Assembly: GCA_903847155.1 (NCBI GenBank)
Contig: CAINCU010000043.1
Coordinates: 1-64,000 of the forward strand
DNA length: 64,000 bases
Reading direction: 5' to 3'
DNA from: an uncultured Gallionellaceae bacterium
Lineage (GTDB): Bacteria > Pseudomonadota > Gammaproteobacteria > Burkholderiales > Gallionellaceae
The notes under the pieces are model-generated. The model did not search any database. It was not told where the DNA came from and saw only the letters and a program-made list of their open reading frames with translations. The number at the start of each line of letters is the position of its first letter. Within the stretch, counting starts at the first letter, position 1. Positions 1 through 64,000 of the stretch are shown in pieces. A program made the translations under genes and the position numbers.

Positions 1-42
1 AGTCGGGTAGCCGGACGCGATTGCTCGCACCCAGCCCCCTAA

Positions 43-76
43 GAACCGTGCTTGCGACTTTCACCGCACACGGCTC
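43..76 (-). ncRNA. Group II intron domain V (catalytic hairpin)
   Basis: A 34-nt hairpin that starts GAGCCGTGTGCGGTGAAAGT and ends GCACGGTTC, with a GAAA-type terminal loop. This is the most conserved part of the ribozyme and holds the catalytic triad region. Domain VI follows at 3-40 and supplies the branch-point adenosine. Confidence 0.9.
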
Positions 77-108
77 AAGCCTCTGCAAAGGCATCTTTCG
101 ACACCCGG

Positions 109-1773
109 TTACACAACTGCGTTTTCAGCGTAATACTGACTTCTACGGCAATTGAAATGGTGCAACTGAAGATTGCTTGCAGCATCCGATCCGCCCTCAG
201 CTTTTTTCACAATATGGCGAACATCCCAAGGGATGCTCTTTGTGATTGGCATCTGACAGATAGAGCACAAGCCATCCTGCTTTAGCCAGACACTGTAAAG
301 CTTCCGGCGACCTCGCGATGAGTTCAGCATTTTCTTGCCCCAGCGGGACTCGAAATACCCTCCCCATTGCGGGTCGTGCGGGTTGGCATCGGCTTTGATC
401 TTGATATGCCGTACTATTGGCGTATCCGATTCTTGCAGCAAGATGAGTTCTCTGCGCGTTCCATCTTCTTTTTTTTCTGTTGCGGCAAATACCCAGTTTC
501 GTGTACCTCGTGTTTTAAAGTATTTCTCTTTAACCCATCTGGCTCCCTTATTCGGATGCCTTCTTACCGCCCATTGCCATAGCATTGACCAGACATTGTG
601 ATCAACTTGAGCAAAGATTTCCTTGGCGACCACATGGCTATGGTAATTCGCCCATCCCCGTAAAACAGGATTAAGCAACCTTATCAGGTTTGCCTGTTTA
701 GCCGCCTTGTTGGCCTTGATGACTTCTCGGATTTTATCAAGATGCGCCTTGATGTTCGCTTTCGACGGCCTCATCAACAACGTGCCGTTGTTGTGTTTAC
801 GAATGTTCCATCCGAGGAAATCAAACCCCTCCCTGATGTGCGTTATTTTGGTCTTCTCCGGCGACAGAACTAGTCCGCGTTCCGCCAGAAATTCGACCAC
901 TGCTGGTTTAACCTCATGCTCCAGCCATTCTTTCGAGTTGCCAGTAATAATGAAGTCGTCTGCGTAACGCACCATGTGCATTTTCAGGCCCCTTCGCATT
1001 GCTTTCGGGAATTTCTCCGCCAGCTTTGCTTCGAGGCCATCAAGCGTCATGTTTGCCAGTACCGGACTGATGATGCCCCCTTGCGGGGTGCCAGCATCTG
1101 TGGGGAAGAGTTCGTTTTGATAAACGTATCCCGCCTTTAGCCACTTCTTTAGAATCGCCTTGTCCGTGGGGATGTTGGCGATCATCCAGTCATGACTGAT
1201 GTTGTCGAAACAGCCTTGGATGTCGGCCTCGAGCACCCATTTCGCACTTACTTTTCTTGCGAGAGAGATGAAGCATTTTTCCCCCGCATCGGCAGTTGAG
1301 CGTTCCGGCCTGAACCCGTAAGAATTTGGGTCAGCGGTGGTTTCCGCAACGGGTTCCAACGCCAGCAGATGTAATGCTTGCATGGCGCGGCACTTCATTA
1401 CGGGGATGCCGAGCGGCCTTGTCTTGCCATTCTTCTTCGGAATTAATACCCTCCGAAGCGGAAGCGGCGAGTAACCTCGCCGCTTCATCGACGCTATCGC
1501 GTTGATCTTTGCCATCGGTGTTTTCCATATGATCTTGTCCACACCGGGGGTGTTCTTGCCTTTATTTTCAGTCACCCGCTTGACGGCTAATGCTTTGCCA
1601 CTGAACGAGTGGGTCAGCAACCATTGCAGGGCTTTCACCCTGTTGTGGCAGCCTTCCTGTGTTGCCTTCACAATACGCGCTTGCAGCCGTCTTACCTGAC
1701 GCTGGACATCGACCCAACTGATGCCGTCCCACGTCATGCCGGAAGATGCACACGCCAGTGTTGCAGCGTCCAT
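109..1773 (-). CDS. ltrA: Group II intron reverse transcriptase/maturase with HNH domain
   Basis: This 554-residue protein helps its host intron splice and, with the intron RNA, can copy it into new DNA sites. The N-terminal region carries the RT-0/RT-1 part (KRVTENKGKNTPGVDK near 66-80), then the RT palm with AGTPQGGIISPVLAN near 227-241 and the catalytic YADD at 270-273. The maturase X domain follows (NPVLRGWANYH). The C-terminus is an HNH endonuclease with CSIC ... HIVKKAEGGSDAASNLQLHHFNC. All domains look intact and full length, so the element may be active. The ATG at 1773 matches the usual N-terminus of this family. Exact intron class (CL- or B-like) was not determined. Confidence 0.95.
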   Translation of the reverse strand: MDAATLACASSGMTWDGISWVDVQRQVRRLQARIVKATQEGCHNRVKALQWLLTHSFSGKALAVKRVTENKGKNTPGVDKIIWKTPMAKINAIASMKRRGYSPLPLRRVLIPKKNGKTRPLGIPVMKCRAMQALHLLALEPVAETTADPNSYGFRPERSTADAGEKCFISLARKVSAKWVLEADIQGCFDNISHDWMIANIPTDKAILKKWLKAGYVYQNELFPTDAGTPQGGIISPVLANMTLDGLEAKLAEKFPKAMRRGLKMHMVRYADDFIITGNSKEWLEHEVKPAVVEFLAERGLVLSPEKTKITHIREGFDFLGWNIRKHNNGTLLMRPSKANIKAHLDKIREVIKANKAAKQANLIRLLNPVLRGWANYHSHVVAKEIFAQVDHNVWSMLWQWAVRRHPNKGARWVKEKYFKTRGTRNWVFAATEKKEDGTRRELILLQESDTPIVRHIKIKADANPHDPQWGGYFESRWGKKMLNSSRGRRKLYSVWLKQDGLCSICQMPITKSIPWDVRHIVKKAEGGSDAASNLQLHHFNCRRSQYYAENAVV

Positions 1774-2383
1774 TTGCTTTCCCTCCGTTTAGATGGTTCT
1801 ACCAACTCTCTTGTGAAGAGAGACCATAAGGAAGTCTGCCCGCTTTCGCGTGAGGTGATGTTTCAACCTCTATCCGCCCCATTACAGAACGGCCTTCGCT
1901 TTTTCCTTGTTCCTATACCCGCAGCACCAACGGTGTTCCTTGCGGTTCACCTGCCGTTAACGGCAGCACTACGGGCTTACCCTGTTCCACTTGAATTTCA
2001 GAACGGGTCGGACCCCTCCTTTACGCCGGCGGCACACTGTCCACGATGGCCCATTTACGAAGAACCATGCCTCACCGCTTACCATTTTGGTTCAAGCCTA
2101 CCAGCACGTTTGGCTTGTCAACAATCACGACGTTTATAGAGGTTCACATATGTTGATCCTACCTGTTCATCCCTAGCTCCTCTCCGCCCTGTGCTGGCAG
2201 ATTTTGCCGTCCCTCGCGGGTTGGCATACCAAATTAATCGGCGGATACATTGTCCCCAGAGCTTCACACGGAGCTGTTACCGGCTCCGCATGTCTGGGTA
2301 GGGAACGGTTGATGGAACAACCGGTTTCATCAGTTCATGATTCCTCCTGTGAAACAGAAATACAAGCGACTTTCAGGTCGCAC

Positions 2384-2429
2384 CATAAAAATTATTGCAA
2401 TCCACCAGCGCGATGGCGCGTTGCGTCAT
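2384..2429 (-). CDS. umuC: umuC 5' exon (DNA polymerase V, interrupted)
   Basis: From the ATG at 2429 the minus strand encodes MTQRAIALVDCNNFY and the first base of codon 16. This is the conserved N-terminus of UmuC, the Y-family polymerase V subunit, whose DxxxFY motif contributes to the active site. The ATG overlaps the umuD stop codon (ATGA), the usual umuDC coupling. After 46 nt the group II intron begins; the first base beyond the intron, T, would make codon 16 GTN (Val), as in many UmuC proteins (NFYVSCERVF). The rest of the gene lies left of the window. Confidence 0.85.
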
Positions 2430-2905
2430 ACCTTATGCACGTTCCACTGCACCACACCCCAGATGGAAAAATCCTGTTCAGGCTTGATGGCAACCTCCGG
2501 GTAATCAGGATGCGCAGAGCGCAGCACTTTGCCATGCGGCGTATAGAGCAACTGCTTCACTGTAAACTCGCCATCCACCACTGCCACCACCACGCAACCG
2601 TGAGAGGCGGGCACGGAACGATCCACTACCAGCAGATCGCCATCGAAGATGCCTAGTTCACGCATCGAATGTCCAGACACGCGCATGAAGAACGTCGATT
2701 CTTTATGCTGGATCAGATGCTCATCCAGACTCAGTCGCCGCTCGACATAATCATCGGCAGGTGATGGAAAGCCTGCAGGCACGGACTTGCGCAACAAAGC
2801 GCGCTGCCTTTCGAACATTGATTTGTTGGGATGTGTCAGCGACAGCAAAACAGAGTGAGCGGCACGCCGCGCGGGGCTGACAAGGTTAGGGTTTAGACTG
2901 ATCAT
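2426..2905 (-). CDS. umuD: UmuD-like S24 peptidase (SOS mutagenesis)
   Basis: A 159-residue UmuD-family protein, the self-cleaving accessory subunit of translesion polymerase V. RecA filaments trigger cleavage at the Ala44-Gly45 bond (PAGFPSP), and the Ser/Lys dyad is Ser80 (GHSM) and Lys117 (FTVKQL). There is no DNA-binding domain, so it is not LexA itself. The stop TGA overlaps the umuC start, indicating translational coupling. Expression should be under SOS control through the two operators directly upstream. The N-terminal tail before the cleavage site (44 residues) is longer than in E. coli UmuD, so an internal start is possible. Confidence 0.9.
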   Translation of the reverse strand: MISLNPNLVSPARRAAHSVLLSLTHPNKSMFERQRALLRKSVPAGFPSPADDYVERRLSLDEHLIQHKESTFFMRVSGHSMRELGIFDGDLLVVDRSVPASHGCVVVAVVDGEFTVKQLLYTPHGKVLRSAHPDYPEVAIKPEQDFSIWGVVQWNVHKV

Positions 2906-2919
2906 GGTAATATTTAACA

Positions 2920-2964
2920 GAACGAACGTTCTTAAATAATAAAGAACGATCGTTCTGCTGTCAA
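2920..2964 (-). promoter_or_regulatory. umuDC promoter with two LexA-type operators
   Basis: On the minus strand, -35 TTGACA (2964-2959) and -10 TATTAT (2941-2936) are separated by 17 bp. Operator 1, GAACGATCGTTC (2944-2955), fills the spacer; operator 2, GAACGAACGTTC (2920-2931), covers the start-site region. Both fit GAACG-N2-CGTTC, that is GAAC-N4-GTTC, with centres 24 bp apart. This placement would block RNA polymerase. The motif is unlike the CTGT-N8-ACAG LexA box common in proteobacteria. Confidence 0.75.
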
Positions 2965-3279
2965 TTAAAAACCCTGTCCAACATGAAATGAGTTGGAAAT
3001 AGCATTATTGAAGTCGGTGTGTGGCATTTATGAAACATGCAGCATAATGAGAGTGTGTTAAAAAACACGAAATTGAGGGCTAAGATTATTATTAGCATGT
3101 TGTTTTTTGCCCCTACCTACCCCATGAGTTAGACTCAGTCCCTAGGGGCTAACAATTGGTTGGTGGCAACGAAGTGGGTGGGGTAACTATGGAGGTAATA
3201 AACAGCATTATGATTTATAGTATCAGGCAAACACACCAGTTAACGCGTGCTATTCGATAGCAATCGCGCGAAAAATGCC
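2965..3279. other. Intergenic region between umuD and the MCE operon
   Basis: About 315 bp of AT-rich sequence between the divergent umuD and MCE operons. It should hold the MCE-operon promoter, but no convincing -35/-10 pair was identified. A short open frame from ATG 3189 runs 23 codons to a stop at 3258-3260 and is not supported by any recognised similarity. Confidence 0.5.
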
Positions 3280-3834
3280 ATGTTCACATTGAGCCTGCAT
3301 GGAGAAGAAAATACCCAAGCCGAGCTTAAGCCTGGCTATTCATATTGTTTGATCGTGCGTTCAGATATTCAGCGCAAAGCTGCGTTGGATATGCTTGCGG
3401 CACAGCCGAACACTGCGGTTGTAGCGAACAATGGCGGACTCATCAGCAATTTGCGAGTGTGGGAAAATCTCGCACTGCCGGTGCAATATCGAAATATTCA
3501 ACTGGGTGGCAAACTTGAACAGGACGTGGTAAATCTATTCGAGAAGTGCGGCGTGCGTGATGAACAGTCATTTTCAGATCTGATGTTAAAACTGCCGGAT
3601 CAATTATCATTGTATGAAAAACGGCTGGTCGGTTTTGTGAGAGCGATGTTGATGATGCCGGAGATGATGGTGTACGACTCCTTGCATGAGGGGCTCTCGC
3701 CTAGAGAAATGGGAAAGACTGCCAGATTTGATCGTATTTTCCGTTTGTATTATCCGTTTCGCACTTCGGTATTATTGAGTTTTGAGGAGTACCGCGACTC
3801 GACCGAACCTAAACAAGTGGTTATCCAATTGTGA
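3280..3834 (+). CDS. Degenerate MlaF-like ABC ATPase subunit
   Basis: About 184 residues with the outline of an MlaF-type ABC ATPase. The stretch after the Q-loop position, NGGLISNLRVWENLALPVQYR, matches the family pattern closely. However, the Walker A glycine loop is replaced by IVRSDIQRKAAL, the LSGGQ signature by LPDQLSLYEKR, and the Walker B/catalytic Glu region by MMVYDSLHEGLS, which lacks the DE pair. It is therefore unlikely to hydrolyse ATP as a normal subunit. It is followed after one base by the MCE gene. The start is uncertain: ATG 3280 is chosen, and an in-frame GTG at 3247 would add 11 residues. It could act as a structural partner or work with an ATPase encoded elsewhere. Confidence 0.7.
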   Translation: MFTLSLHGEENTQAELKPGYSYCLIVRSDIQRKAALDMLAAQPNTAVVANNGGLISNLRVWENLALPVQYRNIQLGGKLEQDVVNLFEKCGVRDEQSFSDLMLKLPDQLSLYEKRLVGFVRAMLMMPEMMVYDSLHEGLSPREMGKTARFDRIFRLYYPFRTSVLLSFEEYRDSTEPKQVVIQL

Positions 3835-3835
3835 G

Positions 3836-4810
3836 ATGAAACTACCAAATTTCAATCTAAGCATACTGAATACAGAGCGCAAAACTATCCGCTTTATGTG
3901 GGGAGCGTTTATGGTTCTAGTTGTGGTATCAGGCCTGATTGCATTCAGACAAGATTATTTTGTGCGCAACACTGCGGTCTATTTTTTTGCACCTAATGCG
4001 CAGGGCCTCAGCAAAGGGATGGCGGTCAAATTCATCGGCTTCAAAGTGGGGAGCGTACAAGAGATCAGCATGCAGTCCAATGCATCGGTCAAGGTAAAAT
4101 TGTCGTTGGATAACGATTATGTTCGACTCATCGGGCAGGATGCCAAGGCTCGCTTGATTAAGGAGGCACTAGTAGGCGAGGGCGTGGTCGAGATCATACC
4201 TGGCGAGCAGCAGGTGCGTCAGGTGACTGAAAACAGTGTGTTGAATTTCGAACGCGGGGTTGATGCAGGATCACTGGTCGAGAATCTCACCGGGCAATTG
4301 CAGCCGATTCTGGCTGACGTGCACCAGATTACCTCTTCTATCAACAACCCGCGCGGCGATGTGCAGCAGATTCTGAAAAACCTCAATCAAGTCACCGGCG
4401 GCATGCGTGAGACAGTGGCGCAGCTCAATACGTTGGCGCAAAGCGGCAATATGCTGGTGCAAAGCGGCAATCAGAAACTGGATGGTGCGTATGTGAAAGT
4501 GGATCGCGCTCTGGATCATGTCAATGCAAGTCTGGAAGCAGTGGATAAAGCGATTCCGAAATTAGTGGGCAAAGCGGATGCGACGCTGGACAATGTGCAA
4601 TCGGTGACCGCCGACATAAAACATATAACAAGCGCATCTTCAGACCAGATACCCGCTTTGGTGCGCAATACCAATTCTCTGGTTCAAGATGGACAAGATA
4701 CCTTGAAAGGCGTCAAGAAATCCTGGTTGCTAAACGACTTTTTTCCCAAGCAAGAAGAGACGGTGCTGCCAGTGGATAGCTATGTGGCGCCGCTTCCGGT
4801 CAAGCCATGA
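3836..4810 (+). CDS. MCE-family (MlaD-like) lipid-transport protein
   Basis: A 324-residue substrate-binding component of a lipid ABC transporter. One N-terminal membrane segment (about residues 18-36) anchors it in the inner membrane. The MCE domain follows (NTAVYFFAPNAQGLSKGMAVKFIGFKVGSVQEI ... VGEGVVEIIPG). The rest is a long helical tail with repeated heptad-like QLNTLAQSGN/ADIKHITSAS segments, typical of MCE proteins that form a periplasmic tube. The ATG at 3836 begins one base after the upstream stop; the open frame runs further upstream but would overlap the ATPase gene. The stop overlaps the next gene by 4 nt (ATGA). Confidence 0.9.
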   Translation: MKLPNFNLSILNTERKTIRFMWGAFMVLVVVSGLIAFRQDYFVRNTAVYFFAPNAQGLSKGMAVKFIGFKVGSVQEISMQSNASVKVKLSLDNDYVRLIGQDAKARLIKEALVGEGVVEIIPGEQQVRQVTENSVLNFERGVDAGSLVENLTGQLQPILADVHQITSSINNPRGDVQQILKNLNQVTGGMRETVAQLNTLAQSGNMLVQSGNQKLDGAYVKVDRALDHVNASLEAVDKAIPKLVGKADATLDNVQSVTADIKHITSASSDQIPALVRNTNSLVQDGQDTLKGVKKSWLLNDFFPKQEETVLPVDSYVAPLPVKP

Positions 4811-5616
4811 TGAATACGTTTTTTCGTCGAAGCATTGTGCTCCTGCTTGCGTTATTGCTGCTATCCGCATGCAGTCATGAAGCACCGTTGGTTCGTAGCG
4901 CGAGACAAGAGCAGGCAATCGATTTCAATCTACGCGCCCAACGTGCATTTATGCGTGGCGATTATCAGACTGCAACCGACTTGTACGAGAGCGCCCTACA
5001 GTTGGATAGTGCCATCGAAAATATCGATGGCATTGCCGTTAATTTGCTGAATCTGGCGAAAGTAAATCAAGCGTTGGGAAAGCCTGCGGTTGCGCAACGG
5101 TATTTGGATCGACTATTGAGCGATAAGGCATTGCGTTACCCTTTGGTACATCTTGCAGCAGCTGCAACGCAATATGGTCTGATTCGATTGCAAGCTGGCG
5201 ATGTCACTGCGGCGAAATCTTGGGCGGACAAGGCGGTAGGATATTGTCTCTCCGACTGCAAGCTGAATGGCGTAATCGCCAATCTGAGAGCGAATATTGC
5301 GATACAGTCAAACGATGCAGATCAGGCGGTGTATTGGAGCGAGCATGCAGTCTCCGCCAATAAAAGTGAAACGCAGGTTGAATATGCCAATGCCATTCGT
5401 TTGTTGGCGCAATCCAAATTGTTAAAGCGAGAGTTCAGGGCAGCGCCGCCATTGTTGGAAGAAGTGCTTGGCATTGACAAGATATTGGGGTTGCCGGACA
5501 AAATTCGCCAAGATCTGCTGCTGCTCGCTCAAGCTCAGGATAAGCTGGGTGGAGCAGAGCTGGCTGCACAGTATCGCGAACGGGCAGCGCGCATCGCGGC
5601 CACTTCCCTGAAGTGA
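4807..5616 (+). CDS. TPR-repeat lipoprotein of the MCE operon
   Basis: A 269-residue predicted outer- or inner-membrane lipoprotein. The N-terminus is a signal peptide ending in the lipobox LLSAC (lipidated Cys22). The mature part is made of tetratricopeptide-like helices (FNLRAQRAFMRGDYQTATDLYESALQLDSA, and several later repeats), suited to protein-protein contacts. It overlaps the MCE gene by 4 nt and so is translationally coupled to it. It occupies the place where Mla-type operons carry an auxiliary lipoprotein, but its TPR architecture differs from MlaA or the YmbA/PqiC family. The partner is unknown. Confidence 0.8.
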   Translation: MMNTFFRRSIVLLLALLLLSACSHEAPLVRSARQEQAIDFNLRAQRAFMRGDYQTATDLYESALQLDSAIENIDGIAVNLLNLAKVNQALGKPAVAQRYLDRLLSDKALRYPLVHLAAAATQYGLIRLQAGDVTAAKSWADKAVGYCLSDCKLNGVIANLRANIAIQSNDADQAVYWSEHAVSANKSETQVEYANAIRLLAQSKLLKREFRAAPPLLEEVLGIDKILGLPDKIRQDLLLLAQAQDKLGGAELAAQYRERAARIAATSLK

Positions 5617-5629
5617 GAGGATCGTAGCG

Positions 5630-7429
5630 ATGGAGTTAAAGCTAGGTGGACTGAAGCTGGAAAATAACAAAGTCAGGATCGGTTTGGGTTTTGGCCTGTG
5701 CTTGTTGGTGACCATCGTGTTGACTTTTTCTCACTTGAGCGAGAGTCTGAGCCGAAAAATTCTGGACAGGCAGTTTGCTTATTTGCGCGACCACTATCCA
5801 CACCCGATCAGCAACGACGTGGTGATCGTCGGTATTGATGAAGCGACCTTCAAGACCTTCAAAGAACCATACGAATTATGGCATCCCCACTTTGGGAAAT
5901 TCTTGCAGGCCATGACTCGCACCAAGCCTTCGGTTCTTGGGATTGATGTGGCATTGCCAGAGCATTCCTATGATTTTCTGATACCAAAGTATGACCAAAA
6001 TATTGCGCAGGGTTTGCTTGCGCTGAAATCGCAAACTCCTATCGTGCTTGGGCAGATGCTGGACGAAAACGGGAATTTTCGTTCGGTGTATGCGCCTTTT
6101 ATTGATGCATCCGGCGCGGATGCTTTGGCTCCGGTAGTGGTTTGCTCTGAAACGGACGGTGTGGCACGACGAGCCGACCCGAATCAATGCACAGTCAATG
6201 CGCAAGGCGAGACGCTGACTGAAGCAATGGCTGCACATCTGGGCAAGAAGCAAACATCGCGTGGCTTGGTCGATTTTGCGGTGGGTGATGATTTGACTTA
6301 CATACCCTTCCAAAAAGTGTTGGAGTGGGCAGATCAGGGTGATGAGGAACAATTGCAGCATGCTTTTTCCGGTAAGCCAGTGTTGGTTGGAATGATTTTG
6401 CCGTTCGAGGATCGCGTGAATTTGCCAGTAGTGCTGGCGGCGTGGGAGCCGGAGAACCGTCATCTTTCGACAGTGGTGTGGCAAGCTCAGGCATTGCGTT
6501 CAATGCTGACAAATGGGCTTCTCAAGGACTCCAATCCGAATTTTGTGCTGGTGTTGAGCCTGCTTGCGACGTTGCTCTGGTTTGCGCGTTTGCACTGGCT
6601 GAGATTTGTTTCTCTGGTGATTCTGCCAATTTCACTACTCATTTATTCGACTTGGTTGTTGCGTCATGCAGTGCATTTGCCGGTAGGGGGAATTTTATTT
6701 TCCGGCTTATTTGCTTTTGCGATGCGCTCGATTTATGAGTTGGTATTGAAGGAGCGCGAGAACAAACAATTACGCGGAATATTCGGCAATTACGTTAGCG
6801 CTGAAGCGTTGCGTGCGCTGATGGCGGGCGGTGTTCAATCGAGTCTGGAAGGGGAGCGCAAGCGCGTGTGCATCCTGTTTGCAGATATTCATAATTTCGG
6901 CGCGCGCAGCGAAAGTAGCTCCCCGCAAGAAGTGGTCGTTGTGTTGAACGAATACTTTTCTGAAATGGCAGTAGCCATCCACCAGCACGATGGAACGGTC
7001 AGCAAGTTTGTTGGCGATTCCATCATGGCGTGTTTTGGTGCACCACAGGCTCTGGAATGTCCTGAGAAGAACGCATTGGAAGCTGCGCAAGAGATGTTGC
7101 TGAGTGTGCGCCAAGTTAATGCACGCTTGAAAGAGCGTGGCATCGCTCCAATAGAAATAGGCATCGGTCTGCACGTGGGAGATGTGGTGATCGGGCATAT
7201 CGGCTCGGAATCTCGCCACGAATACACGGCCATTGGTGAAGTCGTGAGTATAGCTGCCAAACTGGAAGAGCTAACCAAGACCTTGGGTTACCCGGTGGTT
7301 TGCTCCAAGGCGGTAGCGGAAAGCGTTGAACTGTCCGGCGGTCTTACTGATTTAGGCAATCAACCGATGAAGGGCGATGCAGTGTTATCAGTGTGTGGTT
7401 GGTATCCGCCATTGTTTGCGGCAAACTGA
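5630..7429 (+). CDS. CHASE2-domain class III adenylate/guanylate cyclase-like protein
   Basis: This 599-residue protein has an N-terminal membrane segment, a periplasmic CHASE2 sensor domain (about 40-290, with LDRQFAYLRDHYPHP and VVIVGIDEATF), three membrane helices (about 305-365) and a cytoplasmic class III cyclase domain (about 410-590). Both metal-binding aspartates are present: Asp419 (FADIHNF) and Asp463 (KFVGDSIMA). The transition-state Asn and Arg of the usual VNLAARLE motif are replaced by Ser540 and Lys544 (VVSIAAKLE). Activity may be reduced or altered. It lies between the lipoprotein and permease genes, with a 1-nt TGATG overlap to the latter, which ties a signalling output to lipid transport. 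Confidence 0.88.
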   Translation: MELKLGGLKLENNKVRIGLGFGLCLLVTIVLTFSHLSESLSRKILDRQFAYLRDHYPHPISNDVVIVGIDEATFKTFKEPYELWHPHFGKFLQAMTRTKPSVLGIDVALPEHSYDFLIPKYDQNIAQGLLALKSQTPIVLGQMLDENGNFRSVYAPFIDASGADALAPVVVCSETDGVARRADPNQCTVNAQGETLTEAMAAHLGKKQTSRGLVDFAVGDDLTYIPFQKVLEWADQGDEEQLQHAFSGKPVLVGMILPFEDRVNLPVVLAAWEPENRHLSTVVWQAQALRSMLTNGLLKDSNPNFVLVLSLLATLLWFARLHWLRFVSLVILPISLLIYSTWLLRHAVHLPVGGILFSGLFAFAMRSIYELVLKERENKQLRGIFGNYVSAEALRALMAGGVQSSLEGERKRVCILFADIHNFGARSESSSPQEVVVVLNEYFSEMAVAIHQHDGTVSKFVGDSIMACFGAPQALECPEKNALEAAQEMLLSVRQVNARLKERGIAPIEIGIGLHVGDVVIGHIGSESRHEYTAIGEVVSIAAKLEELTKTLGYPVVCSKAVAESVELSGGLTDLGNQPMKGDAVLSVCGWYPPLFAAN

Positions 7430-8208
7430 TGTCCGAACTCTGGAACAAAGTCAGTCTTTGGTTGAAGCTGGGACAGATAGTCCAGACCGTACAAGGTTGC
7501 TTTGCATTGTGGTGGTATGCGACTACCCATTACCGAGTTTTGAGGATAGTGCCGGTCAATACCGTGTTTCATCGTCAGATTTTTTTTACCGGAGTTGAGG
7601 CTTGGGGCATCGTCGCGGTGTTTGGCTTTCTGTGCGGCACGCTGGTCATTACCCAGACCACCTCACTGGTCGGTGGTGACAGCGAACTGACGGTGAAAAT
7701 ATTGATCTGGACAGTGGTGCGCGAAGTCGGTCCTTTGTTCGCCGCCATCATCATCATCGCGCGTAGCAGTGCCGCCATTGCTTCCGAGTTGGCGCTGATG
7801 AAAACGCGCAACGAAATGACTCATCTCTCTCGTATGGGTATATCGCCTTATGATTACTTGGTTGTTCCTCGTATTTTCGGTGTGACGCTGGCTGTGGTTG
7901 CGCTAACCATCTATTTCCAAGTCGTCGCCATCGGCGGTGGTCTGGCAGTGAGCGCGCTCTTTCAGAACGTATCCTACTTCGACCAGATAGGACGTTTTTT
8001 GAGCACAGTTAAGCTCAGCGAGTTCGTGCTGGTCGCATTCAAAGGCTGTGTATTTGGCATCGCTATTTCTACCATCTCTTGCTACAACGGCATGCAAGCC
8101 CATCCCTCGGTGACTGAAGTACCCAAGGTTGCTATCCGCGCTGTGCTGCAAAGCTTGCTGTTTGTGTTTACTCTGGATGCATTGATTGCATATCTCGGCA
8201 CGATGTAG
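7429..8208 (+). CDS. MlaE-family ABC transporter permease
   Basis: A 259-residue permease of the MlaE/TrnE family, the membrane channel of MCE lipid transporters. Hydrophobic segments and the conserved REVGPLFAAIIIIARSSAAIASELALMKTRNEMTHL region (the EVGP...ARSG...ELG...MR pattern of the family) are clear, as is the C-terminal KGCVFGIAISTISCYNG. The ATG at 7429 overlaps the cyclase stop as TGATG; an upstream in-frame GTG at 7393 lies inside the cyclase gene and is not preferred. It is the last gene of the five-gene operon. Confidence 0.9.
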   Translation: MSELWNKVSLWLKLGQIVQTVQGCFALWWYATTHYRVLRIVPVNTVFHRQIFFTGVEAWGIVAVFGFLCGTLVITQTTSLVGGDSELTVKILIWTVVREVGPLFAAIIIIARSSAAIASELALMKTRNEMTHLSRMGISPYDYLVVPRIFGVTLAVVALTIYFQVVAIGGGLAVSALFQNVSYFDQIGRFLSTVKLSEFVLVAFKGCVFGIAISTISCYNGMQAHPSVTEVPKVAIRAVLQSLLFVFTLDALIAYLGTM

Positions 8209-8341
8209 TGATGCAGCGACTTTTGCCCGTTGGCTACAAAACTCAAACGCGTGAACGAGTGTAATTTGTAGACTTTAATTTTTGATTCGTTGGTCGCTCA
8301 ACTCTGCATCTACCAATGACTTGCGCTATACTGCGCGTCGC

Positions 8342-8398
8342 TTGACGCAGGATGCGTCAAATCAAAATTTAAAGTGCGGCGTTTGCCGCATTTGTTTT
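8342..8398 (+). terminator. thrS leader hairpins, one intrinsic-terminator-like
   Basis: Two hairpins precede thrS. The first is a perfect 8-bp repeat, TTGACGCA (8342-8349) and TGCGTCAA (8353-8360). The second, TGCGGC-GTTT-GCCGCA (8375-8390), is followed by TTTGTTTTT and looks like an intrinsic terminator only about 25 bp before the thrS start. It could end the MCE operon or act as a leader attenuator of thrS; sequence alone cannot decide. Confidence 0.6.
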
Positions 8399-8414
8399 TA
8401 GCAGAGTGAATAAA

Positions 8415-10328
8415 ATGCCTGTCATTACCTTACCGGATGGTTCGCAACGTAGTTTTCCTAACCCAGTGACTGTAACCGAGGTCGCTCAAAGCATTGGTGC
8501 CGGTTTGGCGCGTGCGGCGCTGGCGGGCAAGGTGGATGGGGTGCTGGTGGATACTTCGTACTTAATCTCTACCGATGCGAAACTGGCGATCATCACCGAC
8601 AAGGATGCGGACGGTCTCGACCTGATTCGCCATTCCACCGCGCACTTGCTGGCGTATGCGGTGAAAGAATTATTCCCCGAGGCGCAGGTGACTATCGGCC
8701 CGATGATCGAAAACGGTTTCTATTACGACTTTGCCTATTCGCGTCCTTTCACACCGGAAGACTTGGTGGCTATCGAGAAGCGCATGGCGGAGTTGGCCAA
8801 GAAGGATTTGCCTGTGACGCGCAAGGTGGTGCCGCGCGACGAGGCGGTGGCTTATTTCAAATCGCTGGGCGAAAAATACAAAGCCGAGCTCATCGAGTCC
8901 ATTCCCGCCGATCAGGATGTGTCGCTGTACAGCGAGGGCGAGTTCACCGATCTGTGTCGCGGCCCGCACGTGCCTTCGACCGGCAAGCTGAAGGTGTTCA
9001 AGCTGATGAAGGTGGCCGGTGCCTATTGGCGCGGCGATTCGAAGAACGCGATGCTGCAACGCATCTACGGTACGGCCTGGGCGAAGAAGGAAGACTTGGA
9101 TGCGTATCTGATGCGCCTGGAAGAAGCAGAGAAGCGCGACCATCGCAAGCTGGGCAAGTTACTCGACCTGTTCCACATGCAGGATGAAGCGCCGGGTATG
9201 GTGTTCTGGCATCCCAAGGGCTGGGCGATGTGGCAGGTGATTGAGCAGTATATGCGCGCTGTGTACCGTGACAATGGCTACCAAGAAATCCGCTGTCCGC
9301 AAATCATTGACCGCGTGTTGTGGGAAAAATCCGGCCATTGGGAACACTACAAGGCCAACATGTTTACCACCGAGTCGGAAAAGCACGACTATGCGATCAA
9401 GCCGATGAATTGTCCCGGCCATGTGCAAGTGTTCAACGCAGATTTGCGTTCATATCGCGAACTGCCGCTGCGCTATGGCGAGTTCGGCTCATGCCACCGC
9501 AACGAGCCGTCCGGCGGTTTGCATGGTCTGATGCGGGTGCGCGGTTTTGTGCAGGATGACGGCCACATTTTTTGTACCGAAGCACAGATCGAGCCCGAGG
9601 TGACTGCGTTCAATGCGCTGGTGCTAAAGGTTTATAAGGACTTCGGTTTTCACGATGTGGTGGTGAAATTGGCGTTGCGCCCTGAAGGCAGGGTTGGCTC
9701 TGACGAAATCTGGGATAAGTCCGAGAATGCCTTGCGCGCGGCATTGCGTGCTTCCGGAATGACGTGGGAAGAATTGCCGGGCGAGGGCGCGTTCTACGGC
9801 CCTAAGATCGAATTCCATATCAAGGACGCGATTGGCCGTTCCTGGCAATGCGGCACGATCCAAGTGGATTTCTCCATGCCGGGGCGCTTGGGTGCCGAGT
9901 TCGTCGATGAGGACAATAGCCGCAAGGTGCCGGTGATGTTGCACCGCGCGATACTCGGCTCGCTGGAGCGCTTCATCGGCATTCTGGTTGAGAATCATGC
10001 TGGGGCACTGCCATTGTGGTTGGCACCGGTGCAGATGGTGGTGTTGAATATTTCGCAGGCGCAGGAGGCTTATGCTGAAAAAGTGGCAGAAACTTTGCGT
10101 GCGTCCGGCTTACGTGTGCAATCAGATTTGCGCAACGAGAAGATTACCTATAAAATCCGCGAACATAGCTTGCAGAAGCTGCCTTACCAGCTGATTATCG
10201 GCGACAAGGAAATGGCTGCAGGTCTCGTTGCCGTGCGATCCCGAACAGGTGAAGACCTTGGGCAGATGTCGGTGGAGGCGCTGTTACAGCGCTTGCAAGC
10301 CGAACTGCTTCGCGATAGCACGGTTTAA
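8415..10328 (+). CDS. thrS: Threonyl-tRNA synthetase
   Basis: A 637-residue class II synthetase that charges tRNA-Thr. Domains in order: TGS ([14 protein letters not shown]), the SAD editing domain with [16 protein letters not shown] (HxxxH zinc/editing site) and [10 protein letters not shown], the catalytic core with motif 2 [30 protein letters not shown] and motif 3 [20 protein letters not shown], and the C-terminal anticodon-binding domain. The start [10 protein letters not shown] at 8415 is chosen because it is the family N-terminus; a GTG three codons earlier has no better ribosome site. It heads the classic thrS-infC-rpmI-rplT-pheST-ihfA order. Confidence 0.97.
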
Positions 10329-10349
10329 TTTTTTAATGGAGAATTTCCA

Positions 10350-10868
10350 ATAGCACAAGATAAGTCGCAGCGTATCAATGAGCAGATAACAGCACCACAG
10401 GTGCGACTCATTGGCGCGGAGGGAGAGCAGGTTGGTGTCGTGGCAATTGCTGAAGCATTGCGCATGGCTGACGAGGCGGAACTGGATTTGGTGGAGATTG
10501 CGCCTTTGGCGGAACCGCCAGTATGCCGAATCATGGATATCGGCAAATTCAAATACGCAGAAGCCAAAAAACAGCATGAAGCCAAGCTAAAGCAGAAGCA
10601 AGTTCAGATCAAAGAGATCAAGTTTCGTCCGGGTACGGACGAAGGCGACTACAACATCAAGTTGCGCAATCTGATCAAATTCTTGGCTGATGGCGACAAG
10701 ACCAAAATCACCTTGCGTTTCCGTGGGCGCGAGATGGCGCACCAGGAGATCGGTATGAAACTGATCGAGCGCATCCGGGGTGACTTGGACGAACATGGAG
10801 TGGTCGAGCAGTACCCCAAGATGGAAGGTCGTCAGATGGTGATGGTGCTCGGTCCCAAGAAGAAATGA
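10350..10868 (+). CDS. infC: Translation initiation factor IF-3 (ATA start)
   Basis: IF-3 binds the 30S subunit and checks the start codon. The full reading begins with the non-canonical codon ATA at 10350, preceded by GGAG at 10338-10341 with 8-nt spacing, and gives the family N-terminus (I/M)[21 protein letters not shown]. No ATG or GTG gives a full-length protein; the first ATG-like alternatives would remove conserved residues. Rare start codons are known in infC genes and allow IF-3 to repress its own synthesis. The N-terminal and C-terminal IF-3 domains ([39 protein letters not shown]) are intact, total about 172 residues. Confidence 0.93.
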
Positions 10869-10997
10869 TTTTGTATCGCAACGGAGCAAGGGACTTGCCG
10901 TTGCGGTGGTTGTGAATAGAGTCCCGTATAAGTGGTTCCGGGTTTTCAAGTGTTCCTGTCAGGAACCTCCCGGCGTCATCAAATAAATGGAGTCGTT

Positions 10998-11195
10998 ATG
11001 CCAAAGATGAAAACCAAAAGCGGTGCGAAGAAACGATTTGTCGTTCGCCCCGGTGGCAGCATCAAACGTGGCCAAGCGTTCAAGCGCCACATTCTTACCA
11101 AAAAAACCACCAAGAACAAGCGTCAACTGCGTGGCTCGACTGGTGTTCATGAAACCAACACGGCGTCTGTTCGCGCCATGATGCCATACGCATAA
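10998..11195 (+). CDS. rpmI: Ribosomal protein L35
   Basis: A 65-residue basic protein of the large subunit, starting [25 protein letters not shown] at 10989-10992 provides the ribosome site. It follows infC after 129 bp; in other bacteria this stretch carries the L20 autoregulatory mRNA structure, but no specific structure is claimed here. It is co-transcribed with rplT. Confidence 0.97.
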
Positions 11196-11204
11196 GGAGT
11201 AAAA

Positions 11205-11564
11205 ATGCCAAGAGTTAAACGTGGTGTAACGGCGCGCGCGCGCCATAAGAAAGTTCTGGATCTGGCCAAGGGTTACCGTGGTCGTCGCAATAGTGTCTAT
11301 CGCGTCGCCAAAGAAGCGGTGATGAAGGCAGGACAATATGCATATCGCGACCGTCGTCAACGCAAGCGTCAATTCCGCACTCTGTGGATTGCCCGTATCA
11401 ATGCGGCTGCGCGTGAGCAAGGTATGGCGTACAGCGTATTCATGAACGGTTTGAAAAAAGCTGCGATTGAGATCGATCGTAAGGTGCTGGCCGATCTGGC
11501 CGTGTTCGACAAGGCTGCGTTCTCGCAGATCGTCGCACAAGCCAAAGCCAGCCTTGGAGCGTAA
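11205..11564 (+). CDS. rplT: Ribosomal protein L20
   Basis: A 119-residue protein with the family start [28 protein letters not shown] and the rRNA-binding C-terminus. L20 helps assemble 23S rRNA early and, in known species, represses its own operon. GGAG lies 7 nt before the ATG. An intrinsic terminator follows at 11581. Confidence 0.98.
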
Positions 11565-11580
11565 ATATAGCGCAATATAA

Positions 11581-11607
11581 AAAAGGAGGCGTCATGCCTC
11601 CTTTTTT
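11581..11607 (+). terminator. Intrinsic terminator after rplT
   Basis: GGAGGC-GTCAT-GCCTCC hairpin flanked by AAAA and followed by a run of six T. It separates rplT from pheS by only about 20 bp, so pheS is reached either by read-through or by a promoter in this gap. Confidence 0.85.
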
Positions 11608-11621
11608 GTTTCAAAATTTAA

Positions 11622-12635
<1,014 letters not shown>

Positions 12636-12637
12636 AC

Positions 12638-14992
12638 ATGCAATTCTCTGAATCATGGTTGCGAACCTTCGTAAATCCATCGCTTACTAGCGAGGAGTTG
12701 TCACATTTGTTGACTATGGCCGGACTGGAAGTGGAAGAGATGACTCCTGTCACACCAGCTTTTGAAAAAGTTGTGGTGGCGCAAGTGATTACCAAAGACA
12801 AACATCCAGATGCGGATCGCCTGAACGTGTTGACGGTGAATGTGGGACAAGTTGAACCACTGACTATTGTGTGCGGCGCGCAGAACGTGACCGTCGGCAT
12901 GAAAGCGCCATGCGCGTTGGTCGGTGCGAAACTTCCCGGCATCGAAATTAAACAGGCCAAGGTGCGAGGTATCGCTTCCTTCGGCATGATGTGTTCGGAT
13001 AAAGAACTCGGTCTGGCGGATGAAAGTGCCGGACTATTGGAGCTGGCTGCTGATGCAGTAGTCGGGCAAAGTATCCGTGAACATCTCGATCTGGACGATC
13101 ATCTGATTATGCTCAAGCTCACGCCGAACCGTAGCGATTGTTTGTCGCTGCAAGGAATCGCCCGCGAAGTGGCTGCGTTGACGGGAGCGTCGTTGCAAGC
13201 CATTCCCCAAGCATCTTTCAAGCAAAGCAGCGACATTACGCGCAAGCTCAAGGTAACGGCTTCAGAGGCGTGTCCGCGTTACAGCGGACGTGTGATTACT
13301 GGAGTGAATGCCAAGGTGGCGACACCTGCATGGATGACGCAGCGCTTGGAGCGCAGCGGTTTGCGCAGCATCAGCGCGCTGGTTGATGTGACCAACTATG
13401 TGTTGCTGGAAATGGGGCAACCGCTGCATGCTTTCGATCTGAACAAATTGAACGGCGACATCGAAGTGCGTTTCGCCCGTGCCGGAGAAAGCCTGAAACT
13501 GCTGAACGAGCAGACGGTCAATCTGCAAGAAGACATGTTGCTGATCGCTGATGCCAAGACTCCGCTCGCGCTGGCAGGCGTGATGGGCGGTGCGGACAGC
13601 GCGGTGGATGATGCCACTACCGATATTTTTCTGGAAAGCGCGTTCTTTGTGCCCGGCGTGATCGTCGGTAAATCGCGCCTTCTCGGTTTTGGTTCGGATT
13701 CCTCTTATCGTTTCGAGCGCGGTGTGGATTTTGCAGCCACGCCAGCCGCACTGGATCGCGCCACCCAATTGATTCTCGATATTTGCGGCGGGCAAGCTGG
13801 CGCGGTGACCGAGGTGTGCGCTGAATTACCCGTGCGCCATCCGGTGAAACTGCGTACTTCGCGCGTACATCGCGTGCTGGGCGTGGCTTTGGAGGCTAAA
13901 GAGATTGCGCAGATATTCTCGCGTCTGGGCATGGTGTTCCAACAGCATGACGATGAGTTTTCGGTGACACCACCCAGCTATCGTTTCGACATTGCCATTG
14001 AAGAAGATTTGATTGAAGAAGTTGCGCGCGTCTATGGCTACGAAAAAATTCAACCTGTTGCGACGCAAGCACGTATGAGCATGCTGCCGCAAATAGAGGC
14101 GCAGCGTCCTTTGACAAAATTGCGCCAAACTATGGTGCTGCGCGATTATCAGGAAACCATCAATTATGCTTTTGTGGATGCTGATTGGGAGCGTGATCTG
14201 TGTGGCAATACCTCCCCTATCGCGTTGAAGAACCCGATCGCCAGCCAGATGAGCGTAATGCGCAGCAGTTTGCTGGGCGGATTGCTCGGCGCTTTGCGCA
14301 CCAATCTTGCACGCAAGCAGCCGCGTGTACGCCTGTTTGAGATCGGCGGCTGTTTTTTCGCCGAACCAGGCAGCTATGTGCAGCATGAACGATTGGCTGG
14401 ATTGGCATATGGCGGCGCATTGTCAGAGCAGTGGGGAGCTCCTGCACACAATGTGGATTTTTATGATGTGAAGGGCGATGTGGAAGCGTTGTTCACGCCG
14501 CGTAGTTTGAGCTTCCAAACAGCGATTCATTCAGCTTCGCATCCGGGTCGATCAGCGCGCATCCTGCTGGATGGGCGAGCCATCGGCTGGATTGGAGAAT
14601 TGCATCCGCAATGGCAACAACAATATGACCTGCCGCAAGCATTGGTGTGGTTCGAAGTTGAATTGAGAGCATTAACCCAAGGTAATGTGCCAAAGGCAAT
14701 AGACATCTCGCGCTTCCCGCCTGCGCGGCGCGACCTTGCGCTACTTGTGGACGAAGGCATGACTGTGCAGCTGCTATTGGATGTCATGCAGGCAGCAAAT
14801 GCGCCCAATGTGGTCGAGCTGGCTTTGTTCGATGTGTATCGCGGCAAGGGTGTAGAACAAGGCAAAAAAAGCCTTGCATTCCGTGTGTTGTTGAAAGATA
14901 CTCAAAAAACTTTGACCGAGTTCGAGATTGAAGAAAATATGACACGTATAATTGCAGCTTTGCAAAGTCAAGGCGTGCAGTTGCGTGTGTAA
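12638..14992 (+). CDS. pheT: Phenylalanyl-tRNA synthetase beta subunit
   Basis: A 784-residue subunit that carries editing and tRNA-binding domains. It starts MQFSESWLRTFVNPSLTSEELSHLLTMAGLEVEE, contains the OB-fold (VVAQVITKDKHPDADRLNVLTV), the B3/B4 editing module, B5 and the C-terminal FDX-ACB domain (ISRFPPARRDLALLVDEG). It is immediately upstream of ihfA (9-bp gap), as in many proteobacteria. Confidence 0.97.
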   Translation: MQFSESWLRTFVNPSLTSEELSHLLTMAGLEVEEMTPVTPAFEKVVVAQVITKDKHPDADRLNVLTVNVGQVEPLTIVCGAQNVTVGMKAPCALVGAKLPGIEIKQAKVRGIASFGMMCSDKELGLADESAGLLELAADAVVGQSIREHLDLDDHLIMLKLTPNRSDCLSLQGIAREVAALTGASLQAIPQASFKQSSDITRKLKVTASEACPRYSGRVITGVNAKVATPAWMTQRLERSGLRSISALVDVTNYVLLEMGQPLHAFDLNKLNGDIEVRFARAGESLKLLNEQTVNLQEDMLLIADAKTPLALAGVMGGADSAVDDATTDIFLESAFFVPGVIVGKSRLLGFGSDSSYRFERGVDFAATPAALDRATQLILDICGGQAGAVTEVCAELPVRHPVKLRTSRVHRVLGVALEAKEIAQIFSRLGMVFQQHDDEFSVTPPSYRFDIAIEEDLIEEVARVYGYEKIQPVATQARMSMLPQIEAQRPLTKLRQTMVLRDYQETINYAFVDADWERDLCGNTSPIALKNPIASQMSVMRSSLLGGLLGALRTNLARKQPRVRLFEIGGCFFAEPGSYVQHERLAGLAYGGALSEQWGAPAHNVDFYDVKGDVEALFTPRSLSFQTAIHSASHPGRSARILLDGRAIGWIGELHPQWQQQYDLPQALVWFEVELRALTQGNVPKAIDISRFPPARRDLALLVDEGMTVQLLLDVMQAANAPNVVELALFDVYRGKGVEQGKKSLAFRVLLKDTQKTLTEFEIEENMTRIIAALQSQGVQLRV

Positions 14993-15001
14993 GAGGAGAA
15001 T

Positions 15002-15310
15002 ATGACAACACTGACTAAGGCTGAATTGGCTGATATGCTGTTTGAAAAAGTAGGGCTGAACAAGCGCGAAGCGAAAGACATGGTGGAGACTTTCTTTGAA
15101 GAAATTCGCATGCAGTTGGAGCAAGGCGAGAGCGTCAAGCTTTCCGGTTTCGGCAATTTTCAATTACGCGACAAGCCGCAACGCCCAGGACGTAACCCCA
15201 AAACGGGCGAAGAGATACCGATCACAGCGCGCAGAGTAGTCACTTTTCATCCCAGCCAGAAACTCAAAAGCATGGTAGAAAAGAACTATCATGGAACAGC
15301 ACGTAGCTAA
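15002..15310 (+). CDS. ihfA: Integration host factor alpha subunit
   Basis: A 102-residue DNA-bending protein of the HU/IHF family ([35 protein letters not shown], and the DNA-contact arm [27 protein letters not shown]). With IhfB it bends DNA and would bring NifA to the sigma-54 promoters found in this window. GAGGAG precedes the ATG. Its 3' end overlaps the next gene by 20 nt. Confidence 0.97.
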
Positions 15311-15662
15311 TTCAGAATTGCCGCCGATTCCGGCTAAACGCTACTTTACCATCGGTGAAGTGAGTGAGTTGTGCGGTGTAAAAGCGCACGTGTTGCGCTA
15401 TTGGGAGCAGGAATTTACCCAACTTAAGCCGGTGAAGCGCGGAGGTAACCGACGTTATTACCAGCATCATGAAGTACTACTCATTCGCCGTATACGCCAG
15501 TTACTTTACGAAGAAGGCTTTACCATCAGCGGAGCACGCGGACGTCTGGATCAGCAGGCAATTCGCCAAGAGGGAAGAAGAGCACCGAACAATCACGGTG
15601 GATTCAATGCGAGTGCTTTTAAGCGTGAATTGAGTGAGATTATTTCGTTGTTGCACGCGTGA
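15291..15662 (+). CDS. MerR-family transcriptional regulator
   Basis: A 123-residue regulator with an N-terminal MerR winged helix ([71 protein letters not shown], about residues 17-85). No cysteine metal-binding cluster is seen in the short C-terminus, so the effector is unknown. A MerR gene overlapping the end of ihfA is a conserved arrangement in proteobacteria. The start ATG 15291 lies inside ihfA, suggesting coupled translation. Confidence 0.9.
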
Positions 15663-15682
15663 TTACAAATTGAGTAAAACTA

Positions 15683-15712
15683 TTCAAAGGAAGTGTGGTG
15701 CTCTGCTATAAT
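15683..15712 (+). promoter_or_regulatory. Promoter of tRNA-Pro
   Basis: -35-like TTCAAA (15683-15688) and a perfect -10 TATAAT (15707-15712) with 18-bp spacing. The tRNA starts 9 bp after the -10. Confidence 0.65.
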
Positions 15713-15721
15713 CCGCGCCCT

Positions 15722-15798
15722 CGGGGCGTAGCGCAGCCTGGTAGCGTACTTGCATGGGGTGCAAGGGGTCGGGAGTTCGAATCTCCCCGCCCCGACCA
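15722..15798 (+). tRNA. tRNA-Pro(GGG)
   Basis: A 77-nt cloverleaf with 7-bp acceptor CGGGGCG/CGCCCCG, anticodon stem CTTGC/GCAAG around loop ATGGGGT (anticodon GGG), T-arm GGGAG-TTCGAAT-CTCCC, and an encoded CCA end. An intrinsic terminator follows. Confidence 0.97.
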
Positions 15799-15806
15799 GT
15801 AGTAAC

Positions 15807-15845
15807 AATGGGTTAGATCGTAAAAGGTCTAACCCATTTTTCGTT
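15807..15845 (+). terminator. Terminator after tRNA-Pro
   Basis: Perfect 11-bp stem AATGGGTTAGA / TCTAACCCATT with a 10-nt loop, followed by TTTCG and a further T-rich stretch. Confidence 0.85.
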
Positions 15846-16244
15846 TTATCTGTGTAGGGGGAGACTTATAAAAGTACACCAGAAAATTGCGAGTGCCTTT
15901 GAGCCAAGTTTTTTCTAACAAGATTCCAGCAATTCATCCCATCCAGTCGTATAACTTGGCGATTTACTTTCTCTTCGCATTACCCATTGTTTTGATATTG
16001 CTGGTGCTGCGATGGTAGGGATATCAAGTCGGCTAGCAATACAAATCTCAATTACGCGATTTCGAATGGCAGCGATGAGCTCGTAAGCGACCTTAGAGAA
16101 GCACAATATTTTTCAGGAGTTCAACTCTCCAACGGCGGCTAGCGGGCGGGATATTTTGAGGGGTGAATTCGCAGTTCGGCCGCAACCGGATATTTGTGGG
16201 CGTCCTTCAGTTTGAGTATTTTGCTAGCATCGTCTAGAGCACGA
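15846..16244. other. Gene-poor region between tRNA-Pro and tRNA-Leu
   Basis: About 400 bp with no recognised gene. A 63-codon open frame on the minus strand (16106-15915, starting MCFSKVAYELIAAIRNRVIEI) has no ribosome site or recognised domain and may be a gene remnant. Its position between tRNA genes would suit old insertion debris, but no integrase or repeat supports that. Confidence 0.4.
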
Positions 16245-16552
16245 TGGTGCCGGGGACCGGAATCGAACCGGCACGGTGGTTTTACCCATCCGACGGATTT
16301 TCTTCACACTACGACTTTAGTCGCCAGAAGCTTCCTGTTCGTGTGCTGGACTATGCCTTCACCGTGACGCTTGCGCACTTTAGGTGCCCCCCGTCTAGTC
16401 TCTACACCTTCCCGTGTTGGGGCTTGGCTCGGCGTTGCCTCGACATTAACGTCAGGGGGTTCACCGAATTTGAGGGGATTCACATGGATGCTTTCGCTAC
16501 CCAGTGCTCAATTTTTTAAGTCCGTTGTGTCTACCAATTTCACCACCCCGGC
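16245..16552 (-). tRNA. tRNA-Leu(UAA) split by a group I intron
   Basis: Read on the minus strand, exon 1 is 16552-16518 (GCCGGGG acceptor, D-arm, ACGGA anticodon stem, CTT) and exon 2 is 16301-16245 (AAAA, TCCGT, variable arm, T-arm GCCGG-TTCGATT-CCGGT, CCCCGGC, A, CCA). Joined, the anticodon loop is CTTAAAA, anticodon TAA. The break falls between the first and second anticodon bases, the same place as the well-known cyanobacterial tRNA-Leu(UAA) intron. CCA is encoded. Confidence 0.95.
16302..16517 (-). ncRNA. Group I self-splicing intron in tRNA-Leu(UAA)
   Basis: A 216-nt intron on the minus strand with no ORF. P1 is visible: exon CTT plus intron AA pairs with intron TTGAG, giving the required U-G pair at the 5' splice site. 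The core has the conserved R/P7 segment GTAGAGACTAGACGG (within 16391-16411) and the S segment GAAGGCATAGTCC (within 16346-16363). The last intron base is G (16302). Length and core wording are close to the small Azoarcus tRNA-Ile intron as known to me; no alignment was run. Confidence 0.93.
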
Positions 16553-16773
16553 AAGGATGGATTTTCAACTATTTGCTGCTAATCAACCCTTAATCGAAAA
16601 AACTAGCATCCGATTAAATTTTTCTCTACTACCCATTCCTCCATTGCTGGCATAGCCTAATAAGATAGGCCATAACCTGTCTCATATTTTAAGAGTTGCG
16701 CATTATACAGATGAGATGGTGATGAAGGAGAGTGATGATGACTGAGAAATATGAAATATATATCGTTCCTTTC
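16553..16773. other. Upstream region of tRNA-Leu
   Basis: No gene seen. On the minus strand a TATAAT lies near 16710-16700, about 150 bp before the tRNA-Leu 5' end; whether it is the promoter is uncertain. Confidence 0.35.
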
Positions 16774-16801
16774 TTGACACAATTTGCTTAATCCATATAA
16801 T
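16774..16801 (+). promoter_or_regulatory. Promoter of tRNA-Gly/tRNA-Cys
   Basis: Perfect -35 TTGACA (16774-16779) and -10 TATAAT (16796-16801) with 16-bp spacing, 18 bp before the tRNA-Gly gene. Confidence 0.85.
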
Positions 16802-16818
16802 GCGAACCTCGTTTTTAC

Positions 16819-16894
<76 letters not shown>

Positions 16895-16900
16895 AATTTC

Positions 16901-16930
16901 AGGGAAAGCTTTAAGCTTTCCCTTATATTT
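16901..16930 (+). terminator. Hairpin between tRNA-Gly and tRNA-Cys
   Basis: AGGGAAAGCTT-T-AAGCTTTCCCT, an 11-bp stem followed by TATATTT. It resembles an intrinsic terminator but may be an RNA-processing hairpin, since tRNA-Cys follows directly. Confidence 0.6.
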
Positions 16931-16954
16931 TCAGCAGATCAGTTTATGCTTCAC

Positions 16955-17028
16955 GGCGCGATAGCAAAGCGGTTATGCACCGGATTGCAAATCCGATTAG
17001 CCCAGTTCGACTCTGGGTCGCGCCTCCA
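16955..17028 (+). tRNA. tRNA-Cys(GCA)
   Basis: A 74-nt cloverleaf: acceptor GGCGCGA/TCGCGCC, anticodon loop TTGCAAA (anticodon GCA) on stem CGGAT/ATCCG, T-arm CCCAG-TTCGACT-CTGGG, encoded CCA. Confidence 0.96.
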
Positions 17029-17473
17029 AATAAATTCAATTAGTTACAAAGTTTTTCGACATTTTTAGTTGGCTTACGCTAACTAAATGTAACCATTTTG
17101 TAACCCTACTTTTTTGTAACCCTACTTTCCATGGTGTAACCGTCGCTATAACAGTGCGAGTTTGGTACGCAGAAATCTGGGCAATAAACGAGCCAGCACG
17201 TAACTCTAGTATTGGCGCGAGTTGCGGGGCGGCGGGGGTGGAGAAAATGCAATAAAGGAGAAAATCTTGTCGCATTAGGGTGTGGGGGTAGGGGAATATG
17301 TCGATCGCCTCAACTGGCGAAAATGCGACGCAACGTCCGTCAATAGGCGATCTGAATCATGTGTATGGTGGAGATGGCCGTGGTCATTGGGTTCTGGGAA
17401 AACGGCTTGTTGCGCGCCTTACGGATTTAGCAGTCAGAAAATAAATGCGAACTTGGCCCTTCGTTCACTGCAC
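17029..17473. other. Gene-poor region with TGTAACC repeats downstream of tRNA-Cys
   Basis: About 445 bp with no convincing gene. It begins with an imperfect hairpin (TTAGTTGGC ... GCTAACTAA, 17067-17087), followed by four copies of TGTAACC starting at 17088, 17099, 17115 and 17134; the second and third lie in a 16-bp tandem repeat. A 48-codon frame from ATG 17298 (MSIASTGENATQRPSIGDLN) overlaps a dispersed repeat copy at 17337-17352 and is not recognised. The region probably belongs to old mobile DNA between the tRNAs and the integron remnant (inference). Confidence 0.5.
17337..17352 (-). repeat. Dispersed repeat, copy 1
   Basis: CCGTCAATAGGCGATC on the plus strand, the exact reverse complement of the core of the copy at 31655-31670 (16 bp identical). 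Confidence 0.65.
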
Positions 17474-17559
17474 GGCAAACGCGGGGTTAGGTCTAGAAAC
17501 GAAGCACTATGAATCTTGATCTGATTCTGCGCTCGGAGCTTCAATGTAGAGGTTATGCC
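17474..17559 (-). repeat. Candidate integron attC site after the VOC gene
   Basis: On the minus strand, GGCATAAC (17559-17552) just after the gene's stop and GTTTGCC (17480-17474) form imperfect outer arms. Between them lie GAAGC/GCTTC and GAATC/GATTC inverted pairs, as expected for a foldable attC. The matching start of the cassette, GTTATGCCTC, is at 18007-17998, upstream of the gene. The outer arms deviate from the GTTRRRY consensus, so this is a candidate only. Confidence 0.45.
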
Positions 17560-17982
17560 TCACTCTGTGATTTTCCACTGTGGATTCCATACGACTTCCC
17601 ATAGGTGTTGGTCTGGGTCTTGAAAGTAACCCGCGTAGCCACCCCAGAAAGTGTCCTGAGCAGGTTTTACTATTACCGCACCAGCATTTTTTGCTTGAGC
17701 CATGACCGCATCGACCTCTGCCTTGGAAGAAACATTATGCCCAAGTGATAGCTCAGTAGCACTCGGCTTGCCAAGAGGGAGACCGGAATCATGAGCAAGA
17801 CTTTTGCGCGGCCAGATGGCGAGCTTGAGTCCTGCTTGCAGCTCAAAGAAAGCAACCGCACCATACTCGAATTCTTTCCCGATAATGCCCTCGGTTTTGA
17901 GTCCAAGACCTACTTCGTAGAACCTGACTGATTTTTCCAAATCATCGACGCAGACTGTAATAACAGTTACTCGCGGCTTCAT
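17560..17982 (-). CDS. VOC-superfamily (glyoxalase-like) protein, likely an integron cassette
   Basis: A 140-residue protein of the vicinal-oxygen-chelate fold: RVTVITVCVDDLEKSVRFYEVGLGLKTEG at the N-terminus and GGYAGYFQDPDQHLWEVVWNP at the C-terminus, the two halves of a glyoxalase/bleomycin-resistance domain. Substrate unknown. The start is MKPRVTV at 17982, with GGAGGA six bases upstream; an open frame continues upstream but lacks support. The gene is flanked by GTTATGCCTC (18007-17998) and its inverted copy (17552-17561), and a truncated integron integrase lies divergently upstream, so it is read as a single captured cassette. Confidence 0.85.
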   Translation of the reverse strand: MKPRVTVITVCVDDLEKSVRFYEVGLGLKTEGIIGKEFEYGAVAFFELQAGLKLAIWPRKSLAHDSGLPLGKPSATELSLGHNVSSKAEVDAVMAQAKNAGAVIVKPAQDTFWGGYAGYFQDPDQHLWEVVWNPQWKITE

Positions 17983-18121
17983 GTACAAGTCCTCCATGAG
18001 GCATAACGTAATGTAGACACCGATATTGGTGCATATCCTGTAAATCGGCAATGTAAAAACTGTCTCATGTTTGCAAGCAACCCTTTGCTTGTCTAGTAAC
18101 AATCAAGTCTGCGGCGACGTT

Positions 18122-18232
18122 ATGGCTAATGAAACTACACCGCTCGTTGCTACTCCGCCAAAAATGCTCGATCAAGTCCGCTACAAGATCAGGGTCAAAC
18201 ATTACAGCATTCAATTAGAAACACAAAACTGA
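18122..18232 (+). pseudogene. intI: Integron integrase N-terminal remnant
   Basis: An open frame of 36 codons, MANETTPLVATPPKMLDQVRYKIRVKHYSIQLETQN, ends at TGA 18230. The segment LDQVRxKIRVKHYSIxTExxY is the typical N-terminal core-binding start of integron integrases (about 320-340 residues when complete). The catalytic tyrosine-recombinase part is missing and draT begins on the other strand 64 bp later, so the gene is dead. Its orientation away from the VOC gene matches an intI-attI-cassette layout. Confidence 0.75.
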
Positions 18233-18295
18233 ATGAATGGTTAGATCAACTAGATTTCCGTCTCACCCTTCGACGAGCCCAGAGCGAACAGCACA

Positions 18296-19198
18296 TCAAT
18301 ACGCCGCAATACTTACCTCATACAACCCGCCCACCACCGTAAACTCATCCTCCCCCTGCAACATCCCCGGCAACAATCTCGTATAGCAAAACACTTTCGC
18401 CAGCGGCACGCGCGCCGTCAGCAAGTAATCCCCAAACTCATCCGCCCGTTCGCGGTTGGCAGTGAATGAACTCAAGCTGTTAAACAGCACCACACGCCGT
18501 TTGTCATCGAGGCAGGTCAGCGTTTCGTAATCATCCACGCTGTTCACGCCGCGATACAGGGTGAGGTGTGTCTCGCCGGGATGTTGGCGTGCGAGTTCGT
18601 ATTGGCAATAGGTGTAGAGCAGGTCGAACTGCGACTCCAGTGCATTCGTTCCATACAGCGCTTTGGCGCGCATTTCCAGGTAGCGGCGATAGGCTTCGCC
18701 GGACAGGTTGCGGATCGGGGCGGCGTGGTGTCGTGGCAATAATCCGAAGCGCGATTCCACCCAGCCTTTCAATGCCGCGCCTTCCCGTCCATCCGCATCA
18801 AAACTCCAGCCGCGCACCATGCGCAGGTAGTCGGCTTTCTGCCGCTTGTGCGTGTTCTGCGCCGAGTAGCCAGCTTGTTCCGGGTCGTCCAGATAGAACG
18901 CGGCGTTCATGTGCATGGTGAAAGCTTCGGCGCGTTCTTGCGCGGTGTCGAGCTTGTCCAGAAATGCAAACAGGCCGCGATGGAATTGCGCTACGCCGTC
19001 GAGTTCGAGGGCGACGGGTGAGTGCTGGAAGGTGAGACCGCCGAGGATGTCGGCAGGCAGGTTGCAGCGGTTGATCGGCAGGCGCGCGGAACGCGGCAGC
19101 ATGAGTGATTCTGTTGTCGCGGCTGCTACAAACGGCTGGGCTTTGTTGTGTTGCACATCCGCCAATGAGTTTTGCGCTGAATTATTTTTTGTTTGCAT
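18296..19198 (-). CDS. draT: NAD-dinitrogen-reductase ADP-ribosyltransferase
   Basis: This 300-residue DraT attaches ADP-ribose to Arg101 of NifH and so switches nitrogenase off when ammonium or darkness/energy signals demand it. Recognisable family segments are LPINRCNLPADILGGLTFQHSP, FHRGLFAFLDKL, RKADYLRMVRGWSFDADGREGAALKGWVESRFGLLPRHH and HLTLYRGVNSVDDYE. It is divergent from nifH, and no draG glycohydrolase is present in the window. The start is uncertain: ATG 19198 gives a 32-residue extra N-terminus; MLPRSARLPINRC at 19102 would place the NifA site upstream of the gene rather than inside it. Confidence 0.93.
   Translation of the reverse strand: MQTKNNSAQNSLADVQHNKAQPFVAAATTESLMLPRSARLPINRCNLPADILGGLTFQHSPVALELDGVAQFHRGLFAFLDKLDTAQERAEAFTMHMNAAFYLDDPEQAGYSAQNTHKRQKADYLRMVRGWSFDADGREGAALKGWVESRFGLLPRHHAAPIRNLSGEAYRRYLEMRAKALYGTNALESQFDLLYTYCQYELARQHPGETHLTLYRGVNSVDDYETLTCLDDKRRVVLFNSLSSFTANRERADEFGDYLLTARVPLAKVFCYTRLLPGMLQGEDEFTVVGGLYEVSIAAY
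19115..19130 (+). promoter_or_regulatory. NifA upstream activator site of nifH
   Basis: TGT-N10-ACA (TGTCGCGGCTGCTACA), 98 bp upstream of the sigma-54 element. It lies inside the 5' part of draT as called from 19198. Confidence 0.75.
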
Positions 19199-19227
19199 TT
19201 CAGTCGCTTGGCTATGTGTGGGCGGGG

Positions 19228-19243
19228 TGGCATGGAGCTTGCG
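19228..19243 (+). promoter_or_regulatory. Sigma-54 promoter of nifH
   Basis: TGGCATGGAGCTTGCG with GG and GC exactly 10 nt apart, the -24/-12 signature. It lies 66 bp before the nifH ATG. Confidence 0.85.
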
Positions 19244-19290
19244 ATGTACTGGGTGCGAGCGACAGTTTTCAATCGCATCTTAAATTCTGA

Positions 19291-20190
<900 letters not shown>

Positions 20191-20198
20191 TGGATGTG

Positions 20199-20218
20199 GG
20201 TCGGGATATGTCCCGACC
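20199..20218 (+). repeat. Hairpin between nifH and nifD
   Basis: GGTCGGGA-TATG-TCCCGACC, an 8-bp perfect stem without a T-run. A processing or stability element that keeps nifH mRNA abundant is likely (known for other nif operons). Confidence 0.6.
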
Positions 20219-20284
20219 TGCACAATCTTTGAATTCCAACCCTGATGGACTCCACAAATTAGTGGGTCATTAAAGGAGAATGAA

Positions 20285-21760
20285 ATGTCTGCATTAACAC
20301 GCGAAGAAACCGAAGCGCTGATTCAGGAAGTGCTTGAGGTTTATCCAGAGAAAGCCAGAAAAGACCGCGAGAAGCATCTGGCGGTCAACGATCAATCCAT
20401 CGAACAGTCCAAGAAGTGCATCACCTCCAACCGCAAATCGTTGCCGGGCGTGATGACTATTCGCGGCTGCGCTTACGCCGGTTCCAAAGGCGTGGTGTGG
20501 GGCCCGATCAAGGACATGATCCATATTTCACACGGCCCGGTCGGCTGCGGACAATATTCCCGCGCCGGTCGCCGTAACTATTACGTCGGCACCACCGGCG
20601 TAAACTCCTTCGGCACGATGAACTTCACGACCGACTTTCAGGAAAAAGACATCGTGTTCGGCGGCGACAAGAAGCTCGCCAAAGTGATGGTCGAAATCGA
20701 AGGCCTGTTCCCCTTGAACAAAGGCATCTCGATCCAATCCGAATGTCCTATCGGCCTGATCGGCGACGACATCGAAGCCGTTGCTAAAAAGACCGCAGCA
20801 GAAACCGGCAAGCCGGTTGTTCCTGTGCGCTGCGAAGGTTTCCGTGGCGTGTCGCAATCGCTGGGTCACCACATCGCCAACGACGCGATCCGCGATTGGG
20901 TATTGCCGCGCAGCGAAGGCAAGGTTCACGAGAGCACGCCTTACGACGTGGCGGTGATCGGCGATTACAACATCGGCGGCGACGCGTGGTCTTCACGCAT
21001 TCTGTTGGAAGAAATGGGTCTGCGCGTGGTTTCTCAATGGTCCGGCGACGGCACGATTTCCGAAATGGAAAAGACACCGTTCGTGAAAATGAACCTCATC
21101 CATTGCTACCGTTCGATGAACTACATCGCGCGCCACATGGAAGAGAAATACAGCATCCCCTGGATGGAATACAACTTCTTCGGTCCGACCAAAGTTGCCG
21201 AGTCGCTGCGTGCCATCGCCGCGCATTTCGACGACAAGATCAAGGAAGGCGCAGAGCGCGTCATCGCCAAGTACCAAGCGATGATGGACGAAATCATCGC
21301 CAAGTACAAACCGCGTCTCGAAGGCAAGCGCGTCATGTTGTACGTCGGCGGATTACGCCCGCGTCACGTGATCGGTGCGTATGAAGATCTGGGCATGGAA
21401 GTGGTGGGAACAGGTTACGAGTTCGGTCACAACGACGACTACGACCGCACCATCAAAGACATGGGCAACGCCACGTTGATTTACGACGACGTGACCGGCT
21501 TTGAGTTCGAAGAATTCGTCAAACGCGTCAAGCCTGATCTGGTCGGTTCCGGCATCAAGGAAAAGTTCATCTTCCAAAAGATGGGAGTGCCTTTCCGCCA
21601 GATGCACAGCTGGGATTATTCCGGCCCGTACCACGGCTACGACGGCTTCGCCATCTTCGCCCGCGACATGGATATGACCTTGAACAACCCGTGCTGGAGC
21701 AAGATGCAAGCACCGTGGTTGAAGAAGGAAGAACCTGTGGCAGAGAAGGCGGCAGCGTAA
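20285..21760 (+). CDS. nifD: Nitrogenase molybdenum-iron protein alpha chain
   Basis: A 491-residue subunit holding FeMo-cofactor and half of the P-cluster. Conserved features: [44 protein letters not shown] (two P-cluster cysteines), [18 protein letters not shown] (third), the FeMoco cysteine region [12 protein letters not shown] and the FeMoco histidine region [24 protein letters not shown] precedes the ATG. Length is typical. Confidence 0.99.
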
Positions 21761-21768
21761 TAAATACC

Positions 21769-21788
21769 GGGCGGTAGCGATGCCGCCC
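21769..21788 (+). repeat. Hairpin between nifD and nifK
   Basis: GGGCGG ... CCGCCC, 6-bp stem with an 8-nt loop, in the 83-bp gap; no T-run, so not a strong terminator. Confidence 0.45.
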
Positions 21789-21843
21789 ACCTATCAATCT
21801 GTGCCGACATCTGCAAATTGGCAGTGAGGCTAAGGAGATAAAC

Positions 21844-23412
21844 ATGCAAAAAGCTGATGACATCAAACCTTGTTATCCATTGTTCCGTCAGGACGAATAC
21901 AAGGAATCACTGGGCAACAAGAAAGACAATTTCGAAGAAGGCCATGACGCGGCCAAAGTGCTGGAAACCTTCAAGTGGACAACCACAATGGAGTACCGCG
22001 AACTGAATTTCAAGCGCGAAGCTTTGACCGTGAATCCGGCCAAGGCCTGCCAACCTCTGGGTGCTGTGTTGTGCGCACTGGGTTTTGAAAAGACCCTGCC
22101 GTATGTGCACGGTTCGCAAGGTTGCGTGGCTTACTTCCGCACTTACTTCAACCGTCATTTCCGTGAGCCCATCTCTTGCGTGTCAGACTCCATGACCGAA
22201 GACGCAGCGGTGTTCGGCGGACAGAAGAACATGATAGACGGTCTGGAAAACGCCATCGCTCTGTACAAGCCGGAAATGATCGCTGTATCGACCACCTGTA
22301 TGGCGGAAGTGATCGGCGACGACTTGAACGCGTTCATTCTGAACACCAAAAAGGCCGGCAATATTCCCGATGAATTTCCAGTTCCATTTGCGCATACCCC
22401 GTCGTTCGTGGGTTCGCACGTGACCGGTTGGGACGGCATGTTCGAAGGCGTGATGCGTTGCTTTACCGTGAACAGCATGGAAGGCAAAGTGATCGGTTCC
22501 AACGGCAAGCTGAACATCGTTCCCGGCTTCGAGACATACCTCGGCAACTACCGTGTGATCCACCGCATGCTGGACGAGATGGGTGTGGCGCACACCATGC
22601 TGAGCGATCCGACCGAAGTGCTGGATACCCCGGCTGACGGCCAGTTCCGTATGTATGCGGGCGGCACCACGCAAGCCGAAGTGAAAGATGCGCCTAACGC
22701 CATCGACACTTTGATGCTGCAACCGCTGCAACTCGACAAGACGCGCAAGTATGTTGAAGGCACCTGGAAACACAGTGCGCCGAAGATCAACATTCCGATG
22801 GGTCTGGAGTGGACTGACGAATTCCTGATGAAGGTTTCCGAACTCACCGGCAAGCCGATCCCCGCATCGCTGGCCAAAGAGCGTGGCCGTTTCGTGGACA
22901 TGATGACCGACAGCCACACCTGGCTGCACGGCAAGAAGATCAGCCTGTACGGCGATCCAGACTTCGTCATGGGCATGACCAAGTTCCTCACCGAACTGGG
23001 CATCGAACCGCTGCACGTACTGTGCAATAACGGCAGCAAGAAGTGGACGAAAGCCATGCAGAAGATGCTGGACGAAACGCCATACGGCAAGAACACCCAG
23101 TTGTTCGCGGGTGCCGACCTGTGGCACTTCCGTTCGCTGGTGCTGACCGAGAAACCGGACTTCATGATCGGCAACTCCTACGCCAAGTTCATCCAGCGCG
23201 ACACGCTGGCGCTGGGCAAAGAGTTCGAAGTGCCGCTGATACGTATCGGCTTCCCGATCTTCGATCGTCACCACCTGCATCGCTCGACCACCTTGGGCTA
23301 TGAAGGTGCCATGCAGATGCTCACCACACTGACCAACGCAGTGCTGGAGCGCCTGGATGAAGAGACCAGAGGAATGGGAACCACCGACTACAACCACGAC
23401 TTGGTGCGCTAA
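21844..23412 (+). CDS. nifK: Nitrogenase molybdenum-iron protein beta chain
   Basis: A 522-residue subunit that shares the P-cluster with NifD. Motifs include NPAKACQPLGAVLCALGFEKTLPYVHGSQGCVAYFRTYFNRHFREP (two P-cluster cysteines) and STTCMAEVIGDDLNAFI (third). AAGGAG lies 7 nt upstream of the ATG. It is followed by a hairpin and nifT. Confidence 0.99.
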   Translation: MQKADDIKPCYPLFRQDEYKESLGNKKDNFEEGHDAAKVLETFKWTTTMEYRELNFKREALTVNPAKACQPLGAVLCALGFEKTLPYVHGSQGCVAYFRTYFNRHFREPISCVSDSMTEDAAVFGGQKNMIDGLENAIALYKPEMIAVSTTCMAEVIGDDLNAFILNTKKAGNIPDEFPVPFAHTPSFVGSHVTGWDGMFEGVMRCFTVNSMEGKVIGSNGKLNIVPGFETYLGNYRVIHRMLDEMGVAHTMLSDPTEVLDTPADGQFRMYAGGTTQAEVKDAPNAIDTLMLQPLQLDKTRKYVEGTWKHSAPKINIPMGLEWTDEFLMKVSELTGKPIPASLAKERGRFVDMMTDSHTWLHGKKISLYGDPDFVMGMTKFLTELGIEPLHVLCNNGSKKWTKAMQKMLDETPYGKNTQLFAGADLWHFRSLVLTEKPDFMIGNSYAKFIQRDTLALGKEFEVPLIRIGFPIFDRHHLHRSTTLGYEGAMQMLTTLTNAVLERLDEETRGMGTTDYNHDLVR

Positions 23413-23420
23413 GCCTCACG

Positions 23421-23444
23421 TAGGAGCGAGCAAGCTCGCTCCTA
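23421..23444 (+). repeat. REP-like palindrome between nifK and nifT
   Basis: TAGGAGCGAGC-AA-GCTCGCTCCTA, an 11-bp perfect palindrome. The wording matches the widespread REP elements known from Pseudomonas and relatives. As RNA it would form a strong 3' hairpin protecting the nifHDK message. Confidence 0.65.
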
Positions 23445-23465
23445 TATTTAGAACAGGAGAAACCA

Positions 23466-23690
23466 ATGGCCAACATCATGATCCAGCGCGGTAGCAAGGG
23501 TGAGTATGTGTTCTACCTGCCCAAGCGCGACCTTGAAGATGCCATCGTTTCGATGGAGTTCGACACCCTAGAAAAATGGGGAGGCGAGATCAAGTTGAAT
23601 AACGGAGGAACGTATTTCATCGAACCTCAAGCAGCTCCGGCGAAGTTGCCGATTTCGCTGCGTGCGAAACGGCTGGATGCGGCTGAATAG
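23466..23690 (+). CDS. nifT: NifT/FixU protein
   Basis: A 74-residue protein with the family pattern MANIMIQRGSKGEYVFYLPKRDLEDAIVSMEF and WGGEIKLNNGGTYFIEP. Its exact role in nitrogenase maturation is not established; it commonly follows nifK. AGGAGAAACC precedes the ATG. Confidence 0.93.
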   Translation: MANIMIQRGSKGEYVFYLPKRDLEDAIVSMEFDTLEKWGGEIKLNNGGTYFIEPQAAPAKLPISLRAKRLDAAE

Positions 23691-23748
23691 TTGTTTTAAT
23701 TCGAGATGTGAAACGTGAATCGTTTTACTTTGGAAAAGGAGAGTCATC

Positions 23749-23949
23749 ATGGCAATGAAGATCAATGGAGATTTGTGTACCGCTTGCGGTGACTGTGAAC
23801 CGGAATGCCCCACGGCATCCATCAGTGGCAAGAAAGGCGTGTTCAAGATCAACGCCGCAGAATGCACCGAATGCGACGGCGAATACGACAAGCCGCAATG
23901 CGTAAAGATTTGCCCGATCAAAGGTTGCATTACGCAGATCGCGGCGTAA
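23749..23949 (+). CDS. 2[4Fe-4S] ferredoxin, nif-associated
   Basis: A 66-residue soluble ferredoxin. First cluster motif: CTACGDCEPEC (CX2CX2CX3C); second: CTECDGEYDKPQCVKIC (CX2CX8CX3C). The longer second spacing is typical of FdxN-type ferredoxins used in nitrogen fixation. A strong AAGGAG lies upstream. Likely role: electron donor to nitrogenase or to cofactor assembly enzymes (inference from context). Confidence 0.92.
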   Translation: MAMKINGDLCTACGDCEPECPTASISGKKGVFKINAAECTECDGEYDKPQCVKICPIKGCITQIAA

Positions 23950-23962
23950 CAAAAATCATGTC

Positions 23963-23982
23963 ATTCCGGCGTAGGCCGGAAT
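23963..23982 (+). repeat. Short palindrome after the ferredoxin gene
   Basis: ATTCCGGC-GTAG-GCCGGAAT, an 8-bp perfect stem of the CATTCCGGCGTAGGCCGGAAT kind, a common dispersed element in proteobacterial genomes. Confidence 0.6.
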
Positions 23983-24024
23983 AACTGATTCAAATGAACA
24001 AGTCAGAATTTCGATGAGGTAACT

Positions 24025-24732
24025 ATGACCACCACCGTCATCACCAAAACTGCCGCGCTACGCATCGCGCAGGCTGCACGTGTGCTGGACAACGTGAACG
24101 CGGGAGCATTTGCGGCCAAGATGGGCGACAAGCTCGGGTTGCCGATCACCGAAGAAAAACTGGCCAAGGTCACCGTGGCCGATCTCAAACTCATTCTTTC
24201 CGGTGAAGAAACCGTCGAGCCGGACGTGGATAGCGCTTCGATCAAACTGGCGGTGCGTCTGTTGTGGGGACAAATCGACGATGCGGAAAATCTGCCGCCT
24301 ACGGTCGCTTATGTTGATGGCGACCTGCCTGGTAGTTTGCGTGTGGCGGTTGCATCCAACACCGAAGCCAATCTCGACGGCCATTTTGGCTCGTGTCCGC
24401 ACTTTTTGATTTATCAGGTCGGGCACAACGACATTCGTCTGATCGACATCCGTTCCACCAGCCTTACTGACGATGCAGAAGATAAGAACGTGGCGCGCGC
24501 CAATCTCATAAAGGATTGCCAGATTGTTTATGTGCAATCCATCGGCGGCCCGGCAGCGGCCAAAGCCGTGCGCGCCAACATCCATCCGGTTAAAGCGCCG
24601 GAAGGCGGCAAGGCGCAAATCGCTCTGCAACGTCTGCAAGCCGTGCTCGATGCACCGCCTCCTTGGCTGGCCAAAATACTTGGCGTGGAAGCGAAATCGT
24701 TGAGTCGCTTTGCCGAGACGGAAGACGACTGA
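24025..24732 (+). CDS. nafY: NafY/NifY-type FeMo-cofactor carrier protein
   Basis: A 235-residue protein with two parts: a NafY N-terminal helical domain (ALRIAQAARVLDNVNAGAFAAKMGDKLGLPITEEKLAKVTVADLKLIL, about 10-65) and a C-terminal NifX/NifY/NifB fold (LRVAVASNTEANLDGHFGSCPHFLIYQV ... about 100-215). The latter binds FeMo-cofactor or its precursor and hands it to apo-NifDK. The two-domain form fits NafY rather than the short NifX found later in the window. GATGAGGTAACT lies before the ATG. Confidence 0.88.
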   Translation: MTTTVITKTAALRIAQAARVLDNVNAGAFAAKMGDKLGLPITEEKLAKVTVADLKLILSGEETVEPDVDSASIKLAVRLLWGQIDDAENLPPTVAYVDGDLPGSLRVAVASNTEANLDGHFGSCPHFLIYQVGHNDIRLIDIRSTSLTDDAEDKNVARANLIKDCQIVYVQSIGGPAAAKAVRANIHPVKAPEGGKAQIALQRLQAVLDAPPPWLAKILGVEAKSLSRFAETEDD

Positions 24733-24741
24733 GGTTATCCG

Positions 24742-25014
24742 ATGATCGTCCCCGAAACACTGGAACAGATTGCCAATAGTACCGCCTCGCTCGGCGCGTT
24801 GAACGAGCACGCACTGGCCACGTTGAAGCAAACGTGGCCGGACTTGCGTTTTACGTTTTGCAACGACGACGACATGCCCGCTCGTTTGCCGCCCGTATTG
24901 CGGTGTGAAAATTTCAATCTGTATCTGGTCAACGGTAGCGAACACTGCCTCAGCCTGACCGACGATCCGCGACAGGCGATCGGTGTGGTGTTAGCGTGGG
25001 TTGATGAAGAATAA
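24742..25014 (+). CDS. Small nif-cluster protein (DUF6129-like)
   Basis: A 90-residue acidic protein with TWPDLRFTFCNDDDMPARLPPVLRCENFNLYLVNGSEHCLSLTDDPRQAIGVVLAWVDEE. It resembles the small protein that often follows nafY/nifY in proteobacterial nif clusters (DUF6129, family name from memory). No catalytic motif is seen. It is 9 bp after nafY and ends the operon. Confidence 0.75.
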   Translation: MIVPETLEQIANSTASLGALNEHALATLKQTWPDLRFTFCNDDDMPARLPPVLRCENFNLYLVNGSEHCLSLTDDPRQAIGVVLAWVDEE

Positions 25015-25025
25015 TGAACTGTAGT

Positions 25026-25077
25026 TCGGGCAAAACACAACGGGCGCGGAGGTGCCCGTTGTGTTTTGCTGCCCGAA
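25026..25077. terminator. Bidirectional terminator between the nif operon and the porin
   Basis: A very long inverted repeat: TCGGGCAAAACACAACGGGC and GCCCGTTGTGTTTTGC-T-GCCCGA with one bulged T and an 8-nt loop. A/T tracts allow termination on both strands, as the flanking genes converge. Confidence 0.88.
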
Positions 25078-25079
25078 AA

Positions 25080-26201
25080 TCAGAACACGTGCTTCATGCC
25101 CATGCTCAATGCGGATGGATCAGCCCCTGCTCCAATGGAATTGGTGGCGGCGCTGGAGAAGGCGCTGTTGCCCAGGCCATAGTTGGCTTTGCTGTCATTG
25201 TTCAGCTTGGTATAGACGACGAACAGCGTGGTGCGTTTGCTGGTGCGGTGGTCGTAGCCGAGTGAGAGTTGGCTTGCGCCGGTATTCGCGGCACCGCCGA
25301 GGTTGCCCGCTTTGGTGTAAGCCGCTTTCACCGCATTGCTGCCGAACAGATATTTGCCGGTGAGGTACAGGGCGTGGTGCCCCATGCAGTCCGCACCAGC
25401 AGCGAGCGTGCTGCAACTGGTCGGTGCGCTTGCGCCGCCCAGCGTGTCGCTGCTCTTTTCATAAGCAGCTCCGACTGTAAAATCTTCCGTCGTATAGCCG
25501 AAGCCCAGCTTGATAGCGCTTTCCTTGCCGCCGATACGCACGGTGTCGAGATGGTGCGTTTCATACGCGAGCGAGGCGTAGAAAGTGCCGTTGTCGTACA
25601 TGGCCGCGAGCGAGGTAGCACTGGCTTTGGCGGCGGCGGAAGTGGCGGCGGTCTCGGCCAGATTTATCCGTGCCAACGACGCACTGAAACCTTGCAGGAA
25701 CGGCGAGGTGTAGGCTATTACGTCTGGCTGCCGTGCATCGAACGCGGCGCTGGCCGAGAGGCCGCTGATGCTGCCCATCAGGCTGCGGTTATCGCCGATG
25801 CTGTCGGCAAAATTGTCCAGCTTGCGCGTGGAGATTTTGTAAGGCGTGTCGTAACGACCCAGCAACACCGTACCGTAACTTTGGTTGCCCACGGCGGCAT
25901 AACTGTTGCGTGTGGCGAGCGTGCCGCCCGCATTGTCCAGCGCAATCGCCGATTCGATCTGCCAGCTTGTGGTAAAGCCTTCGCCCATGTCTTCCGCGCC
26001 TTTGAGTCCGACGCGCGACGCGTTGCTCGAGACTTTGTTGATGGTTGTGCCTTGAGTGCCAGAGGTACTGGTTCCGGTATTGAAAAAATCATAAGACACA
26101 TTCGCCACGCCATAGATGGAAACATTGGACGTGTCGGCCAGTGCGGGAGTGGCGGCGAGGAAAGAGGCGACGATGAGGAAGTTGATGCGGGTTTTAGTCA
26201 T
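25080..26201 (-). CDS. Gram-negative general porin, apparently NifA/sigma-54 controlled
   Basis: A 373-residue outer-membrane porin of the betaproteobacterial trimeric type. It has a signal peptide (MTKTRINFLIVASFLAATPALA), the typical first strand SNVSIYGVANVSYDFF, ASRVGLKGAEDMGEGFTTSWQIE, GTVLLGRYDTPYK, and ends in Phe (MGMKHVF), the outer-membrane sorting residue. Such porins pass small solutes. It is embedded in the nif island between nafY and modE and has its own sigma-54 promoter and NifA-type site (see 26265 and 26367), so it may import molybdate, iron chelates or another nutrient required during nitrogen fixation (inference). Confidence 0.93.
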   Translation of the reverse strand: MTKTRINFLIVASFLAATPALADTSNVSIYGVANVSYDFFNTGTSTSGTQGTTINKVSSNASRVGLKGAEDMGEGFTTSWQIESAIALDNAGGTLATRNSYAAVGNQSYGTVLLGRYDTPYKISTRKLDNFADSIGDNRSLMGSISGLSASAAFDARQPDVIAYTSPFLQGFSASLARINLAETAATSAAAKASATSLAAMYDNGTFYASLAYETHHLDTVRIGGKESAIKLGFGYTTEDFTVGAAYEKSSDTLGGASAPTSCSTLAAGADCMGHHALYLTGKYLFGSNAVKAAYTKAGNLGGAANTGASQLSLGYDHRTSKRTTLFVVYTKLNNDSKANYGLGNSAFSSAATNSIGAGADPSALSMGMKHVF

Positions 26202-26264
26202 TTCAGGCTCCTATGGGATAATGGTTTCGGTTATGTAGATAGGTACATAACGCAAACGCATTTC

Positions 26265-26280
26265 AGCAAGGGACATGCCA
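26265..26280 (-). promoter_or_regulatory. Sigma-54 promoter of the porin
   Basis: Minus strand TGGCATGTCCCTTGCT; GG and GC are exactly 10 nt apart. It lies 64 bp before the porin ATG and matches the consensus TGGCAY-N5-TTGCW. Confidence 0.75.
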
Positions 26281-26366
26281 ATAGCGGGAGCTCCGGCCAG
26301 TGCGCGGGATTGCGTGGTATGGCGCCATAGCGTTGTAGCATTTGGGTTGTAACGAAATCGCCAAAA

Positions 26367-26382
26367 TGTTCCAAACGTTACA
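26367..26382 (-). promoter_or_regulatory. NifA-type upstream site of the porin
   Basis: TGT-N10-ACA (TGTTCCAAACGTTACA), 86 bp upstream of the sigma-54 element. A second arm TGTAACG at 26348-26354 forms an inverted pair with CGTTACA (26376-26382). The 327-bp region also serves modE in the other direction. Confidence 0.65.
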
Positions 26383-26528
26383 GGTAATGGGCTTTCATGG
26401 GCATCTTGGCAAGCGTCGAAAATTCGCGGGAATCAATCAGTGGTGCGGGATGAGTGGCAACGATGCAGTCTGTGGCATCGCTTTTGCTCATCGTTGGGTG
26501 GTGCAAGGTTATAACGAGTGAGGACATC

Positions 26529-27335
26529 ATGGCGCAAGCGGTGGCAGAGAAAGCAGAACTGGGCGTTTTACCGAAGCTGAAAATTGCCAAGGGACGGCGC
26601 TGGGATCATCTGGAATTGCTGGAACGCATCGACGGAACGGGGTCGATCACGGCGGCGGCGAGCGCGATGGGCATGAGCTACAAGGCGGCGTGGGAAGCGG
26701 TAGAGGCGATCAACAACCTTTCCGAGCAGCCACTGGTGGAGCGCAAGACCGGCGGCCAGAAAGGCGGCGGCACTACGCTCACGGTTTACGGTCGGCGCGT
26801 GGTGGGTGCGTACCGTCGTCTGGAGCAGGAGCGCGAGCAGGTTCTCAAGTCGTTAGGCCGCATCATGGAAGACTTCGATGAGTATTACCACATGATAAGG
26901 AGATTCGATATGAAGACGAGCGCACGCAATCAGTATCTGGGCAAGATCAAGAGCGTCAAATCCGGGCCGATCAATGCAGAAGTGGTGTTGGACATCGGCA
27001 GCGGGCAGAGCCTGGCGGCGATCATCACCAATGAGAGCGTGGAACATCTCGGCTTGAAGGTGGGCATGGAGGCTTACGCGCTGATCAAGGCGCCGTGGGT
27101 GATCGTGACTACATCCGACGGTTTCAAGACCAGCGCGCGCAACGAACTACACGGCACCGTGGTGCGCTGTCAGGAAGGCGCGATCAACGGCGAAGTCATC
27201 ATCGAACTGGCGGGCGGCAAGACCGTGGTAGCGGTGGTGACCAACGACAGCGTGAAGACATTGGGTTTGAAAGAAGGTGTAAAGGCATGTGCGTTGATCA
27301 AGGCATCGCACGTTATTTTGGCAGTGAATGCGTAA
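26529..27335 (+). CDS. modE: Molybdate-responsive regulator ModE
   Basis: A 268-residue regulator. The N-terminal winged helix (RRWDHLELLERIDGTGSITAAASAMGMSYKAAWEAVEAINN, about 25-65, and the wing LVERKTGGQKGGGTTLTVYG) binds DNA. Two C-terminal Mop/TOBE domains bind molybdate (SARNQYLGKIKSVKSGPINAEVVLDI... and SARNELHGTVVRCQEGAINGEVIIEL...). With molybdate it normally represses modABC and can adjust nif genes. Start MAQAVAEKAELG at 26529 with GAGGA upstream; the open frame extends further but without a site. The modA gene follows after 10 bp. Confidence 0.94.
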   Translation: MAQAVAEKAELGVLPKLKIAKGRRWDHLELLERIDGTGSITAAASAMGMSYKAAWEAVEAINNLSEQPLVERKTGGQKGGGTTLTVYGRRVVGAYRRLEQEREQVLKSLGRIMEDFDEYYHMIRRFDMKTSARNQYLGKIKSVKSGPINAEVVLDIGSGQSLAAIITNESVEHLGLKVGMEAYALIKAPWVIVTTSDGFKTSARNELHGTVVRCQEGAINGEVIIELAGGKTVVAVVTNDSVKTLGLKEGVKACALIKASHVILAVNA

Positions 27336-27345
27336 GGGGAAAGAA

Positions 27346-28101
27346 ATGAAGGCTATCAAATTGGGTTTGTTGGGCGTGCTGTTGGCAACGCTGGCGCAAG
27401 TGGCGCATGCCGGTGAAGTGAATGCAGCAGTGGCGGCGAATTTCACCGCGCCAGTGCAGCAGATCGCCGCGATGTTCGAGAAAGACACCGGCAATACGGT
27501 GAAGCTGAGCTTCGGTTCCAGCGGCAAGTTCTACTCGCAGATCAAGGAAGGCGCGCCGTTCGATGTGTTCCTCGCGGCGGATGAAAAGAATCCGATGCTG
27601 CTGGAGAAAGAAGGCCTGGCTGTGGCCAATACCCGCTTCGTGTATGCGCTGGGCAAGCTGGTGCTGTGGAGCGCGCAACCGGGTTTTATCGATGACAAAG
27701 GCGCGGTGTTGCGCAAAGGCAACTACAACAAGATCGCCTACGCTGATCCCAAGCTCGCGCCTTATGGCTTAGCAGCGAAAGAAACACTGGATGATATGGG
27801 GCTGTGGAACGTGGTGCAAAGTAAAATGGTGACGGGCGAAAGCATCACCCAGACCTACCAATTTGCGGCGACGGGCAACGCCGAGCTGGCGTTCATCGCG
27901 CTGTCGCAAATCACCAAGGACGGCAAGGTAAGCGAAGGCTCGTGGTGGATCGTGCCGTCGCACATGTACAACCCGATCAAGCAGGGCGCGGTGTTGTTGA
28001 CTGCCGCGAAAGATCCTGATGCGGCGAAGGCATTCCTCGCTTACCTAAAGAGTGACAAAGCTGTAGCGATCATCCGTAGTTTTGGTTACGGTTTGCCGTA
28101 A
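27346..28101 (+). CDS. modA: Molybdate ABC transporter substrate-binding protein
   Basis: A 251-residue periplasmic protein with a cleavable signal (MKAIKLGLLGVLLATLAQVAHA). The mature part has EVNAAVAANFTAPVQQIAAMFEKDTGNTVKLSFGSSGKFYSQIKEGAPFDVFLAADEKNP, the ModA family pattern with oxyanion-binding Ser residues. GGGGAAAG lies before the ATG at 27346. It delivers molybdate to ModBC for FeMo-cofactor synthesis. Confidence 0.95.
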   Translation: MKAIKLGLLGVLLATLAQVAHAGEVNAAVAANFTAPVQQIAAMFEKDTGNTVKLSFGSSGKFYSQIKEGAPFDVFLAADEKNPMLLEKEGLAVANTRFVYALGKLVLWSAQPGFIDDKGAVLRKGNYNKIAYADPKLAPYGLAAKETLDDMGLWNVVQSKMVTGESITQTYQFAATGNAELAFIALSQITKDGKVSEGSWWIVPSHMYNPIKQGAVLLTAAKDPDAAKAFLAYLKSDKAVAIIRSFGYGLP

Positions 28102-28158
28102 GAGAAATATTGTGCGGGATGGATTGGAAAATAGCTTGGCAATAGACTTGAAAACATC

Positions 28159-28845
28159 ATGACCACACTTGACCCCTCCGACCTGCAAGCCGTCTGGCTC
28201 ACGCTCAAACTGGCGAGCGTTTCCACGTTCCTGCTGTTGCTGATCGCCACGCCGCTGGCCTGGTGGTTGGCGCATAGCAAGCAATGGTACAAGGGCATGG
28301 TGGCGGCGCTGGTGGCGTTGCCGCTAGTGATTCCGCCGACAGTGCTGGGCTTTTATTTGCTGCTGCTGATGGGGCCGCACGGGGTGGTGGGTGATCTCAC
28401 CAGCGCCTTGCATCTGGGCAGGTTGCCGTTCACCTTTGCCGGCTTGGTGGTTGGCTCGGTGTTGTTCTCGCTACCGTTCGCGGTGCAGCCGATCCAGAAC
28501 GCATTCGAAGCGATGGGCAAGCGTCCGCTGGAAGTGGCGGCGACGTTGCGCGCGAGCGCGTGGGATCGCTTCGTCAGCGTGGCGCTGCCGCTGGCGCGTC
28601 CCGGATTTCTCACTGCGATCATCCTGGCTTTTGCACACACAGTTGGTGAATTTGGTGTGGTGCTGATGCTGGGCGGCAACATCCCCGGCGAAACGCGCGT
28701 GCTCTCCGTCGCCATCTATAACCACGTCGAAGCGATGGAATACAGCGCGGCGCATTGGCTGGCGGGCGGCATGGTGCTGTTCTCGTTTGTGGTGTTGCTG
28801 GCGCTGTATCTGGCGGGCGGCAAGTCGTGGAAGGTGGCGCAATGA
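28159..28845 (+). CDS. modB: Molybdate ABC transporter permease
   Basis: A 228-residue inner-membrane permease with about five membrane helices. The ABC-contact EAA loop is clear ([72 protein letters not shown]). The stop overlaps the modC start by 4 nt (ATGA). Confidence 0.95.
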
Positions 28846-29915
28846 GCGACATCTATGTCAACTTGCACATTCAACTTGGTGACTTCACTTTGAGTGTCGT
28901 ATTCGATGCTCCATCTCGCGGAGTCACGGCTTTATTCGGTGCTTCGGGATGCGGTAAAACCACGCTGCTGCGCTGCATCGCCGGACTGGAAAAAGCGCAC
29001 GGCACGTTGCGAGTGAATAGCGCAACATGGCAGAACGACACGATCTTTGTGCCGACGCACCAACGTCCTTTGGGTTACGTATTTCAGGAAGCCAGCCTTT
29101 TTCCGCATCTGTCGGTGCGCGCCAATCTGGAATACGGCTACAAACGCATCGCGCCTGCTGAGCGCAAAGTGCCGCTGGAACAGGTGGTGGAATGGCTAGG
29201 ACTGAGCCGCCTGATCGAGCGTGGCGACCCGGCTAAATTGTCCGGCGGCGAACGTCAGCGCGTGGCCATTGGTCGCGCGCTGCTCACCAGCCCGCGCATT
29301 CTGCTGATGGATGAGCCGCTGTCCGCGCTCGACAGCAACAGCAAACAGGAAATACTGCCTTATCTGGAACGCCTGCACCGCGAGTTGAACATTCCCGTGC
29401 TGTATGTGAGCCATGCGCTGGATGAAGTGGCACGGCTGGCCGACCATCTGGTGCTGCTGGAAAAAGGCCTTGTCATCGCCAGCGGCACATTGCAGGAAAC
29501 CATCGCGCGTCTTGATTTGCCGCTGGCGCATTTCGACGATGCGGGTGCGGTGATTGAGGCAACGGTGGCGCAACACGACGAGGCTTACCACCTCACGCGG
29601 CTGGATTTCCCTGGAGGCCAACTGTGGGTGGGTAAAGTGGAGCAGCCTTTCGGCAGCATCGTGCGTGCCCGCGTGCTGGCACGCGACGTGAGCATCGCCA
29701 CCCAAGCGCCGCAAGGAACCAGCATCAACAACATCCTTAACGCCCGTATCGAAGAGATCCGCGATGAAGGGCCGCACAAGGTAATGGTGCGTATGCAGGT
29801 CGGAGATTCGCACACCCTGTTGTCGCGCATCACCCGCCGTTCACGCGACCAACTCGGCCTGCACGCGGGGATGTATGTGTGCGCACAAGTAAAAAGCGTT
29901 GCACTGATGTCATGA
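28842..29915 (+). CDS. modC: Molybdate ABC transporter ATPase
   Basis: A 357-residue ATPase with Walker [10 protein letters not shown] (about 34-42), Q-loop [12 protein letters not shown], signature [15 protein letters not shown], Walker [13 protein letters not shown] and a C-terminal Mop/TOBE domain ([23 protein letters not shown]) that senses molybdate. The start [13 protein letters not shown] overlaps modB, and its stop overlaps the GNAT gene (ATGA), so all four are one transcript. Confidence 0.95.
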
Positions 29916-30361
29916 CCATCAGGATCGATTTCGCCACCTCTGCTGACCTGCCGCACCTCGTCGACCTGCTCACCGAGCTGTTCGCGCTGGAGAGCGACTT
30001 TACTCCCGACCCCGACAAGCAGTTGCGTGGCTTGCTCACCATTCTCGACGAGCCGGAACTCGGCAAGCTGTTCGTTGCGCGCGTCGATGGCAAGGTGGTG
30101 GGTATGGCGAACGCGCTCTTTACAATCAGTACGGCGGAAGGCGACCGCGCGCTGCTGCTGGAAGATGTGATCGTGCACCGCGATCATCGCGGCTGTGGGC
30201 TTGGGCGCCAGCTGGTCGAGCATGTGCTGGACTGGGCGAAGTTGCGCGGCATCGTGCGCGTCACCCTGCTGGCCGACCGCGATAACCACTCCGCACTGGA
30301 TTTCTACCGCAAGCTTGGCTTCGGGGATTCGAACATGATGGTGTTGCGCAGGAAGCTGTAG
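29912..30361 (+). CDS. GNAT-family N-acetyltransferase
   Basis: A 149-residue acetyltransferase ([19 protein letters not shown] at the N-terminus; acetyl-CoA-binding VIVHRDHRGCGLGRQLVEHVLDWAKLRG; ALDFYRKLGF at the end). The substrate is unknown. It overlaps modC by 4 nt and ends the modABC transcript, suggesting a link to molybdenum or nif metabolism (inference only). Confidence 0.9.
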   Translation: MTIRIDFATSADLPHLVDLLTELFALESDFTPDPDKQLRGLLTILDEPELGKLFVARVDGKVVGMANALFTISTAEGDRALLLEDVIVHRDHRGCGLGRQLVEHVLDWAKLRGIVRVTLLADRDNHSALDFYRKLGFGDSNMMVLRRKL

Positions 30362-30373
30362 CACCACATTGTT

Positions 30374-30389
30374 TGTAGCAATCGTTACA
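30374..30389 (+). promoter_or_regulatory. NifA-type upstream site of the unknown operon
   Basis: TGT-N10-ACA (TGTAGCAATCGTTACA) inside a longer near-palindrome TTTGTAGC-AATC-GTTACAAA. It sits 75 bp before the sigma-54 element, an ideal spacing for NifA with IHF bending. Confidence 0.75.
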
Positions 30390-30463
30390 AAACCTCCCAC
30401 ACTAATCCACATCCGTTTGGCGGCCATCCCGTGCTTGCTGGCTTCATACAATGCTGCGCAAAC

Positions 30464-30479
30464 TGGCACGGTGGTTGCT
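30464..30479 (+). promoter_or_regulatory. Sigma-54 promoter of the unknown operon
   Basis: TGGCACGGTGGTTGCT, a full match to TGGCAC-N5-TTGCW with 10 nt between GG and GC. The start site should be near 30490. Confidence 0.88.
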
Positions 30480-30510
30480 CGTATCCACCTGAAGTTTTAA
30501 CAGAGCAGCA

Positions 30511-30675
30511 ATTAAATGGTTTGAATATGTCGGAACGTTTTCCCGGGTAGTCGCCCTGGAGGCGGTGCAACGCACGCCGCAGGAAGCCATAGCTGGGGCG
30601 GACGACGCTGAACCGGATGTGCGGGCAGCATTGCTGCGACGACTAAATGAATTTTTGACTGGAGATGACAAATGA
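30511..30675 (+). CDS. Small uncharacterised protein, non-standard start
   Basis: A frame open from the stop TGA at 30490-30492 to TGA 30673-30675 encodes ...AIKWFEYVGTFSRVVALEAV, followed by QRTPQEAIAGADDAEPDVRA and ALLRRLNEFLTGDDK. It looks like real protein by composition and ends in ATGA, overlapping the next gene. No ATG, GTG or TTG lies in frame early enough; ATT at 30511 is the best candidate (54 residues), preceded by a weak AGAG. Alternatives are a frameshift joining the out-of-frame ATG 30528, or a decayed gene. It is the first coding region after the sigma-54 promoter, so it is expected to be NifA-dependent. Function unknown. Confidence 0.5.
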   Translation: MKWFEYVGTFSRVVALEAVQRTPQEAIAGADDAEPDVRAALLRRLNEFLTGDDK

Positions 30676-31637
30676 GTATCTACACGCCTGATGAATCCAC
30701 GCTGAGCAATCTGGCCAGCGAAATCGAAGCCATTCCTCCGCGCCCGCATCACAGCGCGCTAGTAGAAACGGCCAACCGTATCTGCACCGGCTGCGATTTT
30801 CGCTACGTGCTGAATCGCGGCGGTTGGTACCGCCCTGGTGGAGTGATCACGACGGACGGCAAGCGCGTCGCCGACAATCTGGAAACTTGGGCGAAAACGG
30901 AACTGAAAAGCTGCGGCGGCGACATGCACGAGCTGCTCGAACGTCATGAAGACAGCGGCTTGCAGGTATCGCGCTTCACCGGGCGCACGCATTATTTCGT
31001 CGCCGCCTATGGCAAGTCTCCGGCGGAATTTCTGCAACTGGAAGTGGAAGAATTGCAGGAAGTGCTGGATCGCAAACTGATAGACATCGACCATCCACCC
31101 GAAGACTTGCAGGAACTGCTGGAACCCATCGCCCCGGTCGAACTGGGCGCGCAGCCGCTGGGCGCGCCGCACTACCGCTTCCGCCGTCTGCTCGACATGC
31201 GCCAGTCCATTGCCAAAGTGTCGCTAGGCGAAGGACAAAGCGCCAAGCTGCCGCGCCTGCTGAAAGAATGGACGCACAGCAGCGCCGCCGGACGAGGTCA
31301 CTTCGGCAATCACTGGATTGCCGCCCTGCGCGAACACCAAGACCGCTATCGCAACCCGGTCACCTCGCTCGCGCTGGTGTCGCGCCGCGCGCGCGAACTC
31401 AAACCGTTCCAGTGGAACATTGAACTCGCCGGGCTAGACTTGTTCGCCCAGTTGCAAGCTTTCGACCGCGCCGCAGGCTACCCCTCCGCTTGGTACTTCC
31501 ACCTCGTCGCCAGTACGCTTACCCCGCCCAAGATCGCCTACGCCGTGGTACGCGATCTAGAGGGCGGGTTCAGTTATTTGCCGGATACCGAAGCGGCGTT
31601 AGTGAAGGGATGGGTGGCTGCGCCGTATTCAGTTTGA
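30672..31637 (+). CDS. Uncharacterised 321-residue protein under NifA/sigma-54 control
   Basis: I do not recognise a named family. The protein is soluble, without signal peptide or membrane helices. Visible features: a CTGC motif near residue 37 (NRICTGCDFRYVLNRGGWYRPGGVITTDGKRV), a further Cys near 78, an acidic stretch rich in EVEELQEVLDRK and HPPEDLQELLEP, and a C-terminal half with PRLLKEWTHSSAAGRGHFGNHWIAALREHQDRYRNP. GGAG precedes the ATG, which overlaps the preceding small gene (ATGA). Its place between mod and nifENX and its sigma-54 promoter indicate a role during nitrogen fixation. A metal- or redox-linked function is possible given the CXXC, but this is inference. Confidence 0.8.
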   Translation: MSIYTPDESTLSNLASEIEAIPPRPHHSALVETANRICTGCDFRYVLNRGGWYRPGGVITTDGKRVADNLETWAKTELKSCGGDMHELLERHEDSGLQVSRFTGRTHYFVAAYGKSPAEFLQLEVEELQEVLDRKLIDIDHPPEDLQELLEPIAPVELGAQPLGAPHYRFRRLLDMRQSIAKVSLGEGQSAKLPRLLKEWTHSSAAGRGHFGNHWIAALREHQDRYRNPVTSLALVSRRARELKPFQWNIELAGLDLFAQLQAFDRAAGYPSAWYFHLVASTLTPPKIAYAVVRDLEGGFSYLPDTEAALVKGWVAAPYSV

Positions 31638-31651
31638 ATAATCAGTATGCT

Positions 31652-31678
31652 GAAGATCGCCTATTGACGGTCATCTTC
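31652..31678 (+). repeat. Dispersed repeat, copy 2
   Basis: GAAGATCGCCTATTGACGG followed by TCATCTTC: a core ATCGCCTATTGACGG within GAAGAT/ATCTTC arms. Related copies lie at 17337-17352, 44526-44544 and 56217-56243. Confidence 0.7.
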
Positions 31679-31939
31679 ACGGGGGATGTATTGTGAATTG
31701 TTAGGGTTGGCAACTTATTACACACTCTTGCGGCTTATAAATTGCTGGGTGATGGCAGGATCAGTTGAGACCGTTTTTTTGAAATTCTTGAGGGTGAAAA
31801 AGCAAGCAAGCAGCATGAATTGGCCGATACCTGCATTCGTCATCGTAGCAAATCCCTCTACGCAAATTCTGTGAGTCAGTCCTTGCTGAAAATTAGCCGC
31901 AGCCTACAGTCGCCACAAATTTGTTGCATCTGCCTGACT

Positions 31940-31955
31940 TGTCAGGTTTGCTACA
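31940..31955 (+). promoter_or_regulatory. NifA-type upstream site of nifE
   Basis: TGT-N10-ACA (TGTCAGGTTTGCTACA), 44 bp upstream of the sigma-54 element. Confidence 0.7.
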
Positions 31956-31998
31956 ACACTCATCGCCGCAAACCCCATTGAAATCAGGCTTCCGACCT

Positions 31999-32013
31999 TG
32001 GCACGCCATTTGC
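31999..32013 (+). promoter_or_regulatory. Sigma-54 promoter of nifENX
   Basis: TGGCACGCCATTTGC, a full consensus match with 10 nt between GG and GC, 36 bp before the nifE ATG. Confidence 0.9.
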
Positions 32014-32048
32014 GATTACCTGTGCATCAATACTCACAGGTGAATGCC

Positions 32049-33455
32049 ATGCAAGCCAAAGACATCGCCGCGTTACTTAACGAACCGGCGTGCACACATA
32101 ACACCAAGTCGAAGTCGGGCTGTGCGCGTCCCAAGCCGGGGGCGACGGCTGGCGGGTGTTCGTTCGACGGGGCGCAGATCGCGCTGTTGCCGATCGCCGA
32201 TGTGGCGCACATCGTGCACGGGCCTATCGCCTGTGCAGGCAGTTCATGGGAAGGGCGCGGCACGCGTTCGTCGGGGCCGACACTGTTTCGCATCGGCATG
32301 ACCACCGACCTCACCGAGCAAGATGTCATCATGGGGCGCGGCGAGAAGCGCTTGTATCACGCCATCAAGCAGGCGGTGGAAAGTTATGCGCCGAAGGCGG
32401 TGTTCGTTTACAACACTTGCGTGCCCGCGCTGATCGGCGACGACATCGGCCAGGTGTGCAAAACAGCGGCGGAAAAATTCGGTGTGCCGTGTATTCCGGT
32501 GGATTGCGCCGGTTTCTACGGCACCAAAAATCTGGGCAACCGCATCGCGGGCGAGGCCATGTTCAAGCATGTGGTGGGCACGGCGGAACCGCTGCCGGTG
32601 TCGCCTGAGGCGCAACGCCCCGGCATCACCGTGCATGACGTTAACCTGATCGGCGAATACAACATCGCGGGCGAATTCTGGAATGTCGCGCCGCTGTTCG
32701 ACGAGCTGGGCTTGCGCATCCTGTGCACGCTGTCCGGCGACGGACGTTACCGCGAAGTGCAGACCATGCACCGTGCCGAAGCCAACATGGTGGTGTGCGC
32801 CAAGGCGCTACTGAACGTGGCGCGCAAGCTGCAAACCGATTACAAGACACCGTATTTCGAGGGCAGCTTTTACGGCGTGACCGATACCTCGATGGCGTTC
32901 CGCGATTTCGCCAAACTGTTGAACGACCCGTCGTTGAGCGAACGCACCGAAGCGATGATCGTGCGCGAAGAAGCCAGCATCAACGTGGCGCTTGAACCGT
33001 GGCGCGAAAAGCTGCGCGGCAAGCGCGTGCTGCTTTACACCGGCGGTGTGAAATCGTGGTCGATTGTTTCCGCCTTGCAGGACTTGGGACTGGAAGTCGT
33101 TGCCACCGGTACCAATAAATCCACCGAAGAAGACAAGGCGCGCATCCGCGAAATCATGGGCGACAAGACGCGCATGATCACCGACGGCAGCCCCAAAGCG
33201 TTGCTCGGCGCGGTGAAGGAATATCAGGCCGACATCCTGATCGCGGGCGGACGCAACATGTACACAGCATTGAAGGCGCGGATTCCGTTTCTGGACATCA
33301 ATCAGGAGCGCGAGTTTGGTTATGAAGGGTATAGCGGCATGCTCGAACTGGCGCGGCAGTTGGCGCTGACTTTGCAGAGTCCGGTGTGGGAGGCGGTGAG
33401 AAAGCCGTCGCCGTGGGCGAAGACGAGCGGGTTGGGTGTGGAGTTGGGGGCGTGA
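32049..33455 (+). CDS. nifE: FeMo-cofactor biosynthesis scaffold NifE
   Basis: A 468-residue homologue of NifD that, with NifN, forms the scaffold on which the NifB product becomes FeMo-cofactor. Conserved cysteine regions: [51 protein letters not shown]. The start [18 protein letters not shown] is used because the sigma-54 promoter overlaps any longer frame; AGGTG lies 7 nt before it. Confidence 0.97.
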
Positions 33456-33493
33456 GGATGAAAATTCATTCTCAATCAGCATCATGTTTTGAC

Positions 33494-33609
33494 TCCCTTC
33501 TCCCGCTGGCGGGAGAAGGGCAGGGGATGAGGGTCTGTGAGTATTCTCATAATTGGTTTCAACTCAACGTCCCTCACCCCAACCCCTCTCCCGCCTGCGG
33601 GCGAGGGGC
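33494..33609. repeat. Paired inverted repeat between nifE and nifN
   Basis: Two imperfect inverted copies, CCCTTCTCCCGCTGGCGGGA...GATGAGGG (33494-33532) and CCCTCACCCCAACCCCTCTC...GCGAGGGG (33571-33608), each forming a hairpin, spaced by about 40 bp. This is the REP/BIME-like repeat common in beta- and gammaproteobacteria. It lies within a nif operon and may tune nifN expression. Confidence 0.75.
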
Positions 33610-33629
33610 TTTTGAAGCAGGAGTCTGAC

Positions 33630-35021
33630 ATGGCCGAAATCCTGAAACGCAATAAAGCACTTGCAGTGAATCCGCTCAAAGCCAGTCAGCCGGTCGGCGC
33701 GTCGCTAGCTTTCCTCGGCATCAACCGCGCAATCCCGATGCTGCATGGTTCGCAGGGTTGCACCGCATTTGGCAAGGTATTTTTCGTGCGCCATTTCCGC
33801 GAGCCGATCCCGTTGCAGACCACGGCAATGGATCAAGTTTCGACGGTGATGAACGCGGATGAAAACGTGATCCTCGGTTTGAAGTCGATCTGTGAAAAGA
33901 GTAATCCAGCCTTGATTGGATTGCCCACCACCAGCCTGTCTGAAACTCAGGGTACGGACATCAAGCGGCTGGTGAAAGAGTTCTACGCGGCGCATCCCGA
34001 GTTTGCGCACATTCCCGTGGTGCCGGTGAACACGCCGGATTTTAGCGGCTGTCTGGAGAGCGGGTATGCGCTGGCGGTTAAAGCGATTCTTGAAGTGATG
34101 ATTCCGAGCGTTACCTCGCAGGTTGGTAAACGCAAAAAACAAGTCAACGTACTCGCAGCCTCGATGCTCACGCCGGGCGATGTCGAGCACATCAAGGAAT
34201 TAATCGAGGCGTTCGGCTTGCGTCCGCTGGTATTGCCGGACCTCGGCGATTCGCTGGACGGTCACCTCACACCGATGGACAGCAGCCCGGTAACGATAGG
34301 TGGCACACCGGTGTTGGAAATTTCCAGCATGGGCGAATCTATCGCCACGCTGGTGCTGGGCAATTCGCTGTTCGAGGCGGCGGATTACCTGAAGCAACAA
34401 ACTGGCGTGCCGGATTTTCGCTTCGACAGCCTGATGGGGCTGGATGCGGTGGACAGTTTTGTGGCGACGCTGGCCGAGATCAGCGGCAAGCCGGTGCCGG
34501 AAAAGATCGAGCGCCAGCGCGCGCAGTTGCAGGACGCGATGATGGATGCGCATTTCATGCTGGGCTTCGCGCGCGTGGCCATCGCCGCCGATGCCGATTT
34601 GCTTTACAGCTTTGCGCGGCTGGTGACGGAGATGGGCTGCGAAGTGGTGGCGGCTGTCGCACCCGCGCGCGCCAACATCCTCAACGACGTGGCGGCGGCG
34701 CAAGTCGCCATCGGTGATCTGGAGGACTTAGAGATCGTCGCCAAACGCCACGGTGCGCAACTCATCATCAGCAATTCGCACGCCAAGGAGACTGCGCGCC
34801 GCCTCGGCGTGCCGATGCTGCGCGCCGGCTTTCCTCAGTACGATTTTGTCGGCGGTTATCAACGCCTGTGGGTCGGCTACAAGGGCACGCGGCAGGCGTT
34901 GTTCGATCTGGCAAACATGATGCTGGAACAGCATGGACAGCACGAGGCGGAGCCGCATGTTTCGATCTATTCCCAGCGGACAGGAGAACAGCGTGCGCCA
35001 TCTGCGGCTGATCGACACTAA
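33630..35021 (+). CDS. nifN: FeMo-cofactor biosynthesis scaffold NifN
   Basis: A 463-residue NifK homologue, partner of NifE. It starts [80 protein letters not shown]; the HGSQGC cysteine is present. The open frame extends back into the repeat, but ATG 33630 matches the family start and has an AGGAG nearby. nifX follows after 10 bp. Confidence 0.97.
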
Positions 35022-35031
35022 GGAGCATGCC

Positions 35032-35445
35032 ATGACGGTAAAGATCGCTTTTGCAACCAGCGACCGACGCGCGGTGAACCAGCATTTTGGTGCGGCGGAA
35101 TCGTTTGCGATTTACGAGGTGGGCGAGCACGAAACGCGCTTGATCGAGGTGGCGGAATTCATCGAGACCGCGATGGACGGGCACGACGGCAAGCTGGCGG
35201 CCAAGGTCGAGCTGCTGGGCGATTGCGCGGCGGTGTATTGCAATGCGGCGGGCAAGTCGGCGATTCAGCAATTGCTGGCCGCGAGCATACAGCCGATGCG
35301 CGTGGATGAAGGCACGCTGATCGACGAGATGCTGTGCGGGCTGCAAAAGAATCTGGTCAACGATCCACCGGTATGGTTGGCGAAGCATTTGAAGAAGCAG
35401 GCGGGCGGCAAGGATTTTGCCGAGGACGAGGAGTGGCAGGAATGA
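35032..35445 (+). CDS. nifX: NifX, NifB-co carrier
   Basis: A 137-residue protein (MTVKIAFATSDRRAVNQHFGAAESFAIYEV) that binds the NifB cofactor and passes it to NifEN. AAGGAG precedes the ATG at 35032. The stop overlaps the RseC-like gene by 4 nt (ATGA). Confidence 0.95.
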   Translation: MTVKIAFATSDRRAVNQHFGAAESFAIYEVGEHETRLIEVAEFIETAMDGHDGKLAAKVELLGDCAAVYCNAAGKSAIQQLLAASIQPMRVDEGTLIDEMLCGLQKNLVNDPPVWLAKHLKKQAGGKDFAEDEEWQE

Positions 35446-35852
35446 TAGAGACAACCGCACGCGTGGTTTCGTCCGCCAACGGCACGGTGCTGGTGCAACC
35501 CTCGACGCAATCCGGCTGCGGCGGTTGCGGCTCGCGCAACGTGTGCGGTGTGTCCGGTCTGGGCAAGTATTTTTCCGGCAAGCGCAAAGCTATTCCGGTG
35601 CAGTGCGACGCTGGCGTGCGCGCGGGTGACGAGTTGCAGCTTTCCATGAGCGAAGGCGACATGCTCAAGGCCGGGATGTTGGCGTACCTGTTGCCGAGTG
35701 TGCTGGCACTGGTCGGCGCAGGTGTCGTCACGGCATACGGTTACGGCGATGTCGGCGCGGTGCTGGGCGCGGTTGGTGGAATCGCGCTGGGATTTTTGCT
35801 GGGGCGTTTGTCGGGTTGGGTGCCACAGATGATCGCACGACGTAAAGAATAA
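35442..35852 (+). CDS. RseC/MucC-family membrane protein in the nif operon
   Basis: A 136-residue protein: an N-terminal region with a cysteine group, SGCGGCGSRNVCG (three cysteines, about 26-34) plus a further Cys near 55, and two C-terminal membrane helices (about 76-120). The architecture matches RseC/MucC, proteins tied to sigma-E control and to SoxR reduction by Rsx/Rnf complexes. Coupled by ATGA to nifX, it may here serve an electron-transfer or Fe-S task for nitrogenase. No rnf genes are in the window. Confidence 0.85.
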   Translation: MIETTARVVSSANGTVLVQPSTQSGCGGCGSRNVCGVSGLGKYFSGKRKAIPVQCDAGVRAGDELQLSMSEGDMLKAGMLAYLLPSVLALVGAGVVTAYGYGDVGAVLGAVGGIALGFLLGRLSGWVPQMIARRKE

Positions 35853-35876
35853 TCAATCAAACGAAGGAGAATTACC

Positions 35877-36338
35877 ATGAATCAAGCAGTCGCAGCAGAC
35901 CCGTTGTTGTCCACCGATTTCATCAAGGAGATGGACAAACAGATGCGCGCCATCGACAGCTATGGCAATTACGATGGCTGGCCGGTAGAGAAGGTTCTCG
36001 CGCCTTACGTGGTGACCAAGGAGCAGCGCCGGGCTATGCCAATCATCGGCGATCCCGACGAAATTTTGCTGGCGCGCATCAAGGCTTTCTACAACGCGAT
36101 CTCGTCGCTGATCGAAAAAGAATGCGGACTGATGGCCTCGCCCGTGGTCAACCTCAACCACGAAGGTTTCGGCCGCGTGCTCATCACCGTGGGCAAGCTA
36201 GTGGTGATGGACAAGACGCTGCGCGACGTGCATCGCTACGGCTATGAAAGCCTATCCAAGATGAAGGACGAGGGTGATAAGTTGCTGTCGGTGGCATTGG
36301 AGATCATCGGCAAGTACCCGGAAGTGGCGGGAATGTGA
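35877..36338 (+). CDS. NifX-associated protein (DUF269)
   Basis: A 153-residue protein with DPLLSTDFIKEMDKQMRAIDSYGNYDGWPVEKVLAPYVVTKEQRRAMPIIGDPDEILLARIKAFYNAISSLIEKECGLMASPVVNLNHEGFGRVLITVGKLVVMDKTLRDVHRYGYES, the DUF269 family found next to nifX in many diazotrophs. Biochemical role is not established. GAAGGAG precedes the ATG. Confidence 0.93.
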   Translation: MNQAVAADPLLSTDFIKEMDKQMRAIDSYGNYDGWPVEKVLAPYVVTKEQRRAMPIIGDPDEILLARIKAFYNAISSLIEKECGLMASPVVNLNHEGFGRVLITVGKLVVMDKTLRDVHRYGYESLSKMKDEGDKLLSVALEIIGKYPEVAGM

Positions 36339-36348
36339 GGATTGCCAG

Positions 36349-36561
36349 ATGACCGAAGACGAACTGAAATCACTCGACAAGGAAGTTAAAAAACTCAAAC
36401 GCATTTCCAGCGAATGGGCGGCACAGTTGCATGATCTGGTGGAGGAACGTTTGCCCGCTGCCTATCAGGAGATACCGGGCATTGCGCAAGCCACTTACAA
36501 AGCTTGCGAAGCATGGGCAGCAGCGAACGCGAAATTGGCTGCAACACAAAAGGAGACATAG
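36349..36561 (+). CDS. Small helical nif protein (CCE_0567/DUF683 family)
   Basis: A 70-residue protein, MTEDELKSLDKEVKKLKRISSEWAAQLHDLVEERLPAAYQEIPGIAQATYKACEAWAAANAKLA, forming a two-helix hairpin. The family is regularly found after DUF269 in nif clusters and its structure is known to bind metal; function is otherwise open. The gene is 10 bp after its neighbour. Confidence 0.9.
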   Translation: MTEDELKSLDKEVKKLKRISSEWAAQLHDLVEERLPAAYQEIPGIAQATYKACEAWAAANAKLAATQKET

Positions 36562-36563
36562 AC

Positions 36564-36854
36564 ATGGAACCCATCACCGGAATCACACGCGGCGGCACGC
36601 CTTATACGCCCACGTTTTTGACCGCACTGAATCAAGCGAACTGCATTGGCTGTGGTCGTTGTTACAAGGTTTGTCCGCGTGAAGTGTTTGAGTTGCTCGA
36701 ACGCGACGAGGACGATGAGTCATATGATGAAGACGAAGACAACACCATGGTGATGTCTCTCGCTAATGTGTTGGATTGCATAGGGTGTGGATCATGTGCA
36801 CGTGTCTGTCCCAAACAGTGTCACACGCATTTACCCATGCCAGTCGGAGCTTGA
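36564..36854 (+). CDS. fdxB: Ferredoxin III, nif-specific
   Basis: A 96-residue 2[4Fe-4S] ferredoxin. Motifs CIGCGRCYKVCP and CIGCGSCARVCPKQC bind the two clusters; an acidic insert (LERDEDDESYDEDEDNT) lies between them, as in FdxB. Start MEPITGITRGGTPYTP; the upstream stop and an AAGGAG agree with it. Likely electron carrier for nitrogenase or cofactor assembly. Confidence 0.93.
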   Translation: MEPITGITRGGTPYTPTFLTALNQANCIGCGRCYKVCPREVFELLERDEDDESYDEDEDNTMVMSLANVLDCIGCGSCARVCPKQCHTHLPMPVGA

Positions 36855-36855
36855 T

Positions 36856-37004
36856 ATGCCAAACCGGCGAGACACGTGCTTGTCTATCCAGAAGGTATCA
36901 TGTATGACAACGTCACCAAGGCCGATGTGAGCGAGATATTCAATGCGCATCTGCTGAGTGGCAAGTTGGTAGAGCGGCTGCTTGTCCCATCTGATGTATG
37001 GTAA
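36856..37004 (+). pseudogene. Remnant of thioredoxin-like [2Fe-2S] ferredoxin
   Basis: After the ATG at 36856 the frame shifted by one base reads AKPARHVLVYPEGIMYDNVT and then KADVSEIFNAHLLSGKLVER and LLVPSDVW, ending in TAA at 37002. Both ends belong to the thioredoxin-like [2Fe-2S] ferredoxins of about 100-120 residues (start MAKPxxHVLV, end ...VVYPEGVMY...LLAPAEVW). The middle, with all cluster cysteines, is missing and the junction falls between HVLV and VYPEG. The ATG is also out of frame by one base. It cannot bind a cluster. Confidence 0.75.
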
Positions 37005-37372
37005 GTCTTGTGGCGACACGGCAACTTCCGGCAGAACTGGAAATATTGGCCGAACGTATCGTGTATGCCATGCGGAAAGAGGCGGCGATTTACACCGCAC
37101 CTAGTGTTGCGCCAAAGATAGTGTTAGACACTGTGGTATTTACCCTCATCATAGACCCTTGCAATCAACTGCCAGGTTATGAAGGGGTGTGGCGCAATGC
37201 AAATAATGATCGCTGTGGCATCCTGATGATCAATAGCGACAATAGCTTCTATGCCGAGTACGATCTGTTCTGTCCTCATCCCAGAGATGAACGCTGGTTC
37301 GTCGAGATGGTCACGGCGTGGGGCCGTGATGAGACGTTGCGGTGCGAAGCGAAATTGATCCCGAGACTTTGA
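36998..37372 (+). CDS. Conserved nif-cluster hypothetical protein
   Basis: A 124-residue soluble protein: LPAELEILAERIVYAMRKEAAIYTAP, PGYEGVWRNANNDRCGILMINSDNSFYAEYDLFCPHPRDERWFVEMVTAWGRDETLRCEAKLIP. To my knowledge similar proteins accompany fdxB and nifZ in other betaproteobacterial nif clusters; no function is known. The ATG at 36998 overlaps the end of the ferredoxin remnant. Confidence 0.75.
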   Translation: MVSLVATRQLPAELEILAERIVYAMRKEAAIYTAPSVAPKIVLDTVVFTLIIDPCNQLPGYEGVWRNANNDRCGILMINSDNSFYAEYDLFCPHPRDERWFVEMVTAWGRDETLRCEAKLIPRL

Positions 37373-37395
37373 GGTGAACGATGAGTAGATTTTAA

Positions 37396-37737
37396 ATGGG
37401 AGATATGGTCTTTGCTGCGCTTGATCTTTATAACGAAGTACTGGAAGAAACCGGCGAGAGCAGTATCCCCGGACTAGTTCCAAATGCTTTGCTGGCAGCA
37501 GCGGGAACACGGGGTGTCGTGGTCAATGTCGGCTATGCGCAAGAGATGCCCAAGGAGGAAATTTATCTGGTACGCTTTGAAAAGGATATAGAGGGCGTAC
37601 TGGCCGAACCCGTAGGATGCTTGGCGGACGAGTTAAGTGAAGACGCGATTGGGCTTGATGAAGAGAAGGTCAGGGCATACGTCAGAAACCAAGACAAAGA
37701 AGATGCTCATTGCGATCAGCTCAAACTAGGCATGTGA
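37396..37737 (+). CDS. nifZ: NifZ-like protein, possibly missing its first codons
   Basis: A 113-residue protein, MGDMVFAALDLYNEVLEETGESSIPGLVPNALLAAAGTRGVVVNVGYAQEMPKEEIYLVRFE ... GVLAEPVGCLADEL, of the NifZ type (SH3-like beta fold; NifZ helps form the second P-cluster). A better-placed start, ATG 37381 with GAGGTG upstream, reads M-S-R-F and then TAA directly before the ATG at 37396 in the same frame. The expected start would be MSRFxMGDMVF, so a nonsense change at codon 5 is likely, with reinitiation at TAAATG. A terminator follows. Confidence 0.75.
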   Translation: MGDMVFAALDLYNEVLEETGESSIPGLVPNALLAAAGTRGVVVNVGYAQEMPKEEIYLVRFEKDIEGVLAEPVGCLADELSEDAIGLDEEKVRAYVRNQDKEDAHCDQLKLGM

Positions 37738-37740
37738 GTC

Positions 37741-37765
37741 AGCGCCTTCAGGCGCTTCATGTTTT
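37741..37765 (+). terminator. Terminator after nifZ
   Basis: AGCGCC-TTCA-GGCGCT followed by TCATGTTTTT, ending the nifENX-to-nifZ unit; the next gene converges from the right. Confidence 0.8.
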
Positions 37766-37843
37766 TGCCCCGTTGAGGGGTTAACAAAGATAAACCCCGG
37801 GCTTTGCCGGCGGTAACTTAACTCATGAAAGGTATCCGCTCCA

Positions 37844-39214
37844 TTATCCGTTGTTGTTTGACTCTTCCTCATAGGTCTTGAGTTTGCGCCACAACGAACT
37901 GCGGTTGATGCCGAGCGCGGTGGCGGCGGCGGTCTGGTTGCCGTCCAGTTCGTTGAGCACCCAGCGGATGTAGGTTCTTTCTTGTTGTTCAAGCGTCGGG
38001 AATTTTTCGCCCTTGCCTGGAATGGTGATGCCGTCTTGCTGGCGCAGTTCTTCGGACAGATTCGCCAGTTCGATGCGTTCGCCGGAGCTGACGGCACAGC
38101 CGCGCGCGATGATGTTTTCCAGCTCGCGCACGTTGCCGGGAAAATCATAACGCTGCAATGCTTCCAGCACCTCGGGGGCGATGCCGGTGAGTGTTTTATT
38201 CATTTGCACGGTGTATTTTTGCAGGAAATATTGCGCCAGCAGCGGAATATCGCCTTTGCGTTTCGCCAGTGGCGGGATGGACAGCGTCACTACGTTGAGG
38301 CGGAAATACAAGTCTTGGCGCAGCACGCCGTTGCGTACGGCTTCTGCCAGATCGTGGTTGGTCGCTGCGATGACGCGCAGGTCAACCTTGATCGGCTGGG
38401 TAGCGCCCAAGCGCAGTACTTCGTTTTCCTGGATGACGCGCAGCAATTTGACCTGCATGTCGGGCGACATCTCGGTCACTTCGTCCAGAAACAGGCTGCC
38501 GCCGGAAGCGGTTTCGATCAGGCCTTTCTTCAGCGAATGCGCACCGGTGAAGGCGTCTTTCTCGTGCCCGAACAATTCGTTTGCCAGCAAGTCCTTGCTG
38601 AACGCGCCGCAGTTCACCGCCACATAAGGCCCGTCGTGGCGTGTGCTTTGCTGGTGCAGGTAGCGTGCGAACAGTTCCTTGCCCGTGCCGCTTTCGCCGA
38701 CGACCAGCACGTTGCAATCAGTTGGCGCAATCTGCCGCGCCAACCCCAGCAGGCTCAACATGCCGCTGTCCTGCGTGACGATTTTCACTTGATCCTGCAG
38801 GGCCTCAATTTGCTGTTTCAGGTTGCGGTTTTCATTGCGCAGGCGGATTTTTTCCATTGCCTCGGCCACTACCTTGCGTACCTCGTCCAGACGGAAAGGC
38901 TTGGTGATGTAATAGAACGCGCCTTGCTTCATCGCGTCTACAGCCGATTGTGCGCTGGCATAGCCGGTGATCATGATGACTTCGCTGTCTGGATGTAGTT
39001 CGCGGCAGGTCTTGAGCAAGCGCATGCCATCGACTTTTTCCATGCGCAGGTCGGTGAGCAGCAGTTCGAATTCCTGCGTCTCCAGCAGCGCCAGTGCTTC
39101 CTCGCCGCTTTGCACGGCAGTGACCTGGTATCCGGCCTTGTTCATCACCCGTTCCAGATTGCGCAAGGCGACGGCCTCGTCGTCAACGATCAGCAGTTTC
39201 CCTTTTTCAGACAT
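37844..39214 (-). CDS. NtrC-type sigma-54-dependent response regulator
   Basis: A 456-residue regulator: receiver domain (phospho-acceptor Asp55 in LLLTDLRM), AAA+ domain with Walker A GESGTGKE and DEVTEMSPDMQ Walker B region, and a C-terminal Fis-type helix-turn-helix (NQTAAATALGINRSSLWRKLK). The sigma-54-contacting GAFTGA loop reads DAFTGA, with Asp in place of the first Gly. The start overlaps the kinase gene by 8 nt. Its likely target is the sigma-54-type promoter at 40890, just beyond the kinase. Not NtrC itself by context. Confidence 0.92.
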   Translation of the reverse strand: MSEKGKLLIVDDEAVALRNLERVMNKAGYQVTAVQSGEEALALLETQEFELLLTDLRMEKVDGMRLLKTCRELHPDSEVIMITGYASAQSAVDAMKQGAFYYITKPFRLDEVRKVVAEAMEKIRLRNENRNLKQQIEALQDQVKIVTQDSGMLSLLGLARQIAPTDCNVLVVGESGTGKELFARYLHQQSTRHDGPYVAVNCGAFSKDLLANELFGHEKDAFTGAHSLKKGLIETASGGSLFLDEVTEMSPDMQVKLLRVIQENEVLRLGATQPIKVDLRVIAATNHDLAEAVRNGVLRQDLYFRLNVVTLSIPPLAKRKGDIPLLAQYFLQKYTVQMNKTLTGIAPEVLEALQRYDFPGNVRELENIIARGCAVSSGERIELANLSEELRQQDGITIPGKGEKFPTLEQQERTYIRWVLNELDGNQTAAATALGINRSSLWRKLKTYEEESNNNG

Positions 39215-40682
39215 TTTGTGTTCCTGTTGGTGTTACGGCCAGCGGCAGGCGGATGAAGAAGGTCGTACCTTGTCCCTCAACGCTGCTGGCCGAGATGCAG
39301 CCTTCATGTTCTTCGATGATCTGATAGACGATGAACAAGCCCAGCCCCATACCGTGCCCGACATCTTTGGTGGTGAAGAACGGGTCGAAGATGCGCGCCA
39401 GACATTCCGTCGACATGCCGCTGCCGCTATCGCGCAGGGTAATGTCTATGGTGTCGCCCTTCACCTCGCAATCGGCTGGGAATTCGTCTGTCACCTCTGT
39501 ACTTTTGCGCAAGTGCGCGGCAATGACGATGCTGCCGCTGTTGGGAATGGCATCCAGCGCGTTCTGGATCAGGTTCAGGAATACTTGCTGCATACGCTGC
39601 CGATCCGCATGCAGGCTCAGGCTGTCAGCGACTTCCAGAGTAACAGACACATGGCTAGGTACGCCCGCCTTGAGGAAGCGCAGGGTTTGCTCCAGCATTT
39701 GGCGCAAAGGGAAAGTCTCGCGGCTGAAGTGGCGTTCGCGCGCGAAATCCTGCAGGGAGCTCACGATGTGCCGCGCCCGCTCGCATTGCTCATCGATTTG
39801 TGCCAGTAACGTTTGCTGATAGGCTGGATCGGCATCATTCAGTTCTTCCTGCATCAGCTGGCAGGATGACCAGATGTTCGACAGCGGGTTGTTCAACTCA
39901 TGTGCCACGCCGGAAAGCAGCGTACCCAGCGAAGCCAGTTTCTCGGAGCGCAGCAGGTGTTTTTGCCGTACTTCAAGTTCTTTCAGCATGTGGTTGAAGG
40001 CCAGTGTAATGGATACGATTTCCCTGTCTTGGGAAGGCGGCAGCAGGGTATCGCGGCTGCCCGCAGAAATCGCTTCGACATTGTCTTCCAGTTGCTGCAA
40101 CGGCTGCGCAACGCGGCGCGACAACGCTTGGCCGAGCGCGATCATGAACACGGCCAACCCGACCACAATGAATACCAACGTGATGCGGAAGGTGGCCAGC
40201 GAAGATTGCAGCAACTGGCGTTCCGTCTGTACCAGCGTTTCGGTAATGGAAACCAGATCCTTGCCAGTTGCGCGCACTTGCTGCTCGCGTGTGCTGCGCT
40301 GCGGATCGTTGACCGGCGTGTTGACATATACAGCGATCAGTTGACGATACTTTCCCGTTAGCTCGCCCAACTCCTCAATTTTTCCGGTGGAATCCAGTTG
40401 CGCGAAGCCTGCTCGTCCGTCGCTCAACATGCCCTGCAAACGATCTATATAGGAGGCGTTCTCTGCCAGATCGGCTGCCTGCGCATGCAGGAAATAATTG
40501 CGTTCGAAGCGGCGGATTTCCATCGCCGTTTCAAACAACGCTGAAATACGCTCGCTCTGCAGGATGCGCGCCTCGACGCGCTTCAGCGATTCAAAGGTAA
40601 ACAGCGAGACGGCCAGAATCAGCGCCGCCACGATCAGGTAGGCGAAAGTGATTTTCTGGCGCAATGAGGAATGAAATAGCAC
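39207..40682 (-). CDS. Membrane sensor histidine kinase
   Basis: A 491-residue kinase: two membrane helices (about 13-30 and 165-190) enclose a periplasmic helical sensor of the type seen in four-helix-bundle domains; then HAMP (LSRRVAQPLQQLEDNVEAIS), HisKA with the phospho-His in VAHELNNPLSNIWSSCQ, and HATPase_c (NALDAIPNSGS, DSGSGMS, GMGLGLFIVYQIIEEHEG). It pairs with the overlapping response regulator. The signal is unknown; the neighbouring SulP gene suggests an anion, but that is inference. Confidence 0.92.
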   Translation of the reverse strand: MLFHSSLRQKITFAYLIVAALILAVSLFTFESLKRVEARILQSERISALFETAMEIRRFERNYFLHAQAADLAENASYIDRLQGMLSDGRAGFAQLDSTGKIEELGELTGKYRQLIAVYVNTPVNDPQRSTREQQVRATGKDLVSITETLVQTERQLLQSSLATFRITLVFIVVGLAVFMIALGQALSRRVAQPLQQLEDNVEAISAGSRDTLLPPSQDREIVSITLAFNHMLKELEVRQKHLLRSEKLASLGTLLSGVAHELNNPLSNIWSSCQLMQEELNDADPAYQQTLLAQIDEQCERARHIVSSLQDFARERHFSRETFPLRQMLEQTLRFLKAGVPSHVSVTLEVADSLSLHADRQRMQQVFLNLIQNALDAIPNSGSIVIAAHLRKSTEVTDEFPADCEVKGDTIDITLRDSGSGMSTECLARIFDPFFTTKDVGHGMGLGLFIVYQIIEEHEGCISASSVEGQGTTFFIRLPLAVTPTGTQNV

Positions 40683-40706
40683 GGGTTGCGGTCAAGGAGG
40701 AAGTTG

Positions 40707-40721
40707 GTTGCATTATGCAAC
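40707..40721. promoter_or_regulatory. Palindrome upstream of the kinase gene
   Basis: GTTGCAT-T-ATGCAAC, 7-bp perfect arms, 25 bp before the kinase start. Possible operator for the two-component operon; no factor identified. Confidence 0.4.
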
Positions 40722-40868
40722 AATTAGTTTATCCAGCGCAACATCATCTTTAATTGGCTACATTTATATTAAAAACAACAGGATAGTCTATTTACTCGAA
40801 GAGCGGCTTGTTGCAGATTGCGGCATAGGCAGCAAGATGGTTACTGTGAAATTTGCTAATTCTTATGT

Positions 40869-40904
40869 GTAACAACATGTTACTGGTGGTGGCACGAATG
40901 CTGC
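40869..40904 (+). promoter_or_regulatory. Sigma-54-type promoter with inverted repeat upstream
   Basis: TGGCACGAATGCTGC (40890-40904) has GG and GC 10 nt apart and differs from consensus only at one T. GTAAC-AACAT-GTTAC (40869-40883) lies directly upstream; it is rather close for an enhancer, so it could also be a repressor or second site. The element faces the small protein at 40945 and SulP. Confidence 0.65.
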
Positions 40905-40944
40905 AATAACTGAAGCCCACAGTTATGTAAATAGGCCAACCAAA

Positions 40945-41145
40945 ATGAAAACCTTAACCCAACAAGTAAAACAGGCATTCAATGCCTTGGAATTTACCAA
41001 CGCCAGCAATTTAAGCACGCTGACTACGATGTTGAACGAACCTAATGAGCTCAGTGCTCAACCAGTTGCAACCGAGCACCACAAAAATGCTCCCAAACAT
41101 AGTTCCGGCTTGAATGCGAATCTGCCACATTCGCACAGTTATTAA
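40945..41145 (+). CDS. Small hypothetical protein
   Basis: A 66-residue protein, MKTLTQQVKQAFNALEFTNASNLSTLTTMLNEPNELSAQP and a His-rich end (TEHHKNAPKHSSGLNANLPHSHSY). No signal peptide or domain recognised; the clustered histidines could bind metal. It follows the sigma-54-type promoter by 40 bp and precedes SulP by 52 bp, so both are probably co-expressed. Confidence 0.6.
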   Translation: MKTLTQQVKQAFNALEFTNASNLSTLTTMLNEPNELSAQPVATEHHKNAPKHSSGLNANLPHSHSY

Positions 41146-41197
41146 AATTACTTTGCCCGAACAACAGAGCACTGTTAAATATAACTAAATGGATTAA

Positions 41198-42949
41198 ATG
41201 ATGAAATCTGCTACTACTACAATGTCATTTTTCAAGCCGTTTACGTTCGATGCATCTGCGCTTATAACCAAGCTCAGATCAACGTTCAAATTTGACTTGA
41301 TCGCAGGCATCACGGTTTCACTGGTTGCCATTCCCCAATCGCTGGCATATGCGCAATTGGCAGGTGTGCCCGCCTATTTTGGATTGTACGCCGCATTGAT
41401 ACCCACCGTCATCGGTGCCATATTTGGCTCCTCTCGCCAACTTTCAACCGGCCCGGTGGCCATGACGTCGTTGTTGACCGCCGCCAGTATCGCACCACTT
41501 GCCGCACACGGTACGGAATGGTTCTATTCCTGCGTGATTTTGTTGGCGCTTTTGTCCGGCCTGTTCCAAATTTTGTTTGGAGTATTGCGTGTCGGCGTGC
41601 TACTGAACTTCCTGTCGCATCCGGTATTAATGGGCTTCATCAATGCCGCCGCGCTGATCATCGGCCTGTCGCAACTACCGACACTGCTGGGCATTCCGGC
41701 TACGCAATCTTCACACTTCCTGCTCGACATCTGGCAAGTGGTCACACATATCGACACCTTGCACGCATGGTCGCTGGGGCTTGGAGGTTCGGCGATCGTG
41801 ATGTTGTTGGCGATGAAAAAATACGCGCCGAAATTGCCCGGTGTGCTGATTACGGTCGTGCTGCTGACTTGGGTCAGCTACGCCATCGGCTTCGCCGAAA
41901 TGGGCGGCAAAGTGGTCGGTGCCATCCCGCAGGGCTTGCCCAGCATCAGCATGCCACCACTGGACTGGAATGCGTCCATCTCATTGTTGCCTGCTGCCTT
42001 TGTGATTGCGCTGATCAGCTTTATGGAAGCCATGTCCAGCTCCAAAGTGATTGCCATCAAGACCCGTCAGCCTTGGGATGAAAACAAGGAACTGATCGGG
42101 CAGGGTTTGGCAAAAGTGGCCGCCGCTTTCTGTCATTCGATGCCGGTCAGCGGTTCCTTCTCGCGTTCGGCGCTGAATCTGGCCTCGGAAGCGAAAACAA
42201 GTTTGTCCTCGGTTATTTCCGCCTTGTTCGTGTTGCTGACTTTGCTGTTCCTGACGCCGCTGTTGTTTCACCTGCCCAAGCCGGTGTTGGCTGCCATTAT
42301 TATGATGGCGGTGATCAGCTTGATCAATTTCAAGATCATCCTCAACGCATGGCGTGCCAACAAGGACGATGGAATTGCTTCCGTCACCACTTTTGTTGCT
42401 ACCTTGGCATTCGCACCGAACATACAGGACGGCATCCTTGTCGGCATCATTCTGTCGTTATCGCTGCTGTTGTATCGCATGATGCGCCCGCGTATCGCTC
42501 TATTGGGTATGCATCAGGACGGAACATTGCGTGATGCGCAGCGCCACAACCTGCCTATGTTGCGCAACAGACTGGCCGCGATGCGTTTCGACGGTTCATT
42601 GCGTTTCGTCAATGTGTCCTACTTCGAGAATGCCATCCTCAAACTGGAACGGGATAACCCGGACGTTGACCACATCCTGATCAAGAGCAGCGGCATCAAC
42701 GAAATCGATGCGTCGGGTGTGGAGATGTTGTCCAATCTGATAACCCGTTTCAAGAGCAGCGGTATCACCCTGTGTTTCAGCGGGTTCAAGAAACAGACGC
42801 TGGACGTGATTGAAAGAACCGGACTTATCGACAAGATCGGCAAAGACAATCTGTTCCAGACCGATCAGGCCGCAATGGATGCACTGCAACCCAAAGTTCA
42901 GGATCAGCAGCATCATTCGATTGAACTGATCGGGTGTGCTGTAGCTTGA
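41198..42949 (+). CDS. SulP-family anion transporter with STAS domain
   Basis: A 583-residue inner-membrane transporter. The N-terminal SulP core starts FKFDLIAGITVSLVAIPQSLAYAQLAGVPAYFGLYAALIPTVIGAIFGSSRQLSTGPVAMTSLL; about 12-14 membrane segments follow. The C-terminal STAS domain includes RFDGSLRFVNVSYFENAIL and ILIKSSGINEIDASGVEMLSNL. Substrates in the family are sulfate, bicarbonate, molybdate or dicarboxylates; which one applies is not visible. Ends at a bidirectional terminator. Confidence 0.93.
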   Translation: MMKSATTTMSFFKPFTFDASALITKLRSTFKFDLIAGITVSLVAIPQSLAYAQLAGVPAYFGLYAALIPTVIGAIFGSSRQLSTGPVAMTSLLTAASIAPLAAHGTEWFYSCVILLALLSGLFQILFGVLRVGVLLNFLSHPVLMGFINAAALIIGLSQLPTLLGIPATQSSHFLLDIWQVVTHIDTLHAWSLGLGGSAIVMLLAMKKYAPKLPGVLITVVLLTWVSYAIGFAEMGGKVVGAIPQGLPSISMPPLDWNASISLLPAAFVIALISFMEAMSSSKVIAIKTRQPWDENKELIGQGLAKVAAAFCHSMPVSGSFSRSALNLASEAKTSLSSVISALFVLLTLLFLTPLLFHLPKPVLAAIIMMAVISLINFKIILNAWRANKDDGIASVTTFVATLAFAPNIQDGILVGIILSLSLLLYRMMRPRIALLGMHQDGTLRDAQRHNLPMLRNRLAAMRFDGSLRFVNVSYFENAILKLERDNPDVDHILIKSSGINEIDASGVEMLSNLITRFKSSGITLCFSGFKKQTLDVIERTGLIDKIGKDNLFQTDQAAMDALQPKVQDQQHHSIELIGCAVA

Positions 42950-42991
42950 TCAAGTCGGCGCTTAAGCCTGCATAAATCGTATTAAAAAAAG

Positions 42992-43031
42992 AAGCGCCAT
43001 TCCCGCGAGAGCAGGAATGGCGCTTTTGATT
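42992..43031. terminator. Bidirectional terminator between SulP and fumC
   Basis: AAGCGCCATTCC / GGAATGGCGCTT, 12-bp perfect stem with a 10-nt loop, A-tract on the left and TTGATTTT on the right. Confidence 0.88.
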
Positions 43032-43081
43032 TTGGATCGTAACCTTACCGGCTACAACCAAGGGACTCGCACCGGGCCGCT

Positions 43082-44476
<1,395 letters not shown>

Positions 44477-44525
44477 GATGTTCTCCTCTGGCTGCGAATT
44501 CATAATCACCATTGTCCCGCAAGCC

Positions 44526-44544
44526 CCGTCAATAGGTGATCTTC
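44526..44544 (-). repeat. Dispersed repeat, copy 3
   Basis: Plus strand CCGTCAATAGGTGATCTTC, the reverse complement of GAAGATCACCTATTGACGG; one base in the core differs from the copy at 31655. Confidence 0.65.
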
Positions 44545-44600
44545 ATTGTGCTCTGCATGAAGATTGCCGTGTTTACTGGCTTGCGGAGCGGTGAGTAATA

Positions 44601-47441
<2,841 letters not shown>

Positions 47442-47634
47442 GGCAAATCCCTCCTATGTGCGGTACGTTAGGGTGATGCAAGTATAGACGCATGCAGTCA
47501 CTGTTTCGACAGGTGTTTGACAGGTCGAACGCATCATTCGTGCGGCCTGCCGCCAGGAATATTCACTGTAAATTGACATACAAACTGCCAATGTTCGGAT
47601 AGCATTCGCAACCTGAATTCTAGAAAGATGCGTC

Positions 47635-50523
47635 GTGCCTGTAATCTGGAACATTCCGCTGGTTCTGCTGTCTGTGTTTATTGCCATCCTTGGCTCATTC
47701 ACTGCGCTGACGCATGCCCGGCGCATGCGCGAAAATAATGGATATACCGCGACTTTATGGATGGTGGCGGGCGGCGGCACCTTGGGCGTGGCGATCTGGG
47801 CCATGCATTTTGTGGGTATGCTGGCGTTTCATTTGCCTGTCCCTATTGGTTACGATCCGGCGCTGACCATACTTTCGCTGGTGCCTGCGGTCATTGCAGC
47901 CATGCTGGGTTTCCAGGTATTGCACGATCCGCATATCAGTTTGCGCCGCATTCTGTTCAGCGGAATGCTGATGGGCATCGGCATCAGCAGCATGCACTAT
48001 ATCGGCATGGCTGCGCTCAAGATGTATCCCGATATCAGTTACGACCCTGTGTATTTTGTATTATCGGTTGTGATTGCTATCGTGGCATCGTGGTGCTCGC
48101 TGCTCATCATGTGGCGGGAAGGTTGGATCAAACTGGAAGTATTGACGCGTTCAATATTTGGTGCAGTGGTGATGGGTCTGGCTATCTCTGCCATGCACTA
48201 TACCGCCATGTTGGGATTGCAGATTCCGGTAAACGCCATCTGTCAGGCTGGTATCTTGCGCATCGAGCCAAACCTGATGGCGATCATGCTGACCATGACA
48301 GCATTGATGTTGTTCGGTGGTGGACTGCTGGCCAGTCTGTTCGATCAACGCATGGCGCGCAAGAACGCGCGCGAGTTGGCGCAGCTTGAGCGCTTGCACC
48401 ATGCGCTGTTGGAGCGAACCGAGCAGGAGTCGGCAGAGATGATCGCGGTGCTGCACGAAAGCGAGGATAAGCTGCGCATGACGTTGCAGAATGCGCCGGA
48501 TGCAGTGTTCATTACCGAACAGGATGGACGTATCGTCTATGTAAACGACAACGTGCTGACGCTTCTAGGCTATTCTTGCGACGAACTGTACGCCATGACA
48601 GTGTTAGATCTTGTTCCGGAAGATTATCGCGCAGCTTATGCAGAGAACCTCAGACAAATCGTATCCACCCGGGCACGCCATGTGTTTGAGATACGTCTGC
48701 TGACAAAAGCTGGTATCAAAATCCCGATGGAGTTGAATGCCGTGCTGTTGCCGAACGGTCGTGTGTATGGCTCGTGCCGCGACATCAGTGAGCGCAAAGC
48801 GGCGCGGAAGGCATTGAAAGACTCGCAGGAAAATCTACAACGCATGATGGATTCGATTTTCGAGGGCATGTATGGCGTGGATACCCATGGCAACTGCAAC
48901 TTCGTCAACGCGGCCTTCCTGCGCATACTGGGGTTCGAACATCAGGATGAGATACTGGGCAAACACATCCACACGCTGATCCATCATTCGCAAGCCGATG
49001 GCAGTCCGTATCCGGCGGATAAGTGCATTATGTATCAGGCATTCAAGTACAACCAGTCGGCGCATGCCGACCACGAGGTGTTCTGGCGCAAGGACGGTGT
49101 CGCCGTTCCGGTTGAATACTGGTCGTACCCTATCGCCAAGGACGGGAAAGCGATCGGTGCGGTGGCGACTTTTCTGGACATCACCGAGCGCAAGGAAAAA
49201 GAACAGCATATTCACCAACTGGCGTTCTATGATGTGCTCACCCAACTGCCTAATCGCCGTCTATTGCTGGAGCGGGCGCTGTATGCACAGACAGTCAGCA
49301 TCAGGAGCGGCCAATACTGCGCCTTGATGTTGCTTGATCTGGATAATTTTAAAAAGCTGAATGATTCCAGAGGGCACGATATCGGCGATCAGTTGCTGCG
49401 GGAGGTTGCCAAGCGTTTGCAGCTTGCAATGCGCGAGGGAGATACGGTGGCGCGGCTAGGCGGCGACGAGTTTGTAGTGGTGCTCGAAGGGTTGAGCGGT
49501 TTGGAACAGGAAGCGGCGACTCATGCAGAGATGGTGGCGGAAAAAATCCGCAGCGCATTAAGCGAAGGCTACCTCTTGAATGGCCATCCGCATCAAAGCT
49601 CGCCCAGCATCGGCGTGGTGCTGTTTCGCGGACACGCGGAAAGCACCGACACCTTGCTTAAGTATGCCGACATCGCGATGTACCAGGCGAAACAGGCCGG
49701 ACGCAATACCATTCGTTTCTACGATCCGGCGATGCAGGCAGCTATCAATGCGCGCATCGAACTTGAAACGGAACTTGAAGATGCGCTGCGATTGCAGCAG
49801 TTGTGTCTGTATTACCAGATACAGGTAGATGCGCAGGGTCGCCCCTTGGGAGCCGAAGTGCTGATGCGCTGGATGCACCCGCAACGCGGCCTGGTGTCGC
49901 CTGCGCAGTTTATCCCGCTGGCGGAAGAATCGGGACTAATCGTGCCGATGGGGTTGTGGGCACTGCGCACTGCTTGTTTGCAACTCAAGGCATGGCAGCA
50001 CAATGAGTTGACCAACACGCTGACACTGGCAGTCAACGTCAGCGCCAGACAATTTCGCAAGGCGGATTTCGTCGAGCAGGTGCGTAAGGTGGTGTTGGAA
50101 ACTAAAATCCGTGCATCGCAACTTAAACTGGAGCTCACGGAAAGCATCGTGCTGGAAAACGTCGAAGACACCATCGTCAAGATGCTCGAACTTAAACAGT
50201 TGGGCATCAGTTTTTCCATGGATGATTTCGGCACCGGTTACTCCTCATTGCAATACCTGAAGCGCCTGCCGCTCGACCAGATCAAGATCGACCGGAGTTT
50301 TGTGCGCGATATCGCTACCGATACCAACGATGCCGCGATTGTGCATACCATCATTGCCATGACCAAAGCACTCGGACTGAAAGTCATTGCCGAAGGGGTG
50401 GAGACGAAAGAACAGCAGGAATTTCTCTTTCTGCGCGGATGCCATTCGTATCAAGGGTTTCTGTTCGGCAAGCCGTTGCCACTGGAGCAATTCGAATTGA
50501 GCTTGAGCAAACAGAATAATTAA
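47635..50523 (+). CDS. MHYT-PAS-PAS-GGDEF-EAL c-di-GMP signalling protein
   Basis: A 962-residue inner-membrane protein. The MHYT sensor (about 1-230) shows three repeats WAMHFVGM, SMHYIGM and AMHYTAM, proposed to bind copper or diatomic gases. Two PAS domains follow (about 275-385 and 395-515), then GGDEF (VARLGGDEFVVVLEG) and EAL (about 710-955) with the motif EVLMRW in place of EALLRW and the catalytic segments ELTESIVLEN, MDDFGTGYSSL and AEGVET. Both synthesis and breakdown of c-di-GMP appear possible. The start is GTG 47635. It is divergent from acnA. Confidence 0.92.
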   Translation: MPVIWNIPLVLLSVFIAILGSFTALTHARRMRENNGYTATLWMVAGGGTLGVAIWAMHFVGMLAFHLPVPIGYDPALTILSLVPAVIAAMLGFQVLHDPHISLRRILFSGMLMGIGISSMHYIGMAALKMYPDISYDPVYFVLSVVIAIVASWCSLLIMWREGWIKLEVLTRSIFGAVVMGLAISAMHYTAMLGLQIPVNAICQAGILRIEPNLMAIMLTMTALMLFGGGLLASLFDQRMARKNARELAQLERLHHALLERTEQESAEMIAVLHESEDKLRMTLQNAPDAVFITEQDGRIVYVNDNVLTLLGYSCDELYAMTVLDLVPEDYRAAYAENLRQIVSTRARHVFEIRLLTKAGIKIPMELNAVLLPNGRVYGSCRDISERKAARKALKDSQENLQRMMDSIFEGMYGVDTHGNCNFVNAAFLRILGFEHQDEILGKHIHTLIHHSQADGSPYPADKCIMYQAFKYNQSAHADHEVFWRKDGVAVPVEYWSYPIAKDGKAIGAVATFLDITERKEKEQHIHQLAFYDVLTQLPNRRLLLERALYAQTVSIRSGQYCALMLLDLDNFKKLNDSRGHDIGDQLLREVAKRLQLAMREGDTVARLGGDEFVVVLEGLSGLEQEAATHAEMVAEKIRSALSEGYLLNGHPHQSSPSIGVVLFRGHAESTDTLLKYADIAMYQAKQAGRNTIRFYDPAMQAAINARIELETELEDALRLQQLCLYYQIQVDAQGRPLGAEVLMRWMHPQRGLVSPAQFIPLAEESGLIVPMGLWALRTACLQLKAWQHNELTNTLTLAVNVSARQFRKADFVEQVRKVVLETKIRASQLKLELTESIVLENVEDTIVKMLELKQLGISFSMDDFGTGYSSLQYLKRLPLDQIKIDRSFVRDIATDTNDAAIVHTIIAMTKALGLKVIAEGVETKEQQEFLFLRGCHSYQGFLFGKPLPLEQFELSLSKQNN

Positions 50524-50748
50524 TTTGCCCTGCCTCCTTAAGCCTGCCTTAAGCAATTGAAATTATATTCTGGCCAGTATCTGCACCGTCGTTGACGCAG
50601 CGCTCGGGAACTTATTTGCGCTTGACCTCTCCTACGCCGGGTGCGATTTTTCTGTGTCTATTTGCGCTCGGGAAAATCGCCGCAGGTCAACTTTGATATT
50701 CAACATACTGAGATACAATCGCGCCCGTTTAAAATCCGGACGAACAAA

Positions 50749-51345
50749 ATGGATGAAAAAATAGAGCAGGTAAAGGTTTGGGATTGGCCGCTCAGGCTGT
50801 TCCATTGGTCATTGGTGTTGAGCTTTGCCTTGGCTTATCTGTTGGCTGAAGTGCATATCATCGACGTACATGTGCTGGTCGGCTACCTGCTAATCGCGTT
50901 ATTGTTGTTTCGGCTGGTTTGGGGTTTTACAGGCAATCAATATGCGCGCTTCAAGTCGTTCATTTTTTCGCGGAAAGAGACACTGACTTATGTGAAAGCC
51001 ATGCGTTGCGGCCATCCCGCGCATTATTACGGACACAACCCGGCAGGCGCGCTGATGGTGTTTGGCATGCTGGCTGTACTGGCTGCGATTTTTGTTTCCG
51101 GTCTGTTGATTCTGTCGGCGATCAATTATGAAGGTCCGTTATTGTTCCTTGCCAATCGAATGAGCGATGAGACCAGCTATTTTTTCCGTCACGCGCACAA
51201 CTTTTTTGTGGATGTCGCCTTGCTGCTGATTCCGCTGCATCTGTTGGGTGTGCTCTCGGGCAGCCTGCAACACAAGGAAAATCTGGTCAGGGCGATGGTG
51301 AACGGCATGAAAAAAATAGTATCGCCGAATTCAAAGCAACAATAA
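50749..51345 (+). CDS. Cytochrome b561-type membrane protein
   Basis: A 198-residue four-helix cytochrome b (VWDWPLRLFHWSLVLSFALAYLLAEV; VHVLVGYLLIALLLFRLVWGFTG; HNPAGALMVFGMLAVLAAIFVSGLL; FFRHAHNFFVDVALLLIPLHLLGV). Paired histidines in the helices bind haem. The start MDEKIEQVKVWDW at 50749 is chosen; the longer frame is unlikely. Next to genes for SHP and diheme cytochrome c, it probably links the quinone pool to them. Confidence 0.92.
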   Translation: MDEKIEQVKVWDWPLRLFHWSLVLSFALAYLLAEVHIIDVHVLVGYLLIALLLFRLVWGFTGNQYARFKSFIFSRKETLTYVKAMRCGHPAHYYGHNPAGALMVFGMLAVLAAIFVSGLLILSAINYEGPLLFLANRMSDETSYFFRHAHNFFVDVALLLIPLHLLGVLSGSLQHKENLVRAMVNGMKKIVSPNSKQQ

Positions 51346-51376
51346 TTAGCAATCGACCGTCAATATGGAGGAGTCA

Positions 51377-52003
51377 ATGCAAGGGAGTCACAGAACAATA
51401 ATATTATCCGTCAGCCTGCTCATGCTGACGTGGGCAGTGGTCGGACAAGCGCAGGAAACCGCGCTCGATCTGTCGCTGCCCTCGCAAGCTTATGTGCGCA
51501 ATGCGGGCAAGTTTATGCTGGCCGCCAACGAGTCCGAAGTGCTGGTGAAGAAACAGAACGCGCCGGCTTCGATGACCACGCCACAGCCGGAGTATGAACC
51601 GCCGCTTTGGAGCGGCAGAAAAACGCACATGTATCTCGGATTGGCCACCCTCGCTGCCGCAGGTTTGACCGCGATGGCTGCGCCGGACAGTTGTGAACAT
51701 AACTGCCCGAGTCCTGCACCAGCGCGTGAGACCAATGGCCTCCACGCCAAGCTGGCCAAGACTACCATTGCCCTGGCGGCAGCAACGATTGCCACCGGAC
51801 TGATCGTGCACTGGAAGGATTTCTATCTGGAAGACGGCATCGCCGATCCCGATAATTTGCACGTACTGCTGGCGGTATCGGGTGCCGCGCTCATGGCCTA
51901 TGCAGTCAACAAATCGATGCACTCGACTACGCCTGTCAGCCATGCGGGTATCGCCGAATTGGGTGCGGCCAGCATGCTGGTTGCAGTCAAGTTAACCTGG
52001 TAA
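51377..52003 (+). CDS. Membrane protein of the cytochrome cluster
   Basis: A 208-residue protein with a signal peptide (MQGSHRTIILSVSLLMLTWAVVGQAQ) and three later hydrophobic segments (MYLGLATLAAAGLTAMA; TTIALAAATIATGLIV; LHVLLAVSGAALMAYAV). No haem motif is present; histidines near membrane edges could be ligands. GGAGGAG precedes the ATG at 51377. Lies between cytochrome b561 and SHP, so it probably belongs to the same electron-transfer module. Not a recognised named family. Confidence 0.75.
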   Translation: MQGSHRTIILSVSLLMLTWAVVGQAQETALDLSLPSQAYVRNAGKFMLAANESEVLVKKQNAPASMTTPQPEYEPPLWSGRKTHMYLGLATLAAAGLTAMAAPDSCEHNCPSPAPARETNGLHAKLAKTTIALAAATIATGLIVHWKDFYLEDGIADPDNLHVLLAVSGAALMAYAVNKSMHSTTPVSHAGIAELGAASMLVAVKLTW

Positions 52004-52031
52004 TTGATTTTACAAACTCAAGGAAAATTTC

Positions 52032-52418
52032 ATGAATAAAATAATCGCATTGTTTATTGCCGTTGGTGTATTGGCTTCTGCGGCGGCTTTGGCTTCACCT
52101 GCAAGCGACGCGTTGTTGGCGCAATATAAATCCGAGGGCGCTACAAAATTTACAGTCGAGAAGGGCAAGCAGGACTGGACCAAAGAAGACAACGGCGAGT
52201 CTTGCAGTTCCTGCCACGGTCCGGACTTGACCAAGGCCGGGCAACACAACAAGACACACAAAGTCATCGAGCCGATGTCGCCGCGCGTAAATCCGCAGCG
52301 TTTTACCGACGCAAAGAAAGTTGAAAAATGGTTCAAGCGTAATTGCCATGACGTGCGTGGCCGTGAATGCACCGCGCAAGAGAAGGGCGATATATTGACC
52401 TTCCTGCTGGCTCAGTAA
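52032..52418 (+). CDS. SHP-type cytochrome c (DUF1924)
   Basis: A 128-residue periplasmic monohaem cytochrome with signal peptide (MNKIIALFIAVGVLASAAALA) and haem motif CSSCH. The pattern ...MSPRVNPQRFTDAKKVEKWFKRNCHDVRGRECTAQEKGDILTFLL matches the sphaeroides haem protein family, in which an Asn ligand can be displaced by oxygen or NO. It is followed by a diheme cytochrome, its known redox partner. Confidence 0.92.
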   Translation: MNKIIALFIAVGVLASAAALASPASDALLAQYKSEGATKFTVEKGKQDWTKEDNGESCSSCHGPDLTKAGQHNKTHKVIEPMSPRVNPQRFTDAKKVEKWFKRNCHDVRGRECTAQEKGDILTFLLAQ

Positions 52419-52433
52419 ACCGGGAGACACAAG

Positions 52434-52994
52434 ATGCGATTCAAAACGAAAGCCGCGCTACTGTTGGCGAGTTTGTGGTTGCTGAGCGGTACGGTATGGG
52501 CGGAGGAGAATCTTCTCGAAGCGATACTGACCCCGTTGCGCCAGAAAGAAGTGCATCCGGTAGATAACGCGCAGTACAAGGAAGAATGCGGTTCCTGCCA
52601 TTTCGCTTACCCGCCGGGATTGTTGCCCGGCAAGTCATGGGAAAAGCTGCTGAACGACCAGGCCTTGTCCGACCATTTCGGCGAGAACGCGCAACTCGAC
52701 AAGGATGTGCTGGCAAACATCCATGATTACGCGATGGCGAATGCGGCCGACAAATCGTATTACAAACGCGCGCGCAAAATTGCTCTGGCTACCGAAGGCG
52801 TTGAAGCACCGCTACGCATCACCGAAGTGCGCTACATCAAACGCAAGCATCATGAGATTCCCGACAAGATGATCAAGGGCAACAAGGATGTGAAGTCGCT
52901 GAGCTATTGCGATGCCTGCCACACACAGGCGAACAAGGGCGTGTTCGACGCTGACACCGTGCGCATTCCCAATTTCCCTGATTGGGATGATTGA
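52434..52994 (+). CDS. Diheme cytochrome c (DHC)
   Basis: A 186-residue periplasmic protein with signal peptide (ending TVWA), first haem motif CGSCH and second CDACH, and KRKHHEIPDKMIKGNKDVKSLSYCDACHTQANKG. Belongs to the DHC family that reduces SHP. Sixteen bases after the SHP gene; an intrinsic terminator follows. Confidence 0.93.
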   Translation: MRFKTKAALLLASLWLLSGTVWAEENLLEAILTPLRQKEVHPVDNAQYKEECGSCHFAYPPGLLPGKSWEKLLNDQALSDHFGENAQLDKDVLANIHDYAMANAADKSYYKRARKIALATEGVEAPLRITEVRYIKRKHHEIPDKMIKGNKDVKSLSYCDACHTQANKGVFDADTVRIPNFPDWDD

Positions 52995-53019
52995 ACCATC
53001 GCGTTAAATAAGCGCACTC

Positions 53020-53046
53020 AAGGGCAGCTCAGGCTGCCCTTTCTAT
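53020..53046 (+). terminator. Terminator after the cytochrome operon
   Basis: AGGGCAGC-TCAG-GCTGCCCT followed by TTCTATT. Confidence 0.85.
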
Positions 53047-53190
53047 TGGCACCACCGCAGGTGCATGCAAGCCTTGGAAATTATGGTCTTTCGCGGCATG
53101 GACAGTTATAGTGCGCGGGCGTTTTCCGAAAGGTGGCGCTGCACCGGTCAAGTCATCGCCGGTTTTCCTGAATGAAGCCAAGGGGGAATT

Positions 53191-54180
53191 ATGCAAATGC
53201 AGCAACAGCAAGAGCACGCTTTTGAATTCACCGGCAACGGCTGGGAATACTTCAAGATATGGATCGTCAATCTGTTGCTGAGCATCCTCACGCTGGGCAT
53301 TTACAGCGCGTGGGCGAAGGTGCGCCGCCTGCAATATTTTTACCGCAACACGCGCTTGGCGGATGCGAGTTTCGATTATCACGGCACGCCGAAAGCGATT
53401 CTCAAAGGCCGCATCATCGCCTTCATCATGCTGACGGTATATTCCGTGACGATACGCGTGAATCCATTGCTGGGCATCACGATCGCGCTTATGATCGCAG
53501 TGGTGATGCCGTGGCTGATCGTGCGCTCGCTGCGTTTCAAACTCTACAACAGCAGCTATCGCGGACTGCGCTTTGCGTTTGCCGGAAGCGATGCCGCTGC
53601 CTACACCGTGTTCCTGCTATTCCCCATTCTTTCTGTGGTGACCTTGTATCTATTGATGCCGTTCACCCACCAACGCATCAAGCAATATCAGCATTGCAAC
53701 AGCCAGTTCGGCGATACCTTTTTCAACTTCGATGCTCCGGTGAAAAGTTTCTACGGAATTTATTTGAAAGTGCTGGGCATGTTTGTCGGGCTGGCTATTC
53801 TGGCGGGAATATTTTCTGTCGCCGGTTTGCCTTTCATGTTGATTCTGTTGCCAGTTGTTTTCTTGTTCATCATGGCCTACATGGCGGTGAGCCTGCCCAA
53901 TCTGATCTGGAATGCAACCACGCTGGGCGAACATACCATCCATAGCAACTTGAAAGTGCGTCCGTATCTGTGGATAGGTTTCACCAACCTGCTGGGTATC
54001 GTGTTTACTCTCGGCTTATTCATTCCTTTCGCCACGGTGCGCATGCTGCGCTACAAGCTGGAAAACATGAGCCTGACTGCGATGGGCGATCTGGGTAAAT
54101 TCGTGGCTGGACAAGCGCAGGCGACCAGCGCTGTGGGCGAAGAAACCGCCGAGATGTTTGACGTGGATATTTCGCTCTAA
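53191..54180 (+). CDS. YjgN-family (DUF898) membrane protein
   Basis: A 329-residue inner-membrane protein with about six or seven helices. Repeated family signatures: FEFTGNGWEYFKIWIVNLLLSILTLGIYSAWAKVRRLQYFYRNT and VRPYLWIGFTNLLGIVFTLGLFIPFATVRMLRYKLE. Function of the family is unknown. The M48 protease gene begins one base after its stop; this pair is seen in other proteobacteria (from memory), suggesting joint work in membrane quality control. Confidence 0.88.
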   Translation: MQMQQQQEHAFEFTGNGWEYFKIWIVNLLLSILTLGIYSAWAKVRRLQYFYRNTRLADASFDYHGTPKAILKGRIIAFIMLTVYSVTIRVNPLLGITIALMIAVVMPWLIVRSLRFKLYNSSYRGLRFAFAGSDAAAYTVFLLFPILSVVTLYLLMPFTHQRIKQYQHCNSQFGDTFFNFDAPVKSFYGIYLKVLGMFVGLAILAGIFSVAGLPFMLILLPVVFLFIMAYMAVSLPNLIWNATTLGEHTIHSNLKVRPYLWIGFTNLLGIVFTLGLFIPFATVRMLRYKLENMSLTAMGDLGKFVAGQAQATSAVGEETAEMFDVDISL

Positions 54181-54181
54181 C

Positions 54182-55225
54182 GTGGTAAGCGCGCGTTACT
54201 TCGACGGCAAAACTGCCGCCGCCCAAGCGGTGAGCTTGTCATTGGATGCGCAGGACATCGTGCTGCGCAGTGCTGATTTCGAACTGCGCTGGCCGCTGCA
54301 ACAAGTGAACATCTCGGAACGACTGGGTAACACGCCGCGCCTGCTGAATTATGCGGGCGGCGGGCATTGTGAAGTCACCGATCACGCCGCGCTGGATGCC
54401 ATGCTGGCGCAACTCGGCACGCGGCGTTCATGGCTGGATGGCATGCAGCATAGTCTGGCTTGGGCGCTGTTAGCGGCAGGCTTGTTTGTGTTGGCGTTGC
54501 TCGCCGCCTATCGCTACCTGTTGCCTTGGGGCGCGGAGGTGATCGCCATGCGCCTGCCAGAAAGTGTGCTGCAAAAGATGGGCAGTTCCACGCTGGAGAC
54601 GCTGGATAAATTCGTGCTGCAACCGAGCAAATTGGATATGGCACGCCAGCAACAAATCAGTGCTGAATTCGCCAGACTCAACGCACCATCCGCTGCGCAG
54701 TTGCACTACCACATCGTGTTCCGCAGTTCGCCGGACATCGGGGCGAACGCTTTCGCCTTGCCTGATGGCAACATCGTATTGCTGGATGAGCTGGTCGGCT
54801 TGACCAAGGACGATAACGAGATCATCGCCGTACTGGCGCACGAGCGCGGTCACGTTGAACGTCGCCATGCCATGCGCATGGTGTTGCAAAGCTCGGTAGT
54901 TGGCTTGGTGCTGGCTTGGTACGTGGGCGATGTGAGTTCATTGCTGGCCTCCGCTCCGGCGATCATCATGCAGGCCAAGTATTCGCGCGACATGGAAAGC
55001 GAAGCGGATGACTATGCCGGGCAGACCTTGAAACTCAACGCGCTGTCGCCGTGTCTGCTGGCGAGCATACTGGACAAGCTGGAAGCCGCGCAGCTTGCCA
55101 AAGCAGCCGAAAAAGAACATACGGCTAGTGCCGGAAAAACACATGAGGTGATGGATTACCTGTCCAGCCATCCGGCCACCAGGGAACGCGAACAGTTGTT
55201 GTGTCCCTCAAAATCGCCGCAGTAA
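54182..55225 (+). CDS. M48-family membrane metalloprotease
   Basis: A 347-residue zinc protease. After an N-terminal beta-rich domain and one membrane helix (about 100-125), the catalytic HEXXH reads AHERGHVERRHAM, and ESEADDYA holds the third zinc ligand. The start GTG at 54182 directly follows the upstream stop; an ATG 24 bp earlier overlaps that gene. Similar to HtpX/BepA-like enzymes but not equal to either. Confidence 0.88.
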   Translation: MVSARYFDGKTAAAQAVSLSLDAQDIVLRSADFELRWPLQQVNISERLGNTPRLLNYAGGGHCEVTDHAALDAMLAQLGTRRSWLDGMQHSLAWALLAAGLFVLALLAAYRYLLPWGAEVIAMRLPESVLQKMGSSTLETLDKFVLQPSKLDMARQQQISAEFARLNAPSAAQLHYHIVFRSSPDIGANAFALPDGNIVLLDELVGLTKDDNEIIAVLAHERGHVERRHAMRMVLQSSVVGLVLAWYVGDVSSLLASAPAIIMQAKYSRDMESEADDYAGQTLKLNALSPCLLASILDKLEAAQLAKAAEKEHTASAGKTHEVMDYLSSHPATREREQLLCPSKSPQ

Positions 55226-55250
55226 TGTTGCGGTGCTATCATTAGACCTT

Positions 55251-56129
55251 ATGAATAATTCAACCGATACCCTGCGTCGTTTCCTGTTCGAATATGCGCC
55301 GATACGTGGCGAAGTCGTGCGCCTCGATAGCGTCTGGCAATCCGTGATCGAACGCCATGACTATCCGCCTGTGCTGCAAAAATTGATGGGCGAACTATGC
55401 GCCGCTGCCGTGCTGCTGGCGGCGACGCTCAAGCTGAAAGGCTCCATGGTGTTGCAGATACACGGCAAGGGCGCGGTGAAACTGCTGGTGGTGGAATGCT
55501 CCGGCGATCTGGAACTGCGCGCCACCGCGAAATGGGAAGGCGACTTGACGCAGGGCACGCTGCAAGAGCTGGTCGGCGACGGACGCTTCGTCATCACCCT
55601 CGATCCCAAAGACGGTAACCAGGCTTATCAAGGCATCGTCGCGCTGGAAGGCGACAGCATCGCCGAGATTTTGCAGAATTACATGACACGCTCAGAGCAA
55701 CTGGAAACACGCTTGTGGCTGGCGGCGGATGGTAAACATGCGGCCGGCATGTTGCTGCAAAAACTGCCCGAACAGCACGAGCCAGATGCCGATGCCTGGG
55801 ATCGCGCGGTGCAGATCGCCGATACGCTCAAACCCGAAGAACTGCTGAACTTGCCCTCTGCCGAGTTAGTGCATCTGCTGTATCACGAAGAAGATATCCG
55901 CCTGTTCGACGCGCAAGCCGTCGTGTTCCGTTGCACCTGCTCACGCGACAACGTGGCGCGCATGTTGCACATGCTGGGACGCGAAGAAGTCGATGCCATC
56001 CTCGCCGAGCGCGGCGATGTCGAAGTGTATTGCGAATTCTGCAACCAGCGTTACGTGTTTGACAGCATCGATGCCGATGCGGTGTTCATCGACATCATGG
56101 CCGTGGCGGCGAATTGGACATTGCATTAG
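55251..56129 (+). CDS. hslO: Redox-regulated chaperone Hsp33
   Basis: A 292-residue cytosolic holdase activated by oxidation. The C-terminal zinc switch has CTC (FRCTCSRDNVARML) and CEFC (VYCEFCNQRYVF). The start MNNSTDTLRRFLFE at 55251 is chosen over an upstream frame. It ensures protein folding under oxidative stress. Confidence 0.95.
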   Translation: MNNSTDTLRRFLFEYAPIRGEVVRLDSVWQSVIERHDYPPVLQKLMGELCAAAVLLAATLKLKGSMVLQIHGKGAVKLLVVECSGDLELRATAKWEGDLTQGTLQELVGDGRFVITLDPKDGNQAYQGIVALEGDSIAEILQNYMTRSEQLETRLWLAADGKHAAGMLLQKLPEQHEPDADAWDRAVQIADTLKPEELLNLPSAELVHLLYHEEDIRLFDAQAVVFRCTCSRDNVARMLHMLGREEVDAILAERGDVEVYCEFCNQRYVFDSIDADAVFIDIMAVAANWTLH

Positions 56130-56216
56130 GCATTGCAGTTGACGCAGCACTGGTTTTGATAGATCAACTCAGTCGCAAGGCAGTAAATACGCCAATCTCC
56201 AGTATTAGCATAGTGT

Positions 56217-56243
56217 AAATCACCTATTGAAGGTCATCTTCAC
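56217..56243 (+). repeat. Dispersed repeat, copy 4
   Basis: AATCACCTATTGAAGGTCAT followed by CTTCACG; the part CCTATTGA-GGTCATCTTCACG matches the copy at 31660-31681 with one difference. Confidence 0.6.
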
Positions 56244-56262
56244 GAGGTGGTGTTTCCAAAAT

Positions 56263-57870
56263 CTACCCCAGCTTCACCATATCCAGCGCCACCGCCTCCG
56301 CCGCTTCAATGCCATCCACCGCCGCCGACAGAATCCCGCCCGCATAACCCGCGCCTTCACCTGCCGGATACAGGCCTTTGATGTTGATGCTCTGGAAATC
56401 GTCGCCGCGTTTGACGCGCACGGGGGAAGAGGTGCGCGTCTCTACGCCGGTGAGTACGGCATCGTCCATGGCGAAACCTTTGATCTGTTTGTCGAACGCG
56501 GGCAGGGCTTCGCGGATGGCAGCGATGGCGTAGTCGGGCAGGACGCTGGCGAGGTCGGTGGGGGTTACGCCGGGGGTATAGGACGGCGCGACTTCGCCGA
56601 TCTTTTCCGAAGGCCGTCCAGCCAGAAAATCGCCGACACGTTGCGCTGGCGCACTGTAATTTTTGCCGCCCAACTCGAACGCGCGCGCTTCCCATTTGCG
56701 CTGGAACTCGACACCCGCCAGCACATCGCCAGGAAAATCTGCGGGCGTGATGCCGACCACGATGCCGCTGTTGGCGTTGCGTTCATTGCGCGAATACTGG
56801 CTCATGCCGTTGGTCACCACATGGCCTTCTTCGGAGGCTGCGGCGACCACTGTGCCGCCGGGGCACATGCAGAAGCTATACACCGAGCGCCCGTTGCTGG
56901 CGTGATGCACCAGTTTGTAATCCGCCGAGCCGAGCAGCGGGTTGCCCGCGTTCGCGCCGAAGCGCGCATGGTCGATCACCGATTGCGGATGCTCGATGCG
57001 CAAGCCAATGGAGAACGGCTTGGCCTCCATATACACACCGCGTTTATGCAGCATCTCGAAGGTGTCGCGCGCGCTGTGGCCGACGGCGAGAACAACGTGT
57101 TTGGTGGCGATGCGTTCGCCGTTTGCCAGCAGCACGCCGCACACTTCTCCGTTCTCGATCTCGATGTCCGCCACGCGGCTCTGGAAGCGGATCTCCGCGC
57201 CCAGCGCTTGCATTTCGTGGCGCATTTGTTCCACCATGCCCACCAAGCGGAAAGTGCCGATGTGCGGTTTGCTCACGTACATGATCTCTTCCGGTGCGCC
57301 CGCTTTGACGAACTCTGTCAGCACTTTGCGGCCGTAGAATTTCGGGTCTTTGATCTGGCTGTGCAGCTTGCCGTCGGAGAATGTACCCGCGCCGCCTTCG
57401 CCGAACTGCACGTTGGATTCGGGATCAAGCTTGCCTTTGCGCCACAAGCCCCAGGTGTCTTTGGTGCGCTCGCGCACTTCCTTGCCGCGCTCCAGAATGA
57501 TGGGGCGGAAGCCCATCTGCGCCAGCAGCAAGCCGGCGAAGATGCCGCACGGGCCGCTGCCAATCACCACCGGGCGTTCGTGCAAACCTTGCGGCGCATG
57601 CGCCACCACGCGGTAGCTCATGTCCGGCGCAACGGCGACATGCGGTATGTTTTTCTTGAGCAGCGCTGCTTCGTCGCTGACATCCGCATCCACGGTATAG
57701 ACCAGTGTGATCGCGTTGCGCTTGCGCGCGTCGTAGCCGCGCCGGAAGATGGTGAAGCCGTGCAAATGGGAGGCAGCGATGCCCAGTCGCTTGAGGATCG
57801 CGCTCTGGAGTTCGGCTGAAGGATGGTCGAGCGGGAGTCGAATTTCGGTAAGGCGTAGCATGGCGTTCAT
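56263..57870 (-). CDS. FAD-dependent dehydrogenase-like protein
   Basis: A 535-residue flavoprotein. An N-terminal extension (about 1-95) precedes the dinucleotide-binding fold VVIGSGPCGIFAGLLLAQMGFRPIILERG (about 100-128), then NVQFGEGGAGTFSDGKLHSQIK and a C-terminal FAD-contact segment GLYPAGEGAGYAGGILSAAVDGI. It matches the uncharacterised FAD-dependent dehydrogenases of the COG2509 type. Substrate unknown. Solitary gene. Confidence 0.9.
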   Translation of the reverse strand: MNAMLRLTEIRLPLDHPSAELQSAILKRLGIAASHLHGFTIFRRGYDARKRNAITLVYTVDADVSDEAALLKKNIPHVAVAPDMSYRVVAHAPQGLHERPVVIGSGPCGIFAGLLLAQMGFRPIILERGKEVRERTKDTWGLWRKGKLDPESNVQFGEGGAGTFSDGKLHSQIKDPKFYGRKVLTEFVKAGAPEEIMYVSKPHIGTFRLVGMVEQMRHEMQALGAEIRFQSRVADIEIENGEVCGVLLANGERIATKHVVLAVGHSARDTFEMLHKRGVYMEAKPFSIGLRIEHPQSVIDHARFGANAGNPLLGSADYKLVHHASNGRSVYSFCMCPGGTVVAAASEEGHVVTNGMSQYSRNERNANSGIVVGITPADFPGDVLAGVEFQRKWEARAFELGGKNYSAPAQRVGDFLAGRPSEKIGEVAPSYTPGVTPTDLASVLPDYAIAAIREALPAFDKQIKGFAMDDAVLTGVETRTSSPVRVKRGDDFQSINIKGLYPAGEGAGYAGGILSAAVDGIEAAEAVALDMVKLG

Positions 57871-58103
57871 TTTAACGCTATAGCGGCTGATACTTACTGA
57901 TTTTCAATAGACTTGTGTCTATAGTAAATGCGGAGTTTTGGGATTATGGTTGGCATGGGAACGATTTTTCCCGGCACTGCAGCAAACTGGAGCAGAGCGT
58001 GCCTGTAGCCGTTGTTGCAAAAGTATTATAGAGCTGCTGTTTGCGGCAAGTTAGGTAGCAAAGTGGCATTGAGTTTGCAAATCAAGCGAGAGGTTAGCCT
58101 CAC
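57871..58103. other. Divergent intergenic region
   Basis: About 230 bp between the FAD protein and the kinase; no repeat, operator or RNA motif stands out. Confidence 0.4.
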
Positions 58104-59609
58104 ATGAAAACAGACGATGCAAACTACAGTAATTTAGCGCGCAGGTATGTGCTGTTGTTGGTCATTTGGAGCGTCCTGTTGGTGGGGTTGCTGCTGTGGG
58201 CTTTTCAGCAGGAAACGCGCATTACACTGAACATCGCCGATGCCGCCGCCCGCGCCAATATCGGCAAGGATCTTAGTTTTCGCCGCTGGGCGACTGCACA
58301 CGGCGGCGTTTACGTCTCCCCGACTGAACATACTCCGCCGAATCCCTATCTCAAAGTGCCTGAGCGAGATGTGGTCACTACGACGGGGAAACATCTGACC
58401 TTAATGAATCCCGCTTATATGCTGCGCGAGATGCAAACGGATTTTCCCGGCGATTACGGCACCAGGAGCCACATCACCAGCCTGCAATTGCTCAACCCGA
58501 ACAATGCCCCGGATGAGTGGGAAACCAGCGCACTGCGCGCGTTCGAACAGGGAGAGAAAGAACGGGTCGAAATGCAGCAGATTGATGGGCAGCCTTACCT
58601 GAGAATAATGCAACCTTTTATTACCGAACAAGGTTGCCTTAAATGCCATGGCTTCCAGGGTTACAAGTTGGGCGAGATTCGAGGCGGAATCAGCACCGCC
58701 GTTGCGCTGGCCCCTTATCAGGCGCGTCAGCAAGAACTCAAGATCAATCTGGCACTGACATATGGCGCGATCTGGTTGATCGGACTGGCTGGATTGGGCT
58801 TCTCCTACCGGAGAGACCGGTTGCAAGAAGCCAAGCGCAAACAAGCGGAAGAAGAAATCAGGCTCCTTAACCGTGACTTGGAACAGCGGGTATTTGCGCG
58901 AACCGTCGACTTGGAAGCTGCCAACCAGGAACTGGAATCTTTCTCGTATTCTGTGTCACACGACCTGCGCACGCCGCTGCGCGCCATCGACGGCTTTGCG
59001 CATATCTTGCTGGAGGACTACGCCGATAAGCTGGATGCGGAAGGGCAGCGGCTGCTTAACACGGTGCGCAACAATACCAGCCGCATGGGGCATTTGATTG
59101 ACGATATTCTGCAATTTTCCCGCACCGGTCGTCTGGAAATGCACTTTGCCGAAATAGACATGGAGCAAATGGCACGCAATGTTGCAGCAGAACTCCGGAC
59201 ATCCGTGGCAGACAGCAAGCTGCAACTGGAAATCGACGCACTTCCATCCGCCAAAGGAGACGCAGCCATGCTGCGCCAGGTGTTCGTCAATCTGTTGTCC
59301 AACGCCATCAAGTTCAGTAGCAAGTGTGAAACTCCCCGCATCAAAGTCGGCGGCTATAACGAAGGCAACGAAGCCATTTATTACGTGCAAGACAATGGCG
59401 TGGGCTTCGATATGCAGTACGCTAACAAATTATTTGGCGTGTTCCAGCGTCTGCATAGCATGGAGGAATTTGAAGGCACCGGTATCGGACTCGCCATCGT
59501 CAAGCGCATCATCACCCGTCACGGCGGGCGGGTGTGGGCGGAGGGCAAGGTCAACGAAGGGGCGACGATTTATTTCGCTTTACCAATAAATGGGTCTAAT
59601 CATGAATGA
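58104..59609 (+). CDS. Sensor kinase with haem-type DUF3365 domain
   Basis: A 501-residue kinase. N-terminal helix (about 12-33), periplasmic DUF3365/Tll0287-like domain (about 35-210) with [23 protein letters not shown], where CLKCH is a c-type haem attachment motif; second helix (about 218-235); coiled coil; HisKA with phospho-His in [27 protein letters not shown]; HATPase_c with [20 protein letters not shown] and [12 protein letters not shown]. It probably senses redox state, oxygen or NO. The next three genes are response regulators that overlap or follow closely. Confidence 0.9.
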
Positions 59610-60057
59610 CATGCTGAAAGAAGTGGAAATTCTGTTGGTTGAAGACAATCCGACCGATGCCGAACTGGCGATACGGGCGCTGAAGAAAGGCAATCTGGCC
59701 AACAAGCTGGTATGGGTGAAGGATGGTGCAGAGGCGCTTGATTTCATCTTCGCCACCGGAGTCTATAGCGACCGCAAAATGGAGAACGAACCCAAGGTCA
59801 TTCTGCTGGATTTGCGCCTGCCCAAGGTGGATGGCATGGAGGTGTTGCGCCGCATCAAGAGCGATGAGCGTACCCGAACCATACCCGTGGTGGTGCTGAC
59901 TTCTTCCAAGGAAGACCGTGATGTGGCAGAAAGTTATAAATTAGGCGTTAACAGCTACATCAGCAAGCCGGTGGAGTTCGATGCGTTTGCCAAGACGGTG
60001 TCAGAACTCGGTATGTACTGGCTGTTGGTGAACCATCCGCCCGTGCCGGTCAGGTAG
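59602..60057 (+). CDS. Rcp1-like single-domain response regulator
   Basis: A 151-residue receiver ([45 protein letters not shown]; phospho-Asp in [21 protein letters not shown]; Lys in [12 protein letters not shown]). It overlaps the kinase by 8 nt. As in phytochrome-Rcp pairs, it lacks an output domain and may shuttle phosphate to the following regulators. Confidence 0.92.
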
Positions 60058-60074
60058 CCCTGGAGCAAATTGCC

Positions 60075-61451
60075 ATGAATCGGGAACTGCGCATTTTGAT
60101 ATTGGAAGACACGCCTTCCGATGCGGAACTGTTGGAATACAACCTGCGCAAGGCAGGGATGACCTTCACGGCTTTGCGTGTTGACACCGAACCCGACTTC
60201 AAACATGCGCTGGTGGATTTCCAACCTGATATCGTGCTGGCCGACTACCATCTTCCAGCCTACAACGGTGGTGCCGCGCTTGAGTACATCCAACAAATTT
60301 ATCCCGACTTGCCCGTCATCATGGTTACCGGCGCCATCGGTGAAGAAAAAGCCATTGAGCTGTTGCGCGCGGGTGCCAAGGATTACATCCTGAAAGACCG
60401 CTTGTCGCGATTGCATTCCTCGATCCAGCGTGTGCTGGATGAGCAGGAGGTGGCCAGGGCGCGCCAAGAAACTGAAAAGAAATTGGGCGAAGCAGAAAGC
60501 AAGTTCAGGGCTTTGTTCGAGATGGCGAATGACGGAATCTTTCTTCATGATGCGGCAGGATTCGTGGACTGCAACCAGAAAGCGGCCGATATGTACGGGC
60601 TATCCAGGGCAGAGATTATCGGTAGTTCGCCCGCTGAATTGTGCCCGGAAAGACAACCCGATGGGCGCTTATCCTCAGAAGTGGCCGATGAAAAAGTTCA
60701 GGCTGCCATACGCGGCGAATCGCAGCATTTTGAATGGCGCGCACTGCGTGCCGATAACACGACATTGGATGTTGATGTCAGCTTGAACCGGATCGAATTC
60801 GGCGATGAATATTACCTGCTTGCTATCGTGCGCGACATCACCGAACGCAAACGGACAGAGGAGCAAATTCGCAACTTTGCGTTCTTCGATGGATTGACGC
60901 AACTGCCCAATCGACGCTTGTTGTATGACCGTTTGGGACAGACCATGTTGACTACCAAACGCAGTGGCCGTTACGGCGCGCTGATGTTTCTGGATCTGGA
61001 TAACTTTAAACCGCTCAACGATACACACGGGCATGATGCTGGAGATTTGCTGCTGGTCGAAGTGGCGCGCCGCATCACTTCATGTGTGCGTGAAGTGGAC
61101 ACCGTTGCGCGCTTTGGTGGCGATGAGTTTGTGATCATGCTCAGCGATCTGGACAGCGATAAGACGGAGTCCAGCGAGCTGGCTGGGATTGTTGCCGAAA
61201 AAATCCGTATCAGTTTGTCCGAGCCTTATGTGCTGACAATCCAACATGGTAATGACGTAAAAACCATCGTGCATCGTTGCACATCGAGTATTGGTGTGGT
61301 GTTGTTTATCAATCACGAGTTCAGTTTGGAAGACATCATCAAGTTTGCGGATAGCTCGATGTATCAGGCAAAAAAAGGCGGGCGCAATACAGTTCGTTTC
61401 TTTGATCAGTTACCGGGGTTGTCGCAATCGGCGGAGCGTAAACATGGTTGA
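60075..61451 (+). CDS. Response regulator with PAS and GGDEF domains
   Basis: A 458-residue diguanylate cyclase. Receiver (RILILEDTPSDAELLEYNLRKAGM; Asp in IVLADYHLPAYNG; AKDYILKDRLSRL), PAS (about 145-275, FRALFEMANDGIFLHDAAGFVDCN) and GGDEF (FAFFDGLTQLPNRRLLYDRL; FLDLDNFKPLNDTHGHDAGDLLL; ARFGGDEFVIML). The product would be c-di-GMP. Overlaps the next gene by 8 nt. Confidence 0.93.
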   Translation: MNRELRILILEDTPSDAELLEYNLRKAGMTFTALRVDTEPDFKHALVDFQPDIVLADYHLPAYNGGAALEYIQQIYPDLPVIMVTGAIGEEKAIELLRAGAKDYILKDRLSRLHSSIQRVLDEQEVARARQETEKKLGEAESKFRALFEMANDGIFLHDAAGFVDCNQKAADMYGLSRAEIIGSSPAELCPERQPDGRLSSEVADEKVQAAIRGESQHFEWRALRADNTTLDVDVSLNRIEFGDEYYLLAIVRDITERKRTEEQIRNFAFFDGLTQLPNRRLLYDRLGQTMLTTKRSGRYGALMFLDLDNFKPLNDTHGHDAGDLLLVEVARRITSCVREVDTVARFGGDEFVIMLSDLDSDKTESSELAGIVAEKIRISLSEPYVLTIQHGNDVKTIVHRCTSSIGVVLFINHEFSLEDIIKFADSSMYQAKKGGRNTVRFFDQLPGLSQSAERKHG

Positions 61452-62841
61452 TCCACTACGCATTTTGATGCTGGAAGACACGCTCTCTGATGCGGAATTG
61501 GAAGAGCATGAACTGCGCAGGGCGGGCATTAATTTTATTTCATTGCGAGTGGCAACGCGCGATGCATTCATTCGTGGACTCGAAGAATTTCGTCCCGACA
61601 TTATCCTTTCGGACTACAACTTGCCCGATTTTAACGGTATTGCTGCCCTGGAATTGGTACAACGCGACCATGTAGAGGTACCTGTGGTGATGGTTACCGG
61701 TGCACTCTCCGACATTGCGGCGGTAGAGCTTATCCATGCAGGTGCCAAGGATTACGTGCTGAAAGACCGGCTGGCAAGGTTGGCTCCCGCCGTGCAACGC
61801 GCGCTGTCAGTGGAGCAGGGTGTCCGCGCGCGCAAGGCGGCGGAAAAATCATTGCATGAAAGTTTGTTGCGTTATACCGCAGTTACCGAGGGCGCCAACG
61901 ATGCTATTATCAGCATACGCCCGGATGGGACAATTGATCTGTGGAACAAGATGGCGCAACAGATGTTCGGCTACAGTGCGGCAGAAGCTTTCGGTAAGCA
62001 AGTGCATCAGCTGATTGCGCCCGAGCGCTTTTCCAGTCAGACGGTCGATGGTATGCGCCAGTTTGCGCTGACCGGTACCGGGCAGGTGCTGAGTAAAGCG
62101 TTTGAATCGACTGCCTTGCGCAGGGACGGTACGGAGTTTCCCATCGAAATCTCGATTTCGTCGATGAAACTCGGCGAGGAATGGCATGCCACGGGAATCA
62201 TCCGCGACATCACCGAGCGCAAGCAGGTCGAGGCAGAGCGCCTAGCCAACGCGAAAAAAATGGAGCGTACCCTGTCGCAAACTATCGATGCCGTCGCCGC
62301 CATGGTTGAGGCACGTGACCCCTATACCGCAGGACATCAACGGCGGGTGGCGGCTCTTTCCTGTGCCATTGCCAATGAAATGGGATTTTCCGCTGACCAA
62401 TTGCATGGCCTTAACCTGGCTGCCACCATTCATGATTTGGGCAAAATTCATATTCCTGCCGAAATTCTCAGTAAGCCCGGACGGCTCAATCCGATTGAAT
62501 TTGAACTGATCAAAACACATCCGCAAGCGGGCTTTGATATCATCAAAGATGTGCAATTTCCCTGGCCTATCGCGCAGATGGTGCTGCAACATCACGAGCG
62601 CATGGACGGCTCCGGTTATCCGCAAGGTCTGCAAGGCGAGCAGATATTGCCTGAAGCAAGAATTCTGGCCGTGGCAGATGTCGTGGAGGCGATGTCATCG
62701 CACCGGCCATATCGCCCCGGCTTGGGAGTGGACGCTGCGCTGGCGGAAATTGCCAGGCAGCGCGGTGTGTGTTACGACCTGACCGTGGTGGATAGTTGCA
62801 TCACCCTGTTCAAAGAAAATAAATTCGTTCTCAATCCCTAA
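61444..62841 (+). CDS. Response regulator with PAS and HD-GYP phosphodiesterase
   Basis: A 465-residue protein: receiver (RILMLEDTLSDAELEEHELRRAGI, Asp in IILSDYNLPDFNG), PAS (about 140-260) and HD-GYP (about 285-460) with TAGHQRRVAALSCAIA, HDLGKIHIPAEIL, HHERMDGSGYPQG and DVVEAMSSHRPYRP. It should break down c-di-GMP, opposing the GGDEF protein encoded just upstream; the two receivers are close relatives (EDTxSDAELxExxLRRAG), suggesting duplication. Start MVDPLRILML at 61444. Confidence 0.93.
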   Translation: MVDPLRILMLEDTLSDAELEEHELRRAGINFISLRVATRDAFIRGLEEFRPDIILSDYNLPDFNGIAALELVQRDHVEVPVVMVTGALSDIAAVELIHAGAKDYVLKDRLARLAPAVQRALSVEQGVRARKAAEKSLHESLLRYTAVTEGANDAIISIRPDGTIDLWNKMAQQMFGYSAAEAFGKQVHQLIAPERFSSQTVDGMRQFALTGTGQVLSKAFESTALRRDGTEFPIEISISSMKLGEEWHATGIIRDITERKQVEAERLANAKKMERTLSQTIDAVAAMVEARDPYTAGHQRRVAALSCAIANEMGFSADQLHGLNLAATIHDLGKIHIPAEILSKPGRLNPIEFELIKTHPQAGFDIIKDVQFPWPIAQMVLQHHERMDGSGYPQGLQGEQILPEARILAVADVVEAMSSHRPYRPGLGVDAALAEIARQRGVCYDLTVVDSCITLFKENKFVLNP

Positions 62842-62925
62842 CCGATGTGAGGCTGATGGGTTCGCTCTGTCTGCCCTGAGTTCATTGAAGGTTCCTTCCC
62901 ATCATTCCGTACTGAATAAACCATA

Positions 62926-64000
62926 ATGGCAAAAGCAAAAACGATCTATAGCTGCACCGAATGCGGCGGGCAAACGCCCAAGTGGCAAGGACAATGCCCG
63001 CATTGCGGCGAGTGGAACACGCTGGTGGAAGCAGTTGCGGAAGCCGCTCCGGTAGCGGGCAAGAACCGCTACAGCGCGCTGGCTGCCTCGGGCAAATTGC
63101 AGCAACTGGCCGAGGTGGAAGCGAGCGAAGTGTCGCGCACGCCTACCGGCATCGCCGAGTTTGACCGCGTACTGGGCGGCGGACTGGTGGAGGGCTGTGT
63201 GGTGTTGATCGGTGGCGACCCTGGCATCGGCAAATCCACCTTGCTGTTGCAAGCTTTGGCGCATCTCTCGCTTACGAAAAAAGTGCTGTACGTCAGCGGC
63301 GAAGAATCGGCGCAGCAGATTGCGCTACGCGCCAAACGCCTCGCGCTGGATGCGCGCGAAGTGCATCTGCTGCCGGAGATTCAGCTGGAAAAAATTCAGG
63401 CCACGGTGGCGCATGAAAAGCCGGACGTAGTGGTGATCGACTCCATCCAGACCGTGTATTCCGAACAACTCACTTCCGCGCCAGGTTCGGTGGCGCAGGT
63501 GCGTGAATGCGCGGCGCAACTCACCCGAATGGCAAAGAGCAGCGGCGTGACCATCATTCTCGTCGGTCACGTCACCAAGGAAGGCGCACTGGCCGGTCCG
63601 CGCGTGCTGGAGCACATCGTGGATACAGTGTTGTATTTTGAAGGCGACACCCATTCCAGTTTCCGCCTGATTCGCGCGTTCAAAAATCGTTTCGGTGCAG
63701 TCAACGAGCTGGGGGTTTTTGCGATGACCGAAAAAGGTCTGCGCGAAGTGAGTAATCCGTCCGCGTTGTTTTTGTCGCAGCACGGCACACAAGTTCCCGG
63801 CTCGTGCGTGATGGTCACGCAGGAAGGCACGCGCCCATTGCTGGTGGAGATACAAGCGCTGCTCGACGAAGCGCATTCGCCCGTGCCGCGCCGTTTGTCG
63901 CTGGGGCTGGAACAGAATCGGTTGGCGATGTTGCTGGCGGTGCTGCACCGCCATGCGGGCATCGCCTGCTTCGATCAGGATGTGTTCATCAACGCCGTGG
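62926..64000 (+). CDS. radA: DNA repair protein RadA (partial)
   Basis: The first 358 residues of RadA, a RecA-like helicase that aids branch migration. N-terminal zinc finger (YSCTECGGQTPKWQGQCPHCGEWN), Walker A GGDPGIGKST, Walker B VVVIDSIQTV, the RadA motif KNRFG and the start of the Lon-like domain. The window ends inside the gene. Start MAKAKTIYSC at 62926. Confidence 0.97.
   Translation, partial: MAKAKTIYSCTECGGQTPKWQGQCPHCGEWNTLVEAVAEAAPVAGKNRYSALAASGKLQQLAEVEASEVSRTPTGIAEFDRVLGGGLVEGCVVLIGGDPGIGKSTLLLQALAHLSLTKKVLYVSGEESAQQIALRAKRLALDAREVHLLPEIQLEKIQATVAHEKPDVVVIDSIQTVYSEQLTSAPGSVAQVRECAAQLTRMAKSSGVTIILVGHVTKEGALAGPRVLEHIVDTVLYFEGDTHSSFRLIRAFKNRFGAVNELGVFAMTEKGLREVSNPSALFLSQHGTQVPGSCVMVTQEGTRPLLVEIQALLDEAHSPVPRRLSLGLEQNRLAMLLAVLHRHAGIACFDQDVFINAV

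Follow-up and report, generated by a model that had tools for sequence, protein, structure and literature searches.

How an MCE lipid-transport operon can keep an ABC-type subunit that has lost the motifs for ATP hydrolysis is the question raised by a locus of an uncultured Gallionellaceae bacterium, a relative of the freshwater iron oxidisers. In the 64,000-nucleotide stretch of DNA that was analysed (hereafter the window), positions 3280-8208 hold five tightly packed plus-strand genes encoding a pseudo-ATPase, an MCE protein, a TPR lipoprotein, a CHASE2-cyclase and an MlaE-like permease (Table 1), with thrS downstream of the permease gene, at 8406. The coordinates confirm the initial annotation of the locus in that the five genes overlap or nearly touch.

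Table 1. Coordinates of the operon genes and of the segments discussed in the text.
Feature	Position in window	Strand	Basis or remark
Pseudo-ATPase (pseudo-NBD), 184 aa	3280..3834	+	MlaF-like ABC fold without catalytic motifs
Conserved Q-loop/coupling-helix-groove segment, residues 50-70 of the pseudo-ATPase	3427..3489	+	Conservation profile
MCE protein, 324 aa	3836..4810	+	PF02470; 1-bp gap after the pseudo-ATPase gene
TPR lipoprotein	4807..5616	+	TPR_12 and lipobox; 4-bp overlap with the MCE gene
CHASE2 and class III cyclase, 599 aa	5630..7429	+	PF05226 and PF00211; 13-bp gap after the TPR gene
Codons of cyclase residues 540-544 (Ser...Lys for canonical Asn...Arg)	7247..7261	+	Residue table
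MlaE-family permease, 259 aa, short type	7429..8208	+	PF02405 and tree; 1-bp overlap with the cyclase gene
Putative coupling helix, permease residues 120-133	7786..7827	+	Position by alignment only

The ATPase had been described as devoid of Walker A, LSGGQ and the catalytic Glu and nevertheless MlaF-like, and both halves of this description hold. The window protein reads VRSDIQRK at Walker A, Asn at the Q-loop position, LSLYE for LSGGQ, DS for the DE of Walker B and Glu for the switch His. Indeed, none of 48 genus and order sequences has the Q-loop Gln, LSGG or DE, and the switch His occurs in one; the Walker A pattern GxxxxGK[ST] is absent from all 26 genus and all 22 order sequences and LSGGQ from all 65 sequences of the subfamily. 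The match to Pfam ABC_tran is poor (E = 0.021; 15.8 bits, cut-off 25), and the window protein is not among the 27 of 49 members of the ATPase alignment, two intact outgroups included, that match this family at E ≤ 0.01. Its top phmmer match in the PDB is P. aeruginosa MlaF (E = 1.6e-7). Structure prediction for the single protein by AF2, with an alignment that took in two intact outgroup ATPases, gave a model (pLDDT 91.5, pTM 0.89) with the ABC NBD fold, whose best structural match is E. coli MlaF (6xbd_I; Z 18.2, 174 aligned residues, 2.6 Å); its alignment with MlaF ends at residue 218, so that the C-terminal tail is absent.

Motif loss by itself is the appearance expected of a decayed allele, but to regard the locus as a pseudogene operon is barely credible and is refuted by its conservation and by dN/dS. 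Full-length, stop-free orthologues of the pseudo-ATPase are present in 26 of 34 genus genomes and in 19 of the 21 that are at least 90% complete; the eight genomes without a copy include two that are 99% complete, so that the system is dispensable. Median dN/dS is 0.096 for the pseudo-ATPase versus 0.110 for the permease, which indicates purifying selection, these pairwise Nei-Gojobori values (0.05<pS<0.6) being rough because dS is near 1 in many pairs. Furthermore, the five-gene order, whose recurrence in other genomes had been proposed as a check, is followed by thrS in 19 of the 26 genus genomes; contig ends truncate five of the remaining seven, and the other two have no cyclase.

Beyond the genus, an ATPase-profile search found the permease/ATPase/MCE/TPR set in 24 of the 300 genomes sampled from the order (L113, an ATPase match at E 6.6e-12 with no operon, was not counted, and L039 and L003 are one genome). 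A possible bias of ascertainment from the degenerate-ATPase profile was checked by a permease-profile search of the same 300 genomes, which returned the identical 24, with a score gap from E 1.8e-75 to 2.3e-48. Each of the 22 loci examined in the order beyond this genus carries all four core genes, and in the permease tree, from which the partial permease of L063 was left out, the order permeases form one clade (99/98) in which every partner ATPase is Walker-A-less. The initial annotation had reckoned with relatives carrying an intact ATPase at the same operon position; the order sample has none, all 24 being degenerate (48 genus and order sequences motif-scanned, the remaining genome, G177, read by eye), and the copies seen farther out are at most partly intact. 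The protein at the ATPase position is therefore conserved, intact and under purifying selection, but no sampled member of the order retains its ABC catalytic motifs; judged from these sequences, the proposed MCE system without a working ATPase of its own appears to be real and conserved.

Confinement of the family to one order was rejected, since relatives are present in the class. Among 17 more distant ATPases, six have Walker A and none LSGGQ, and those of L165 and L173 keep Walker A, the Walker B Glu and the His; an MCE match adjoins all 17, a permease 16 and a TPR match 14. This set was delimited by a permease cut at 172 bits, where the scores show no gap (next row 170.6 bits) but frame length does, open frames of about 290 aa or less giving way to frames of about 380 aa, with G544 (586 aa) and G394 (320 aa) as exceptions above the cut. 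Two short-frame permeases below it, G538 and G598, were looked at, and the former (L174), a lone permease with no ATPase or MCE match, was not counted; the ATPases of G537 and G789 entered through ATPase-led searches, and G499 was read but is absent from the motif table. ATPase-led searches of class and phylum gave many more matches, of which 18 new loci (L115-L132) were motif-scanned: 13 have a strict Walker A, which is missing in L115, L116, L117, L123 and L132, the last having a looser pattern.

The other core proteins are recognisable family members. The MCE protein matches PF02470 (E = 1.4e-14, 54.5 bits, cut-off 25.1) and comprises an N-terminal transmembrane helix, a single MCE barrel (residues about 44-141) and a long helical C-terminus (144-295), the barrel being modelled by AF2 with confidence and the helical needle part with low confidence. 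Its best NCBIfam model is Mtu_fam_mce (TIGR00996; E = 1.3e-24), at 86.9 bits below the cut-off of 140.5. The lipoprotein matches TPR_12 (E = 6e-9) and carries the lipobox LSAC followed by Ser. The permease matches MlaE PF02405 (E = 2.6e-49, 168 bits, cut-off 22.5), falls below the TIGR00056 cut-off (122 versus 212 bits) and shares about 27% identity with the genome's own canonical permease. No STAS and no MlaC match was found by Pfam in any of the five operon proteins. With a pseudo-NBD and neither of these partners, the locus differs from an Mla system, defined by an active MlaF with MlaB and MlaC beside the permease and MlaD. Of the two proteins earlier proposed to stand in for MlaB and MlaC, the TPR lipoprotein belongs to the core and the cyclase is not a defining part.

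What the pseudo-NBD may do is suggested by where it is conserved. Conservation is highest in the presumed permease-docking segment (mean top-residue fraction 0.70 in residues 50-70 versus 0.33 in the Walker A region, over 22 order and three genus sequences). The corresponding segment touches the transmembrane subunit in FtsE, according to an excerpt of PMC7468199. In the alignment, the putative coupling helix of the permease is a variant of its own, unlike canonical MlaE, in all order sequences listed. Together, the conserved docking surface and the variant coupling helix suggest that pseudo-NBD and permease bind each other. We therefore favour, as the reasonably likely account, a widespread MCE lipid conduit in which the pseudo-NBD docks and gates without ATP hydrolysis; both docking and lipid transport by the complex would be expected from homology. 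The core would consist of the MlaE-like permease, the pseudo-NBD, the MCE needle and the TPR lipoprotein, as in the rest of this widespread trans-envelope subfamily. Two pseudo-NBDs would dock on the two coupling helices of a permease dimer and form a base with a structural or gating role, and an MCE hexamer with its helical needle would carry lipid through the periplasm to the outer-membrane TPR lipoprotein. The drive for net lipid movement would then come from concentration, from a sink downstream or from proteins that bind the pseudo-NBD, and not from ATP hydrolysis within the complex; PqiA and LetA, which have no ATPase domain, serve MCE tunnels in much this way. Continued binding or slow hydrolysis of nucleotide by the pseudo-NBD through unusual residues, which its fully kept ABC fold and the motifs of L165 and L173 might suggest, is very improbable, since none of the five motif features is left in the window protein and its Walker A region is one of the less conserved stretches.

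A further possibility is that the motor is borrowed, the MlaF of a separate mla operon powering the permease as a homodimer while the pseudo-NBD serves as assembly factor, cap or competitor. A second mla operon, which was to be sought, does exist in the same genome on contig C54, with a PF02405 permease and an MlaF-like ATPase; its MlaD, MlaC and STAS/MlaB-like neighbours were identified by inspection of the open reading frames rather than by family search. Furthermore, MlaF-like ATPases at E up to 1e-60, none of which reaches the curated MlaF cut-off, are present in 40 of the 42 genomes that carry the system, among them all 36 whose system ATPase is Walker-A-less; the two genomes without such a match, G520 and G789, both keep the system Walker A, a coincidence with a chance of about 0.017, calculated post hoc. 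Borrowing would also suit the weak, perhaps reversible binding of MlaFB to MlaE proposed in an excerpt of PMC7790496. However, MlaF is near-universal in these 42 genomes, so its co-occurrence is weak evidence, and the variant coupling helix and conserved docking surface argue against an exchange of partners. Moreover, as the pseudo-subunit has neither Walker A nor LSGGQ, a mixed MlaF/pseudo-NBD dimer would build no complete composite ATP site, and borrowing could therefore occur only as a whole MlaF homodimer. On balance we consider a borrowed motor unlikely, though it deserves more weight than the other alternatives.

The CHASE2-cyclase had been taken for a built-in sensor that may couple envelope lipid status to signalling, and both proposals are weakened. 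The protein matches Guanylate_cyc PF00211 (E = 3.7e-22, 79 bits) and CHASE2 PF05226 (E = 2.4e-17) and keeps the metal residues Asp419 and Asp463 as well as Lys459 and Thr533, while Ser540 and Lys544 replace the transition-state Asn and Arg, whose roles in helix alpha4 of class III cyclases are treated in an excerpt of PMC2576301. Among the 21 readable genus copies (L040, L043 and L053 being cut by contig ends), none has both transition-state residues canonical, 14 have both metal Asp and six have lost the first. The cyclase lies inside the operon in this genus only: the gene is lost in two of the 26 genus genomes, and no cyclase-profile match was found in the 22 order loci outside the genus. 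With its catalytic residues eroding as well, the case for a coupling of lipid status to cyclic-nucleotide output is weak. The same observations make it improbable that the operon is an FtsEX-type signalling or scaffold module with the cyclase as its output rather than a transporter, all the more so as the MCE and TPR genes are kept in all 22 order loci. Such a module would nonetheless fit the presence of the cyclase gene within the operon in the 19 genus genomes with all five genes then thrS, the purifying selection on the cyclase even where catalytic residues are lost, and the distant locus L173 (G406), where a CHASE2-cyclase whose metal and transition-state residues are canonical lies about 1.6 kb from the operon, behind an oppositely oriented gene that is moaA-like by our reading. 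For the conduit that we favour, the cyclase would have joined later, as an accessory of this genus whose catalytic function is being lost; any role that it still plays is probably that of a membrane sensor or scaffold.

Altogether, this widespread MCE system probably moves or gates lipids without an ATP motor of its own. It is plausible, though we advance it more tentatively, that ATP hydrolysis has been given up throughout a Pseudomonadota subfamily of ABC-type MCE lipid systems, the NBD becoming a conserved pseudo-NBD for docking and gating only and the pump a passive or otherwise-driven trans-envelope conduit, joined in one genus by a CHASE2-cyclase on the same path to a pseudoenzyme. The power source of MCE systems and the direction of lipid movement are open questions, and a natural series in which the ATPases on related MlaE/MCE backbones grade from almost intact to wholly dead would test the need for ATP hydrolysis, reveal roles of NBDs beyond it and document the change from pump to conduit. 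Surveys that score MlaF by curated HMMs may mis-score such systems. We recognised no description of a degenerate ATPase in an MCE operon in the open-licence PMC literature, and one may be in print elsewhere.

Among known systems, MlaFEDCB shares with this locus an MlaE-family permease, a single-MCE-domain protein and an ABC-fold subunit, here nearest MlaF, whereas the locus lacks the catalytic motifs and an MlaB or MlaC gene among its five and has a long helical MCE C-terminus and a TPR lipoprotein. Mycobacterial Mce1 differs by its active ATPase and its six different Mce chains. The likeness to Mce1 (PDB 8fed) lies in the helices after the MCE domain and in the best NCBIfam score, Mtu_fam_mce, below its cut-off. 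PqiA and LetA are not known to be related to MlaE, and unlike PqiABC and LetAB the locus keeps the ABC architecture, with a motor that is apparently dead. As in those systems, whose MCE tunnels have an inner-membrane protein without an ATPase domain and of which Pqi ends in an outer-membrane lipoprotein (excerpt of PMC12436622), a tunnel would here operate without hydrolysis of its own. The same excerpt presents Brucella Mpc (MpcEFDA) as a chimeric Mla-Pqi system with the same four parts, namely permease, ABC subunit, MCE needle and outer-membrane lipoprotein; Mpc differs in its well-conserved ABC transporter with an MlaF-homologous ATPase, in the STAS domain on its permease and in a lipoprotein that is PqiC-like instead of TPR.

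The five-gene operon at 3280-8208 proposed in the initial annotation was borne out by re-reading of the coordinates, with junctions of +1, -4, +13 and -1 bases and thrS following on. Four of the products match known families in Pfam and NCBIfam, while the product of the first gene, the pseudo-ATPase, has no match above cut-off in either. Among PDB sequences its first match is MlaF (phmmer, E 1.6e-7), and its confident AlphaFold model (pLDDT 91.5, pTM 0.89) matches ABC nucleotide-binding domains (NBDs), the first being E. coli MlaF (6xbd_I; Z 18.2, 174 aligned residues, 2.6 A, 18% identity) with several subsequent entries tied within 1 Z. The NBD core is complete in this model, which aligns to MlaF no farther than residue 218, so that the C-terminal tail is absent. 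For the MCE protein, the AlphaFold model is confident in the barrel and not in the helices. The named relative is a Sideroxydans MAG (86% identical), and the host thus probably belongs to that group.

Features of the window and of related loci
Feature	Locus	Position	Strand	Remark
Group II intron reverse transcriptase/maturase	window	109-1773	(-)	borderline HNH match; upstream of operon
S24 (LexA/UmuD-like) peptidase	window	2426-2905	(-)	upstream of operon
tRNA-3'-end-like piece	window	3253-3269
Pseudo-ATPase	window	3280-3834	(+)	184 aa
MCE protein	window	3836-4810	(+)	MCE (PF02470)
TPR lipoprotein	window	4807-5616	(+)	TPR
CHASE2-cyclase	window	5630-7429	(+)	CHASE2, Guanylate_cyc
MlaE-like permease	window	7429-8208	(+)	MlaE (PF02405)
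thrS	window	8406
CHASE2-cyclase N-terminus, decayed remnant	L062	6186-6389
CHASE2-cyclase	L173	8546-10858	(-)	canonical residues
Lone permease	L174	4894-5688

Alignment to two intact outgroups and to the intact MlaF-like ATPase that this genome also encodes indicates that in the window protein Walker A reads VRSDIQRK, the Q-loop Gln is replaced by Asn, LSGGQ by LSLYE, DE by DS and the switch His by Glu. Walker A, the Q-loop Gln, LSGG and DE are each found in none of 48 sequences (26 from the genus and 22 from the order), and the switch His is kept in one. A full-length copy without internal stops occurs in 26 of 34 genus genomes (61 genomes searched) and in 19 of the 21 that are at least 90% complete, the 25 orthologues being 60-89% identical to the window protein. 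Nineteen of the 26 (the window and 18 others) show the complete five-gene set, and in them thrS is the next of the sought genes; the cyclase is missing in two of the rest, contig ends cut five, and thrS is split into two pieces in L052. Median pairwise dN/dS is 0.096 for the pseudo-ATPase, 0.110 for the permease, 0.123 for MCE, 0.172 for the cyclase and 0.198 for TPR. Together, the intact copies and the lowest of these medians rule out a decayed gene: the pseudo-ATPase is conserved. Two genus genomes that are 99% complete (G015 and G020) have neither the pseudo-ATPase nor this permease, and the system is thus dispensable.

With an ATPase profile, 300 genomes of the order yielded 24 at E <=2.3e-16, followed by a gap to 9e-13, and a permease profile run on these 300 yielded the identical 24 at E <=1.8e-75, followed by a gap to 2.3e-48, from which frames of ~380 aa, taken as the STAS type, begin. 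Since both searches give the same genomes, no version with an intact ATPase came to light in this sample; such a version in relatives would have spoken against the proposed MCE system without a working ATPase. Three of the 24 belong to the genus. Permease, pseudo-ATPase, MCE and TPR are present in all 22 order loci examined outside it (20 of the 21 outside-genus genomes and two sister-genus loci from the 61 genomes searched first), and the ATPase of the remaining genome, G177, is also degenerate.

When 370 genomes of the class were searched with the permease, 15 from outside the order reached at least 172 bits, a cut set by frame length, where the scores have no gap. In the 17 ATPases tabulated (from 14 of these 15 and from G598, G537 and G789), Walker A is kept in six, DE in five and His in three, while LSGG and the Q-loop Gln are kept in none; Walker A is also missing from the G499 ATPase, outside the table. 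The ATPases of L165 and L173, which keep Walker A, Glu and His, look nearly competent. On the midpoint-rooted permease tree of 46 rows, the 27 rows from the order group into a single clade (support 99/98), and their ATPases all lack Walker A. Across the tree, the Walker-A-less state requires four changes, three of them forced by well-supported branches; erosion of the ATPase therefore probably occurred more than once. A related type of permease stands alone in L174, where neither an ATPase nor an MCE match lies close by.

The cyclase, initially read as a built-in sensor, does not define the system. Among the order loci examined, its gene is confined to genus members, and in L096, from the window's family, the other four genes keep the window's order. 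With residue roles taken from portions of PMC2576301, both metal Asp are present in 14 of 21 readable copies, the transition-state Asn in one, the Arg in two and both in none. The first metal Asp is lost in six (Arg instead in L056-L060, Asn in L055), and L050 keeps the first but not the second. L061 has lost the gene altogether, and in L062, whose remnant lies between the TPR and permease genes, it is undergoing loss in place. Copies of the L056-L060 clade have dN/dS of ~0.14-0.18, and in the three scanned (L057, L059 and L060) CHASE2 is retained and the cyclase domain still matches above cut-off, though more weakly than in the window. The cyclase has the look of an emerging pseudoenzyme, not of a core output. 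Against this reading counts the canonical CHASE2-cyclase of the distant relative L173, ~1.6 kb from the operon and separated from it by an oppositely oriented gene; one case among distant loci may be chance.

Upstream, a tRNA-Val(GAC) lies ~40 bases from the operon in 8/8 relatives scanned, chosen from 12 with upstream DNA, 9 of which have the tRNA 3' end. The window has no tRNA-Val at this place, only the end-like piece; the maturase and S24 peptidase occupy the corresponding stretch (within 1-3279), and an identical tRNA-Val sits on another contig. The likely explanation is the entry of an integrative element at the end of the tRNA.

Within the pseudo-ATPase (25 sequences, 22 from the order and three from the genus), conservation measured as the mean top-residue fraction reaches 0.70 at residues 50-70 and 0.57 at 114-125, and is lower in the Walker A region (0.33), the signature (0.36) and the C-terminus (0.27). 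Residues 50-70 align to the FtsE Q-loop region, which contacts the transmembrane subunit according to excerpts of PMC7468199; for MlaF, the contact is the coupling helix of MlaE (excerpts of PMC7790496). In most sequences of the order, the putative coupling helix of the permease has the form ELAxM..xGE..xL, whereas the genome's canonical permease has EIGxMKxTEQIxAM at this site. From the conserved segment and this distinct helix, we infer that the pseudo-ATPase and the permease bind each other.

A conserved ABC fold devoid of catalytic motifs thus adjoins permease, MCE protein and lipoprotein, and would be the base, for docking or gating, of an MCE conduit that does not run on ATP hydrolysis of its own. 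Could a motor be borrowed? An ABC ATP site combines Walker A of one subunit with LSGGQ of the other, so that a mixed dimer of MlaF and the pseudo-ATPase would be left without a complete site. A homodimer of MlaF alone might serve this permease: an MlaF-like match (E <=1e-60, in every case short of the curated cut-off) occurs in 40 of the 42 genomes that have the system, and in the sole two without one (G520 and G789) the system ATPase keeps Walker A, a pattern that is suggestive, small and post hoc. Among the open-licence PMC papers listed, we recognised no description of a degenerate ATPase in an MCE operon. According to PMC12436622, PqiA and LetA serve MCE tunnels with the ATPase domain absent, and Brucella Mpc has the same layout in four parts, its ABC subunit being conserved.
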